Assembly: GCF_003473485.1 (NCBI RefSeq)
Contig: NC_053042.1
Span: 39,770,762 to 39,834,761, forward strand
Source: Medicago truncatula
Lineage: Eukaryota > Streptophyta > Magnoliopsida > Fabales > Fabaceae
Length of the DNA stretch: 64,000 nucleotides
Direction of reading: 5' to 3'
Of this stretch, positions 1 through 64,000 are shown piece by piece. A model generated the notes under the pieces. The model did no database searches and was not told where the DNA came from. It saw nothing but the letters and a program-made list of their open reading frames with translations. Numbering within the stretch: the stretch's first letter is position 1; the number at the start of each line of letters is the position of its first letter. Position numbers and translations under genes: made by a program.

Positions 1-846
1 GTACTAAGTATCAAAATTGTCGCTTTACTTTGAAGAAACAAGTAAGTATATTGCCCAAATAAAAGGCACTTGATGATTCCGTTCTACTTTGTTTTTAAAT
101 TTAAATTTGGAGCATAGTAAAATGATATTTCATCTTTTGCATATTAAGTCCTTTCAAAAAAAAAAAAAAACTTTTGCATATTGTCACATTTCAAATATTT
201 TATTTGTATATTATTTGTAATTTGTGTATCAATAAACTTGTGAGGAGTAATATTTGTACAACCAATTTTGTACAACCTTTGTGACAACCACTTTTTCTCT
301 CTTTTTATTGGACAAAATCAATAGAGAGAGAAATAAAAGGAGAGAGAATAAAAACACATGTGAGTATGAGAGATATGGTTGTTTCAAAAGTTGTCAAAAA
401 ATAATTGTACAAATATCATTTCTCTTATGGACTTTATCTCATGCTTCTCAAATATTTTTTATGTAATTCTTATGGCAAAATGTCTTATGTTTGCTTGCGT
501 CAAAAGAAAACATTGTAAGGATGTAGCTAATCTAAACAAAAATACTTATAGGGGAAAAAAAAACCATAATTTTAAAGACACCAAACATATATTAAACCAA
601 ATTTTCTCAATAACTTATTTCAAACGTTGTTTACCAATTAGGCTACGACTTACACACGAAAATTATCATAAGCCATCAACATATTTTTTGCAAATATTAA
701 AACAATTTTACTAAATTTAGACATATCTATAAGACCAAAATCTCCCACCTTATCTGTCCAATATCCATCCTTATCATACGTGTCATCTCTCTCACTCAAT
801 TTCCATATTTACATTTCACTGTTTGTGAACACTTAACAAACATTTA
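1..846. other. AT-rich intergenic DNA, no gene seen
   Basis: Short open frames at 254-714 have no recognisable domain and are built from A/T-rich low-complexity sequence. No RNA gene or complete element was recognised here. The right edge abuts a Stowaway-type element. Confidence 0.6.
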
Positions 847-848
847 TA

Positions 849-1134
849 CTCCCTCCTTCCTAAAATATAAGCAAAAAATTCTCATATTCTTTATCTTAAA
901 ATATAAGCAAAAAAGACCAACTTTTATGCTATTATTATATTTTTTCAAACAAATCATTAAAATTAAATGCAAATTGCATTAAATGTGTTCTTCTTTTTAT
1001 TTTCTCTATAATTTTTAACCAATGAAAATTATTTTTACATCTTTCCATAAAATTTATTTCAAAAAGAACACAAAAAATTATACCTCAAATTACTAAGAGT
1101 TAGTTTTCTTAATAAATGTGAACTAGTGAGGGAG
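849..1134. mobile_element. Stowaway-like MITE
   Basis: The ends read CTCCCTCCTTCCTAAAATAT on the left and GTGAGGGAG on the right, and both sides carry TA, the Stowaway/Tc1-Mariner target duplication. It has no coding capacity. A close relative in the same orientation lies at about 58800-59112 and shares the interior words TTTTATGCTATTATTAT and ACATCTTTCCATAAAA. It sits roughly 110 bp upstream of the TATA box of the TPX2-family gene. Confidence 0.75.
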
Positions 1135-1248
1135 TACGTGACTTTAACATCACATCACACTGTCATTTAACACCGTTAAATCTTTAAGTCTTTTCACCAA
1201 CATGTTTGGGTGAAAAAACAACGTCGTTAGTTGGGAAAAAAACAGATC

Positions 1249-1256
1249 TATAAATA
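1249..1256 (+). promoter_or_regulatory. Probable TATA box of the WVD2-like gene
   Basis: TATAAATA stands upstream of a leader that appears spliced: an untranslated exon ends near 1501 (CAG|GTGATT) and the next exon opens at 2082, four bases before the ATG at 2086. Leader introns are common in plant microtubule-protein genes. The transcription start is inferred, probably near 1280. Confidence 0.5.
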
Positions 1257-2085
1257 ACGTTAAATTAAACAAAGAAAGAAACATAGAAAAAAGAAACAAG
1301 TGTTTTTTTTGTTGGTTGATAAAGCAAAAGAAAGAATAATATAGTTGACACTTAGACATAAATTTTGGACTTTGTTTGTATTTGGAACCCACTCACACCT
1401 ACACAACACAAAATAAAACAAAACATAGTAAGAAGAAGAACAGAGATCTAGCTTCAACCCGTTTCAAAATCAAATTTTTCACACATTCTTAGCTGATTCA
1501 GGTGATTTTCTAAGCTATATGAGTCTTTTACTTTACAAAAATGGGGTTATGCTAATTGGGTCAAAAGTTGTCTGCTTTTCTTATTTTTCTTCATTTGTTT
1601 ATTAATTTTCTTAATTTCCTTGTTGCTCATGTTTCTTTAGTTTAATTAAATGTTTAAATGGTGAATTGCTTTGTTTTTATGAGTTCTTAGAATTTAAGCT
1701 TCAATCTTTGTTCTTCCAACCAAAGGGTAGCTTTTTCTTCATTTAATTATTATTATTATTATTATTATTTTTTTTTATGATTTTTACTGAATTATTTTGT
1801 ATGTTAAGAAGATAGTTTTTTATTTTTCTTCTAAAAATGGTATAATCAAATAGCTTATGAGTGGTTGTTAAATTTACCATAATCATATTAATTAATTTGA
1901 GTTGCATTTTCTTATTGAACCTGGTGGTCTAATGTCATGGATCTGTTTAAAGCTTAATTGTAACAAGCAATTTCTGTTTAGTTTTTAGTTTTTACCATTT
2001 TTTTATGTATGTTTTTTACTGTATTCTCTTTTGATGAATTAGTCTTTTTTTACTCATTCTGTAATGAACTACATCATGCAGTGTC

Positions 2086-4404
2086 ATGGGGAGACAAGTT
2101 ACAGAAATGCAAGTTGAGGATCAGAAACCAAATGGTGTAGCAATAGCTTTGAATGGAAGTCCTAATGATAACGGACACGTTACTTCTAAAATTGCAGCGG
2201 TTAAGCTTGAAGCAGAGGATCATGAAGTTAAGGAATGTACTGAAGTCAATGTGTTTGTTGAGAAATGTCACGAGACGAAGGATGCTTTGGTTGCCAAAAC
2301 AACAAGCGGTAAGAACGACTTGCATGAAGATGAGAGTGAGAAACATGAAGTGCAGAAAAAGTCGGGTGGCGACAAAGAGTTAAGCTCAACACAACCATCT
2401 GATTTGGTTACTGAAAAGAACGGATCCTACACACATGTTGATACTACTGAAGCTGTTCTGGCTGGTCTGAACTTGTCGCCAAATGCTAACAACATGCACT
2501 CACCTTACTCATCAAAGAACTCTCTGGTAATTGATGGTCTTGCGTGATGTCATATCATCATATTTTGAAATTGAAGTTTAATTTTTTTTTTTTTAATGCT
2601 AGTACTCTTACAATTGAGCCAAAGATGCATAATGGAATGACCAAGGATAGATTATGTATGAAAGTCATTAATATGTATACTATTCCAAACAACTACAGAA
2701 AGAGTTTTGTTTGTAAAAGTTGCTAGTTTGTTGATATTTTGTGGTAATTGATTTACCTATTTATTGTTTGTATAATTTGCTAATATTTATTTGTGTAACT
2801 GATATGCAAAAGTTTTTCCATTTATTTTCAGCCAAAGACACCTTTTTCATCAACTAAGCCCTTGCATCATTATGACAAGAAGAACTACGATGATGAAGAT
2901 AATTGGTCGGTTGCTTCCTCGTATCCTTTAATTTTGAACCTTGTTGATGGTATACTAGAAGAATCTCTGCCAAAGTGATGCTTCTAAACTTATATATAAC
3001 ACTTCTTTCATAAATTTCAATAATAAAACCTATTCTTCTAAATGTCATAATTTAATTGGTACTCTGTATCATTTGTTCTTTAACCACATATATTAGTGCT
3101 ATGTCAATGCGTACTGCGAGATCAAAGGTAACTCAGGGTTCTGCCCCTACATTTAGAAGCTCTGAACGTGCAGCAAAACGAAGAGAGGTACAGATTTTGT
3201 GATAGTTATTCAATTGTGATGCATGTTAAATAAGATTATATTCCACATTAACTTTATCATTTGAATTTACCCTTGCAGTTTTATCTCAAGCTAGAGGAGA
3301 AAAATCGAGCTCTTTTAGAAGAAAAAAGTCAGTATGAGGCAAGACTAAAGGTATATTGATCTTCTTACAAGAAACATCTAACCCCTTATGCCAAATCCTA
3401 TGCTTTTATTCCATGTGCATGAGTGAATTGTTTTATGTTTCTCCTGTCATATAAAAGTTGATTAAAGAACTTCTTTATGATTATTTATTTAATAATAACC
3501 CTTATAGGAAGAGCAAGAAGCAGCCATCAAGCAGATGAGAAAGAACTTGGTAATTAAAGCAAAGCCGGTACCCAATTTCTACTATGAGGCGCCTCCACCT
3601 AAGGCTGAACTCAAGAAGGTATGTGTCTATTCTTGATCTCGGGTTGCAAAACAAAGAGTATTTTCCAAAATACATAAAAAAATTGCATTAGCCATCACAT
3701 ATAACATCATTTTTGGTTCTCTCCATATCAAAGAGAGACAACAGTCTTGTGCTGGGCCTGTTTTTTCTTTACCGTGTTTTCTGTTTTCATGTTCACTTTC
3801 AATAATAAACATAAGAGCATATATATCCAATATTTATACCTTTTTCTTTTACAGTTTTTGAAAACAGGTCTAGCATTTGTTTAAAAATTTGAAAATACCA
3901 AAACATCATTTTCATTGTTTCTAAAAATGCATTCTTTCTAACTTGTCTTTCATCTCTTCTCCATCACAAATGTTCAATGCGTGTGTCTTCCATCTCTTTG
4001 TTGCCTATTTAAAATGAATATAAATATAAAAAATTAAAACATAAAATAGTTTCAGAAAGTAACTGCGGTCTTATTCATTTGGTTTTCTTTTATGGCAGCT
4101 GCCACTAACACGCCCAAAGTCACCAAAACTGAATCTGAATCGGAGAAGGACCTTTGGTGATGCTGTGAACTCACAATCTCGTGAAGTTGGTAACCGAGCA
4201 CGTCACAGCACTGGTTGTAGCCACATCAAGGGTGGCTCTAATACTAATGACCCTCTCACTCAGAACATTAAGGACCAGGCCATTCGGCGCAATAGCAACG
4301 GCGCTTACAAAACCAAAGAACGACCAAAAGTGGATACTGAGACTAAAACAGGTCCTCCAAACATCATCCAACACCCAAATGCAGACATATCAGTCCAATC
4401 ATAA
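2086..4404 (+). CDS. WVD2-like (WDL) TPX2-family microtubule-associated protein
   Basis: Six coding exons are read at 2086-2526, 2832-2920, 3097-3187, 3279-3350, 3508-3618 and 4099-4404. All have GT/AG borders and phases fit, giving 369 residues. The N-terminal part (about 1-190) is acidic and low in complexity. The TPX2 C-terminal domain begins near residue 195 with [19 protein letters not shown], including the KLEEK core at 211-215, and continues as a charged helix through [20 protein letters not shown]. This order is typical of WAVE-DAMPENED2-like proteins, which bind and stabilise cortical microtubules and affect cell expansion and organ twisting. The C-terminal 100 residues are basic, then Ser/Asn-rich. 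The first ATG follows the acceptor of the leader intron. The family is secure, but the exact WDL member cannot be assigned by eye. Alternative splicing was not assessed. Confidence 0.9.
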
Positions 4405-6640
4405 CTCAGGAAAAGACGCTAATTTATTTTTCATATGGACTTGACTTCTCTGATTTGTGTTAATTTGCGCGGTGTATATGGTTTTGTAAGTTATGTTGAT
4501 GCGGGTCATGTTTTATATAATCAATAGTTACTGATGTAGTATGTATGATATGTGATGTTGTTCCCCCAAACTAGGCCTGCCGGATTTCGTAAAGTTATAT
4601 GATGAAATATATATTTCTTTATGTTGACATAGGATTAGGTTGTCATATGGTTTTTTCTGAGTGTTAAATGTTGTTTTTAATGGGGGAACATACCATGTAA
4701 TGCACCTTTTTGTTCCAGAATTGAGTTTGCATATGTTTATTTTGATTATATATACTCTTCCTAGTTTACTATTTAGTATGGTATTAGTATTGTCCTGTCT
4801 TGTGTATGGCAGAGAAAAATGTTGGCTTTCCTCTGAAACAAAAATCCGACAGGAGGTATGCGTAAAGCTTAACCGCGTTAATATAGTTGGCATAGTAGTT
4901 GATTTTCATCTCCTATGTTCTGATAAGTTGATTCTATTGAGAAAAGTTTGTTAGTTTGATGTGTTTCATTATTTGGTAAAGCATCACTCTTGAGACACTG
5001 ACAGTCCAGGAGGACAACAAACATTGAAACACTTCAACTTATATCTTATACAGAACCATGCTTTGCACACCAAAACTAATCATTCATTACATTGCCTAAT
5101 GCCTTATATCAGAACTAGTCACATCACATACAAAGTCATAGAACATCATCAATCTCAAGTCTCAAGCAATATTTGCTAGCCGAAATCACAACGAATGCAA
5201 AGAGAATGTTGGACAATTTATGCTTATTATTGACTGTTGTTATGGACAAAATTAAATAAGACATTTAAAATGAAAATATAATTTTTTTTTTATTTTTTTT
5301 ATGTTAATTAAGATAACAAACTTTTTGTTACAAGTGAGAATTGATAAGATAACAAGACACTAGTACTTAAATGAGATAGTAAGGGTTTTTTTTAGTTTAA
5401 CCATAAATTCTAAGTTTGAATACAACATTGAGAATACAACAAATTTAATTTTTAATAGAGCTTTTTCATCCATTACATATCCAACTCAAATAATTAATTT
5501 CTACAATTAGGAAATTGATACTTAGTTTAAAAAAGTAAAAGATAACAAGCATGTAATTCCAGCAAAAGTACAATTAACAAACTTTTTTTGTTTTGTTTTG
5601 AAAGAAGTACAAAAGTTGTAAACAAGTGGGATTTGACTACATTTATACATTTTTTTTGCCTATGTTATGGTTGAGTATACTTTTTTTATATGAAGGTGGG
5701 GGCTAATTATACAAATTTTTTTAACAAAACAAAACAAAGTAAATTTATTAATAATTAAAACAGTAAATATACATGTTTATAGTACATCAAAATTGCTTGA
5801 GGTGGCTGATTATTCCTTAATCTCTTTCTTTTGACCAACATATTTTCTAAGTTGATCCGGTCAAAAGAAATGTTGACTTTATCCTTTCGTTTTCATATCC
5901 ATGAATCAAATGTAGGTCCAAAAATCCTAATATACCCATTTGAAAGAAGGAAAAAAATTGCCCAAGAATATAATCCATGTGGATTCCTACCGGGAAAAAA
6001 AATCAAATTTACTCAGAATTGAACTATAGTTTTTTTTTTTTTTGGTAAGAATTGAACTATAGTTTAAAATCTAATATATTGTTTTTTATTTTTAGTTTAT
6101 TACAAATAGTAGCTTAATTAATTAGGAATTAATTTTAAAATAATAACGTTGCAAAATGATTAAAATATCTGATTGCCCAGTAGTTATCGTGCACGTCACA
6201 GATTTTGCCATGTATTTTAAGCAATAAGCACGTATTCCTTTCACATTCCCAAACCACCCAAAATACTTCAAACCATGGTTTCTGTATAGCATAATTAACG
6301 CCTCTTTAATTTCGATTTAACACGTAACATTTTCTAACCATTGCTTCTTAACAAAGTTAAAGTTCAACAAATAAAATAAGAATCTAAGGACGGTTTCATA
6401 AAACAGATGCAGAAATTAAATTCACAAATCAAAATTAGAGAAAACAGAAAACCTGATTCATTAGGATTTGTAGAGATAATACAAGAACATTAGATATGTT
6501 CCTATCAAAGAATTTACAGCAACAACTTCCTAATAATATTATATTATATTATGATAATAAAATCCAACTCTAATACTCATATAATAATAAACCCTCAAAT
6601 TTCACACATCACTAAAAATTCCCAAATTAAACCCTAATTT
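4405..6640. other. 3' UTR of the WVD2-like gene, then intergenic DNA
   Basis: The first 150-500 bases are the probable 3' UTR. The rest is AT-rich with no convincing frame. An 18-bp direct repeat (AGAATTGAACTATAGTTT) occurs at 6015-6032 and 6048-6065, separated by a poly-T run. No RNA gene was recognised. Confidence 0.6.
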
Positions 6641-7290
6641 TCACTTCTTAGCTTTCTTCACCGGAGTCTTAACACTCTTCGGCTTCTTTGCAACCACCTT
6701 CTTCGCCGCTTTCTTCACCGGCGTAGCCTTCACACTCTTTGCTTTCGGCTTCACAACAGCCTTAGGCTTCGCCGCTGCTTTTGGCTTTGCGGCAGCTTTC
6801 GGCTTCACAGCAGCAGCTTTCGCCTTTGGCTTAGTTGCAGCCTTAGCGGCTGGCTTGGTAACAGCCTTAGCCTTCTTAGCAGGAGCAATAGCGGCCTTCA
6901 CCGGAGCAGTTTTGGCCACAGCTGGGGCGATTTTGAAGGAGTTTTTCACCTTCACAAGCTTTCCAGAAGCCACAGATTTCTTCAGATGAAGAAGAATGAG
7001 TTTGCGGAATGTTGGAGATAAATCCTTATGCTTCTCTTCGATGAATTTTGTAATCGCGTGTTGGCTTGAACCAGTTCGTTCTTTCAAACTCACAATTGCT
7101 TCAGTTATCATCTACAAAAACAAAAACAAAAACAAAAACAAAAATCAGAATTCAATTCAAATTTCAAAAATTATGACGAAATTTGAAAATTGAGATTTGT
7201 TATTACCTCAGCGTAAGTAGGATGAGAGAGAGGCTTCTTTGCTGCAGCGGTTTTCTTGGGCTTGGGCTGAGCGGCGGCGTTGGGAGACAT
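6641..7290 (-). CDS. Linker histone H1
   Basis: Two exons are read on the minus strand, 7290-7207 (28 codons) and 7111-6641, giving 184 residues. The intron is 95 bp with a GT donor and TAG acceptor. The N-terminal tail is Ala/Lys/Pro-rich. The winged-helix H15 globular domain spans about 20-88 (LSHPTYAEMITEAIVSLKER, then a HAITKFIEE helix and the LKKSVASGKLVKVKNSFK wing). The C-terminal tail is almost wholly Lys/Ala/Pro with repeated KPKAAA units and a TPVKKAAKK-like end. The protein should bind linker DNA at the nucleosome entry/exit site and compact chromatin. It is shorter than major plant H1 proteins because of a short C-tail, close in size to stress-inducible minor H1 types, though subtype cannot be fixed by eye. 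The first ATG is used; starting at the second-exon ATG would cut the globular domain. Confidence 0.93.
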
Positions 7291-7416
7291 GGTTGAGACT
7301 TGAGATTCGGAAGAGAGAGAGAGAGAGTAACCGTTTTAGAGAGAGAAAGAGTTGCAGAGAAGATTGACGAGAAAGTTGTGATGTGATTGTGATTGAACGA
7401 GTGGGAGGGAAGGGAA

Positions 7417-7424
7417 TTTTTATA
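7417..7424 (-). promoter_or_regulatory. Probable TATA box of the histone H1 gene
   Basis: TATAAAAA on the minus strand lies about 127 bases upstream of the H1 ATG. The leader between them contains a CT/GA-rich stretch (7315-7328). Confidence 0.5.
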
Positions 7425-7801
7425 TTGAAAAGAGAAAGGGAAATGGAGAGCGCTGATTGGTGGAAATAGAATGGCACGGATCGAGAATTTTTTGTCATGT
7501 TTGAATGTGAGCCTTTGGATTATGGTTTATCGACGATGGAGAATGTAAGTCAGAGAGTTCACTCGGATAGCTGAATGAAATGAGGATAACGTGTTATCTA
7601 GTTTTTGTTACCAGCTTTTGGAGATAATGATTACAGCTATTTTTTACTAGTATTTTTTATTTTTAAAAAAATTTGATTGTTAATGCTATTAAGATGTTTA
7701 TCATTGAAATAAATTTAACAATGTATTAAATATTATTTTAGTACAATTTATTTCTTAATTTTTTTACAATATTATAATAATATTTTTAAAAACCTTTTGT
7801 G

Positions 7802-7963
7802 TTTTAGTCAAGTTGGGTTGTGTTTTCTCTTAGTTTTCATTTGCAAAATAACTTTCTTTTTGGCTCGTAAATTTTACAAGGGTTTTAGTCAAGTTGGGTT
7901 GTGTTTTCTCTTAGTTTTCATTTGCAAAATAACTTTCTTTTTGGCTCGTAAATTTTACAAGGG
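7802..7963. repeat. Exact tandem duplication of 81 bp
   Basis: The units 7802-7882 and 7883-7963 look identical base for base. Since 81 is divisible by three, a spurious frame with a 27-residue repeat runs through it. The flanks up to about 8390 show no gene. Perfect identity points to a very recent event or an assembly artefact. Confidence 0.9.
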
Positions 7964-8409
7964 TTTGTGTCAAAAAGATAAAGGTGAAGTTCATAGGAGA
8001 AGTAGACATGAGAGGTTGATACAAAGGAATAATCCTTGTCATTTATATTGAATTAGGATGAAAAGGACAACAAGAGAGTAAAAAGGTGAGAGTTATCATA
8101 GGGTGAGTTAGTCTAATTAACATTTAACTACCTAACCAACCAATTAACAATATCAACTATCTATGGTTTGTTCGCTATACTCTAATAGTCCCCCTCAAAC
8201 TCTAAATGAGAAAATTCACAATTTTTTTGTTTAAAATACAATGAAAATGACAATTTATTCACCAAGTAAAGTGCAAGGTAAACTAAGTAAAACAATTTTG
8301 TAACACAAGCCCAGGTTTAAAAATTCAGAGCTTAATCACAAACATCAACATGTTTCCTTTTATTAGCCTTCTTCTGCATGGTAAAGAAAACCCTATGGTG
8401 TCAATTCCC

Positions 8410-9090
8410 AATCACGATTTCTAACATGGTATCAGAGCTTATCCAAGATCTACCATTAGATTCTTCATTGCCACGCTTCATGCCCATTTGGTCTGAGCGT
8501 GAAGGGATCTGTTGAAAATCATGCCCCGAGCGTGAAAGGATGTGTTGGTAATCCCACCTTTATTGTGATTTTCCCTTCGTTGCCTTGTGTTGGCTTTGAG
8601 GGGGTGAATTTAGTCCTACATTGATTAGATAAAACTCTTGATAAGAGTTTATAAAGAGGAGGCACTCCTCACCTTATAAGCTGGATTTGTGGGGTTGTGT
8701 TAAGCCCATCCACGATTTCTAAGAAGGTATCAGAGTCTCTTCAAGATTCATTGGGCCACTTGCTATCATATTTCTGCTATCGGGGCACCCACCATTTATG
8801 TCCACGAATTAAGCCCAATTGTGCTGGTCGTGAGAGGGTGTGTTAAGAGTCCCACATCAGATATAAGATGGTCTGACAATGTATTTATAAGTGGGGGCAA
8901 TACTCACCTCACAACCCGGTTTTGTGGGGTTCTGTTAGGCTCAACCATAATTTCTAAGATGGTATCAGAGTCTATCCAAGATCTACTGTTGGGATTCCGC
9001 ATTGCCACACTTCATGCCCATTGGGCCGAGCGTGAGGAGTTGTGTTGGAAATCCCGCCCCGAGCGTGAGAGGGTGTGTTGGTAATCCTAC
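8410..9090 (+). mobile_element. TRIM-like LTR element cluster (fossil)
   Basis: Three initiator-tRNA-Met primer-binding sites of the type TGGTATCAGAG occur at 8427-8438, 8725-8736 and 8960-8970. Each follows an LTR-like block of the TGTTGG/TGTTAAGAGTCCCACATC type. The short LTRs, lack of any coding frame and repeated LTR-PBS units fit a terminal-repeat retrotransposon in miniature present as a multi-LTR relic. It is broken in several places and clearly old, because the blocks have diverged from each other. A related solo LTR lies at 42820-43017. Confidence 0.65.
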
Positions 9091-9281
9091 ATTTATTACA
9101 ACCAAACAAGTCTCATAAAAGCTGTGAGATTGACAAACAAATTGGGAATTTATCCATAAACGTGATTATGTGACCACCAATAGTACGCACCCAAAGCCTG
9201 AACCAAAGAAAGTTTAAGTTCAAAGTTTGATGCAGAGTTTTGAATGCAACAGTTATAAGATCAAAACACACACACACACAC

Positions 9282-12078
9282 TGTAACACCCTGTTTTCCC
9301 AACATATAAATAATATAAAATAAATCAGAGTTCATCGCAAACAGGATGTCACATTTCGTTCTTCAAAATATTATTTAACATAAATAGAGTTAAAATCCAC
9401 TCTTTATTTAAAACATCTGCTTCCAATAATTTTCAACAACGTCGCAGCGGTAAATATTTAATCTTTCAACAAAATTGGCACTAAGGCCTCAACATAACGT
9501 CTTTAAAATCCAACAAAATTGGTCCAACAATAAATTCATAAGGAAAAATACGTAACAATGGAAATAAACATCAAAGTCCCCATCCCGTTACGTATCAGAG
9601 CGACTCCTAAGACGACACGAGGAATCAACTCACATCAGCGGTTACTCCTGGTTATCTGCATGTTATCCACGTAGAGGCAACATTCAAACAGAACGGGTGA
9701 GATTTCACATTCAATAATAATAAGCATTAAATTCATTAAAAGAATCTAACAACATAAATCAACAACATTACTTCACATAACTTCAATAACAATTCATCAA
9801 CAAAGCTTCGCTCAACAAGCCGTAATTCGACTTGACAGACTACAACCCCCTTCACTTAAAATTAATAGAGCATAAAGCTCTCTTCGCTAATGTCATAATT
9901 CGACATGTCAGGCTACATCCCCCTTCGCTTAAAATGATCATGCATTGACACTACCAATGCGACATCAACAACAGAAACAACAACAACTTCGCATTATGAC
10001 TTCATAGTCTCACAATTCATTAATAGATATAGCATCATATAGGCATCATATTAGACAACCACAATTCATCATATATCTTCGTAAAAACATATTAAATTAT
10101 CCACAAAAGGTTTTCACATCAAACCAAGGCTACTGGAAAGATAACACAATTATCAACAACTTTCATATTTATACCAAAGACCAATTTAAAACAGAAACGT
10201 ATGAAACAGACGCAAGAACGCGAAACAGGGCAGACTGCCACTGAACAACTCGCGAGACGAGCCAATCTACTCGCGATGGCGAGTTCAACATATGGACTAC
10301 TCGCCATGGCGACCAAGGTTCTCGCCGCAGCGAGCTAAAACTAATAGCTCTCGGGAACTTGACATTTTTCACCCAAAAATCTCATTTTTAACTTCCCTAT
10401 GCCCAAATTTGATTCCAAAACTTGTATAAATATTTCTAAACATGAAAAGGCACTCAAAACCATACAAAACATGACCCAAAACATTATTTTAGAAAATCAT
10501 CATTTTTCACCACTGGACAACTCGCTATGGCGAGCGATGAAATGGGCTACTCGCCGTGGCGAATTGTGACAGACATCTTTACAGGAACAACTCAGTTTTC
10601 ACTCCAAAAGCCTCAATTTCATCAACCCAAATCCCAAATTTTATAGAGAGTAAATAGTCAATTTCCCCCCTGAAATTGTAAGTTTCATCAATTACCTCCC
10701 TGAAATTAACAAAACTTCAATTACCCCCCTGAAATTTCACAACGTTAGTCAATTTACCCCCTCCGTCAAATTTTTCTGTTAGTGAACATGACGTTTTGCA
10801 AATACCCCCCTGAAGTTTTGCACTTATGTGCAAAATGCCCCCCAAACTTAAAAATTTATATTATTTTTTTCTTAAAAACAAACAATTAATAGTTAAATAT
10901 TAAAACTAACTATTAATTTTGGAATTTGGAAAAACTACATGCATATATACATCAAAATAGGCTCCAAAATGGAGAAAAATATGTATTTTTTAAAGTGACA
11001 ATAATGGGATGATTTGTGGATTAATATTGGGGGTTGTGTAGTTTAAATGGTTTGAGCAAATTGTTGAAGGAGTTGGAGGAGTTAAAAGACTAAAATGGTG
11101 AAGGAGAAAATATAAATTTAAATCTGATTATTAATTTGTTTATAAACCTCTAAAAATAATAATTTGTCTATTAGAAATAACCATTATTGTCACTTTAAAA
11201 ATACACATTTTCCCCTATTTTGATGTATATATGTATGTAGTTTTTCCAAACTCCAAAATTAATAGTTAGTTTTAATATTTAACTATTAATTGTTTGTTTT
11301 TAAGAAAAAAATAATATAAATTTTTAAATTTGGGGGGCATTTTGCACATAAGTGCAAAACTTCAGGGGGGGTATTTGCAAAACGTCATGTTCACTAACAG
11401 AAAAATTTGACGGAGGGGGTAAATTGACTAACGTTGTGAAATTTCAGGGGGGTAATTGAAGTTTTGTTAATTTCAGGGGGATAATTGATGAAACTTACAA
11501 TTTTAGGGGGGAAATTGACTATTTACTCTTTTATAGAAAACTCTTCATATGATTATTCCACCACCTGAACACCAATTATTACCTTACTTCATCGGATTAC
11601 CAATTCTTTCAACAATCAATTTTAATTTCAAAAACCTAATTTCTCAACAATTAAAATTAACAAAACAACATGTTAAAACCTTTTTCAGAATCATACAACC
11701 CATTATTAGATAAAGCTAGTCCTACCCATACCTTAGATTAGATGATTTCAAACTCTACAAGCTTGCTCCTCTTCTCTTTCTCTGACTTCTCTCTTTCTCC
11801 CTTTTCTCCCAAAAACAGTTTTCACGTATTCTCAATTTTCTAATTCTGACTATAACCTTTTCTATTTTCCTTAACCGACATATTTTCCCTTATTTCCAAT
11901 TCTGCCCCTCAAGCCTCATAATTTTATTTTAATTATATTTCTCCACTAAATGATAAAATAGAGGCTACTAATAAATATCATTACACAACAAAAATATCAC
12001 CCATCAAAATAAATCGATTAAATTATAAAAAGACTTTAAACTCAATAAAATAAATAAATAATAAAATAGGGCGTTACG
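9282..12078 (-). mobile_element. Solo LTR, Ty3/gypsy chromovirus type, with a nested MITE
   Basis: The plus-strand ends are TGTAACACCC and GGGCGTTACG, close to the TGTAAC...GTTACA ends of the gypsy LTR at 50045-52994. The GA-rich part near 11780 resembles a segment of that LTR in the opposite orientation, so this copy probably reads on the minus strand. Both sides carry CACAC, a 5-bp target duplication within a (CA)n/(GA)n microsatellite. No internal coding region is attached. A Mutator-type MITE of 881 bp is inserted at 10648-11528, leaving about 1.9 kb of LTR proper. Confidence 0.6.
10648..11528. mobile_element. Mutator-type MITE with very long terminal inverted repeats
   Basis: The outermost arm is GAGTAAATAGTCAATTTCC. 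The arms run about 360 bp each with few mismatches, leaving a short loop of about 160 bp, so most of the element can fold back on itself. The 9-bp target duplication TTTTATAGA is exact at 10639-10647 and 11529-11537, as expected for the Mutator superfamily. There is no transposase. C-runs such as CCCCCCTGAAATT recur within the arms. It is inserted in the solo LTR, so it is younger than that LTR. Confidence 0.88.
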
Positions 12079-12084
12079 CACACA

Positions 12085-12088
<4 letters not shown>

Positions 12089-12138
<50 letters not shown>

Positions 12139-12148
12139 GAGAGAGAGA
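12089..12148. repeat. (GA)n microsatellite
   Basis: About 60 bp of GA repeats with one GGGA interruption. It follows CACACA after the solo LTR. Together with the (CA)n at 9266-9281, it suggests that the LTR landed in a compound CA/GA microsatellite. Confidence 0.95.
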
Positions 12149-12248
12149 ACAATTTGTGCTAGTTCCTCTCACAAACCGACAATAGACTAGTTGCCTTGCA
12201 CTTCCAATGAATTTTCACTATTATCACTAAATATAACAATTGCTTTTG

Positions 12249-12334
12249 CACACAAGTAAAAGACTTCAAATGGTCAATCACACAAGAAAGAGACTTCCAA
12301 TGCTCAAGCACACAAGCAAGAGACTTCTACAATC
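12249..12334. repeat. Imperfect 30-bp tandem repeat, about 2.9 units
   Basis: Units begin CACACAAGTAAAAGACTTC at 12249, CACACAAGAAAGAGACTTC at 12279 and CACACAAGCAAGAGACTTC at 12309. No coding role is apparent. Confidence 0.85.
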
Positions 12335-12479
12335 TAAATTAATCAAATAAAATATCATTTAATTTACACTTGAGATACAATCAAAGGTGTAAGCAATACA
12401 AAACATAATGGACTCTTATGACTTAAAATTTTCTAAGATATAAAGTTTGTAAGAAATTCTAACTATAATTGCGCTTTGA

Positions 12480-13145
12480 GTTTGACAAACTAAAGACACT
12501 TTCAATATGTAGAGTCTTTCTAATTTCTTCAAGTCTCCAGCTCCTTATATATAGGGATATCTTAGAGACGTTAGAGAGGTGCCAACACATTACTTTGAGT
12601 CATTGAGAGGCTTGGTCATAGACGTTGGAATGTTTTTTGATTTGGTTAATGTCTTTGAAAAGAAATTTGAAATTCATTTGCTTCAAAAGGAATTATCCAT
12701 TTCATTCCGATTTTCCTTAAAGTTCTTTATTTGTTTCTGCATGTGGTTAGAAGAGGATAAACTGTACTATCTGAGTCTGATAATGACATCTTCTGAAGAT
12801 GACAAAAATGGTCAGAGTCTTCTGATGCTGCCGTGGCCTCCAGAGTCTGAATCCTTCAGATGCTACACTTCTGCAGAGTCCAGGTCTTCATAAGCTACAC
12901 TTCTTCAGAGTCTGATCCTTCAGAACCTAGTATCCTTTAGATCCTGGTCCAGAACTTCAGCTTCTCTTCGAATCCGAATTCCATATGCTACTGTATATGT
13001 TCTTTCAGTACTAAAACTTTATTTAATACATTTAATTTTAGTTTGTGGTCCTACACACTTGAACATACATTAACATATTCAATTGTTCTTTTAATACTTT
13101 CTTATCATCAAAACTTCAGATACATTATACAAAACCTATTTTGGT
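12480..13145 (-). mobile_element. Copia-like LTR relic, tentatively SIRE/Maximus type (fossil)
   Basis: On the minus strand the block starts with GTTTTGATGATAAGAAAG and continues with recurring TCTGAAG / AGACTCTGAAG words, as in LTRs of SIRE/Maximus-type elements in legumes. The start matches a plus-strand block at about 30340. No coding domain is seen. It is a broken, old fragment with uncertain edges, and the family name is tentative. Confidence 0.45.
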
Positions 13146-14106
13146 TCAACATAAACCCTAAACCCCCATTTAATCTTGAAACTTGGAGTTTTTCCTTACT
13201 AAGCCAATGAACTTTTCTTTTCCCTATTTAATTCCCCACCAAAAGTTGCAAGTATCTTTTTTTCTTCCATATAGTCAGATACACTTCTGAAACAAGAAAA
13301 TATTATATCATGGATGGCTTAAATGACTGAATTTATCAAAACACTTCTTAAAAAGGATCGATTTTTTTCTTTCCATCCCCTCAACTTCTTCAAAATTTTG
13401 TCCATAATAAAACTTAACCCTTTTGATTTTTTGATATGCCAATTTGAGTTTGTAAGCCTAACTATTTCTCTATGTTCTCAACAAATTATCATTTATATTT
13501 GGCCATAAATATGACTTTTTTTTCAATGAGGACGAAAATTGAAAGTTAGTAATTTTAGTAAGAATGGTTTTTTTCTTTTTTGACAATTGTAGGGATGAAA
13601 AACTTGGTGAATCTTAGGGTGAAGGTTCAATTAAATCCCTCACCGGTTAGGCGCAAAAAAAAAAAAAAAAACATCATTAAATTGAATCAATGATCAAGAT
13701 TATTTAAAAGTAAAAATGAAAATATGTACAAGGTATGTGCATTTTGTTAATCCTTTTCATCCCTACCCCTATTTGTTTTCCATTTGCATCCTTTTCAATT
13801 CACCACAAATATGTACAAGATGGAACCAGGGATGAAAGTATAGATGTTTTTGTTTTTGGACCAGGTTTGATAACAAAGGTAGAATAGAGGTTTAAATTTG
13901 AAGAACTGCTTGATTGAATTAAATTTCCATTTCCATTACCACTATGACTAGAGAAGCAATTTATTTGATTGAATGAGTGTTGACGATTACACAATGGGGA
14001 TTTTTATATGAATTGATTTTGTGCTACCCTCAATTCGATTATAGTGTGTTATTGTTTGTTAATATATATGTATTTTATTGATTTGATGAAAAATAATGGT
14101 TATTTA
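13146..14106. other. Intergenic DNA, nothing recognised
   Basis: AT-rich sequence with poly-T and poly-A runs (for example near 13657-13673). Short frames at 13323 and 13800 have no domain signal. Confidence 0.55.
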
Positions 14107-14332
14107 AGTTCCGTTTGGATTGACTTATTTTTGAACTTATGAAAAATAGCTTATGTAAATAAATAAACTTTTATGTTAATTTATAAATTTTCACTAATGA
14201 AAATTGTATCGTTATAAGTTTTTTTTTCCTTCATAAACTACTTTGAAAAGCTTATGAATAATAAATAAAAACTTATTTATTTGCATAAGTTGTTTTGCAT
14301 AACCTTAAAAATAAATCAATCCAAACGAACCC
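14107..14332. mobile_element. PIF/Harbinger-like MITE
   Basis: The ends are AGTTCCGTTTGGATTGACTT and, reversed, GGGTTCGTTTGGATTGATTT. TTA is present on both sides, matching the 3-bp duplication of PIF/Harbinger elements. The interior is a partly palindromic string of AACTTATG/CATAAGTT words. It is non-coding. Confidence 0.65.
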
Positions 14333-15241
14333 TTATTTGGTTTTGGTAAGAAAACAAAACCACACAATAAATCAGCATCTTCTCAAGTTGGAGAGGATAT
14401 CTGTGGGCAAAGAGGATAGAGATATGGTTGTGTGGAAAGGAATATATGTTCTCATTTTTATTTTTGAATAATTTCAGCCATTGATTTAATCTATTGGTAT
14501 TTTATTTTGCGCTTCATTGATGAGGGACTTAAGTGAGTCTTCACTCTAAAATCCATCAAAAATCATAAATTAAACTTTTTTTTTATATCTTTTTACAAAA
14601 TTTAAAATGATTAAATATCTTTTTAATTTTTTTTTTTGTGGTGGTCAGGATTTGACCTGAGCTAAGCATAGAAGGACATGTTTTTAGTCCTCTAAATATA
14701 TCAACTTGGGATAATTTTCCTTGCTATTTCCTTTGCAATCTTCTTCTTGCTTCTAGTTCCAACATTCGGTCTCTCTGTTGGACCCAATTCATATTTCCTT
14801 TTGAATTTGGTTATGCAATCAAATTATAAATTGTTCCATCTTTCTTGACGGTGCGTTGCTCTAATCCAACAATTGCCAAACCTTTTTCTTACCATTCCAC
14901 ACGTATATGAGTAATTTAATGTAATAGGGGTGGTTTTTTCTTTCCATCAAATAGGAATTGAGTGAGATCCTTATAAGTAAAATAGTCAAAAGAGGAAGCA
15001 GGAAAAATAATTAACAATCATGGTAAAAAGATAATGTGGAAAATGGGTATGAAAAGAAGAAGAAAAGACATGGGTAAGCAACAAATGAAACTGCAAGATT
15101 TTCAAAATGCACTTTTTACCATTCCACACGTTTATCTTGAACACCATACTTTATATATATGTGTTTGTATAACTCTTGTTGAGATTATAGTACCCACCAC
15201 CACCCATTAGAGAAATCCATCTTTATTTTGTTAGTGAAATT
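14333..15241. other. Upstream region of the receptor-like protein gene
   Basis: No other gene was seen. A TATA-like TTATATATAT lies at 15151-15160, about 85 bases before the ATG. The word TACCATTCCACACGT occurs twice, near 14890 and near 15117, within the putative promoter. Confidence 0.5.
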
Positions 15242-17518
15242 ATGATAAGTTATATTATTCTTATATTCCATGCATTGTTTGTTGGGTTCAACTCAGCAAT
15301 AGATAATGGAGATACCAACTGCAAAGAGAGGGAGAGACATGCTCTCCTCGGTTTCAAACAAGGCCTTCAAGACGAGTACGGTATGTTGTCTACATGGAAT
15401 GATAGTCCAAATGCAGATTGCTGCAAATGGAAAGGAGTTCAATGCAACAACCAAACTGGTTATATTCAAAGTCTTGATTTGCATGGTTCAAAAACACGCT
15501 ATTTGAGAGGCAAAATCAACCCTTTAATAACTGAATTGCAACATCTTACATATTTAGACCTTGGTTTTTTGAATACTAGTGGTCAAATCCCAAAATTTAT
15601 TGGCTCCTTCAGCAACTTGCGATACATTGATCTCTCAAATAGTGGTTTCGATGGGAAGATTCCTGCTCAGCTTAGGAATCTCTCATTGTTGCAATACCTT
15701 GATCTCAGCCGCAATCAACTCATTGGATCAATCCCTGATGATTTTGGCACTATGATGCTTTCACTTGTGGATCTCTATCTGGATGGCAATAGTTTAGAAG
15801 GCAAGATCCCTACATTTATTGGGAACATATGTACATTGAAGAGCTTTTGGGCTAATGATAACCGCTTAAGCGGAGATATTTCATACTTTACAGTTCATAA
15901 TAACTATTCGAACTGCATTGGAAATGTATCCTCGTTACAGGAATTATCCTTATCAAATAATCAAATTACTGGCATGTTACCAAATCTTTCAATCTTATCA
16001 TCTTTGAGAATGTTGTATCTTGCTGGAAATAAATTATTTGGAGAAATACCCACGAGCATTGGATCAATTATGGAGTTAAAGTATTTGGATTTGAGCGTAA
16101 ACGCTTTTGAAGGTGTCATCTCTGAATCTCATTTCACTAACCTCTCCAAATTGGAAGATCTATATTTGTCTTATAACTTTCTGACTGTGAAGGTTAGTTA
16201 TGACTGGGTTCCTCCCTTTAAATTAATAAATTTGAATCTAGCATCTTGCAATCTAAATTATAGATTTCCTAACTGGCTTCAAACACAAAACTCCTTATCC
16301 TATCTTATCCTTTCAAATGTCAGTAATCTAGATCCAATACCTACTTGGTTTTGGGGGAAATTGAAAACACTAGTGATATTATTGGACTTGTCAAACAATG
16401 AATTAAAGGGTGAGTTGTCTGATTGTTGGAATAATTTATCCTCATTACAATATATTGACCTGAGAAATAACAAGTTGTCTGGAAAGATTCCCTTCTCAAT
16501 GGGTGCCCTTTCTAATTTGGAGGCTTTGAGTTTAACAAATAATAATTTGGGGGGACAACTTCCTTCCTCATTAAAGAATTGCTCAAACTTGGCTTTATTG
16601 GATCTTGGAGAAAATATATTTCATGGTCCATTACCTTTATGGATTGGAGATAGTTTGCACCAATTAATAATCTTAAGCCTTCGGTTCAATAAATTCAATG
16701 GAAGTCTACCTTCAAATCTCTGTTATTTGAGAAATCTTCATGTCTTAGATTTGTCACTTAATAGCTTATCAGGAGGAATCCCAACTTGTGTAAAGAATCT
16801 TACTTTAATGGCTCAGGAGTTCATTAATTCAACTTCATCATTTCTACCTGTGATTTCACTCAACAACTGGTCTTTTAATTTACCCTATGGTTTCGACCTA
16901 TTCTTGATGTGGAAAGGGGTAGACCAACTTTACATAAATCCTTATAGGTTTTTAAAAACAATTGATCTTTCAAGCAACCATCTTACAGGGGAAATACCAG
17001 TTGAAATGGAGTACTTATTTGGTTTGATTTCCTTAAATTTGTCGAGGAACAATCTCAGTGGGGAAATCATTCCGAACATAGGAAACTTCAAGTCACTTGA
17101 ATTTCTTGATCTCTCAAGAAATCATCTTTCAGGAAGAATTCCTTCCAGTCTAGCCCACATTGATCGTCTCACTTGGTTGGACTTGTCAAACAACAAGCTC
17201 TATGTGAAAATTCCAATTGGAACGCAACTGCAGACATTTAACGCTTCATGTTTTGAAGAAAATTCTAATCTCTGCGGAGAACCACTTGATATAAAGTGTC
17301 CAGGCGAAGAGCCACCGAAATATCAAGTGCAAACAACTGATGCAGGAGATGACAATTTAATATTTTTGGAAGCATTATACATGAGTGGGGGGATAGGATT
17401 CTTCATTGGCTTCGTTGGCTTGGCAGGCTCAATATTTTTACTACCATCTTGGAGAGAAACTTGCTCCAAATTCTTGAACACATTGATATTGAAAATCTTC
17501 TTGTGGAGGAAGCAGTAA
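15242..17518 (+). CDS. LRR receptor-like protein (RLP), no kinase domain
   Basis: A single exon encodes 758 residues. A short hydrophobic signal segment (1-20) precedes an LRRNT domain with the CCKWKGVQC motif near residues 60-68. About 18 extracellular LRRs of the plant type (LxxLxLxxNxLxGxIP) follow. An island region begins at [11 protein letters not shown] and includes [10 protein letters not shown]. Four more LRRs and an LRRCT with NLCGEPL come next, then an acidic juxtamembrane stretch, a transmembrane helix near 714-734 and a short basic tail ending FLWRKQ. The 18 + island + 4 order is the classic RLP layout of Cf-type and related defence and developmental proteins, which signal through partner kinases such as SOBIR1 and BAK1. 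There is no intracellular kinase. The ligand cannot be inferred. The signal peptide looks somewhat short, so a different upstream start is possible. Confidence 0.92.
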
Positions 17519-18229
17519 ATGTATACCTTGCTAGTTGCTCTAAGTTGGATGAATATGATGGGCAGGTACCTATGTTATTTCTTGCTTTTTTTGTTTATGG
17601 TTTAACTGAATCATGAACATTGCCACTGCATCAATGTTCAATATTCAGCCATAATAAAACGATTAGTTGCACAGTTTAGTTAATCTATATATTTGACTTG
17701 CCTTGATTAATGGTACTTGATTTATCTTTTATCATGACCATTTATTTTTTCCCTCATATGCAATTTATGCCATGGAAACTGCAATGCTTTGATATTGTTT
17801 CCAAGAACTAAAATTAATTTTTTTTTACAGGATCTCCTATTGGTACCGAACGGGACGAGTACATCTTTTGCTGTTTTAGAATAATGTAGTGTCGATGTGT
17901 GCTGTTTGGATAAGGGTAGGATGAATGCCTATTCTTGTTGTGTACCAAATAAAATGAATGTCATTTTGTTGAAACTTTCCTTTGATAAAGTTTAATTGTG
18001 TTTTCTTAAGCTTTCATGTTTGGTAGTATCTGTAGGGAAATGTAATCGTTTATATGCTATTAAGTTTTTTGGACAGTAGAAAACTAGTTCATCTATTATA
18101 ATATTGACACCTCACACATTTATGCGCTACATCATTCCATTTGCGCCGCATCGCTTATATTCCTCAATCTATATTCAACAATTTAACTTTTGCTCCCACT
18201 TCCAACTCTTCAGAATTAAAGATACATAG
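17519..18229 (+). other. 3' flank of the RLP gene, probable 3' UTR intron
   Basis: After the stop, GGGCAG|GTACCT near 17564 and TTTTTTTACAG|GATCTC near 17831 could be donor and acceptor of a 3' UTR intron. No second coding exon adds domain sequence. Confidence 0.4.
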
Positions 18230-18600
18230 AATGAGCTTTAAAGTTTCACGTTGGAGGTGTTGAACTTGTCAGAGTCTGGGATTGATGATAGATCACTCCA
18301 GTGATCTCAACGAATTGCTTTGGGCTACTGCAACTTGACATAGAATGTTGTTATGATGTCATAGAGAAAGGAGTGAGACAAGTCATAGAAAACTGTACAC
18401 AACTGAGAGAGATAAATTTGCACCATTGTCATAAAGTGGCTGCTAATGTTGTTGATTTGATGGTTATTTATTAGGCCGTCATTGAAAAAGATAACGGTTC
18501 CGCCTTTTTTCATTGTAGCGACAACAAGAGGAAACTCTTCTTGCGTCATACATGTCTTGTTCTCTTGTATACTAGTATGTTGGAGGTGCTCTGCTGAAGT
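18230..18600 (+). pseudogene. F-box/LRR (AMN1-like) gene fragment
   Basis: In pieces of different frames the plus strand encodes cysteine-containing LRR segments such as LLQLDIECCYDVIEKGVRQ, ENCTQLREINLHHCHKV and, further on, RPSLKKITVPPFFHCSD. These are typical of the C-terminal LRR region of plant F-box/LRR proteins. An in-frame stop and frame changes separate the pieces, and there is no F-box, start codon or intact frame. It looks like a shard of a larger gene stranded between the RLP and receptor-kinase genes. The family assignment rests on recognition of the LRR-CC pattern only. Confidence 0.6.
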
Positions 18601-18772
18601 TTGAAGGCTGGAAATTAAAATGTTTACGTTTCAGGAGTTGTACTTCTAAATTTTTACTTTTGAAAATGTCAACTTCGATTTGTTGTATTTGGTCATCACT
18701 ATGTGCATCATAATTTCCTAGTTGTATATTATTTTAAGTTCCTTTTTAATAAAGTTTGGGTAAGTACCCACC

Positions 18773-19045
18773 CAAGTGAACATACCAAAATCATAGGTAC
18801 ATAATCAAAATGATAAAATACAAATAATATTACATATAATACACAAAACAGGATGGGTAAACTTGATTTCTCTGCCTTCTTATACATCAGAGTTCTACAT
18901 GATACTACATACAATAATCTATTTAAGTACTGTATACTTACAAAACAGTCCTCAAAGTTTGTATTGCAATCTAGAATAGAATGGTACTCTAGCTTCCTTG
19001 AAGTTGAAGCAAAAAGCTCCTTTCCTACAACAAAATAACGGCCTC
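18773..19045. repeat. Diverged copy of the receptor-kinase 3' flank
   Basis: This block aligns with about 20248-20545 in the same orientation. Shared words include ACTTGATTTCTCTGCC, CAATAATCTATTTAAGTA, CCTCAAAGTTTGTATTG and CTCTAGCTTCCTTGA. The related block is the 3' UTR and flank of the minus-strand receptor kinase, so a 3' end was duplicated without, or has since lost, its coding part. The copies differ by small indels. Confidence 0.8.
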
Positions 19046-19189
19046 AAGTAGTTCTACTTCCTTTTATCTTCTATTACTATTTTCCTTTCTAAGAAATTGA
19101 CTGCTATCCAATATCCATACTAGATTTCACTTTCACATTGCACTGTTACATTGAAGCTTGCAATTTCATCTCTGTTATTTGCTTGACCA

Positions 19190-19410
19190 TTACATACTGT
19201 TGCTGTCGCGGACTGCTGCTGCTTCTGTCACGGCCTACTGCTGACTTCCGGGTCTGCTACAGCTGCTATTGCGGAATTATGATGCTTCTGTCACGGCCTG
19301 CTGCTGCCTCTTTCTTGGTCTACGGCTGCTGTCTCGCACTGCTGATGCTACTGTCACGTTTTGCTGCTATTGGCGACTCATTTTGTTGCGAAATTGGCAT
19401 TGTCAGTGTG
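19190..19410. repeat. 63-bp imperfect minisatellite, about three units, CTG-rich
   Basis: Anchors GCTTCTGTCACGGCC at 19221, GCTTCTGTCACGGCC at 19284 and GCTACTGTCACG at 19347 give a spacing of 63. The stretch is more GC-rich than its surroundings. Frames of 95-132 residues cross it only because 63 is a multiple of three; no protein family is recognised. Confidence 0.8.
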
Positions 19411-20247
19411 CAGCAAGTCACTGCAGCAAATGTCCGCGTACCAGGCCGGCTGATATGCGAATTGGTTTCTTGCAATTCTTCATACTTTATCATTCGTCTT
19501 CGCCAAATACACCAGAATTGCATCCCAAAGTCTTGATGCTTTTCTTGGCTAAATGACATTAGCAACTCAAATAAGACACCATTAAAAGTTAAAACCACTT
19601 GCGTCCTGCATATATTTTGCCGAAAATTCCACATACCAACTTCTCTCCAAATTTCTTTGGCAGAATGACATCCAAGGAAAGTTTTCCATTTCCTTTCATC
19701 GAAAAAGTCACAAAAGGACAGCTGTTTGTAGAAGACTCATTCCTTCGAGCCAAATTAGCTCTAGTAGGAAGCCATCCTCTTACAATCTTCTACTAAGAAG
19801 TTTCACCTTTTGGAGGATTTTTAGTTTCCACAAATACATCCACTCCCCTTCTTTCCTAAACTCGGTATTGTCGATTAAATCCATGATACACTAAAGTCTC
19901 CATTTCTACTCTTATTACAAATCAATTCATCTTCGTGGTGAACATCATGAAGGGGCATATGGTTTATAGCTTGAGCATCTTGCGGGCCAAACAAGACATC
20001 TACTACCTCCACTTGCCACTCCTTTGTTTGCATGATCAATCAGTTGTCCTACTCTTAAATATTCTAGTCCTCCAATCGTATTTGAGTCGACAAAACAAGA
20101 AAAGGCCCTCTAAGCCATTGGTCGAATCACACTTTCACTACGGATTTATATATATAAAAAATAATAATCAATTATACACTAACTAAAAATATTAATAAAT
20201 CTTACTATATTTAAATTTTTCGCTATAATTAATATTTAAATGCATCT
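19411..20247. other. Intergenic DNA, nothing recognised
   Basis: No convincing coding frame, RNA gene or complete element was found between the minisatellite and the receptor-kinase 3' flank. Confidence 0.5.
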
Positions 20248-20557
20248 AAGTGATCATACCAAAATCATAGATACACAATCAAAGTGCTAGCCACGTAGAA
20301 TCACATAAACAGATATGATATAATACAGATAATATTACATATAATACACAAAGAAGGCTGGACGAACTTGATTTCTCTGCCTCTTTGTACATCAAAATTC
20401 TACAGACTATTACAATAATCTATTTAAGTATTGTATACTCTAAAAGTAGCCCTCAAAGTTTGTATTGTACTCTAGAGTTCTCTAGCTTCCTTGACGTTGA
20501 AGCAAAAAGCTCTTCCCTACAACAAAACAATCATCAGCCTAAGAGTTTTTGTCATCA

Positions 20558-23334
20558 TCATCGCCCTTTCGGGTTGACAATTTGAGAGAAAATGGCAGCA
20601 GAATTCTCAGTTGAGTCATGATGACTAAGGTCATGCTCACTTCCAAGGCTAAGGTTTTTGTAATGTGCTGCCATTTCATTATTGTGTGACAAATTCACCT
20701 CTTCAAATTCACTCTCATTTAAATGTGACGTGTTCTTATGAGTTGAACCATCAGGATTTTCTTGAAGGTTGAGAGCAAATTCAAGATTCCACAACAGATC
20801 ATTCATGGAGGGACGATCAAGTCCATGATCAGACAGACACTTTTCAGCTGTATCAGCAAACTTGTTCAAGCTTTCAGGGTTGATCTTTCCTTTAAGATTT
20901 GGATCAATTATATCCTCCAATTTTCCTTTCCTTTTGTTTAGCAAAGCCCAATCTGCAAGGCTAACTTGTTCCTTTTGAAGGCTAGGATTTAAAGCAGGCC
21001 TTGAACACAATGCCTCGAATAGAACAACCCCGAATGAGTAAACATCAGACTTTTCAGTCAATTGTTGTCTTCTAAAATATTCAGGATCCAAATATCCAAA
21101 ACTACCTTTTACCACTGTACTAACATGACCCTGGTTCATATTTGGACCGGTTTTCGACAATCCAAAATCTGAAACCTTTGCAACAAAATTTTCATCTAGA
21201 AGAATGTTTGTTGTTTTCACATCTCTATGAATTATAGTGTACTTTGCACCTGTGTGAAGGTAATGAAGACCTCTTGCAGCACCAATGCAAATCTCCAACC
21301 TTTGCTTCCATGATAAAGTATCTATTGGTTTGTTTCCTTTGTATAGATGCTCCCTCATGGTTCCATGAGCCATGTAATCATAAACCAAACACATTTCCTC
21401 ATCTTCCTCACAAAAACCAATCAAAGACACTAAATGTTTATGTCTAAGCTTTGAAAGCATCTCAATTTCAGTTTGAAATTCATTTACTCCTTGTTCTGAT
21501 TGTGGATTTGATCTCTTAATAGCCACTTTAACACCATTATCAATAACACCCTTGTAAACCTTTCCAAACCCTCCTACACCAATAACATTGGACTCATCAA
21601 AATTCTTGGTTGCTTGCTTCATCTCTTGTAAAGAGAAATATCGACACAGTCCTTGAGCCATGGCTAAATTTGCACCACTGCCCATAGTACTCTTCCCTGA
21701 TCCTGTTGATTTCGTTCCGGTTGTGTGAGAATTTCCATAGAGAGGCAACCAACTTGATGTGGTGTTTGTGTATGAACCTGGTATCAGATATAAAATTAGT
21801 TAATTACACTAGTTAGTTGTTATTCTCATTGGCTATATAAATCTTATATACTCTTTTAGCGTAATTCACGTTTCATATTCTCTCGTTATCAATATAATTT
21901 TCATTTTACTTTTTCTTATCAAAGACTTCTATCAAGAATAACATTACCTGGTGCTCTCTTCTTCCTGTGATGAACAGCAACACATATAGCAGCAACAATT
22001 GCAAAACCTGCCGCACCACCGGCAGCACCACCAATAACAAAACTCTTATTATGACCATTTTTTTTGTTTTGAAAAGTTTTTTCCTGATTGTCATGTTCAA
22101 TCATCATATCAGAAGGTTGAGGATTTGGTCCAGACAAATCAGTATCATTGAGTTTGAATATCTCAACACCATTGAGTATAGCATCATAATATTCCGGCTT
22201 TGAATCGGGCGATGGATGCAATGCAAGCCAAAGTTGATCATCACCTGCCTGATCTTGAACATAAATCACATAATCCTTATAAGTAGGCACTCCTTTACTG
22301 CCTGTCCAACCAATAACATCCGCCCCAGTCTGCGCCGTTTGATTGTTGACAAAGACATTGAAAACAATCTCATTAACTTTAGAATAAAAGTAATCACAAA
22401 AATGCAACCTGGTTAAGTACATTGAATTCGGATCAACTTGAAACATCCATGTGAGATTGTATCCCATGTTGACATCTTTATTATTTCCCATTGATCTTGA
22501 CGTTGAATAAACATCATGAGGAGCAATGTATTGAGGCATAGTTTGATAATCAATTTTAACATCCTTAGCAGCTTGATTTGTAATACCAGTGGAAGCACCG
22601 TAAAGATAAGGCGTATCATCGTACCATGTTCGACTCAAACCGGAATCTTGAACTGGAGATATAAATTGCCCACCAACATTTAATCTAAACATTGTTTGAA
22701 AATGCAAATTTTTAGCATCCATGGTTTGATCATCATAACCGACCAATGAAGGTGAATCTAACAACAAATCCGGCATTTGAATAAGTTGAATACCATTAAT
22801 AAAAGCAAAAGCACCATTGTGTTTATCAGAAGGCTTAAAAGTAAGATTAAGAACATTTGAATTCAAAGGTGCAAGTGAATATTCTCTATCAAGATAAGCT
22901 TGAGATAAGGCTTGACATGTAATCGATGAGCTAAAATTGTTGAGAAGTGCAACACCATTTGCCGTTACAGAAAAATACGAATCCGATGGGTTCAAATTGT
23001 TGTAAACAGAAGGATAAAAATGTAGTCTTAACCAATAACGTTTATTTGGTAGAATAGGGAATTTGTAGGTTGATTCTGATGTGAAAACACGCGCTGACAT
23101 GTATGGAATTTCTGATAAAAGAGAAGGGTCTTGAAACGAGGCTTTTGATGTTATTGAATTTCCTCCTGAAAGGTATTTGTTGTCTGGATTCCATTGTCTT
23201 CCATCTGAATCTTTGCCACCATTGTCACCTAAACCACATCCTAATAATAAAGATTCATCTTTTTTCGTTTGTGCATTCAACAAAATAGGTATATACATTA
23301 TAAGGAAGAGACATAAACTCTTTTGCATTCTCAT
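20558..23334 (-). CDS. CrRLK1L receptor-like kinase, FERONIA/ANXUR clade
   Basis: Two exons are read on the minus strand, 23334-21948 and 21777-20558, with a 170-bp intron, giving 868 residues. A signal peptide (about 1-21) precedes a malectin-like ectodomain (about 30-400) with RYWLRLHFYP, LNVGGQFISP, YLTRLHFCDYF and DQLWLALHP. A Gly/Ala-rich transmembrane helix lies at about 431-454, followed by HHRKKR. The kinase has P-loop GVGGFGKVYKG (529-538 region), catalytic Lys550, HRDVKTTNILL with Asp648, DFG at 666-668 and GYLDPEYFRRQQLTEKSDVY. The end, FSQIVNPKGR, matches the FERONIA/ANXUR clade. These kinases perceive RALF peptides with LLG partners at the plasma membrane and monitor cell walls, growth and fertilisation. 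All catalytic residues seen are present. Most CrRLK1L genes lack introns in the coding region, so an intron just after the transmembrane segment is notable. Assignment to FERONIA rather than ANXUR is not decided. Confidence 0.93.
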
Positions 23335-23384
23335 TTTTTGATCAATTCAATGAAATGCAAAGAAATATGCATGTAATATAATAC

Positions 23385-23469
23385 TTGGGCGTACAGGAAA
23401 AAAATATGAAGGCTTTTTGGGTGTTCTTGGTGACAAGTTGTGAGAGAATAATAATTTCCTGTACGCCAA
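23385..23469 (-). promoter_or_regulatory. Inverted repeat upstream of the receptor kinase
   Basis: TTGGGCGTACAGGAAA (23385-23400) and TTTCCTGTACGCCAA (23455-23469) are near-perfect inverse copies separated by 54 bases, 50-135 bases upstream of the ATG at 23334. They could form a hairpin in the mRNA leader or be the ends of a very small element. Confidence 0.45.
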
Positions 23470-24051
23470 AAAAAAACAGAAAATCGGTTATTAGTTTTGT
23501 GTTTGTTTTGCTGAGCTGACATGAATGTAGAAATTACCTACCTGGATTGGTGGAACATGTTCCAAACCAGGCAAGAACAAAAAATTAAGGTGAAGTTTTG
23601 ATTGTTATTATTTTTTTAGTTTGTTTGTTCTAGGGGCAGTTACTATGGTTTTTTGGTTTGCTTTATTTTTTTCGTTCTAAATTATTATTAATTAATTATT
23701 TTGGCAGTTTTTGTTTTTTGTTTTTGTTGTTTCATGAACGTTAAGTTTACATGGTTGAGAAGCAGTGATAGGGAGTGAGGATCGTAATTGAATGAGTTAG
23801 ATTTGTTACAAGTTGGAAGGGAAGAAACTTATCTATATTTGGCATTCAGTTTCCATAGAATTTATGAAATGTGTTTTTGTTTAATTTACACATTATATAT
23901 TTTTTTTATGACAAACAATTTGCTCACAATATATATATGAAAAATGCTACATTTCCCAAAAACTATTATCACGATATCATCCCGATGGTGCAAGGTAACC
24001 ATGTGGGCACCACCTCTGTTTTTCAATAACCCCATTATTCCCGTAAACAAA
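23470..24051. other. Probable promoter region of the receptor kinase
   Basis: AT-rich, no other gene. Contains poly-T and ATATAT stretches; no TATA box could be chosen with confidence. Confidence 0.45.
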
Positions 24052-24065
24052 ACATATCCAATATA

Positions 24066-25463
24066 AACCAAGTTGCTTGGGCAAGGAGCTCCTTCTTACA
24101 AGGACGTATCTAGGGCATGGGCGGTTTCACCGCCCGGCGACCTCGGGCGGTCGCCCGGGCTTGATCGATAATTTTTGCACATTAGACCCAACCCAAAAGC
24201 CAATTAGTACACTTACAAAAAGAAAATTTTGGGTAATCTGAAAATTCTCACACGCAAATAGGTCTCGGAATTTTATTTAGCACATTATTGACGAGTTCAT
24301 CTCTCTTATTTTAACGGGTTAACTGTTCAAATTAACCCTGTAATATACCTTATGTTTGAAAAACGACCCTTAAAAATATAAAACATATATTCTAGCATTG
24401 TAACTTGAATTTCTTCTTATTTTTGACCACCCTGTAATATACGTGTAGTCTAAAAATGTGACCTACATGTTGAATTTTTTCATTCTTTTTTTCATACATG
24501 ATTAGCACGTTAAAATATAGTTTTACATAAAAAATTAAATTTCTTCGATCAGAGATAAATTAATTATGAATTTCTTAAACAATTTATAATTAATTTGTAT
24601 CTCGTTTAAAGACTACAAAATTTCACTGTGAAGGTTCTTATCATGTTCTAGTCATGCATACAAAATTAGGGAACTAAATTTGACTTGTGAGTATACGCTT
24701 ACGCGGAACAAAATTTCAATTTTGCACGTTTTGGTTGAAAAATCATAATAAATTTAAACGATTTCGAAATGCTATGAAACTTTACATATCCTTTTTATGT
24801 ATTTTTATAGATGTATCTGCAAATAATGAGCTCAAAATTCGATTTATAGGTCGAGATTTCCATTGTTTTGTTTTTTTGAGCTTTTGACACTTTAAAAATT
24901 CATAATTAATTTGTCGTTTGTCGAAAATTTATAAATTTTTTGTGTAAAGCCGTATTTTAACGTTCTTAACTCGCCTCTAACAAATTATGAAAAAATTCAA
25001 TCACTCAGTTGCTTTTTTGGACTTCGCGTATATTACAGGGTTATAAATAATAAAAAATTCGAATTACATGATCAAAATACATGTTATTTAATTACAGGTC
25101 AATTCCGGTTGCTTTTTTGGACTTCGCGTATATTCAGACTTCACATATATTACATTGTCAATTTTAATTAATAATCCTATTTTAAATTGTATTTTTATTG
25201 ACAAAATGATAAACCTCTTTTATTTCGATTTTTTTAATTATTAAAATTAAAAAAAAATTGATTTATGACTGTTGATATAATTTGGGATAAATTTTTCGCC
25301 CGGGCTCCTTAAATTTCTTGGCTCCGCCACTGATCTAGGGAATACCGGATTCGATTTTTAGGGGGAACAACACTTTGGTCAGTGCGCATGCCTCTACGCA
25401 TGAGCCGGATTAGTCGTCCACCATGTGGGTCGGAAACCGGTGCAAAAGCCAAAAAAAAAAAAA
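24066..25463 (+). mobile_element. SINE interrupted by an hAT element
   Basis: The left part (24066-24115) and right part (25341-25463) together make a short tRNA-like element. A GTTGCTTGGGC box A-like stretch is on the left, CGGATTCGATTT resembling box B on the right, and the tail ends in about 14 A residues. The flanks repeat ACATATCC(A/G)ATATA at 24052-24065 and 25464-25477, a 14-bp target duplication with one difference. The two halves are separated by the hAT element at 24116-25332. Confidence 0.7.
24116..25332. mobile_element. Non-autonomous hAT element
   Basis: An exact 8-bp duplication, ATCTAGGG, stands at 24108-24115 and 25333-25340, the hallmark length of hAT transposons. The ends read CATGGGCGG and, reversed, CAGTGGCGGAG, resembling the CAGTGGCGGA ends of plant hAT elements. 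The interior of about 1.2 kb is AT-rich with no transposase frame. GCTTTTTTGGACTTCGCGTA occurs twice near 25012 and 25109. Confidence 0.75.
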
Positions 25464-25477
25464 ACATATCCGATATA

Positions 25478-26745
25478 TATATTGGCCGTTAACTTACTCC
25501 CATCTAAAATCATGAAGGAGTAAGATAGCAAGTCTTCTCCCACTTGCCTTTTACTGAAAACTCCTTTGCCTCTTTAATTGTTTACTAGTTTAATGAATGG
25601 ACATAATTGTAATTTGCTTTTTGTAACAGTTCTTTTGTTTGATTTTTTTTTTAACGCTGTTGTTGCCACCAGGACACTGTTTCCCCTTCTGTTGTTTCCC
25701 GTTCTTATGTTTTCATTTTGCTTATGTTTTGTGTAATTTTCTGGAGACTCACAATTCATCGCAAATCCAATTAATTTTCTCAACATTGGAAATTGTACAA
25801 AAGAAAAAATACTAATAAAGAAAACCATGGAAGTTCCACTGTGCATCTTATATTAAAATGATCTTAAGCATGTATCAATATTTTCAAGAACAATCAAATT
25901 AAGGTCTCACTGTTTGGTAACGCACGAACATTACCAATGCGAAGAAAGAGACAAAGATTAAATGCGACATTATAAGACAAAACCTAATTTGTGCAACAAC
26001 AAAAAAAAAAAAAAAGTAAAGAGACATTAATTGTTACGAGAGATGTAAATTACACTAGTACCCCATATTTAAGTGGTTGTTAAAAAGAAAAACTTGAGTT
26101 TTTGGTAACAGGTAAATGGGCGTAAGTTAACAACCCCTGTATAACATATCGTTAACTTATTGTCACCTAAATAACAACTTATACCTATTTGCTTTTGACA
26201 AAAAACCTCATTTTCCACTATTTTGGACTAATATCAACTAGAGATTAATTTTGTAATAAATTTGGTTATAAAATTAACTCATAGACATCCGGCCTCAAAC
26301 ACGGGTTGATATCCTCTCCACTTCCTAAATGAAATGGCAATTTCCATTACTAAGTTTTCAAATAAATAAATGATATAAATGCACACATTTTTAGAATTTG
26401 ATACATTAATGGAATATTGTTTTTTAGGGAATTAATGAAATATTTATACACCAAAACTTTGGTAATGTAACAAATGGAGAGAATAAATAAATGGAGAAGA
26501 TCTTAACTCCTCAAACACATACCTAATAAACCACAAAATTGTTGCAGACATGCGGTAATTCTCCGTGCAATATTACAATTAGGTTTTGTGACGCATATTT
26601 TTTTTTGTTACAATTGGGTTTTGTGACGCATAGTATTTTTTGTTTTGTTTTGAGTGTTGCTATTTAGTACGGGTGTTAAAATACCAAAAAATGAAGATGA
26701 GAGAAACAAGCGACTACAAGTTTTTAATTTAATGAAAAAAGATAA
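25478..26745. other. Intergenic DNA, nothing recognised
   Basis: AT-rich. GTTTTGTGACGCATA is repeated near 26583 and 26619. The frame at 25574-25846 has no domain signal. Confidence 0.5.
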
Positions 26746-27153
26746 GGAAAATTCTATGGTACATTAAAATTTTTGGGTGTATTGGTACACCAAGTCAATA
26801 AATTAATAGTTAAATGTGTTATTTTTTGAAGAGAAAAATTGTTTTCTATCACCTATAATTATAATAATTAAATCTTATTTACCAAAAACGTCGAAGAAAT
26901 AAAATTTAATTTTTCTGAATTTTTTGTACTCATAATAGAGAATTTTGATTATTTTTTACAATAAAATATAAAAAAAAAATAGTATGATTTTTATAAACAA
27001 TGAAATGACGTTTTTTTCTTATAAAATGACATTTTCTAAAATATAAATATCAACAAATAACTCTTTATTCTATAAAAATAATAGTTAATTTAAAGATTTT
27101 TGAAGTAGGAGTACCGATACACTTTAATTTACGGGTGTACCGTAGAAGTTCCC
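26746..27153. mobile_element. Mutator-type MITE, copy A
   Basis: Ends GGAAAATTCTATGGTACA and, reversed, GGGAACTTCTACGGTACACC. Exact 9-bp target duplication AAAAGATAA at 26737-26745 and 27154-27162. At 408 bp it aligns end to end, in inverse orientation, with the element at 29217-29622. No coding capacity. Confidence 0.87.
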
Positions 27154-27236
27154 AAAAGATAAATGGTACGAGCGAGAGGCAACATAAAGCAAACTCAAAC
27201 TCACGAGAGCTGTTGGATTAACATAAATTATATATA

Positions 27237-28531
27237 GGCTAAAATATGATTTTGGTCCTGCAAATATAGCATATTTCGGTTTTGGTCCCTGGTAATTTTT
27301 TTTTTTGAAAAACGTCTCTGCAAATTTTTTTGTTTTTTAAAATAGTCTCTCGTCCCACTTTTTCGATGATTTGTCACATTTATGCATACCTGGCATTTTC
27401 TGATTGTGTTAATTGTCCACTTGGCAATTAATTTATTTTAACTAATTAAAAACTATTTAAAAAAATCAGAAAATATATTTATGAAATTAAAAAAACCAAT
27501 TAATTTTAATTAATTTAAAAAAAATAGAAAAGGGAGAAAATCTAAGAAAATAAACAATCTTCTTCAAATCTTCATCACATTCATCATCATCATCATCAAT
27601 CTTCATTATCATTTCCTTCCTTTTCTCCATCTTTCTGCAACCTCAAACTATTTCCAAAACAAACAATATTGTCGCAAACTCCAAACAAACAATGTTGTCG
27701 CAAACAGTGTCGCGCAACAACACAGCAAGAACGGAAAATCCAGATTGCATTAAACAACAAGCTACACTAACCAGATTGAACAGAAAACCAAATCATATAT
27801 TGAAGAGGAAACAAGAAATAGATCGAACAGAAACACAATATGAACGAATATGAACAACGGCGATACAAAAGATGTCGACGGCGCCGAGAGAGGGGGATAG
27901 AACAACGGCATGTATTGACCCACGACAGATCTGAGTTCATTTTAATCATTGCAAGCAAGATGAATTTCGATTTGGATTTGGATGAAGGTTTGGATGAACT
28001 TCGATTTAGATTTGGATGAATTTCGGTATGGATTTTGACACGCCGTTCTCTGGAATTTCGATTTGAAACAGATGAGTTTATGAAGGATTGAATGGAACGG
28101 CGAAGAAGAAGAGGAACGAAGAAGAGGATGTGTGAAGAAGAAGTGAAACGAAGAAGAGAAGAAAAGGATATGTGAAGAAGAAGAAGAAGTGGAAAACAAG
28201 ATCTGTGAAGAAGAAGTGCAGTGTGTTTTCCAAAATAATTTATTCAATCCTTAAAATAAATGATTTTTAATTTTCATAATTTTTTTTTATATTTTAAAAT
28301 GTTTTTTAATTAGTTAAAATAAAATAATTGCCACCTGGATGCCACATGTACATGTTTGCACCGTCAGCATCTGCCAAGTATGCATAAATGTGACAAATCA
28401 TCGAAAAAGTGGGACCAGGGACCATTTTAAAAAATAAAAATTTTTGCAGGGACGTTTTTCAAATTTTTTTTTTACCAAGGACCAAAATCCAAATTCGCTA
28501 TATTTGCAGGGACCAAAAGCATATTTTAGCC
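27237..28531. mobile_element. Mutator-type non-autonomous element, 1.3 kb
   Basis: The arms begin GGCTAAAATATG on both ends and stay similar for about 230 bp, including TTTTGGTCC and CGATGATTTGTCACATTT. An exact 9-bp duplication TTATATATA stands at 27228-27236 and 28532-28540. The interior holds CATCAT and GAAGAAG low-complexity stretches and no transposase. Frames at 27767-28247 are low-complexity artefacts. Confidence 0.87.
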
Positions 28532-28559
28532 TTATATATAATTAGTAAGACAAAGAGTA

Positions 28560-29130
28560 TTAAATAACTATATACATATAATCCCAACATAAAAGAGAGT
28601 TTTAGTTACCCATTTTTCAGATGAACAACAAATAGTTGTTGAATCTTGGAGTTCCAAGCTTCCTTGGTCCTTGAGAGGCTCCTGCCACCGTCTGCTCTCT
28701 CTCTCTATATATATATATTCTATATTGGGTTTACCATTGATTGGGTTTTACAAATGACTTGCACTCTATTTATAGAGTTTTTGATGTTGCAGATTAGCCA
28801 AGTGTAATAAGCCACGCTTAGCCAAGGTCACTTTAAGGGAGAGAAAATCCGACTGTTCTTCAGATATTTTGCCAGAAACTGACCTTGCTCGTTAAACACT
28901 ACTTTCATGCTAAGCGAACCGCCTTTACTTTTCCTTCGTGGAGAGGTAGTAACTGTTTTGTGCTTAGCGAATCGAATTTGTCTTCAATCTTCTAGAACTC
29001 TGTTTTTAGGCTTACTTTCATTTTGTCATGCTTGTTTAGCGAGTTGCGATTCACAGGTTCACGACTTCGATGCCAGAGCATGTTTTGCCCAAATTTTCCT
29101 GTATTTAATATTTTAAGGTGTTTCAGAGTT
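28560..29130 (-). mobile_element. Possible LTR fragment (fossil), weak
   Basis: Read on the minus strand, a TATA-like CTATAAATAGAGTGCAAG and downstream leader-like sequence, preceded by GC-richer GCTAAGCGA-type words, resemble the promoter part of a legume LTR. No ends, target duplication or coding domain could be fixed. It could equally be unrelated intergenic sequence. Confidence 0.3.
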
Positions 29131-29216
29131 TAACCATGATCCTCATTGTCTCAAACCATTCTCAATTCATATAACCGCAACCTTAGTACTTTATAGACTT
29201 GTAGGGATATCAATAA

Positions 29217-29622
29217 GGGAGCTTCTACGGTACACCTCACAAATTAATGTGTATCGATACTCCGCTTCATAAATTTATAAATTAATGATCATTTTATGAA
29301 ATAATTGTTATTTGTCATTATTTATATTTTAGAAAACACCATCTCATGAGGAAAAAAACACTATTTCATTGTTTATATGAATTATATTAAATTTTTAACA
29401 TTTCTCATAAAAAATAATCAATATTCTTCATTATGAGCAATAAAAATTCAAAAAAAAATAAATTTTATTTCATGGACGCTTTTGGTAAATAAGATTTAAT
29501 TATTATAATTGTCAATGATAGAAAATAATTATTTTTTCTTCAAAAAACAATCAATTTAATTATTAATTTAATGTTCGATGTACCGGTACACTCAAAATGT
29601 TGGGTGTACCATAGAATTTGCC
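29217..29622. mobile_element. Mutator-type MITE, copy B
   Basis: Ends GGGAGCTTCTACGGTACACC and, reversed, GGCAAATTCTATGGTACACC. Exact 9-bp duplication TATCAATAA at 29208-29216 and 29623-29631. It is 406 bp and homologous to copy A at 26746-27153 in the opposite orientation. Confidence 0.88.
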
Positions 29623-29631
29623 TATCAATAA

Positions 29632-30320
29632 ATAACCATTAGGAATTTCTAAGATTCCAGTGATTAGTATTGGTTAAGATAGGAATACTAGTACAATTAA
29701 TGACTAGTGTATTCTGTGAATAAACTAATGCGAAATTTGTATATATATGATGAATGTGCTAAGATGTATTATGTATAGAAAATAGAAGTATGATTCATGT
29801 TGGTAGCATGTGTGTTAAGTGAGTAATGTGCATCCTAGTATTACATATAATTAGTGATAGGAATGATAAGTGTAATTGATAGTTATATGAATGTTAGCAA
29901 GGGGTGATTAATAAGGAATACTTGTATCTTGATGTGTATTATATATAACAACTAAAATTAAGATAACAAGGTTACTATGAGTAATCAAGCATCTAGGAAA
30001 ATAATAAAAGATTACTAAAACTGACAACTATAGGCTAGACATGGAACCTTAGAAAAAGGGGTTACCTTATGTAGAGTTTATTGTAGAGACACGTAGGCGG
30101 AAGGCCACTTACAAATTTTTTAGCATACTCTACTGGAAGTAACTCCCTCTTCGATACAACCATACTTAGGAGATGTTGCATACGCAAGAATGAACGAACA
30201 CACAAATGAACAAATCTTGAATAAGAATGGTTAAACATTGAAGAGCAAATCCTTTATATCTACATTAAAGGACCGAGGTTTAAAAGTAATCTTCATTTGT
30301 TCAATCTGTCAGGTTAAAGA
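29632..30320. other. Intergenic DNA, nothing recognised
   Basis: AT-rich with no coding or RNA signal recognised by eye. Confidence 0.5.
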
Positions 30321-31100
30321 CGTTAGACTAAAATGGGTTAAAGAACAACAACCTTTAAATTTTGACGATAATAAAGTATTTGAGAATAATTGGATATGTT
30401 GATGTTTGTTTAAGTGTGCAAGAAAATACATGCAGTTGATCATTTGTGGTCAATGCTCTAGACTAGAAGTCAACTTTGAAAGAAAACACTATGAGTTCAA
30501 CACAAAGCTATGAGGTCAACATTAGTCAAAGCTATGTGGACTCAAATCATAATTTGTGGTAAGATATAAAGACAAAGCTTTGTGGGTTCAAAATTCTATA
30601 ATCAGAAAAGAAGTCAACACACTTTGGTCAATCATCTGGATCAGTGATCTTCTCCACCAAAGGGTTTCTCCGATACTTCAATAATGTGACAACTCTTTCT
30701 ACAAATAAGGAAAGCAGGCATTGACTTGCGTACATAAAGAAAGACATTGAAGTGCATTCAAATGCCAAGTTAAATGCAATGATTTGTCAATTGTAATCAA
30801 GCAAAGACTACAAAAAAACAATCGAACATTGTAAGACAAGGATCTTCCAACACTTGACGATATTCAAGTTCTCATATAAGTAGGAACAAATTCAGCCGAA
30901 GATCAAATGAAGCCTTGTCGAGAAACAACAAAAGAAAATAGAAAGATACAATTGAATTGTACAATGCTCAATAAATTTACTACTATCTGAGTTTATGTAT
31001 ACATTCAAAGTATTCAATTGTAATCTTGTATTTCCTCTAGTTTGAGGTTAGAAAGTACTCTATTTTGAGGCAAAGGAAATCTAGGACCAGGTATTTTAAT
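30320..31100 (+). mobile_element. Copia-like LTR relic, tentatively SIRE/Maximus type (fossil)
   Basis: The block opens with AATTTTGACGATAATAAAGT and GATATGTTGATGTTTGTTTA, matching the start of the minus-strand relic ending at 13145. No protein domain is seen; it is a broken, diverged LTR fragment with uncertain right edge. Confidence 0.4.
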
Positions 31101-32281
31101 CATGTGGTGATGCGCCATGCCACAACTTCAATTTTTTGAGACGCTAATATAAAGTATTTTTGCAAGAAATATTTAGGGTTTGGACATCTTTTGACTAGAA
31201 AAGGACTAAAACACTTTGTAGGTTTACAAGTGAGGTTTCAAAATTGGAAACGAGACTTCAAAATATTATAATTATTATTATTATGATTCCCTTAAAAAAA
31301 TATCATTATTATCATCATCACCATTATTGTTAATATTAATTAATGAAAATTTGATCGAACCAAAAACGTGGATGCCATGTCATGAAAATGATCCACGTGA
31401 GTTGTGGTAAGCACCGGATTTCTGTAAGCCACGTCATTAAGATGCAAAATTGAATATTTTTTTATTTATAAAGACAAAATATATATTTTAAATTAAAAAC
31501 AAAAATGTATTATACCCTTACAATAAAATAAAAATTGAACCCCAAAAAAAATCATAAAATTTGAAATTACTAAGATCCTATTCTGTTTTAAATCCTAACT
31601 AACACGCTTGATTCCATTTCCATATGAGCGCTCAATAGGCGTAAGTACTCCTACTAAATATGGACGGTTCATTGGTTTTTTTTCTTTCTTTCTTTCTCGT
31701 TTTCAAACAAATAGCAGTTATATCAGTTTTGTCAAAAAAAAGCAGTTATATCAGTTAGTGACAGATTGGTACTTCGAAAGCATGCAACATAGTGACAAAT
31801 CTAAATTTTACACTTTGTTAAAACAATATCAGGTAATAATGACACATAAGAAGCAACTAAATCAGCTACAAAACCCTATTGTTGTTATTTTATCTTTTTT
31901 TATTACACAAAGAAAAGATTTTACCCGAATGTAGTTGCACCCATCAATCAAGCACAACACAACATAGTACATACATAGATAGCACTACTAAATATTGCTC
32001 CTAAAATTTTGGTGCTGACGGTTACAAACGTATGGTAGAATATACAACACCAACCATAAAACCCTCCATTAATAGAACACATCAAATACTCCTTTTTTCT
32101 TATTCCTATCATTTTTCTTCCTTCCATTTTTTCCTATTCCACTTACCACCACTTCAACGGCGCGGCGAGGCAACGCAAGACGGCCCCCGCTTGCTTGCTG
32201 CCTCAGCCATCATCATTTTCATCAAATTAAAATTAACACTTTCAATCTGTTGTTAAAGATATACAATAATTATTTGTAGCT
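31101..32281. other. Intergenic DNA and probable promoter of the DUF1685 gene
   Basis: No gene before the ATG at 32282. The last 250 bases are pyrimidine-rich, as in plant leaders. Perfect tandem words near 31722-31758 (AGCAGTTATATCAGTT twice) were noted. Confidence 0.5.
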
Positions 32282-33101
32282 ATGAACAAAGAAGAGCAAA
32301 AGTGTGACAAAATGTCATTATCTTCATCTTCTTCTCCGCTACCAAGCGAATCGGAGGAGGAGTTGCAGCACATGCCATTGGCGCCGGTGGCGTGGAACAA
32401 TAGGAGGAGGCTATCGAAGCAGCTATCGATGTGCGAGAAGCCGAGAGATATGGCTTGGGAGAGAAGGAGGAGACAAGAAATAAGGAGGAGTATTGTTCAA
32501 GATTGTGTTTGTGATGATATAACTGATGATGATTTGCATGAACTTAAAGGATGCATTGAACTTGGGTTTGGATTCAATGAAGAAGATGGTCAGAGATTGT
32601 GTAATACATTGCCTGCCCTTGATCTTTATTTTGCTGTTAATAGAGGTTTGTCACCAAGCCCTGTTTCTACACCTCAAAGTCGTGCTTCATCCCTTGGGGC
32701 TCGTTCTTCTTCCTTTGGAAGCCCTAGAAGTGATGCTGACTCATGGAAGATTTGTAGCCCAGGTTAACTTTCTTTGCATTTTTCTTAACAATCATTTTTT
32801 TGCCTTAATCCTTTGGTTCTCACGGGAATAAGACTGCGATAATTCAGAATTCGGTCAGGAGTTCTTACCGATAATATATATACCTATTTTTTAACATCTC
32901 AATGTGTTTGTCTTATACATTATTGGCAAAAAATTATACAAATTAATATATTAAATGCATGTATAGTTTTGCTGACGAGGTTGCGGGTTTGCATCTTTGT
33001 GCAATGTAGGGGATGATCCTGAATTGGTGAAGACCAAATTAAGACATTGGGCTCAAGCTGTTGCATGTTCCGTGATGCAGTCTTCTGGAAGTGGAAGTTG
33101 A
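32282..33101 (+). CDS. DUF1685 family protein
   Basis: Two exons, 32282-32762 and 33010-33101, joined in phase 1, give 190 residues. The family signature is clear: an Arg-rich helix WERRRRQEIRRS, then DDITDDDLHELKGCIELGFG and LCNTLPALDLYFAVNR, a Ser/Pro-rich linker with SRASSLGARSSS, and the C-terminal KTKLRHWAQAVACSVMQSS. DUF1685 proteins are plant-specific, mostly uncharacterised and probably nuclear or cytosolic; no enzyme motif is present. The second exon supplies the conserved tail, supporting the splice. The first ATG is used; an in-frame Met at residue 11 is an alternative. A GAA-rich stretch (33180-33225) lies in the 3' UTR. Confidence 0.88.
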
Positions 33102-34499
33102 GCTGTTTCCCACAAAGGGATTGATGTTGTTTCGAAAGATGCACATACAAAGAAAGAGGGATGAGAAAAACAAGAAGAACGAACAAGGAAGAAGAAGAAA
33201 GAAGAAGAAGAAGAAGAAGAAAGAGGGGCTCGGTTTAAAATTCACTAACTCTCAGATTATTGGGGATTTTTTTTGGCTCCAACTTAGGTTAGAGGATAAT
33301 GGTCTAACCAAAATAACCCCCTCATTTTATTTACCTTTTCTCTTCATATAGAAATTTTTGAGCTGTGAAATATTGTTAGAATGTATTATGGCCTAATTTC
33401 CTTACCATGTGGAAGATTAAATTTGAAGTTAATGTAATACTGATATGTGAGTAGATAAGTTTGGCCTTTTCTTTAGCTTAGAACATACCCTTTGACTTGG
33501 TTATAAATGATACAGACAAGAGTAATATTTGCAAATATGTAATTGCTGATTGTTCCATCCTGTTTCCATCTTTCCTCAATCCAATGTTTTTTTTAATTCA
33601 TTTTTCCCTTTTTGTCCTCAACAATATTGTTTTAAAAAACAAGGTAAAAAAAAAGAAAAAAAAAAAGGCAAATTAACAGTTCTTCTGATACTGCTGCAAT
33701 CATATGGCATTCACGGTGAGAAATCACAAAGTTGATTGGGATGTCAGTTACTAACTAATCACGCACTTAGCAAATAAAAACCTAATCATGCAGATGATTC
33801 AGGGGGTTTGTTTCAAGTTTAAGATGAGAAATTATAAGGTCTGTAAAAGAAGGATGAAAATTGTTCCGTTATTTTATTGAATATAAATGAGCCTATTTAC
33901 TAAAGTCATGAATGCACAAACCGGAAACGTTAAAATATCACTAACCACACCCATTATCTCCCTCTTAAACCATCTTCATTTTATTTTGGAGGAACCATAT
34001 GTTTTTTCTTTTTTGAGCAAACCCATCTTCAATGTTGTAACTAGGTATTTTAACATTATGCACGACACCTTTCCAAAAATATCATAATACACATAAATTA
34101 GTAACGAGTAAACTATCATTTTAGATTTGGATATTGAAAGTGTGTGTGAAATTACGAAATATCAAAGTGCTCCCTCAAATTGTATAACACTTGTCATATA
34201 GTTCCCTTCGTCAAGTTATTATGTTACGGTTGATGAAAGTGTCATCTGCAAACAAACACTTGACAAAATTTCAAGGTCTAAGTCCAAAACTACAAAAATA
34301 AACAACAATTATGTATATTTTTAAATCAGTATTATCCATAAATAACAACGAAAATGAATCTTAGATAACATAGATCCATTTAAGATGCCAATATATTTTA
34401 ACAAATATTTTTCCATACAGATAGAATCGAACTTTAAACTAAATGATTAACAATTGATTACAAGTTTAGTAATAAATCTCTTCTCTCAATTGACTGAAG
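33102..34499. other. 3' UTR of the DUF1685 gene, then intergenic DNA
   Basis: A (GAA)n stretch at about 33180-33225 generates frames on both strands that are not genes. The rest is AT-rich without recognisable features. Confidence 0.6.
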
Positions 34500-34650
34500 T
34501 GTGTAAATATAGCTCATTTGATATTTACCAGAAATATTATGTGCAGAGGTCGAGGTTCGAACCCCAAATTTCCAATTTTTTCACATAATGTCTATAAATC
34601 TAGCCACCAGAGTATCAAATAAATAAATAAAAAAAATAAAATAGAAATCG
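34500..34650 (+). mobile_element. tRNA-derived SINE
   Basis: Box A-like TAGCTCATTTGA at 34510-34521 and box B GGTTCGAACCC at 34554-34564 are spaced as in tRNA-derived SINEs. The tail is an A-rich AAATAAATAAATAAA run. A degenerate relative lies near 61505-61600. No target duplication was resolved. Confidence 0.55.
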
Positions 34651-34863
34651 AGAGAGTATACATATTTTGCCCGGGAAAATGTGGGCAAGCCAAACCAAAA
34701 ACACCAGAGAGAGAGAGAGACAGAATAAAAGCAAAAAAAAAACACATGCATCCCCTTTCTCTCTCAAATTCCCAAATCTAATTCGATTCGCATCTCAAAC
34801 AAAACCCTAAATTTGTCAAACATGCACACATTTCACTGATTTCAGATCCACCACCTCTCCCAA

Positions 34864-35448
34864 ATGCCGACCACCACAACCACCGCCACCTACGGCTCCA
34901 TCCCATCCCCCTCCCCTTCCACCGCCACTTGGCAACCACCAACCTCCACTCCCATCCCCACACCCCGTTCATGGCGCGAATTCTTCTCCCTCTCCTCCCT
35001 CTCCCGTCCCTACTCCTACGACGACGCAATGCTCCGTCTCCGTCATAACCTAACCTACTTTCAATTCAACTACACCACCACAATCCTCCTCATCGTCTTC
35101 CTCAGCCTTCTTTGGCACCCGGTTTCCATGATTGTTTTCTTGATCCTTCTCGTCGCGTGGTTCTTTCTTTACTTTTCGCGGAATGGTCCTCTTGTTGTTT
35201 TTAATCGAACATTGGATGATCGAATTGTGATATGTGGTTTGGGAGTTGTTAGTGTTGTTGGGCTTGTGGCTACTCATGTTGGGGTTAATGTTTTGGTAGC
35301 TTTGATTGTTGGTGTTGTTGTTGTGGGTTTGCATGGTTCTTTTAGGGTTATTGAGGATTTGTATGTTGATCAGGAAAGTGGGCTGCTTTCTGTTGTTGGA
35401 GGAACCCAAGCTGCTCCTACCAGAACAAATTATACTCGAATTGGATGA
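34864..35448 (+). CDS. PRA1 family protein (prenylated Rab acceptor)
   Basis: A single exon encodes 194 residues. The N-terminal 55 residues are Thr/Ser/Pro-rich. The PRA1 domain runs from about residue 36 (SWREFFSLSSLSRPYSYDDA) to the end. Two paired hydrophobic hairpins follow, at about 72-106 and 122-160. Family hallmarks include RLRHNLTYFQFNY, HPVSMIVFL and DDRIVICGLGVVSV, and the tail LYVDQESGLLSVVG is typical. Plant PRA1 proteins sit in endomembranes (ER, Golgi, endosomes) and are thought to help Rab GTPases reach or leave membranes. Plant PRA1 genes usually lack introns, as here. The start is the first ATG after a CT-rich leader. The end of the gene and its 3' flank are copied downstream (about 36506-37165). 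Confidence 0.92.
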   Translation: MPTTTTTATYGSIPSPSPSTATWQPPTSTPIPTPRSWREFFSLSSLSRPYSYDDAMLRLRHNLTYFQFNYTTTILLIVFLSLLWHPVSMIVFLILLVAWFFLYFSRNGPLVVFNRTLDDRIVICGLGVVSVVGLVATHVGVNVLVALIVGVVVVGLHGSFRVIEDLYVDQESGLLSVVGGTQAAPTRTNYTRIG

Positions 35449-35809
35449 AAAAAAAGGTGTTTTTTTGTCGGTTTCACGGTTAGTATCGTTTTTTCTGCTT
35501 TGAAAGTTTTGAAGTATTGCATCGTCAAGTGATAGTGATTGATTTAGTTTAGAAGGGAAAATGGAATTCAAAGCTGAGTTGGTCATTGCAAAGATGAATT
35601 GACCTATTTGTTAGTTCTTTGGGTTCAGTGGCTCTTACTTTTGTATTGAACAATGTCACTTTGTTTATCCTGTTCGGATTAACTTGTAACAGTGTTCATG
35701 TAAGAAATTAATTGATCGCATTGAATTGGAATTAGTTCTGTTTTTGTCAATCTCTGTTGGATAAATTTGAGAATTTTGTAAAGAAGAGGATTTGTTAATG
35801 TAGTAAATT

Positions 35810-35970
35810 CTATGAAGCACGGACAGTCCTCCGATTAGGCGTGTCCCGCGTGTCCGACACGACACGGACACTTATAATTACACTGAATTATGTGATTTTT
35901 TTTCTTCAAATTATTAGATGTGTCGGAGTGTTGGTGTCCGTGTGTCAGTGTCCGTATCTGTGCTTCATAG
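35810..35970. mobile_element. Small foldback MITE, GTGTCCG-rich
   Basis: The ends CTATGAAGCACGGACA and its inverse TGTCCGTATCTGTGCTTCATAG make a 161-bp foldback unit with a repeated GTGTCCG/CGGACAC interior. GTAGTA occurs on both sides. Copy 2 of the flanking duplication lacks it (GTTAATGTAGTAGTAATAG runs through), which supports a true insertion. The superfamily is not determined. Confidence 0.7.
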
Positions 35971-36178
35971 GTAGTAATAGATGGTGACATTGTGGGTCTG
36001 ATTTTCTTGTTCAATTGTTCAACATTATCTGTTCCAAGTTCCATTTTTGCTTTTGATTTGATGTGTTTGCGGACTTTTTTGTTTGTTTGTAAAAGCAGTT
36101 CCCAGACTTTGTTCCACAACCTCATTTTGTACACTTCTAATTGCAATTGTGAATGCTTCTGTTTTTGTAAATTGAGTT

Positions 36179-36357
36179 AAGACCCATTTTGCTCCTTCAC
36201 AATTTCCTTGCGGCCCAATTCAGTCCCTAACTCATTGTAACGGAGGGACTAATTTATCCCTTGTATGAAAATGTAATGTCATGAACTAATTTGGTGTTAT
36301 TTTTTGCCAGGACTGAATTGGGCCGCTAGAAAATTGTGAAGAACCAAAATGGGTCTT
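36179..36357. mobile_element. Small MITE with AAGACCCATTTTG ends
   Basis: AAGACCCATTTTGCTCCTTC and the inverse of GAACCAAAATGGGTCTT form the ends, and GCGGCCCAATTCAGTCC pairs with GGACTGAATTGGGCCGC further in. It is 179 bp and non-coding. The matching position in copy 2 of the duplication is empty, so it inserted after the duplication, or was lost from copy 2. The target duplication is not crisp. Confidence 0.65.
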
Positions 36358-37165
36358 CGGTCTTGTTAATTTGTTTTAACCCTATGCTCGTCATAGTATT
36401 TTTGATCAATTACTCTTCCTTGAAATGATTATGTAATACTGATTGTATTTTACAACTGTGCAGTCTTATTCCTGTTCATTTCCTCAAATCTGGTACAGGG
36501 TCCCTTGCACGTATACACTCGAATTTGACGAAGAAAGTGTTTTCAGTTTTTTTTGCTTTGCATTGTCAAATTGATGATTTGGTTAAGAAGGGAAAGTAGA
36601 CTTCAAAGCTGAGTTGGTCACAGCAGCGGTGAATTGGCCAAGCGTGTTGTTTTTTCTTTTGGGTATTCAGTGACTCGTGTCTTCAAAAGTTGAAGCTGCT
36701 GATGTCATGAGAATGTAACAATGTTCAGGTAGCAATGACTTGATCGCATCGAATCGGAATTAGGTGTGTTTTTGTCAATGTTGGATAGATTTGAGAATTT
36801 TTAGAGGAAGAGAATCTGTTAATGTAGTAGTAATAGATGGTGGGTCTGTTTTACTTGTTCAACATTTTCTGTTACTGGTACCATTTTTACATATGATTTG
36901 ACGAGTTCTCTGATTTTGCTTCACAACCTCATTTTACTTACTATTAATCTTAGTTAATAAATCACAATTGTGAATGTTTCTACTTTTGTTAGTTTGTTGT
37001 TTTCCCTGTTCTGGTCAATGGTCATAGTATTTTTTGATCATTTGTCCTACCTTGAAATAGTTAGCCGTACTGTTTGTACTGGTATTTTAGAATTTCAATT
37101 TTCTAACTATGTAGTCTTATACTACCTGTTAATTTCATCAAATCTGGTACAGGGGGACCTTGAAA

Positions 37166-39735
37166 GTATGTAACTTAAATTGGTTTGCCCTTTTTTTTTT
37201 TATCACATAGCTATTTAATTATTATTTTTCTCTAGCAACTTTATTGGGGGTATTTCTCTAGATTCATCATTGTTGGATGTTGTTTTGCTGGTAAAGATTA
37301 AAGACCGAACCTGAAAAAGAGAATTTCGGGAACACAGCCTCTCAGAATATTATAATGAAGCTTATTTAGATGCTATTCAAAATATGGGTAGCAATGATTA
37401 AGCGGATTTGTGCTTGTAGATGCAATGATGAATACAACATGTCTCCTTAGAATTGGAAATGTTGCTTTGTTTACTCTGGTTTCTTCATATGTTATTTTAT
37501 TTGAGAGAGGATCAATGTAATTATGAATGGTTATGGTGGTATGCGAATATCATTTATGTCTTCATTTTTTGTTTGTTTGTGATTTTCAGATATGATATAA
37601 CGATTTTATTCTACTTTGAATATTGCACTTGATTTTTGGTTGTTTTGGATGGGGCTAAGTCAAATTGCAGCTCTAATGTGCATGCGTTTTCTTATGGTAG
37701 ACACTGGCTTGTCAGTTTTTATGTCCAAACTTGCCTGTCACAATGAACACTCTCTGTGTCCTCCGGTTATGCTCTTGTTAGATGTCCTTGTTGTCTTTAG
37801 AGTAAGATATATTATCCATCTGACTGATTATTGTCCTCGAATACAGTGGTTTTCTCATGAAGTCGTTGAAGCTAGCAACTTGGCTGTTGATACAATAAAT
37901 ATGCATTTTGAAAGATTCACAACTTGAATGCATATTTATGTTAAAACCATGCTTTTACTGGAAGTTATACTCTTCACTTGTACAAAAGGATATCTTCACA
38001 TATAAACACCAGCACCGTTTAGAATGGTATCTTGTGAAACTGCAGGAACTAAAACTTTGTACTCACCAAAGTATCTAATGCACAATTAATTCATGTAGTG
38101 ACTTTATTTTTCATCAAGTATGACATGAAATGAAAATGAAGAAATTGACTGACATGGACATGGTTTTTCTTCGTCTGTTTTTTGGGTCATTGAAGACGTG
38201 TTCACCAAACTTTACCTTCATAACTGATTCTTAAAAAAAAAAAATTAGTGTTTTTGTACATAAATACGTACTCGGGTGTGTAATTTTTTTTTTGGTAGAT
38301 TGATGTGTATTTGTGATTGTAAGGGTTGAAAAGTTGGCCTCTACCACACAAGAGCAATCTGGGGTTACTCATGTCTAGAGGAAAACCATAAGTGAACCTC
38401 TGGCAATTGTTGGTGATGCCCACAGGGCAAACCAATTAATACCCTACTACAATGGTTAGATATTTTGAAAAATTATTGAGACGATAAAATATGTATGAAA
38501 AGTTGCGCTTTTTGAAATAAACTATCAACTGTTAAAATTATTTTTGAAATACCCTACAAGGATTTAGGCGTAGTAGCAAAAACATAAAATGTTAACTGTT
38601 GCCTCAATCCATACGTATTATCTTGTTGTGTTAGAAATGCACACACTGAGAAGCATTTAGATCACTAAGAAAAAAATAAGGAGGGATAAAGCAAGAAATA
38701 TGGGTATTGAATTTGAAAATCTTATTACACTTGTTTGTACAAGGTTGTTAAATTTGTGAGCTTAAACAAATTTGTTTCGCCTGTGTGAGATCAACTCGTG
38801 AATTCGACTCGTATACTGCACAAGTTTATCTCACTAAAATAAGATATATGCGACACATATACTCATATAATACAAATGTATAAATAATTCAAAATTTCAA
38901 CTTAATTATAAAGTAACAAACTAGCATGAAGAAAATTAAGCTAACAGATAAGAAAATAAACCAAATTTGAGGTAAGAAAAGTTAAAAAAATTCGTTAAAA
39001 AATTCCTCGCAAATTTATCAGAGTTTAAACGAGCTTACCATGCTTTACCAAGTTCACTACAAGCTTAGTCGAGTAAACTCTATTTCACTTTCAGTTTACT
39101 CGAAAGTGATACTTAGACTCGTGCGTGGTTCTTTCCACAATTTAAATCACAGTTTTAACAACCTTAGTTTAGTACATATAATATTGGTTCACTTTTTTAG
39201 TAAACAATACAGTAGTTAGTTAACCACCCAATAACTAACTAACATTTAACCACTAAATAACTAACTAAACTTAAACGAGTATAAATAAAGTCCAAAAACT
39301 TCTGTTTAAGGCTTATTCATACTATGAGAAAATGAAATCTTGTCTAAATATGAATTCTCCTGCCATGTCATGAGCAATAGTGCGTCATAGACTCTTCTCT
39401 TCTTATCTTCATTTCTAACATCAAATTTTCAAGCCACAAGGCGTGAAAAGCTGAGAAAAGTACATGCATGACAGGGGGAAGGGGTGAAATTGTTGATATG
39501 GGGGGGACTCAGGTTAGAGCCTTTCCATCCTTATGATGGTGATGTTGGGCACTCACAACGTGCTCATAGGATTTTTGTTGGAAATTTGAAGGTTAACATG
39601 TTTAATGGTGTTGGTTATGCGATTCAGGGGTTTAAATTGTTGCAAATAATTTCACTTGTTCTTCCATGTGCCTCTCTGAGCACATGGTTTGTGCAGACTT
39701 TGTGCATGTAGTACATAAGTTTCATACTAGAAGAA
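37166..39735. other. Intergenic DNA, no supported gene
   Basis: A 103-residue frame at 37616-37927 and shorter frames near 38202 and 39484 have no recognised domains. The U1 promoter begins at the right edge. Confidence 0.5.
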
Positions 39736-39787
39736 GTCCCACATCGGAGAGAATTGCTGAAACTGTGAGGGAAGGAGACTATAAAAT
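39736..39787 (+). promoter_or_regulatory. Plant snRNA promoter: USE plus TATA box
   Basis: GTCCCACATCG at 39736-39746 is an exact match to the plant upstream sequence element (RTCCCACATCG). TATAAAAT starts at 39780, leaving 33 bases between, the spacing that in plants directs RNA polymerase II (U1, U2, U4, U5) rather than polymerase III. The RNA starts 31 bases after the first T of the TATA box. Confidence 0.88.
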
Positions 39788-39810
39788 AAAATGGTATGGC
39801 ATTGAATTAC

Positions 39811-39970
39811 TTACTTACCTGGATGGGGTCAATGGGTGATCATGAAGGCCCATGGCCTAGGCAAGTGACCTCCATTGCACTTAGGAGGGGTGCTTGCCTA
39901 AGGTCTACCCAAGTGGTGGAGCCTACATCATAATTTGTTGCTGTGGGGGCCTGCGTTCGCGCGGCCCCTT
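39811..39970 (+). ncRNA. U1 small nuclear RNA
   Basis: The RNA pairs with 5' splice sites in the U1 snRNP. The splice-site recognition sequence ACTTACCTGG (39813-39822) is intact near the 5' end. Downstream lie the U1-typical loop segments GGGGTCAATGGGTGATCATG and CCATTGCACTTAGGAGGGG, the Sm site ATAATTTGTTG near 39930 and the 3' terminal stem CCTGCGTTCGCGCGG. The length of about 160 is normal for plant U1. The first base appears to be T where plant U1 has A; a few other positions differ from the sequence I recall for soybean U1. With an intact promoter and 3' box it looks like a functional or recently functional copy of a multicopy gene. Confidence 0.95.
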
Positions 39971-39971
39971 C

Positions 39972-39985
39972 CAATTTTAGTATAT
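39972..39985 (+). terminator. Plant snRNA 3' box
   Basis: CA, five bases, then AGTATAT fits the plant 3'-end element CA(N)3-10AGTNNAA with one mismatch at the last position. It lies just beyond the end of the U1 RNA, where this element directs 3'-end formation. Confidence 0.65.
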
Positions 39986-41470
39986 TTTTTTTGAATAATT
40001 AGTAGTTAATGTTGGTAAATTTTGTTTAATTAGTTTATTAGAGATGGGAGAGTGATATTGTTATTTTAGTTGATTTAGTCCAAAACCCATGGAATTTATA
40101 ATCCAAATCAAAGAACATATTGGCAAAAGGTTTGCACCTTAACTATTGATTCCAACAGTTTCCGATCTCAACTCAAATTTTCATCAACTAAGCCTACAAT
40201 GACAATAAATCTTTAAATGAAAAGTTGAGATCCTCACCATCATCTTCATTCATCAATCAAAAGAGCTTCCAAAATTAAATCTTAAAACATAAATCTTTCT
40301 CTATTCAAAACACAAAAACAGATCTGAAATATCAGGTTTTTTATATGATTTGAGTTTCTTACTAAATCTCTTCCAATTGAATCTTTGTTTCTATATTTTC
40401 AACATCTCAACCTTAATTTGTAGCTTTTTACTCCTCTAATTGAACTTGGCGAGAGGTAGCCCGTTACTTTTGTAACCAAGTTGCTCTCATGTTTCTATCA
40501 TGTCTACCATTAAATCCATATCTGATCATCTTCCTCATCTCCGTCACCACCGAGCAATTGAAATAACGAGCGTGTAGATTTTGGGACAAATTGAGAGGTT
40601 ATATGCCTCCCATCTTACAGTTTTGGGGTTCTGTTATTACCCGCAGAATGAAATCTAAGTTTTTTTTGGATAAAAAATTGGGTTTCTAGGATTAGTATGA
40701 ATATATAAATTTTATTGAAGAAGATATAAGTTGTCTGAGTTTTTTATTTTTTTTGAAGGAAGTTGTCTGAGTTGTATGAATATATAAACTTTACCGTAAA
40801 CGGCACCATAAACATAAAGGATTAAACTGGAAAGGAAAAGAAACAATACATAATATGATCCAATCATCAGTTTTTACACAAATCGGTTTTCACCAATTCC
40901 CATGTGTTCTCTTTACCATTAGTTAATTTTGACTAGATGTGAATCAGACCAGCAAACTTCACTTCGCTAAGAATCTCTCATAAACCTTTACCTGAATTCA
41001 TTCTTCTGATTTAGTAACCGTGGCATGTGGATGTATTGCAGTTTTAAGGAATCCATGATATATCTAACTAGAAAAAAAATGTCGCATTATAATGTTTAAA
41101 TGAAGTTTCCAAAGCAGAAGTATCAAATGTTATTAAAAAAACGTATTCAACCAACATGCTCAAATATGTTAAGCTGTGTACTGTTGACCAGTTATTACTA
41201 GGTTGGATCGACCATATTTTTGTTACTCCATTGTGCACTGTAATATGAATCCTGATAGACAATAAAGACTCTCCCATCTTTGGGATAGAATACAATAGTA
41301 AAATTCTCACAGAATGAACAAGCCGGAAAGTTAGAAACACTGTCAAACATGAAATGAAGTTCAAGGAACACACGTTCTACAATCAAGAGACACAATCTGA
41401 CTCAAATCAGCCAAAGTTCTATGAGGCATATGAATCACACAAAATAACCTAGAAATCTATAAACAAGTTA
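39986..41470. other. Intergenic DNA between U1 and the prefoldin gene
   Basis: No coding signal. Frames on the minus strand at 41068-41395 overlap the likely 3' UTR of the prefoldin gene and carry no domain. Confidence 0.55.
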
Positions 41471-43795
41471 CTAATCCTCCTCAAGATTGATAGATTCTCC
41501 AAACTTCCCATACAAAATTTTCTTCAGTTCAGACATCTGAGCAACCACAGATTGTTTCTCTTCTTCAAGCTTTTCCAATTTCTGGCTTGTCGCTTCTTGC
41601 ATCTGTTCTATCCTACTCTCTACTTCATCCTTAGGCACATGAGCAAAAACCTCCCCTATTTGAAACCGAACGACCTCTTCATCTGTGAGAATTAACTCAT
41701 TGCTCGCATCCTCCAAATTATCATTTGATTCCTGTGACAAACAGAATCTCCATGCATTAACATCAAAATATAAAATAATGGATTTGCCATTGCAAAATGC
41801 TTAGGAGGGGAAATTAAAACTGTAACGAGACTTGAAAAAACAGATGCTTCCTCAAACAACTAAATACTATTTAACCAAACAGAGAAGTAGAAAGACATCA
41901 CATATGAAGAAATGAATTCTTAAATTTGTATGTATAAGTAACCTCTCACAGACACACGCGACACACATAAGAAAAGGGTCAAGTAGTTAACCACATAATT
42001 GATTTTGGGGGATATAATCATTTAATTGTCTTGTACTTTTCAGTCCTCTCTCATTCTTTTCCTCAAACATAGCAAAGAACTCAAGGTAGGCAACAGGTTC
42101 AACTTATTTCAGACAAGATCACACAATTCATATATAATTTATTTTCTGCTAGACTCAAGGAAATCTTTGTTTGGATAAACAACTTAATTTGCAGCTTATG
42201 TCATAGGCACTCACTTATCATATAAAAGGCGCTTAAGATAAATGAAGTCGATCTATTTTCATATAAACTATAAGTTGTTTGTTTCCATAAGCTATCATGG
42301 AGAGTTTATGGAAATAAGTTGAAAACAGCTTATGAACATGTCATAAGCTGTTTTCATAAGTTCCTCCCAGACAGTCTCTCAAGCGCTTATGCCAGTAGCT
42401 AAGCTCAAATAATGATAATTATCTGGTTCCTAAAAAATTATAAGAACGATTTAGCGGTATTTCTTAGCGCTATTTTTTATTTTTTTTCAATGAGCGCTTT
42501 CTCTAATAACAATCAGCCAAGCATGTTCTTTTGCAGGAAGACTAGCACATCAAAAGTTGATCAGTTCTATAGTGCTAGGAGTTCAAAATAAGAGGAGAAC
42601 TCCAAAATAAAAATGTAAGTTGGGTTCTTAAATCTCCAGATTTTGTATTTTCCATTCAAATAGGAAACCTTCTCTGTTTCATATTGTATGATTCTGGTTC
42701 CTATTTCCTATTGGGGTGGTTCTGGTTGTGGTGGTTTAACTTCATCTATGAAATTTGATCCAACCATTTTTGTTTTCATTTAAAATAAATGAAACGGTTT
42801 GTCTTTGTTCATACGAGGTTGTTGAAATTTGGGGCCTAACTCATCCTTACAAAACCAGCTTGTAAGGTGAGGAGTGCCTCCTATCTATCTGATGTGGGAC
42901 TAAATCAAACCCTCAAAGCCAACACAATGAAGGTGTTGGAGGTTGCAATGAAGGCTAACCAAAGGTCGCAATTTAGGCGACTAGGGGCGGACCGCAATTA
43001 AGGCGGAATTTCCAACAGAGGTGATGCATATATGTTTGTGTGGGAATAAGAATTGTTTGTGGAAGGAAGTGTACGGCTATGTTTGGTAAAATTAGGCTAG
43101 CTGATTGAATTTGTACAGTGTTTGGTAAAATTAGTGGTTGAACTAGCTTATAAGTATGAAATGACAAATAAGATATGTTTAGTTAATAACTTTTTTCAAT
43201 TAAGGTTACAATGGTAAAATTGAGATAACAAATGATAAGCCATAAGCTTTAAGCTGTAAGCTATAAGCTACTTGAATCAGCTTATCAAAAAACACTACAA
43301 GCTAGTAAAAATAAGCTATAAGCTCGTGAGAAAGTAGCTTATAGCTCAAGGTAGTGAAATGAGCTTATAAGACATATTCTATAAGCTCAAATATGTAGCT
43401 TGCCAAACAGACCTGTAGGATCTTAAGTCACTATAGTACAAAAAGCATGTAGCAAAGGATATAAATTAAGTATATAGGGATTCTCTTTGATTTTGGACCC
43501 ATTACTATTCGACAACCTTTGAATACGATTGGAACATGATTTCCCTAAATTTCATTAACGCAAAACTCAGAATTTGAAATTAAAAATTGATTACCTTAGC
43601 GATTTTGATCTCATCATGTAGCTCGTGTAAGCGATTATTCAACCTTCCGAATTTGTTGATATTCTGCTGGTCCTCCCATGTAACTTCAGTTTCGGATCCT
43701 CCTCCCTTTACGCATTACAAACAAACGAGTCTCAATCAAAATCAAACAATGCAATCTGAAAAATTCAATTTAGGGTTTTATGTTACCTGTTGCAT
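41471..43795 (-). CDS. PFD4: Prefoldin subunit 4
   Basis: Three exons are read on the minus strand: 43795-43787 (MQQ), 43705-43595 and 41731-41471. All phases are zero, giving 126 residues. The protein starts [17 protein letters not shown], has [19 protein letters not shown], then the central segment [20 protein letters not shown] and the C-terminal coiled coil ending [12 protein letters not shown]. These are prefoldin beta-type (subunit 4) features. Two helices flank a short beta hairpin. Prefoldin is a six-subunit cytosolic co-chaperone that hands unfolded actin and tubulin to the CCT chaperonin; plant subunit 4 also has nuclear roles. The first exon has only three codons, and intron 2 is 1863 bp and full of repeats. 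Start and tiny exon rest on splice-site reading, supported by the expected N-terminus. Confidence 0.92.
42820..43017 (-). mobile_element. Solo LTR of a TRIM-like element in the PFD4 intron (fossil)
   Basis: The block runs from TGTTGAAATTT to TTTCCAACA and is bordered by an exact 5-bp duplication GAGGT (42815-42819 and 43018-43022). Reversed, it shares GTGTTGGCTTTGAGGG, TAGTCC(C/T)ACAT and GGAGGCACTCCTCACCTTA with the TRIM-like cluster at 8410-9090. At 198 bp it has no coding or internal part. Its clean ends suggest that it is younger than the 8.4-9.1 kb cluster. Confidence 0.78.
43078..43412. mobile_element. Possible hAT-like MITE in the PFD4 intron
   Basis: The ends GGCTATGTTTGGTAAAATTA and, reversed, GGTCTGTTTGGCAAGCTAC are imperfect inverse copies. 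The interior is packed with AAGCTTATAAGCT-type words. No clear target duplication. A similar AGCTTATG-rich block lies at about 42170-42380. Confidence 0.4.
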
Positions 43796-44397
43796 CTTGT
43801 TGATTCAAATTCGGTGTATGGTTTTTACAATACAGAAGACAGTACCACTTCAAGCTTGACCAGAACTTGAGAATCAACGAGTGTTGATATGACGAAGATG
43901 AGGAAGAGTATGATGGGCCTGGGCTTACAATTTGAGTTGGTTTAGTTTTGGACAAAGTTCAAGAAAGCTAATTTTACCCCACTTATTTTTTAAAAACCGC
44001 TCTCCTCCTGGGAACGGCTTTTAAAAATCACGGTGGTTGAAAAAAGAATCTCTAAACATTAAGTTTTGAAAGAGTTGTTGTTGAGTGTATTTTGGATTAA
44101 GGATTGTGACTTTGATCTTGGGATCAGAGTTGTCGTGGACTTTCATTTTAGTTTACTGGATCAAGGCATCAGACATATGACATGATAATCCCATTTAATA
44201 AAAAAGGTTCTTGCTAACTTGTTTCCTTGGGACGCAAGTTAATGATTCCAAATTTAGAATTTTTTTTTGATAGAAAAACAAAATTTTAATTTTAAAAAAT
44301 TGAATAAAGTTGAATGCTCAATTTTAAATTCCTTAGTATATGTCCTTGGGGTACATGTTAGCATTTGCCAATAAAAAAAGTTCTCATACAAAATTAA
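43796..44397. other. Upstream region of PFD4 and intergenic DNA
   Basis: No gene recognised; the first 200 bases are the probable leader and promoter of the minus-strand PFD4 gene. Confidence 0.5.
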
Positions 44398-44638
44398 GGG
44401 TGTGTTTGGATTGAGGTTTTAGGAGGGGAATGGAGGGGAGGGCTCACATTTATTTTTTAAATTATGAACAATGTAAATATTTTTCTAAAATAAATTAAGT
44501 ATTTTTGAAGTATTATATGATCATTTATCATGTTGTTAATTCAATTTTCTAAAATTATTTTATAAAATCTGTAATTTAAAAAAGAAAAGTAAATCATCCC
44601 TCCCCTTCCCCTTCTAAGCCCTCAATCCAAACACACCC
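44398..44638. mobile_element. PIF/Harbinger (Tourist)-like MITE
   Basis: The ends GGGTGTGTTTGGATTGAGG and, inverted, CCTCAATCCAAACACACCC are perfect. TAA stands on both sides (44395-44397 and 44639-44641). The subterminal GGAGGGGAATGGAGGGGAGG pairs with a C-rich stretch at 44598-44613. At 241 bp it is non-coding. Confidence 0.83.
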
Positions 44639-44969
44639 TAAAGAATATTTTCTTTTATGGATGATATTTGACTAGATACATTTCTTTTATAAACATTTTC
44701 AAAAACACAGAAGGTAATATCAGTGGATGATATTGGGAAATACAATGTCATACAGTTTTTGATATGAGATGAACATCATACGCAAGATATGATAAGAGCT
44801 TATCCTATCTTGATGTGTTATTTAATTTTAATCCAACTCTTTTATTCTATCTATCTCTTAGAATCATGAAGTGAGTAAAGAAACTTGTCCAACTTTATTA
44901 CGAAAAAGTAGAGCACTATATCATGCATGCTATATAGCCACATGATCACATTATGTGAAGAGGGCAGTT

Positions 44970-44972
<3 letters not shown>

Positions 44973-45024
<52 letters not shown>
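44973..45024. repeat. (AT)26 microsatellite touching a PR-4 stop codon
   Basis: Fifty-two bases of uninterrupted AT. The stop codon of the first PR-4 gene occupies 45025-45027, so the repeat starts the 3' UTR of that mRNA directly after the stop. Confidence 0.95.
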
Positions 45025-45027
<3 letters not shown>

Positions 45028-45909
45028 GTCACCACAATCGACAAAAGCATAGTTGACAATAAGATGTCCCTGAGCATTCCCACTTCTATCTGAGTCGAGC
45101 CTTTGGAACACACCAACGTCCAAGTCTAAGCCCCCATTATGGCATTGATCAATAATTCTTGCTATTTGCTGATCTCCAGTTTTAGTGTTTGTCACCTATC
45201 ATCAACAAACATGAAAGCTAATCATTTATACTTTGGATCAAGAAGAATCACGAGTATAGAAATAAAATGAAGGAAAAATAGAACACATAAAGCATGTATG
45301 CGCACTATATGTATATGTAGTAGAGTTTTACTTGCTTATTTTCGGTTCGTTATTAGTGTAAAATATTTTACACAATCATCCAATAATATGGTAAGGTTTC
45401 AACTCAAATCCCACAAAGGACTAGAGTTCAAATTATGATCATGTGAGGATCTCATTGATTGATAAATATGGAAGTAGTTATGTCAGTACTTTGTAAGCTT
45501 AAATGTAAGCTTTTACCGACTCGTGTAAACTTTATTTTATCGAAAAAGAACCGTCCAATATATAAATTTTAAAATAGATGACTTAAATACTTTTAGATGG
45601 AAAATACTTAATAAATAATGTGAAAACAAACAGTTCAAGAATGTCCAAGCATACCCTCAAGCAACGGCCACAAGAAGCTTGGCCTTGAGGACCAACAGGT
45701 CCACAGAAGGCAGTCCAACCATATTTGCTACGCCATGACAAGGGCTGGTCTGCATCCCATGTTGCGCAAAATGCACTAACAGCACGTAAGTCCCAGTTAT
45801 GCTGCTCAGGGTTGTATAAATTAAATGTGGACTGCACAGTGGCACTTTGAGCAGTTGCCAAAACAAGAATACAGAACAATGACAACATGCATAGGGCAAG
45901 CTTTGTCAT
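45025..45909 (-). CDS. PR-4 / barwin-domain protein, gene 1
   Basis: Two exons are read on the minus strand, 45909-45655 and 45195-45025, phase 0, giving 141 residues. A signal peptide (about 1-21, ending ATAQS) is followed directly by a barwin domain. Conserved parts include [75 protein letters not shown] and [14 protein letters not shown], with the six cysteines of the family. There is no chitin-binding hevein domain, so this is the class II (wheatwin/barwin-like) form. PR-4 proteins are secreted; members bind chitin or have RNase and antifungal activity and are induced by pathogens, jasmonate or ethylene. It is the downstream-most of three same-strand paralogs. A TATA box lies 63-70 bases before the ATG. 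Confidence 0.93.
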
Positions 45910-45971
45910 CTTTATTAATTAATTAAGCTTTTGTCTAGCAAATTGTAGTGATTGATTTCTACTTGTGCTTG

Positions 45972-45979
45972 AATTTATA
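45972..45979 (-). promoter_or_regulatory. Probable TATA box of PR-4 gene 1
   Basis: CCTATAAATTC on the minus strand lies about 63 bases upstream of the ATG at 45909, a normal spacing for a short-leader PR gene. Confidence 0.6.
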
Positions 45980-46264
45980 GGCTTCATTGCAGCCGGCTTT
46001 AATTGATGCCAGTAAAATCTTAGCTTATAACATAGATTTTTATTATTTTTACTTGCAAGTATTACATAGTCCTTAACGCATCTTTGTGCCGGACACCCTA
46101 TATTTAGAAGGAATTATGTGAAATCTTTATGCGGTTAAATTGATCATTCTGGCCACACTATTATTAATTCAAAGGTTGCACACAATGCATGTATGTTGTC
46201 ATTGTCAATGCTCTGTATATATTTGACACTTAAATTTCACAATCGCACATGGGGCTAGGACAAA

Positions 46265-46340
46265 GGACAACATGCATAGTGTTAGTGTAAGCTTTGTCAT
46301 CATTGTTAAATTAAATCCCAGTTATGCTCCTCGTCAGAAA
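46265..46340 (-). pseudogene. PR-4 5'-end shards
   Basis: GACAACATGCATAG and AAGCTTTGTCATC match the signal-peptide and start region of PR-4 gene 1 (45880-45910). Next to them, CCCAGTTATGCTCCTC matches CCCAGTTATGCTGCTC of its exon 1 (45791-45806). The order of the pieces differs from the intact gene, so this is a rearranged remnant, not a promoter copy. The stretch is too short for a firm call. Confidence 0.45.
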
Positions 46341-46907
46341 GTTTTAAATACTTTTAAAATATAAACCAACGGTAGATAGGCTCTTGTTGAGCCAAGTTGA
46401 TGTCTGAATTGTACAGTGCAAAACAGTGCAAAAAGTGATGGTAGTGGCAAATTGCATGTAGGCTCTTGTTTTGAGTAAAAAATGAATGGTTAAATATGTT
46501 TTTGTCTTCATAAATATATCAATTTTTTATTTTAGTTTCTCTATTTTATTTTTAACTTTCAATCCCTATAAAGTTTTTGATTGTTACTTTTGGTCCATAT
46601 TCTTAAGTCAATTTTATATTTTTTAATAAAATTGTGTCGAAATATGTAAAACAAACCTTATGAACGATGTGTTTTACACATAAATTAGAAAATCCAGACG
46701 TTTAATTGAGGTACTTTTACACACTCGGGTTCTATAATCCAAAAGCATATAAAATTGCAATGTCCAAGTGAAACAATCTTTATAAATGATATATGTTTTA
46801 CACGTTTGGATTCCAGAATCTGGACGTTGAAAATTATGTAAATTAAACATCCAAATTCTAACTTTGAACGTGTAAAACACATTAATCACTATTATATCGT
46901 ATAAAAT
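46341..46907. other. Intergenic DNA with a MITE-like end
   Basis: GGTTAAATATGTTTTTGTC at about 46491 resembles the end of the GGTTAAATATG MITE group also seen at 58443, but no partner end was found. No gene. Confidence 0.45.
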
Positions 46908-47292
46908 TGTTGGTGTAAGCCCTAGAGGCCAATAGTTTATGTTAAACTTATCTTATGTATAATGACTTTTATTATTGAATAATATATGACACTCTTTATT
47001 ATATTTAGATAATGTTAATAAAGTCCTTAGAATAGATAGTTTGTGTAATAATATATTAAGTGCGACTTAATCATGAGATTACATTATCATAAAGAACGCT
47101 ATTCTTAAATGTATCCGTAGTCAAAACTTTAATATGAATAAAGGATAATAATAAAGCGTCGAGACTATTATGTATGTAGACTGATGACCGCATCTCATGG
47201 GTCATAGATATGAGATATTAAGTCTATACATAAGTATAAATATTAGGAGTAATATTTATATTGGATTGACCTACCGTGAGAATACTACATAG

Positions 47293-50200
47293 CAGTTTAT
47301 TAGACCGATGTTTCGCCGTGGGGTGCTCCAGTGTTGTTGGTTAAGAAGAAAGATGGAAGCATGAGGTTGTGTGTGGATTATCGGCAGTTGAACAAGGTGA
47401 CGATTAAGAATCGGTATCCACTTCCAAGGATTGATGATTTGATGGATCAGCTAGTTGGTGCTGAGGTGTTTAGTAAGATTGATTTGAGATCAGGATATCA
47501 TCAGATTAGAGTGAAGGCGGAAGATATATCCAAAACCACGTTCCGAACGAGGTATGGACACTATGAATATTCTGTGATGCCATTTGGAGTATCTAATGCG
47601 CCAGGTGTCTTTATGGAATACATGAATAGAATATTTCATCCTTATCTGGACCGTTTTGTGGTGGTGTTCATAGATGATATTTTGGTGTATTCGAAGTCTG
47701 AGGAAGAGCATGCGGAGCATTTGAGGATTGTGTTGCAAGTCTTGAAAGAGAACCAGTTATGTGCCAAGTTGTCTAAGTGTGAGTTTTGGTTGAAGGAAGT
47801 GAGTTTCCTTGATCATGTGATTTCTAAGGGTGGTATTTCTGTGGATCCTTCCAAGGTTGATGCAGTGTTGCAATGGGAGTCTCCTAAGTCTATTTTTGAG
47901 ATTAAAAGTTTTCTTGGATTGACGGGTTATTATCGGAGGTTCATTGAGGGATTCTCTAAGTTAGCGCTGCCATTGACGCAGTTGACTCGGAAAGGACAAG
48001 CTTATGTTTAGGATGTCAAGTGTGAGAAGAGTTTCCAAGAGTTGAAGAAGAGGTTGACTTCAGCTCCAGTGTTGATTTTGCCGAATCCGAAGGAATCGTT
48101 TGTGGTGTATTGTGATGCTTTTAAGATGGGTATTGGTGGTGTGCTTATGCAGAATCGTCAGGTTGTAGCTTATGTTTCGAGGCAGTTGAAAGTGCACGAG
48201 AAGAATTATCCGACTCATGATTTGGAATTGGCAGCCGTTGTGTATACATTGAAGATTTGGAGACATTATCTGTATGGTTCTAAGTTTGAGGTGTTCAGTG
48301 ACCACAAGAGTTTGAAGTATCTGTTTGATCAGAAAGAGTTGAATATGAGGCAGAGGAGATGGTTGGAATATCTTAAGGATTTTGATTTTCAGTTGAGTTA
48401 TCATCCCGGAAAGGCTAATGTTGTTGCGGATGCTTTGAGTAGAAAGACTTTGCATATGTCTGCTTTGATGGTGAAAGAGTTGGAATTGATTGAGCAATTT
48501 CGAGACTTGAGTTTGGTTAGTGAGTTGACACCGGATGGTGTGAGGTTGGGTATGATGAAGTTGACAAGCAATATTTTGGAAGAGATCAAGAATGGTCAGA
48601 AGGAAGATTTGGAACTCGTGGACCGAGTGACGTTGGTTAATCAAGGTAAAGGTGGAGACTTTAGATTGGATGAGAATGGCGTTTTTGATGTTTCGTGATC
48701 GGGTTTGTGTGCCGAATGTGTTTGAGCTTAAGAGGCAAATTTTGGACGAAGGTCATAGAAGTAGTTTGAGTATTCATCCAGGAGCAACTAAGATGTATCA
48801 GGATTTGAAAAGGTTGTTTTGGTGGCCTGGAATGAAGAAGGAGATTGCTGAGTTTGTTTATGCTTGTTTGGTTTGTCAGAAATCGAAGATTGAACATCAG
48901 AGACCGTCGGGTTTGATGCAACCATTGTTTGTGCCAGAGTGGAAGTGGGATAGCATTTCTATGGATTTCGTTGGTGCATTGCCTAAGACTAGTAACGGTT
49001 TCGATTCGATTTAGGTGATTGTTGATCGGTTGACGAAGTCAGCGCATTTTGTTCCTATCAAGACTGGTATGTCGGTAGCGAAGTTGGCTGAGATCTACAT
49101 TGAGCAGATTGTTAGATTGCATGGTATTCCTTCTAGTATTGTGTCGGATCGAGATTCGAGGTTTACTTCTAAGTTTTGGGAGAGTTTGCAAGCTGCTTTG
49201 GGAACTAAGTTGAGATTGAGTTCTGCTTACCATCCTTAGACCGATGGGCAGACAGAGAGGACTATTCAGAGCTTGGAAGATTTGTTAAGAGCTTGTGTTT
49301 TGGAGCAAGGTGTCAATTGGGACGAATGTTTACCGTTGATTGAGTTTACTTACAACAACAGTTTTCATGCTAGTATCGGAATGGCACCGTTTGAGGCTTT
49401 GTATGGTCGGAGGTGTAGGACACCGTTGTATTGGTTTGAGTCCGGAGAGAATGCTTTGTTAGGACCGGAAGTTGTGCAAGAAACTACGGAAAAGGTTAAG
49501 ATGATTCAGGAGAAGATGAAGGCGTCTCAGAGTAGACAGAAGAGTTATCATGATAAGAGGAGAAAGGATATTGAGTTTCAAGTTGGTGATCATGTGTTTT
49601 TGAGGGTGAACCCTGTGACCGGTGTTGGTCGTGCTTTGAAGTGTAGGAAGTTGACTCCTCGTTTTGTTGGACCGTTTGCGGTCATTGAGAAGGTTGGGGT
49701 TGTAGCGTACCGGATTACGTTGCCACCGTCTTTGTCGAATCTTCATAATGTGTTTCATGTGTCTCAGTTGAGGAAGTATGTGCATGATGCGTCTCATGTG
49801 ATTCAAGTGGATGAGTTGGAAGTAAGAGATAATTTGACGGTTAAGACTTTGCCGGTTAGGATTGAGGATCGCGAGTTGAAGCGTTTGTGTGGCAAAGAGA
49901 TTGTTTTGGTCAAGGTGATTTGGGTTGGACCAACTGGAGAGAGTGCCACTTGGGAACCGGAGAGTAGGATGAGGGTTTCGTATCCGAAGTTGTTTCCTTC
50001 AGGTAAATTTTCGAGGGCGAAAATTCTTTTTAGGGGGGGAGAGTTGTAACAGCCCGATTTTTAGCTAGATTTATTTTAATTACCTTTATTGTGTGTTTGT
50101 GTGTGATTAATTGTAATTGTATGTATTTTATTGTCATCGGGTGCATTTACGTGGTTTACCGTATTAGAAGGGTATTTTGGTCATTTGGCGGGTAAGGGTA

Positions 50201-52994
50201 AAATGGTAATTTTGGTGAGAATTATTTTAATAATTAGTGAGAACCCTTATTTTACTAAGTTACTAGTGTAGTGATTAGTTTTTACTATTAGTGACCGTTG
50301 GTTATATTTTACCGTTGTTAGTAATTACCGTGGAGTGTATAGAAACTTTTGAATTGTGTTAGGATGGGTTAGGCCCATTAGAATTTTGAGTTAAGCCCAT
50401 TAAGGGGGATAACACCAGGGTTGTCTTAGAATGGTTATTCATTTCACAAAACAATTTTCATAGAGAGAAGGAGAGGTAGAGAGAGAAGAGGTGAAGAGAA
50501 GAGCAAGAGGGTTGAAGGGAAGCTTTAGGAATCAAGTGGGTGACCTAGGAGCTGAATTGAAGCAAGGGTTAGAGATAATCAACTTCAAAGGTAAGGGGGT
50601 TAGTGATTATCATAATCATGTGTAATTTTGCATATTCTCATGTTGTATGAAAATGAGTTGATGAACAATTCATGCTAAATTCGTGCTCTTGTTGTGATGT
50701 TATGTTTGTATGCATGAATTGATGTTAGTTGTATGATTGTTGGTGAAATTACATGTTCATATATGCAAAAATGATAAGTTATGAATATTATGCTCAATTG
50801 GTGAATTTCTCCTAAAGTTGTTGTTGATTTGAGATGTGATTCATGTTCAATTGATGTTATGAGTGTTATTTGATATTATGATTGATGAATAATTGCTTGA
50901 GTTTGCATATTCATGGATTGATGATGAGAATTTGAATTGTGTTGAATTGAAAGAAATGAATTGTTGTTGTTGTTGAAGACTTATTGTTTTGAGAAAATTA
51001 TTTTAACAATTTCATAACTTGTACAAATGCCACGAAACGAGCGAGTTCGACGTGTTAGAGTCTCGGGTTATGCCTCGGATCACTTTCGATTAGGGGTTTT
51101 ACACATTCGATTTTGGAGCGAAATTGGCGAAAACCCGCGGCCGAAACACTCGAAAACGTGCGTTACGGAGCGCTGCGCCTGAGCAAGGGCGCTAGGCGCC
51201 CCCATGTCAGTGAGCTAGCGCTAGGCGCTGCACCTCTAGCGCCAGGCGCCCAGGACAGGACAACGGGAACGTTGTTCCGTGTCCGGGTGCTTGGGGGTGG
51301 TCGTGCAGGGGTCCTAGGCGATCGTTTTGAAGTGTTCTTTTGCTGTTTTCACCTACTTTTCTCCTGGAACACTTTTGGCTTTGTCGAAACTTTAATTTTC
51401 TAAATGGTTTGAAACTTGAGTTTGTGTCGTTTCGGTTTTTCGGAAATTGTTGAAACTTGGTCTTTGTGAACAAAAGGAGTTGCAAGCTTAGCCTACAATT
51501 CTTATGGGCTTAGGCAATCCTTGTAAGGTTAGTACAATGTCTTAATCATGTCAAACTTGATTTTCGGGTGGGAATGTGGAATGTATAAACTTGGGATTTT
51601 CTCATACGAACTTAGGCTAACCTTTGAACTAATGATCGATAGTTCGTAAGTGGCCTATGCTCATACTTATACGATTGATTAAGATTGAATTGTAGGATTT
51701 CAAACTTGAATAAGTTGACTAGCTTTGAAAATTATCAATGTTGGCCGTTTGCCACATGATTTGGATTTTTGTCGGAAATGTTTCTTGAGCCAATTGTCTT
51801 GTGAGTTATTGTGACCATTCTTGTATGACTAAGTGAAGTTGTATGAATGAATGATTGTATTGGATATGATGTTTATCATGAGATGTGTATGCTATCTTAC
51901 TAGAGTGTAAGGAATGTTTGAAGTGGTGAAACTAAATGTGATAGTTGATGTTGAATGACATTGATGATTATTGATAATCATGTTGATATGTGATGATGAA
52001 TACTATGATTTATTTGTGTGTGGGCATGTTTCCTTGATAATGCAATGTTGTGGAGATAATCAATATAATTGGGTGTTGTCATATATATTGAGTTGAAATT
52101 GTGATTGTTGTCGCATTATCGAGTTCTTATACATATCCATGCATCATAGTCTAGTTGTTGTAAAAGAGTCCGGTTCTTTTACTTCGGAGATTATGTAAGG
52201 AGTGACCCCTTACATGCGATGTTGACTTGTCCATCGGAGGTGACGACCTTTTGGAGATTTGGTACCACATGCATTTATGTGTCAATAAGTGCATATCATA
52301 ACATGAGTCTTATGTCAAATTCGTGATTGGTGATGAAATGAGATGAATGATTATTGATGATGTTGTGATCGATGCTTGTGAATGAATAACTATGAGTGGA
52401 TAATTGTTCAATAATTGATGTTTGTGAATGAATATTTATGATTGGATAATTTTTCATGTGATTGATATATGTTGATATGAGTTATCAAGTTGCAATGTAA
52501 GTATCTATGCATGACTAATATTATTCAGAAACATGATATTATTGATTTGATTGTTATCTGGATTATGATAATGTAATACTTACCCCCAGTGGTTTTAACC
52601 GCCTACTTGCCTGTATGGGTGAGTAGACGTTGTGCAGGAGTAGTGCTCGGTGAGTCTTTGCTTGGGATATCGGGAGCTTTCTCCGATATCGGTGTCGTGT
52701 CGGCTCTGATCTAGGCTTGTTGTGTCGGTCTAGATTAGGTTGTTTATATTTCCTTTGGATTATTGCTTTGTTGATGATTGCCCGTATGTTTGGGTTTTTG
52801 AGATTCATCTTTGGGTTATGATTTATTCGTTTATGGCATGTACATATCACTCTGGTTTATATTCCGCTGCGACTGTTGAGGTTTATATACCTGTTTATTG
52901 TTTTTTTTGAATTTTGAATGTGGTGTAGCCTCTATTTCTTGAATAAATGTATTATTCGCATGTTTAATTGTTTTAATAGAAGTAGGGCGTTACA
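47293..52994 (+). mobile_element. Ty3/gypsy chromovirus (Tekay-like) fossil
   Basis: Parts visible in order: reverse transcriptase ([24 protein letters not shown]), RNase H ([23 protein letters not shown]), integrase zinc-binding and core regions ([44 protein letters not shown]), a C-terminal chromodomain-like part (FHVSQLRKYV, SATWEPESRMRVSYP), a GGGGGGAGAG polypurine tract just before 50045, and one LTR at 50045-52994. It is a broken copy with several breaks. The coding part is still well preserved, so it is not ancient, but with one LTR it cannot be dated by LTR divergence. Confidence 0.88.
50045..52994 (+). repeat. LTR of the gypsy fossil, about 2.95 kb
   Basis: The LTR begins TGTAACAGCCCGATTTTT directly after the polypurine tract and ends GGGCGTTACA. 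It contains a GA-rich leader-like stretch (50463-50520) and an unusually GC-rich patch near 51110-51320 with repeated GCGCTAGGCGCC words. The patch produces long frames on both strands that are not genes. Ends resemble those of the solo LTR at 9282-12078. Confidence 0.78.
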
Positions 52995-53809
52995 CTTGTC
53001 ACTTGGGTAACAATGATGTGTTGCTAGATACCGTTCATTGTTTATATTATTAAATATTAGATTTAATATTATTGCCAACGTGACTAGAACCTATAGGATC
53101 ACACACAAAGAACAATCAAAAGAGAAATATATAAGTATGACTTATATAGGGGGTGCGTTTAGTAAATAATGCTAATTAGTTAGCAGAATTACTAAACTCG
53201 TTATTGGGCTTAGTGAAGTCCAATAGTGACTTCTGACTTGCAAAGCACACAAGGAGTTCTATAAATAGAACCATAGTGCTGAAGTTTGATGTTGCACATT
53301 TTTGAGAAACCCTTGCTCTCTGAAACTTCTGATACCTTGGCTAGCACCGAGTTTTGGAGGAGCACTGTTCGTATGGACTTGCTAGATGCTTTGCTGCTTG
53401 CTTTGTTGTGATCGTGATTCCAGTTTCCAAATTCCAGCTTTCAGATTTCACACTTCGAAGTCACAATTGAATCACTGATTCATGTGTAATTCGTAATGAT
53501 CCAAGGAAAAAAAATCGAAAATTTATCCGCTGGTTATTCTATTACAAATTGATTTTCCTTAAAAAATGCACGGTAGTTTGTGTGGTCTTCTACATTGCAT
53601 TTGGGAGTCTTTACGGTCTACCACAAAAACTTGTTTAACATGGCGTGTTTGGCTCATTTTGATTCACAACACAAACCACCTTATCTAATCAAAATAAATT
53701 ATAACCTAATTGGAGTTTAGTACAACAACAACAAAACAAATTTGTTTATGATCAATGATATTATCACACCATATGATTTAAAGAGCCAATTGAATGGTAT
53801 TCTCAACTA

Positions 53810-54359
53810 TAGGCATGACAATAACAAAATCCATACCCGTAGTTACCTGTCCGAACCAAATTCAATCTGACGGGTTTTTCTCATTTTGACTTGGTTTGGG
53901 TATGAGTTTGGGTTTTCCCCGATTTCAAATCACGAGTATGGGACGGATAACGGGTATATAGGTACCCACCCCAAACCCGTCATGAATGTAGAAAATTACT
54001 TTATGTTGATATGTCATGTTATTTTGTTTGATAATTTCCGTGTTACAAAAACTACCATTGATATTTAAAGGAGCAACTAAATCAATTGGTCTAACAAATG
54101 TTAAAGTGAGCATATTGCTCGATAATGCATTACAACATTTTTCTATGGGTTGCAAAAAAACTTCTCTTATTTATTTAAAAAAATTATTTAATGCGGGGAC
54201 GGATACGGGTCGGGGATACCCGAACCCGTCGGGGATGGGGATGGGGTTCAATTTGTCATCGTCGTTGGGTATGAGTGGGGTAACAGGTAAGTATATGAGA
54301 ATCGGGTATAGGGACGGGGAATGTAAAACTTGTCCACACCCGCCCCATTGACATGCCTA
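53810..54359. mobile_element. hAT-type MITE, 550 bp
   Basis: The ends TAGGCATGACAATA and, reversed, TAGGCATGTCAATG are good inverse copies. An exact 8-bp duplication CTCAACTA stands at 53802-53809 and 54360-54367. Subterminal regions are rich in ACCCG/CGGGT words. The short frame at 54016-54351 has no transposase motif. Confidence 0.83.
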
Positions 54360-54748
54360 CTCAACTACAATGATACGAGAAGGATGATTAGTGTTTAATA
54401 TCGTCGTTCATTAATCAAATCATATTGATGTGTCCGATTCATCAAAATGAAACTTCAAAACGACGATATAAAAACTATGTTCATTATATTTACTCAATAT
54501 AGTTCCAAGGGACCAATGAAGAAAGAATGCTACTAACTTAGCTGATTCATGATATTGGTTGTGTTTAGTTTATGTCCTTAATATTAATCTTTTAAATTAT
54601 GTCCTGAATTATGTTGTTGATTCACCCTACCATTCTCTCTCACGCGAAAACAAAACCTCTAAACCACCAAAATGGATTAGGTTGTTGTTTCTACTTAAAT
54701 ATTTTAAAAGTGAATAATAAAATATTTGATTTGGGAGATAAAAAATAG

Positions 54749-55032
54749 GGTTAATTAAGTTTTTAGTCCCTATAAATATTCACAGTTTTGTTTTTAATCC
54801 CTACAAAATAAAATCATATTTTTTAGTTCCTATAAAATTTTCCATCAGCATTTTAAGTCCCTATAAATTTTTCCATCAGCACTTTTAGTCACTGTCAAAA
54901 AATTTCATCAACAGTTTTGGTCCCTAAAATGCTTAAGGAAAATGTCATATGGACTAAAAATTTATCATTTTATTTTGCAAGGACTAAAAATAAAACTGTG
55001 AATATTTATAGAGATTAAAAACATAATTAACC
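54749..55032. mobile_element. MITE with GGTTAATTA ends and AGTCCCTATAAA words
   Basis: GGTTAATTAAGTTTTTAGTC and, reversed, GGTTAATTATGTTTTTAATC are the ends; AATATTCACAGTTTT pairs with AAAACTGTGAATATT. The flanking 9-mers agree at six of nine positions, suggesting a decayed Mutator-type duplication. Related blocks lie at 58443-58700 and, as a single end, 46491. Confidence 0.65.
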
Positions 55033-55250
55033 TTAAAAGAGTTAAATTCTTGTGAGAAAAAATGGATTATGTTGAGTATTGCTCACTCTTTATAATTATT
55101 TTCAAGTCTTATAAAAAGTTTAGACTAGAAATTTGACTAGATATTTAGAAAAGTCTTACATTAACTTATAATTCGGTCAACATGGTTCATATCTCAAGAC
55201 TAGCATGGACCAAATCTAATGAAAGTTAGGTCATAGTCTCTTTTAGAGCG

Positions 55251-55669
55251 GGCCGTATCTGAGGTAGGGCAAAGAGGGTGACTGGCCTAAGCCCAAAAAA
55301 TAATTACGAAATTTGGGCGCTCAATTTTTTTTAGGGGTCTATTAGGCTCTAAAAAAGTTGTTTAGTTTTTTTTTTTTTTATCAAGTTTGATGCTTGATAA
55401 TTGCTCTTCTCCCATTTGTTTTTGCTCATTCTCGTGCTACATAAGTTAACTCACCCTGAAAAATGTCTAACTCACGTTGAAAATACACTTATGTGAGTTA
55501 ACTTAAATTCAGTTTATTTATTTATTTATTTTTTTTTATGGGAATGGACAATTTTAAATGGAAGAAGAACAATTCTCTTGATATTTATATATATATATAT
55601 ATATATTAGTTAGGTTAGGATCCAAATTGTAGGTTCTTCCTAGGCCACCAAAATCTCAGAAACAGCCCT
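55251..55669. mobile_element. Possible hAT-like MITE
   Basis: CGGGCCGTATCTGAGG on the left and, reversed, CAGGGCTGTTTCTGAG on the right are imperfect inverse ends. GTCTCTTTTAG before and GTCTCTTTAG after look like a target duplication. The interior is AT-rich with a TATATA run and poly-T. Confidence 0.45.
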
Positions 55670-56470
55670 GGTCTCTTTAGCGATGGTCAAAATTATAAAT
55701 GAGGTATTTTCAAAATAAATAAATGAGGTATTTACTAAAGTACACACGTAATATAATTTGAGTAAAAAAGATACACCACCAAAAAAAGATTGAGTAAAAA
55801 GGAAAATGAAATCCAAATGAAAATGCGACATTATTTACGTGCATGGTTATGTAAGGTGGCTTTCCCAGAAAAAATGGATAATTACATTTACAGGCTAAAC
55901 CTATGGTAGATACATTATATTACTTGTGGATTATAAACTAAGCCATATTATCAATTTTCTTTAGCATTATCATTTGAGCGGCATTCCGTCAAGAGTTTCA
56001 CATTAAAAGAAATATAGTATGAAGTCTGAACACGAGTTCATAAGTAAAAGACAATTCTCACATAGAAGCAGATTTTTCTAAGACACTAAACTATTTTCAT
56101 AGTTAGCTGCGCAAGTGATAGACTTATAATAGAGAAATTATTAATTCATCGTATGCTAAGTGCTAACTTTGAAATTAAGAAGATGTTTTTTTCTCTCTCT
56201 TTCACATGACATGACATTCCGGCCACAAGTGCAATCATGTTATGTGTGTGAGTGTGAGATACTAGACAAGAAAAGAAATCCCAATAGCAAGTTATATACA
56301 GTAAACAACAAGAGAAGAACAAGTATAGATTCATCATAAATTTCATCCAATTAAAGTATACACGTAGCACCACTCATTAGTTTTATTTATGGTGTTATAA
56401 GAAAGCAGCAGTACTACTTATATAATTTTTATTACAAAGAGTGATTCATTCACACTGCTGAATGAATCAA
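55670..56470. other. 3' flank of PR-4 gene 2
   Basis: About 56150-56470 aligns with 63230-63471, downstream of PR-4 gene 3. Shared words are AGCAAGTTATATA, ATAGATTCATC and AAGTATACA(C/T)GTAGCAC, so the tandem duplication unit included 3' flanking sequence. No other gene. Confidence 0.6.
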
Positions 56471-57144
56471 TTAATCACCGCAATTAACAAAGCTATAGTT
56501 AACTGTAAGGTGACCATTCTGAACGCCCTGTCCATTGGTATCAATTTGATTGAAGACATTCACATCTAAGTCAAGTCCACCGTTGGAGCATTGGTCCACT
56601 ATTCTCACTGTTACCTGAGCTCCAGTTGCAGTATTTGTCACCTGCATCATTAGTCATCACCACAATATTATTATTAGGGTTTTCTATTATCATGTGCAAA
56701 TTTACACATGATAAAACTGAATTACTGCAACCAAGAAAATAACTTAATTTTTACCACAAAATAATTATGTGAGTTTAGTGGTAACAACTTAATTAACCTT
56801 ATAAATTTATAAATGAGTATAAAATGGTTTGTATTTTAAAATATTTTTTTCTAAAATGAGAAAAGTGGACATACAGTCAAGCATTTGCCGCAAGAATCTC
56901 TGCCTGTTGGCCCAGCTGGTCCACAAAAGGCAGTCCAACCATATTTGCTACGCCATGACAAGGGCTGGTTGGCATCCCAGGTAGCACAGTATACACTGGC
57001 AGTGTTGTAGTCCCAGTTAATATTCTGAGGGTTGTAATTATTGTATGTTGCCCTTACGTTGTTTGCACTCTGACCACTCACTAACATCGTTCCCACAAGG
57101 AAACACAATACCAACAAGCTTAACTTTCTCTGTGTGTTTTCCAT
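56471..57144 (-). CDS. PR-4 / barwin-domain protein, gene 2
   Basis: Two exons are read on the minus strand, 57144-56875 and 56641-56471, phase 0, giving 146 residues. The signal peptide (about 1-25, [19 protein letters not shown]) is followed by a barwin domain with [79 protein letters not shown] and a C-terminus ending NCGD. The intron sits at the same codon as in gene 1. No hevein domain, so class II. All six family cysteines are present. It is closer to gene 3 than to gene 1 in exon 2 and in its 3' flank. A TATA box lies about 41 bases upstream of the ATG. Confidence 0.93.
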
Positions 57145-57184
57145 TTTCTCAATTTTTGTGTTTCATTGTAGAGGTTTGTGTGCA

Positions 57185-57192
57185 AATATATA
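57185..57192 (-). promoter_or_regulatory. Probable TATA box of PR-4 gene 2
   Basis: CTATATATTTG on the minus strand lies about 41 bases upstream of the ATG at 57144, implying a very short leader. Confidence 0.5.
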
Positions 57193-57199
57193 GACTTGG

Positions 57200-58442
57200 A
57201 GAAAGATATACCACACACGACACGAGATTAATGTTTTGCACTTAATTAATCTCAAGTCCAACAATGGATTTGGACCGTTACCATGCTTGACTTTATTTTG
57301 CTTTGAATTTTATTTAGCGCGTGTGTTTCATTTTGTTGATTTTTCTTTGTCTAGTTTCCCCGTAATATTAATCCAGAACATTTTATATAGTCCTAGTTTG
57401 ATTTGTCTTCTTGATCATCCATATCTTTTTAGTAATATTGATAGGAGTACATCAAATATAGAACAATGTAGAAAATATCTAAATTGGGTGGTTCAACCGG
57501 TTTGAATTAAAGAAAAATGAGTTGATGGTCCTAAATTCAAATTTAAATTAAGGAGTAAATATTAATTTAATAAATTAACTATTAACATTTGTCATTAAAA
57601 AAATATCTAAAATGCGGATTAATTAGGAAAGTCCTAATAATGGCAATATGAATCAAAGAAATCGTGAGTTCTCTCATAGAAATTATTGTTAATTAGGTTG
57701 CCTAGAAAGTTAACAAGAGAAAGAAAGTACAAGAGAAAGAAAGTACGTAAGTAAGAAATCATTATAAAGTTAATGGGAGTCTTACTGAATTATTCTCTTT
57801 ACCGAGAAGATTTATTATAGGGGGTTATCTTTATTCGTTTATATTTTTATTAGATGTTGATGGTCTTAACTCTATGATGCAATCAACAAGTGGTATAGGC
57901 TTTCCCATTGGTGAAGGAATCGATTTTGAAGTGTCTCACCTGCAATAAATTAGGGATGACAAAATAGATGGATTGGACAAGTTTGATTTGAATTAGAGTA
58001 TACACACCAAAACAATTCTTTAATCTATTTAAATCCGCTAAAACCCGAACAATAAAATTATGTCCATCCTAATCAAACAAAAAATCCAATCAATCCATTA
58101 ACAATTTTTAATAGATGACAATCCAATCAATTCATAAAAGTTATATTAAAAAATAATAAAATTATTATTTAATTATTTTATATAACTTTTTAATAAATAA
58201 ATGTTGTTTTTAATAAAAAGTTAATACTTTTAGTTCTTTTTTTTGAACAAGTATACTTTTAGTTCCTTTAATATGTGCAATATTATACATATTATACAAA
58301 TCTTATGGTTTTTATGGCTGACGTTAGACCAGACAATTTTTTTTAAGGTTGTGAAATTATATATATATATATATATAAGACCGGAGAGAGAGTGGTATTT
58401 ACTCAATTAATGATATGCTTAAGTTTAGAGGAAACAAATTAG
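57200..58442. other. Intergenic DNA, nothing recognised
   Basis: AT-rich, includes an AT run at about 58352-58375. The frame at 57236-57505 has no domain signal. Confidence 0.5.
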
Positions 58443-58700
58443 GGTTAAATATGCTAGTCGTCCTTATAGATATTTTGAATTTTGTTTTAGTCCCTATAAA
58501 ATAAAATCACATTTTTTAATTTATGTGACGTTTTTCTTTAACAATTTGAAGGACCAAAATTGCCGACAAAAAATACTACAGGGACTAAAAATACTAATGA
58601 ATAATTTTATAAGGGCTAAAAATGTTGACAAAAAATTTTACAATGACTAAAAAATATGATTTTATTTTATATAAATAAATGTCAAAAACATATTTAATTC
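58443..58700. mobile_element. MITE with GGTTAAATATG ends
   Basis: The left end GGTTAAATATG and the reversed right end GAATTAAATATGTTTTT are imperfect inverse copies, and the interior carries repeated GGACTAAAAAT and AGTCCCTATAAAAT words, as in the 54749-55032 element. It is diverged and has no crisp duplication. Confidence 0.5.
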
Positions 58701-58799
58701 AAAAAATTATATGCTTAGTCCCGATTTAATAATACTACAGTTATGAGAGAGAACTATGAATTTTAAGTTGCAAATTAATACACCACTACTTGAGTACTA

Positions 58800-59112
58800 C
58801 TCGCACCCTATTATAAGAAAAAAAATCTCATATTCTTTGTCTCAAAATATAAGCAAAAAAAATCAACTTTTATGCTATTATTATGTTTTTTCAAACAAAT
58901 CATCTTTTTCAATGTAAAATTAAATACAAATTGCATTCAATTTGTTCTCTTTTTTATTTTCTCCATAATTTTTAATCAATGAAAATTATTATTACATCTT
59001 TCCATAAAACTTATTTCAAGGAGAGCACAAAAAATTATACCTCAAATAATTAAGTGTTAGTTTTCTTAATAAGTGTGAATTAGTGTTTTTTGCTTATAAA
59101 TTAGGACGGAGG
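58800..59112. mobile_element. Stowaway-like MITE, relative of 849-1134
   Basis: The interior matches the 849-1134 element over most of its length (ATATAAGCAAAAAA, TTTTATGCTATTATTAT, ACATCTTTCCATAAAA). The right end reads GGACGGAGG. The left end is decayed, so edges are approximate. Confidence 0.65.
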
Positions 59113-59307
59113 TCTATCCATTAAGCACCACTTGTTCAATCTATTACTAGGCTGCATTGATTCATTCAACTACTCTATATGAATCACTTCAATTAACAAA
59201 TTGATAGTTGACAATTGAGACTATGTTTGGAAGTTCATGAAGAGAGTTGATTGAGGTATTTTGAAGAGAGAGAAAAATTGAAGAGAAAAGGTAAAATAAA
59301 AAAAAAA

Positions 59308-60637
59308 GGTTTATTTGATTCATTGGTCCTCTAAATAATTTCAAATTTTTATTTTGGTCCTGTAATTAACAAAACACACGTCTTAGTCCCTCACTTTTTC
59401 CTCTGTTTAAATAATTAAAACTTTTGTTAGTAAGAGCCCATGTGGCAAAAAACCCAGAAAATAGGCTTCTTCCCTTGTGTTCTTCATCATCTTCATAGGA
59501 CTCATGAAAAAAAGAAAGAAAAAAAACCAGGAAAAAAAATCATCAAACAAAACACTATTAATTTTATTCTTCAGCTTCAACAAACGTTCACCAATCTCTT
59601 TTTCAATACCATCAATTTCATGATCCCCATTCTCTTCCTCTTCCCCTTTTCTTTGCTTCTCCAATAACTGAGTGGGTTTAATCCAAAAATCAAGGAACAC
59701 GTTGCCCATGGTTAATTTATCACGTTAGATAGGTGATGGATGATAAGATTACCCATATGAGAAAAAACGAGAGCTTTGTAGTGAGTTTGTAGTGAATACT
59801 TGGGTTTAATCCCAAAATACAAACAATGATTCACGTTCTTTCAGATCTGAATCGAAACACAATTTGTATAATTGGATTTTGAGAATTCTAATTCGGATTT
59901 TAAAGGTCTCAGATTCTGAAAATGCAAAATAGCAACATGCCAAGCTTTTCCTCCACATCCCAATCTCAAATCAGCCATTACCCCCGTTCACAAAAAACAC
60001 AAAGGTCGCGGTTTCCATATGATTATCATTTTTATTTATTGTGTGGTGGTGTAATTTTCTGGCTTTGTTTATGTTCTATCCATAATATTAAGCTGTTTAA
60101 CAAAAAATGATTTTAATCATATGTTGTTGGAATTTTTTTTGTTCTTTCAGATCTAGAATCATATGCTGCTGGAAAAAATTAAGGTTTGAAAATAATTTAT
60201 GATAGTGATGTGAGGAATCAATAGAGATCGATGGCAATAATGTTGTTGCTGTTGATAGTGGTTGATGTTTTTGGGCAAATGATGATGGTGTTGATGAAAA
60301 TTATGTTGAAGACAATGAATAAGAGTGAGGAAGAAGACGAAGAAAGAGATAATTAATTAGATGTTAATGGTTCATCGTAAGATAAAATAGACCTGCGTAA
60401 TTCAATGGTCATCCTTTCAAAAAAAGATCAAACGGTTTTAAAATAAAAAATTTAATAAGGTCTATGGTGGATCACTCTTAAGGTTGGTCCACCATAGACA
60501 TTTAGGGTTAAACTTAACAGCCAGGGGATTTATTTGGCAAACGAAGGAAAAAGTGAGGACCAAAATGTACGTTTTATTAATTGTGGGACCAAAATAAAAA
60601 TTTGAAATTATTTAAGAGACCATTAAATCAAATAAGT
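59308..60637. mobile_element. Non-autonomous DNA element with about 100-bp inverted ends
   Basis: The left arm starts at TTTATTTGATTCATTGGTCC, and the reversed right arm reads CTTATTTGATTTAATGGTC. Both continue AATAATTTCAAATTTTTATT and reach CTCACTTTTTCC. Design and size resemble the Mutator-type element at 27237-28531, but A-rich flanks hide any target duplication. Frames at 59407-59709 are low-complexity artefacts. Confidence 0.6.
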
Positions 60638-61123
60638 CAATAAAAAATGATAATCTCCAATTTAAATTGAAGGTTTATTTCCTGCTATAATTAAATCTCT
60701 CTCTTTATTTGAGAATTTAAAAAATTATCGTGGAAGAAGATTTTGGAGGACTTAAATAAATTCATTAAATCCTTTTATGTTTTCATAATAATATTCTAAA
60801 AAAGAAAATGCTACTTTTCCCAAAAATATAATTCAGATGAACACACGACAAATGTAACAGTGTAGCGTATAACATCTCTCCATTTTCATCTACCCATGTA
60901 TACCATTTTGTCCAAAAGATCCAACGGTTGCCATTAATTCGCAGTACCTTCGTGATGCATTTGTTCGCTACGAATAGCATAGCTCTTCTAAAAATTAAAA
61001 TAAAGATTTTCATCTCTTGTCCTCTCCTCTCCCCCCAAAATTAAGCTTTCATCTTTACTTCGGACTTCCCATGAAAACGTCAGAATCTGAGATAAATATC
61101 ATATTCAGCCTGTTGAAAAGATA
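60638..61123. other. Intergenic DNA, nothing recognised
   Basis: No coding, RNA or complete repeat signal seen by eye. Confidence 0.5.
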
Positions 61124-61270
61124 CTCCTTCCGGTTTCAAATATAATAAAAGATTCATTTTTTAGGTTCGTTGAATAATTAATGTATCTGATCTACATTGT
61201 AAAGCAGATACATTAATTATTCAATGATCCTAAAAAAAGAATATTTTCTTATATTTGAGATCGGAGGGAG
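61124..61270. mobile_element. Stowaway-like MITE, 147 bp
   Basis: CTCCTTCCGGTTTCAAATAT and, reversed, CTCCCTCCGATCTCAAATAT are the ends, with TA on both sides. AATTAATGTATCTG and CAGATACATTAATT form an inner palindrome, so almost the whole element folds into one hairpin. Confidence 0.82.
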
Positions 61271-61504
61271 TACTTCCTAGTGACCCACTTGGACGTGGTG
61301 CACTAGTCAATTATCCTCACCTTAGCCCAACCTCAAATTGCTTGCACTCAGGGGAGAGAATAGTTCTTCTGACCAACAGATAGAGACTTATGGCTTAGTG
61401 TGACACAATTTACCCTAAAAGTAACTAACTTAAAAAAGACAAAATTACGAGACAATTTGGTCCAAATAATAACTTTTAGAATAGATTAAGAAGTCGTTCA
61501 TGTA

Positions 61505-61600
61505 GGAATAACTCAATTGATAAAAATATTGCATGTAATGTGCAATACTCGAAGTTTAAACTTCGAATTCTTCATTTATTTATCTTATAGAATGAATTTC
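61505..61600 (+). mobile_element. Degenerate SINE
   Basis: TAGGAATAACTCAATTGATA resembles a tRNA box A and CGAAGTTTAAACTTCGAA a decayed box B, with GCATGTAATGTGCA between, as in the 34500-34650 SINE family. Edges are uncertain. Confidence 0.4.
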
Positions 61601-62855
61601 CAACTATTAAACTACTTGACAATTTTTTTTAATTAAAATCACATAAACTCTAAATACTATAAGTCACTTGAATCATATGCCTTGATGATAATATGTTATG
61701 TGATTATGTGTTTAAGAAGTCACTTAAATAAGCATTTTGTCCTTATAAATTTCTCCAAATAATGATCCTTCAAATATTTTCAGTCAACATTTTTTTATTT
61801 ATGTTTTTAAATAAACTGATGTGTATCTTTTATATTTTTTCACTCATGCTTAATGCATTATAAAATTTTCTCTTGCAAAAGTTTATAATTTTTTGACAAT
61901 GGGTGAATTAATATGCATTTTTATGTTTTGTTTTGCACTTAAAAATTCATATTTAAGTTATCTTTTCTTAAAAAATTATAAATTTATTTGGGAGAATGGT
62001 TATAATATTTTAAACATGGTTGTAAAAACTCATTCAAAAATATAAATGATACAAATGAGCTAACTTAAAAACAGAGACATAAAATGTTGGTTGAAAATAT
62101 TTAAAAGACCATTGTTTAAAGAATTTAAAAAAAAATAAAAATTGATATGTTTATAGAGGAGATTAAAAACTTATCTGTTTTGGTGAGCTTAACTCGTTTA
62201 TTTACCACATAAATGATATGTAGAACCACAAGGGAAACAAATGAATGTCAACATTCGAAATACTATAAACACATAATCACATACTGTGTACTTCCGTCCC
62301 TAATAATAAGATTCTTTTGAGAAAAAAATTGTCCCTTATAAGATCATTTGATATTTCCAAGTACATTAATTATTTCTTTACCAACATATCTTTATTTATT
62401 TTGCATCTTTTTCTTCAATCAACAATAAATATTATGTTGAAAACATAAATTAATTTTCTTTCTTAAGGATAAAATTATAAAAACAATAATAATTACATAC
62501 AAATTTAATACTACAACCAACTTTCTTAATCTCCGAAATTTTTGCAAAAGGTTCATATATCATCAAGGCATGCCAATGTTATATGCACGATTATCATCAG
62601 CTACTTCACGATATGATTTTAGCTAACTCCAGATTGATACGGGTAGAGAAGTCACCTTCAATCTCATGAATTGGATCTTGAAGTGATTAAGTATTCAACA
62701 AAAATATTCTAATAGTGCATCATATTAACTTAAGATATTTATATCCTACCAATGTCGCCCACAAAACTTTCATGGCCTTCTACTTAGATTTTATCAAGTC
62801 ATAACCTTGAAATCTATTTTCATTGGAAATAACAACGCTCTTTTTTTATTATAAA
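61601..62855. other. Intergenic DNA, nothing firm
   Basis: A single Stowaway-like end (CTTCCGTCCCTAATAATAAG near 62291) has no clear partner. No gene. Confidence 0.5.
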
Positions 62856-62867
62856 GAGAGATAATGC

Positions 62868-63009
62868 TCTTCTAGAAGTCCTAGCTCAACTGGTAAATGC
62901 CGAAATTGTAAGGCTGGACGTTGTGACCTGGGTTCGAACCCGGAACCTCACAGTTGTGTGTGAATTTATTTTCAGTGGATTACCACTTCATCTAAGATCA
63001 AAAAAAAAA
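62868..63009 (+). mobile_element. tRNA-derived SINE with intact promoter boxes
   Basis: Box A TAGCTCAACTGG (near 62882) and a perfect box B GGGTTCGAACCC (near 62931) are followed by a non-tRNA body and a poly-A tail of about 10. The flanks GAGAGATAATGC (62856-62867) and GAGGGATAATGC (63010-63021) form a 12-bp target duplication with one difference. Confidence 0.78.
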
Positions 63010-63021
63010 GAGGGATAATGC

Positions 63022-63471
63022 CCAGCCTCTGATGTATTCTATTTTTGAGAGGGTTATTACAAAGAGGGCTAAGTCAATATTTAATATCTTAATCGGTTAT
63101 CTATTTCATCTAATCGAATTATATATATAGGCTTAAAATTAAGGAGTTTTTTTTGTTGAAAAACTCACAAAAGGCTTAAAATTAAGAAGTTATTTGTTCA
63201 TAATTAAATGATAAATGAAATGCCTAACTTTGAAATTTACTTCTTTCCAATGTCCCCTGAAATATGTGTGTGAGAGAATAAAATCCAAAATAGCAAGTTA
63301 TATATAGTAAATGATAAATAAGTACTAAGACCCAAGAATATAGATTCATCCAAGTATACATGTAGCACTGCTTGTTTTATTTATAGTATTATTAGGCAGT
63401 GTATAACTTTTTCTTGAAGGAGGCAGTAATATAATTTATTATCATCCCAAAGAGGGATTCATTCGCGTTAA
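63022..63471. other. 3' flank of PR-4 gene 3
   Basis: Aligned with the flank of gene 2 (56150-56470), see there. No separate gene. Confidence 0.55.
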
Positions 63472-63636
63472 TTAACAATTAACAAAGACATAATCAACTA
63501 TAAGGTGACCCTTCTGGTAACCCTGTCCATTGGTATCAATTCGTTTGAAGACATTCACATCTAAGTCAAGTCCACCATTGGCGCACTGATCCACTATTCT
63601 CACTGTTTCCTGAGCTCCAGTTGCAGTATTTTTCAC
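63472..63636 (-). CDS. PR-4 / barwin-domain protein, gene 3, second exon only
   Basis: The exon opens after a CAG acceptor at 63637-63639 and encodes [18 protein letters not shown], then [20 protein letters not shown] and a C-terminus VDYVFVNC. It is the barwin C-terminal half, at the same codon boundary as exon 2 of genes 1 and 2. Unlike those, the protein ends at the last Cys, without the usual GD, because of an early TAA. The first exon is not found between 63637 and the window end, so it lies beyond it or is missing. Whether the gene is active is therefore open. Closest to gene 2. Confidence 0.8.
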
Positions 63637-63639
63637 CTG

Positions 63640-64000
63640 CATCATCACCACTAATATTATTAATTCAACTATCAAAAGTAAACAAAAAAATCTCCTTGAA
63701 TTAAGTCCATTTAGAAGTCAACAAAAAGTCACCCAGAAAACTTTGAATCTTTGTTGGCTAGTTTGATTTTGAATCGCACTAGAGATTTTTTTTAAGCAAA
63801 AAAATTACTTATTCAAGAGTATAAGATATTTCAATCCATTATATTAAAACATTAAATCAAAATCATCCACATAGATTAAAGAGTAAAGACAGCCCAATAT
63901 GGATTACAGGCTAGAGCACACTAATATTAGAAAACTCAATTATGTATCTTTAATATATTTGCTACTACACATGGTCGCAATAAATCAACTCTTCATTGGT
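63640..64000. other. Intron of PR-4 gene 3 or flanking DNA
   Basis: AT-rich; no barwin exon 1 sequence (for example the conserved TGGCGTAGCAAATATGG stretch) was found in either strand. Confidence 0.5.

Follow-up and report, generated by a model that had tools for sequence, protein, structure and literature searches.

A probable canonical RNA polymerase II-type U1 snRNA gene in the multicopy U1 family of Medicago truncatula

In plant snRNA genes, transcription by RNA polymerase II (Pol II) goes with a distance of about 33 bases, instead of about 24, between the upstream sequence element (USE) and the TATA box, and the USE reads RTCCCACATCG, the form that U1 copies show and that was scanned for here. 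Genes of the Arabidopsis U1 type combine a USE, this 33-base spacing, a TATA box approximately 30 bases before the RNA and a 3′ box just past it, and they are multicopy. The consulted sections of PMC545797 print the USE as RTCCACATCG and count 14 U1 copies in Arabidopsis, 10 of them likely active; those of PMC5079582 give the 3′ box consensus as CA(N)3-10AGTNNAA. The RNA is described by Rfam family RF00003, which has four stem-loops, a 5′ splice site recognition sequence, protein-binding loops and an Sm site, with A as the consensus at position 1.

A locus with these elements, its 3′ box off by one base, lies in the 64-kb stretch of M. truncatula DNA analysed here (the window). The original prediction placed a complete U1 transcription unit within 250 bases of intergenic DNA (39736–39985), and every element it named was found where it had been placed. 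A cmscan search matched 39811–39971 (+) to RF00003 with a score of 147.7 bits, the cut-off being 69.5 (E 1e-37). The prediction had named a covariance score well below threshold as evidence against itself; the score found is more than twice the cut-off. The match spans model positions 1–166 of 166 and is thus full length, with an RNA of 161 nt, and it is the sole match above any Rfam family's cut-off in the window. The window copy departs from the Rfam consensus at position 1, where it has U instead of A, and three pairs of the model are flagged as non-standard in it.

The functional parts of the RNA are intact. The 5′ splice site recognition sequence, ACTTACCTG (39813–39821), is exact, falls in columns that are invariant or nearly so in the U1 alignment and occupies RNA positions 3–11 as ACUUACCUG. 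The loops of stem-loop I (GATCATGAAG, 39838–39847) and stem-loop II (CATTGCACTT, 39873–39882), located by the U1 alignment and a motif scan, show no mismatch to GATCANGAAG and CATTGCACTT, respectively, motifs taken as they stand in the copies; we take these loops to be the sites of U1-70K and U1A. A motif scan placed the Sm site, ATAATTTGT, at 39930–39938, and it is followed by the 3′ stem-loop, stem-loop IV (39945–39969), defined by the fold and by pairing counts over the copies. Folded alone, the RNA forms the U1 cloverleaf of four stem-loops with a minimum free energy of −67.8 kcal/mol (z −2.40), equalled or bettered by 2 of 200 shuffles.

Around this RNA the promoter and 3′ box stand in register. 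The USE, GTCCCACATCG (39736–39746), matches RTCCCACATCG exactly, and the TATA box, TATAAAATA (39780–39788), lies 33 bases past it, the Pol II spacing, and 31 bases before position 1. The 3′ box, CAATTTTAGTATAT (39972–39985), starts at the first base past the RNA and deviates from the consensus at its last base. The claim that promoter, RNA and 3′ box are all present holds, with two qualifications: the 3′ box is imperfect by this one mismatch, and the USE and TATA box alone are unspecific in this genome. These signals agree with those described for plant snRNA genes in the consulted parts of PMC545797 and PMC5079582. On sequence grounds, 39736–39985 is very probably a canonical plant U1 snRNA gene of the ordinary Pol II type, and the window gene is an ordinary member of an already known kind of multicopy family.

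In what was examined, the gene is intergenic. The nearest recognized coding sequences are a PRA1-family ORF (34840–35445, +) and a prefoldin-subunit exon (41471–41797, −), and a Pfam search of two nearer ORFs, 37601–37924 (+) and 41071–41376 (−), gave no match. It is true, as originally stated, that protein-centred annotation would miss such a gene, but the point carries little weight because INFERNAL and the Rfam models are routinely used to annotate non-coding RNA, an example being M. truncatula R108 (PMC8862580). No U4 was found in the window, whether at the gathering cut-off or with E relaxed to 0.1, so there is no U1–U4 pair here; U4 lies within 1.5 kb on either side at 3 of the 20 best U1 loci. 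Elsewhere in the window, several ORFs at 47304–50049 (+) resemble what we take to be a Ty3/gypsy retrotransposon polyprotein. Two adjoining inverted-repeat pairs at 10647–11529, with arms of 164 and 157 bases that are 98% complementary, form a long near-perfect hairpin. Another inverted repeat (61121–61273; arms 61122–61196 and 61198–61272, 87% complementary) matches MIR2593, MIR6224 and MIR1120 on both strands, in each case below the cut-off, and is probably not a miRNA gene but a MITE.

How far the promoter identifies the gene depends on how often it occurs by itself. Within the window, three USEs with at most one mismatch were found against 0.65 expected from shuffles, the one at 39736 being the only exact match, and the module at 39736–39788 is the only USE–TATA combination when gaps of 15–45 bases and G or A as the last USE base are allowed. 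Across the 430-Mb genome, an exact USE followed after 31–36 bases by TATAWA occurs 588 times, and never when read backwards; gaps of 25–30, 19–24 and 37–42 bases give 487, 174 and 23 modules, overlapping TATATA matches being counted more than once in all of these figures. Because the module is this frequent, the USE with a TATA box is weak evidence for an snRNA gene in this genome. The gene's identity is established by the RNA body rather than by these two elements alone, and the promoter is credible here because it stands in register with a full U1. The same genome-wide frequency is what would allow a chance module, or the promoter of a dispersed repeat, with a U1-like retrocopy downstream. 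We regard this as scarcely credible, since promoter and RNA run together into the closest paralogue as one segment of about 0.8 kb, and the TATA box lies at the same gap of 33 bases in 21 of the 22 other intact copies and at 32 in the remaining one, L007; a retrocopy is expected to lack its promoter.

Many of the listed USE–TATA places are near-identical dispersed or tandem sequences. Local arrays at Pol II spacing occur, for example at C1:14435332-14480806 and C1:36405920-36545843, in which a promoter of roughly 50 bases is conserved and the downstream DNA is mostly unalignable between copies; three members (L065, L067 and L069) are still alike downstream. Of 17 modules none matched any Rfam family, even with E allowed up to 0.1, and 3′ boxes showed no excess (5 of 29, against 4.8 in shuffles). 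Among 22 further modules in 20 loci, four lead straight into U5 or U11 above the cut-off and four enter stretches of N and were set aside. One module with a gap of 32 bases (position 501 of C1:11348200-11350700) is nearly identical at 8 of the 100 listed places; 539 bases past its TATA box begins a 271-aa ORF resembling, by eye, a retrotransposon gag; a second recurrent module has a gap of 26. Some dispersed repeats thus seem, from their sequences, to carry snRNA-type promoters. Judged by title, none of the PMC papers listed deals with USE promoters in LTR retrotransposons, and those in which the letters GTCCCACATCG occur are not about plant snRNA promoters.

At least 40 U1 matches, at least 31 of them over the cut-off, were found in the genome among the best candidates scored, and the window copy, L009 in this list, ranks ninth. 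Intact units were defined by a USE with at most one mismatch, a TATA box 32–35 bases on, an exact ACTTACCTG and at most one mismatch each in the Sm site and loop II; 23 of the 40 listed copies, including the window copy, are intact and 17 are not. The 3′ box is exact in 13 of the 23, and in 15 it shows no more than one mismatch, confined to the final AA. The family is larger than, but comparable to, that of Arabidopsis. The RNA of the window copy is identical to none of the other 39 listed copies, and it contains a copy-specific stretch (39882–39909, +), suited to recognizing its reads, of which every 15-mer is absent from the other 39 matches, the unique 15-mers starting at RNA positions 72–85. 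Some copies are clustered: 7 of the 40 matches, several of them low-scoring, lie within 16.5 kb in a tandem array at C7:25979897-25996350, and three lie within 8.6 kb at C8:9938033-9946615.

Pairing was counted over the 23 copies L001–L023 using the window copy's own fold, which favours that copy on cells paired and makes its own 46 pairs standard by construction. In this structure, 98.3% of 1056 cells pair. Changes on both sides were found in 13 pairs, against a shuffled mean of 7.7 and a count of 13 in none of 500 shuffles, and in 68 cells, against a shuffled mean of 21.7; slid controls gave at most two pairs with double changes. Further pair types, one of five measures, showed no clear excess (40 against 38.2 shuffled, reached in 62 of 500 shuffles). 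Stem II illustrates how pairing is kept despite sequence change, with GGCAAG/CUUGCC in the window copy and GGAAGG/CCUUCC in L001 and L002; the window copy pairs at every step of this stem, whereas 14 of the 23 copies have a mid-stem mismatch.

The closest paralogue, L011 (C5:19167297-19167457), shares with the window the segment 39232–40003 (+) at 88.8% identity over 803 aligned columns. The two RNAs are 96% identical and the 90-base promoters 88% identical, and the alignment indicates that the copies are related by a duplication of about 0.8 kb. A larger duplicated block was rejected: a blastn comparison (E 1e-6) of four contiguous 10-kb pieces (40 kb) around L011 against the whole window recovered the gene segment and one repeat, aligned at 26728–27164 and 29216–29625, and nothing more. 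A coding ORF in the upstream DNA common to L008–L011 was also discarded, the translated frames being broken by stops on inspection by eye. Unlike the window copy, L011 has A at positions 1, 33 and 85, T at position 87 and an exact 3′ box, its bases at 85 and 87 making for a weaker stem II; it also differs at 132 and 134. None of the six RNA differences breaks a counted pair, and those at 85 and 87 improve stem II pairing in the window copy.

In this pair, conservation of the RNA does not significantly exceed that of the DNA upstream (6 substitutions in 161 positions and 32 in 491, respectively; p = 0.25), so constraint on the window copy is not demonstrated by the pair alone. The same p value would fit a recently silenced or poorly processed copy that is too young to have decayed and lies outside the U1 pool, and so would the imperfect 3′ box, the T at position 1 and the 17 listed copies that fail the intactness criteria, which make decay common in the family. 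We nevertheless consider silencing unlikely, because the promoter, with its USE and TATA spacing, is intact, as are the recognition sequence, the two protein-binding loops and the Sm site, and because the differences from L011 leave every counted pair unbroken, stem II even pairing better in the window copy. Over a longer history, the comparison with L012, whose RNA is also 96% identical and whose DNA past the promoter, at about 50% identity, cannot be aligned, shows conservation or homogenization. The canonical gene in the window is probably expressed.

T is an unusual start base for Pol II, and the original prediction suggested that the T at position 1 (39811) could mark a variant U1. That suggestion was not borne out: 4 of the 23 intact copies (L003, L009, L012 and L016) have T and the other 19 have A, the base is not among the nine that pair, and A stands at this position in the closest paralogue. 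A variant with changed splice-site preference was rejected, positions 3–11 being unaltered (ACTTACCTG). Another possibility is a functional variant with a specialized role, its transcript starting with U or displaced by two bases and carrying a different cap-adjacent modification. The recurrence of T in four intact copies, all with an intact recognition sequence, is compatible with such a variant; the unaltered recognition bases argue against it, as does the U1 tree, in which L009 pairs with the A-bearing L011 (support 98/92), L003 and L016 are placed elsewhere and the placement of L012 is unsettled, a distribution that fits recurrent neutral change. Across the start, L009 and L012 share TTACTTAC (TTACTTACTTACC), so that transcription may simply begin at a neighbouring A. 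We therefore think a functional variant very improbable. In the part of PMC11957539 consulted, U1 copies in human cells are described as differing in cap-adjacent modification. That the four T-start genes supply U-start or 5′-shifted U1 escaping adenosine cap-adjacent modification, and so form a distinct U1 pool, is an equally long shot. Judged by titles and abstract openings, legume U1 variants are not the subject of any PMC paper among the best matches listed, and the single PMC paper that brings M. truncatula together with U1 snRNA and snRNA genes is on coilin. The simplest reading of the sequences would be a recurrent neutral change at position 1 or a start at a neighbouring A.

Established plant snRNA biology, applied to the elements, spacing, structure, copy number and paralogy observed here, points to how the canonical gene would be transcribed, processed, bound by proteins and expressed. 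Pol II, directed by the USE and by the TATA box 33 bases on, would begin transcription at 39811 or no more than about two bases away, and cleavage by the DSP1/CPSF73-I complex would take place upstream of the 3′ box. The RNA would then be bound by Sm proteins at the Sm site and by U1-70K and U1A at loops I and II, and the resulting snRNP would pair ACUUACCUG with CAG|GUAAGU 5′ splice sites. The gene is presumably redundant, 22 other intact copies being among the 40 listed.

Other members of the family carry changes within the recognition sequence itself. L020 (C7:25990869-25991029, −) and L025 (C5:40304743-40304909, +) read ACATACCTG, and L032, which is below the U1 cut-off, reads ACATATCTG; in all three U5 is changed to A. 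L020 and L025 retain U1 structure (137.1 and 111.5 bits, respectively). In L025 and L032 the USE carries one mismatch and the TATA box lies at a gap of 33, and L020 lacks TATAWA at that spacing. The change of U5 to A would favour GUAUGU 5′ splice sites, and these three copies, if expressed, would be better candidates for variant U1 than the window copy. Being a single copy that looks functional within a redundant family, the window gene is of little significance alone; it serves as a reminder that a USE plus a TATA box does not alone predict an snRNA gene here, and it is a useful entry in the genome's U1 inventory of 23 intact copies among the 40 listed.
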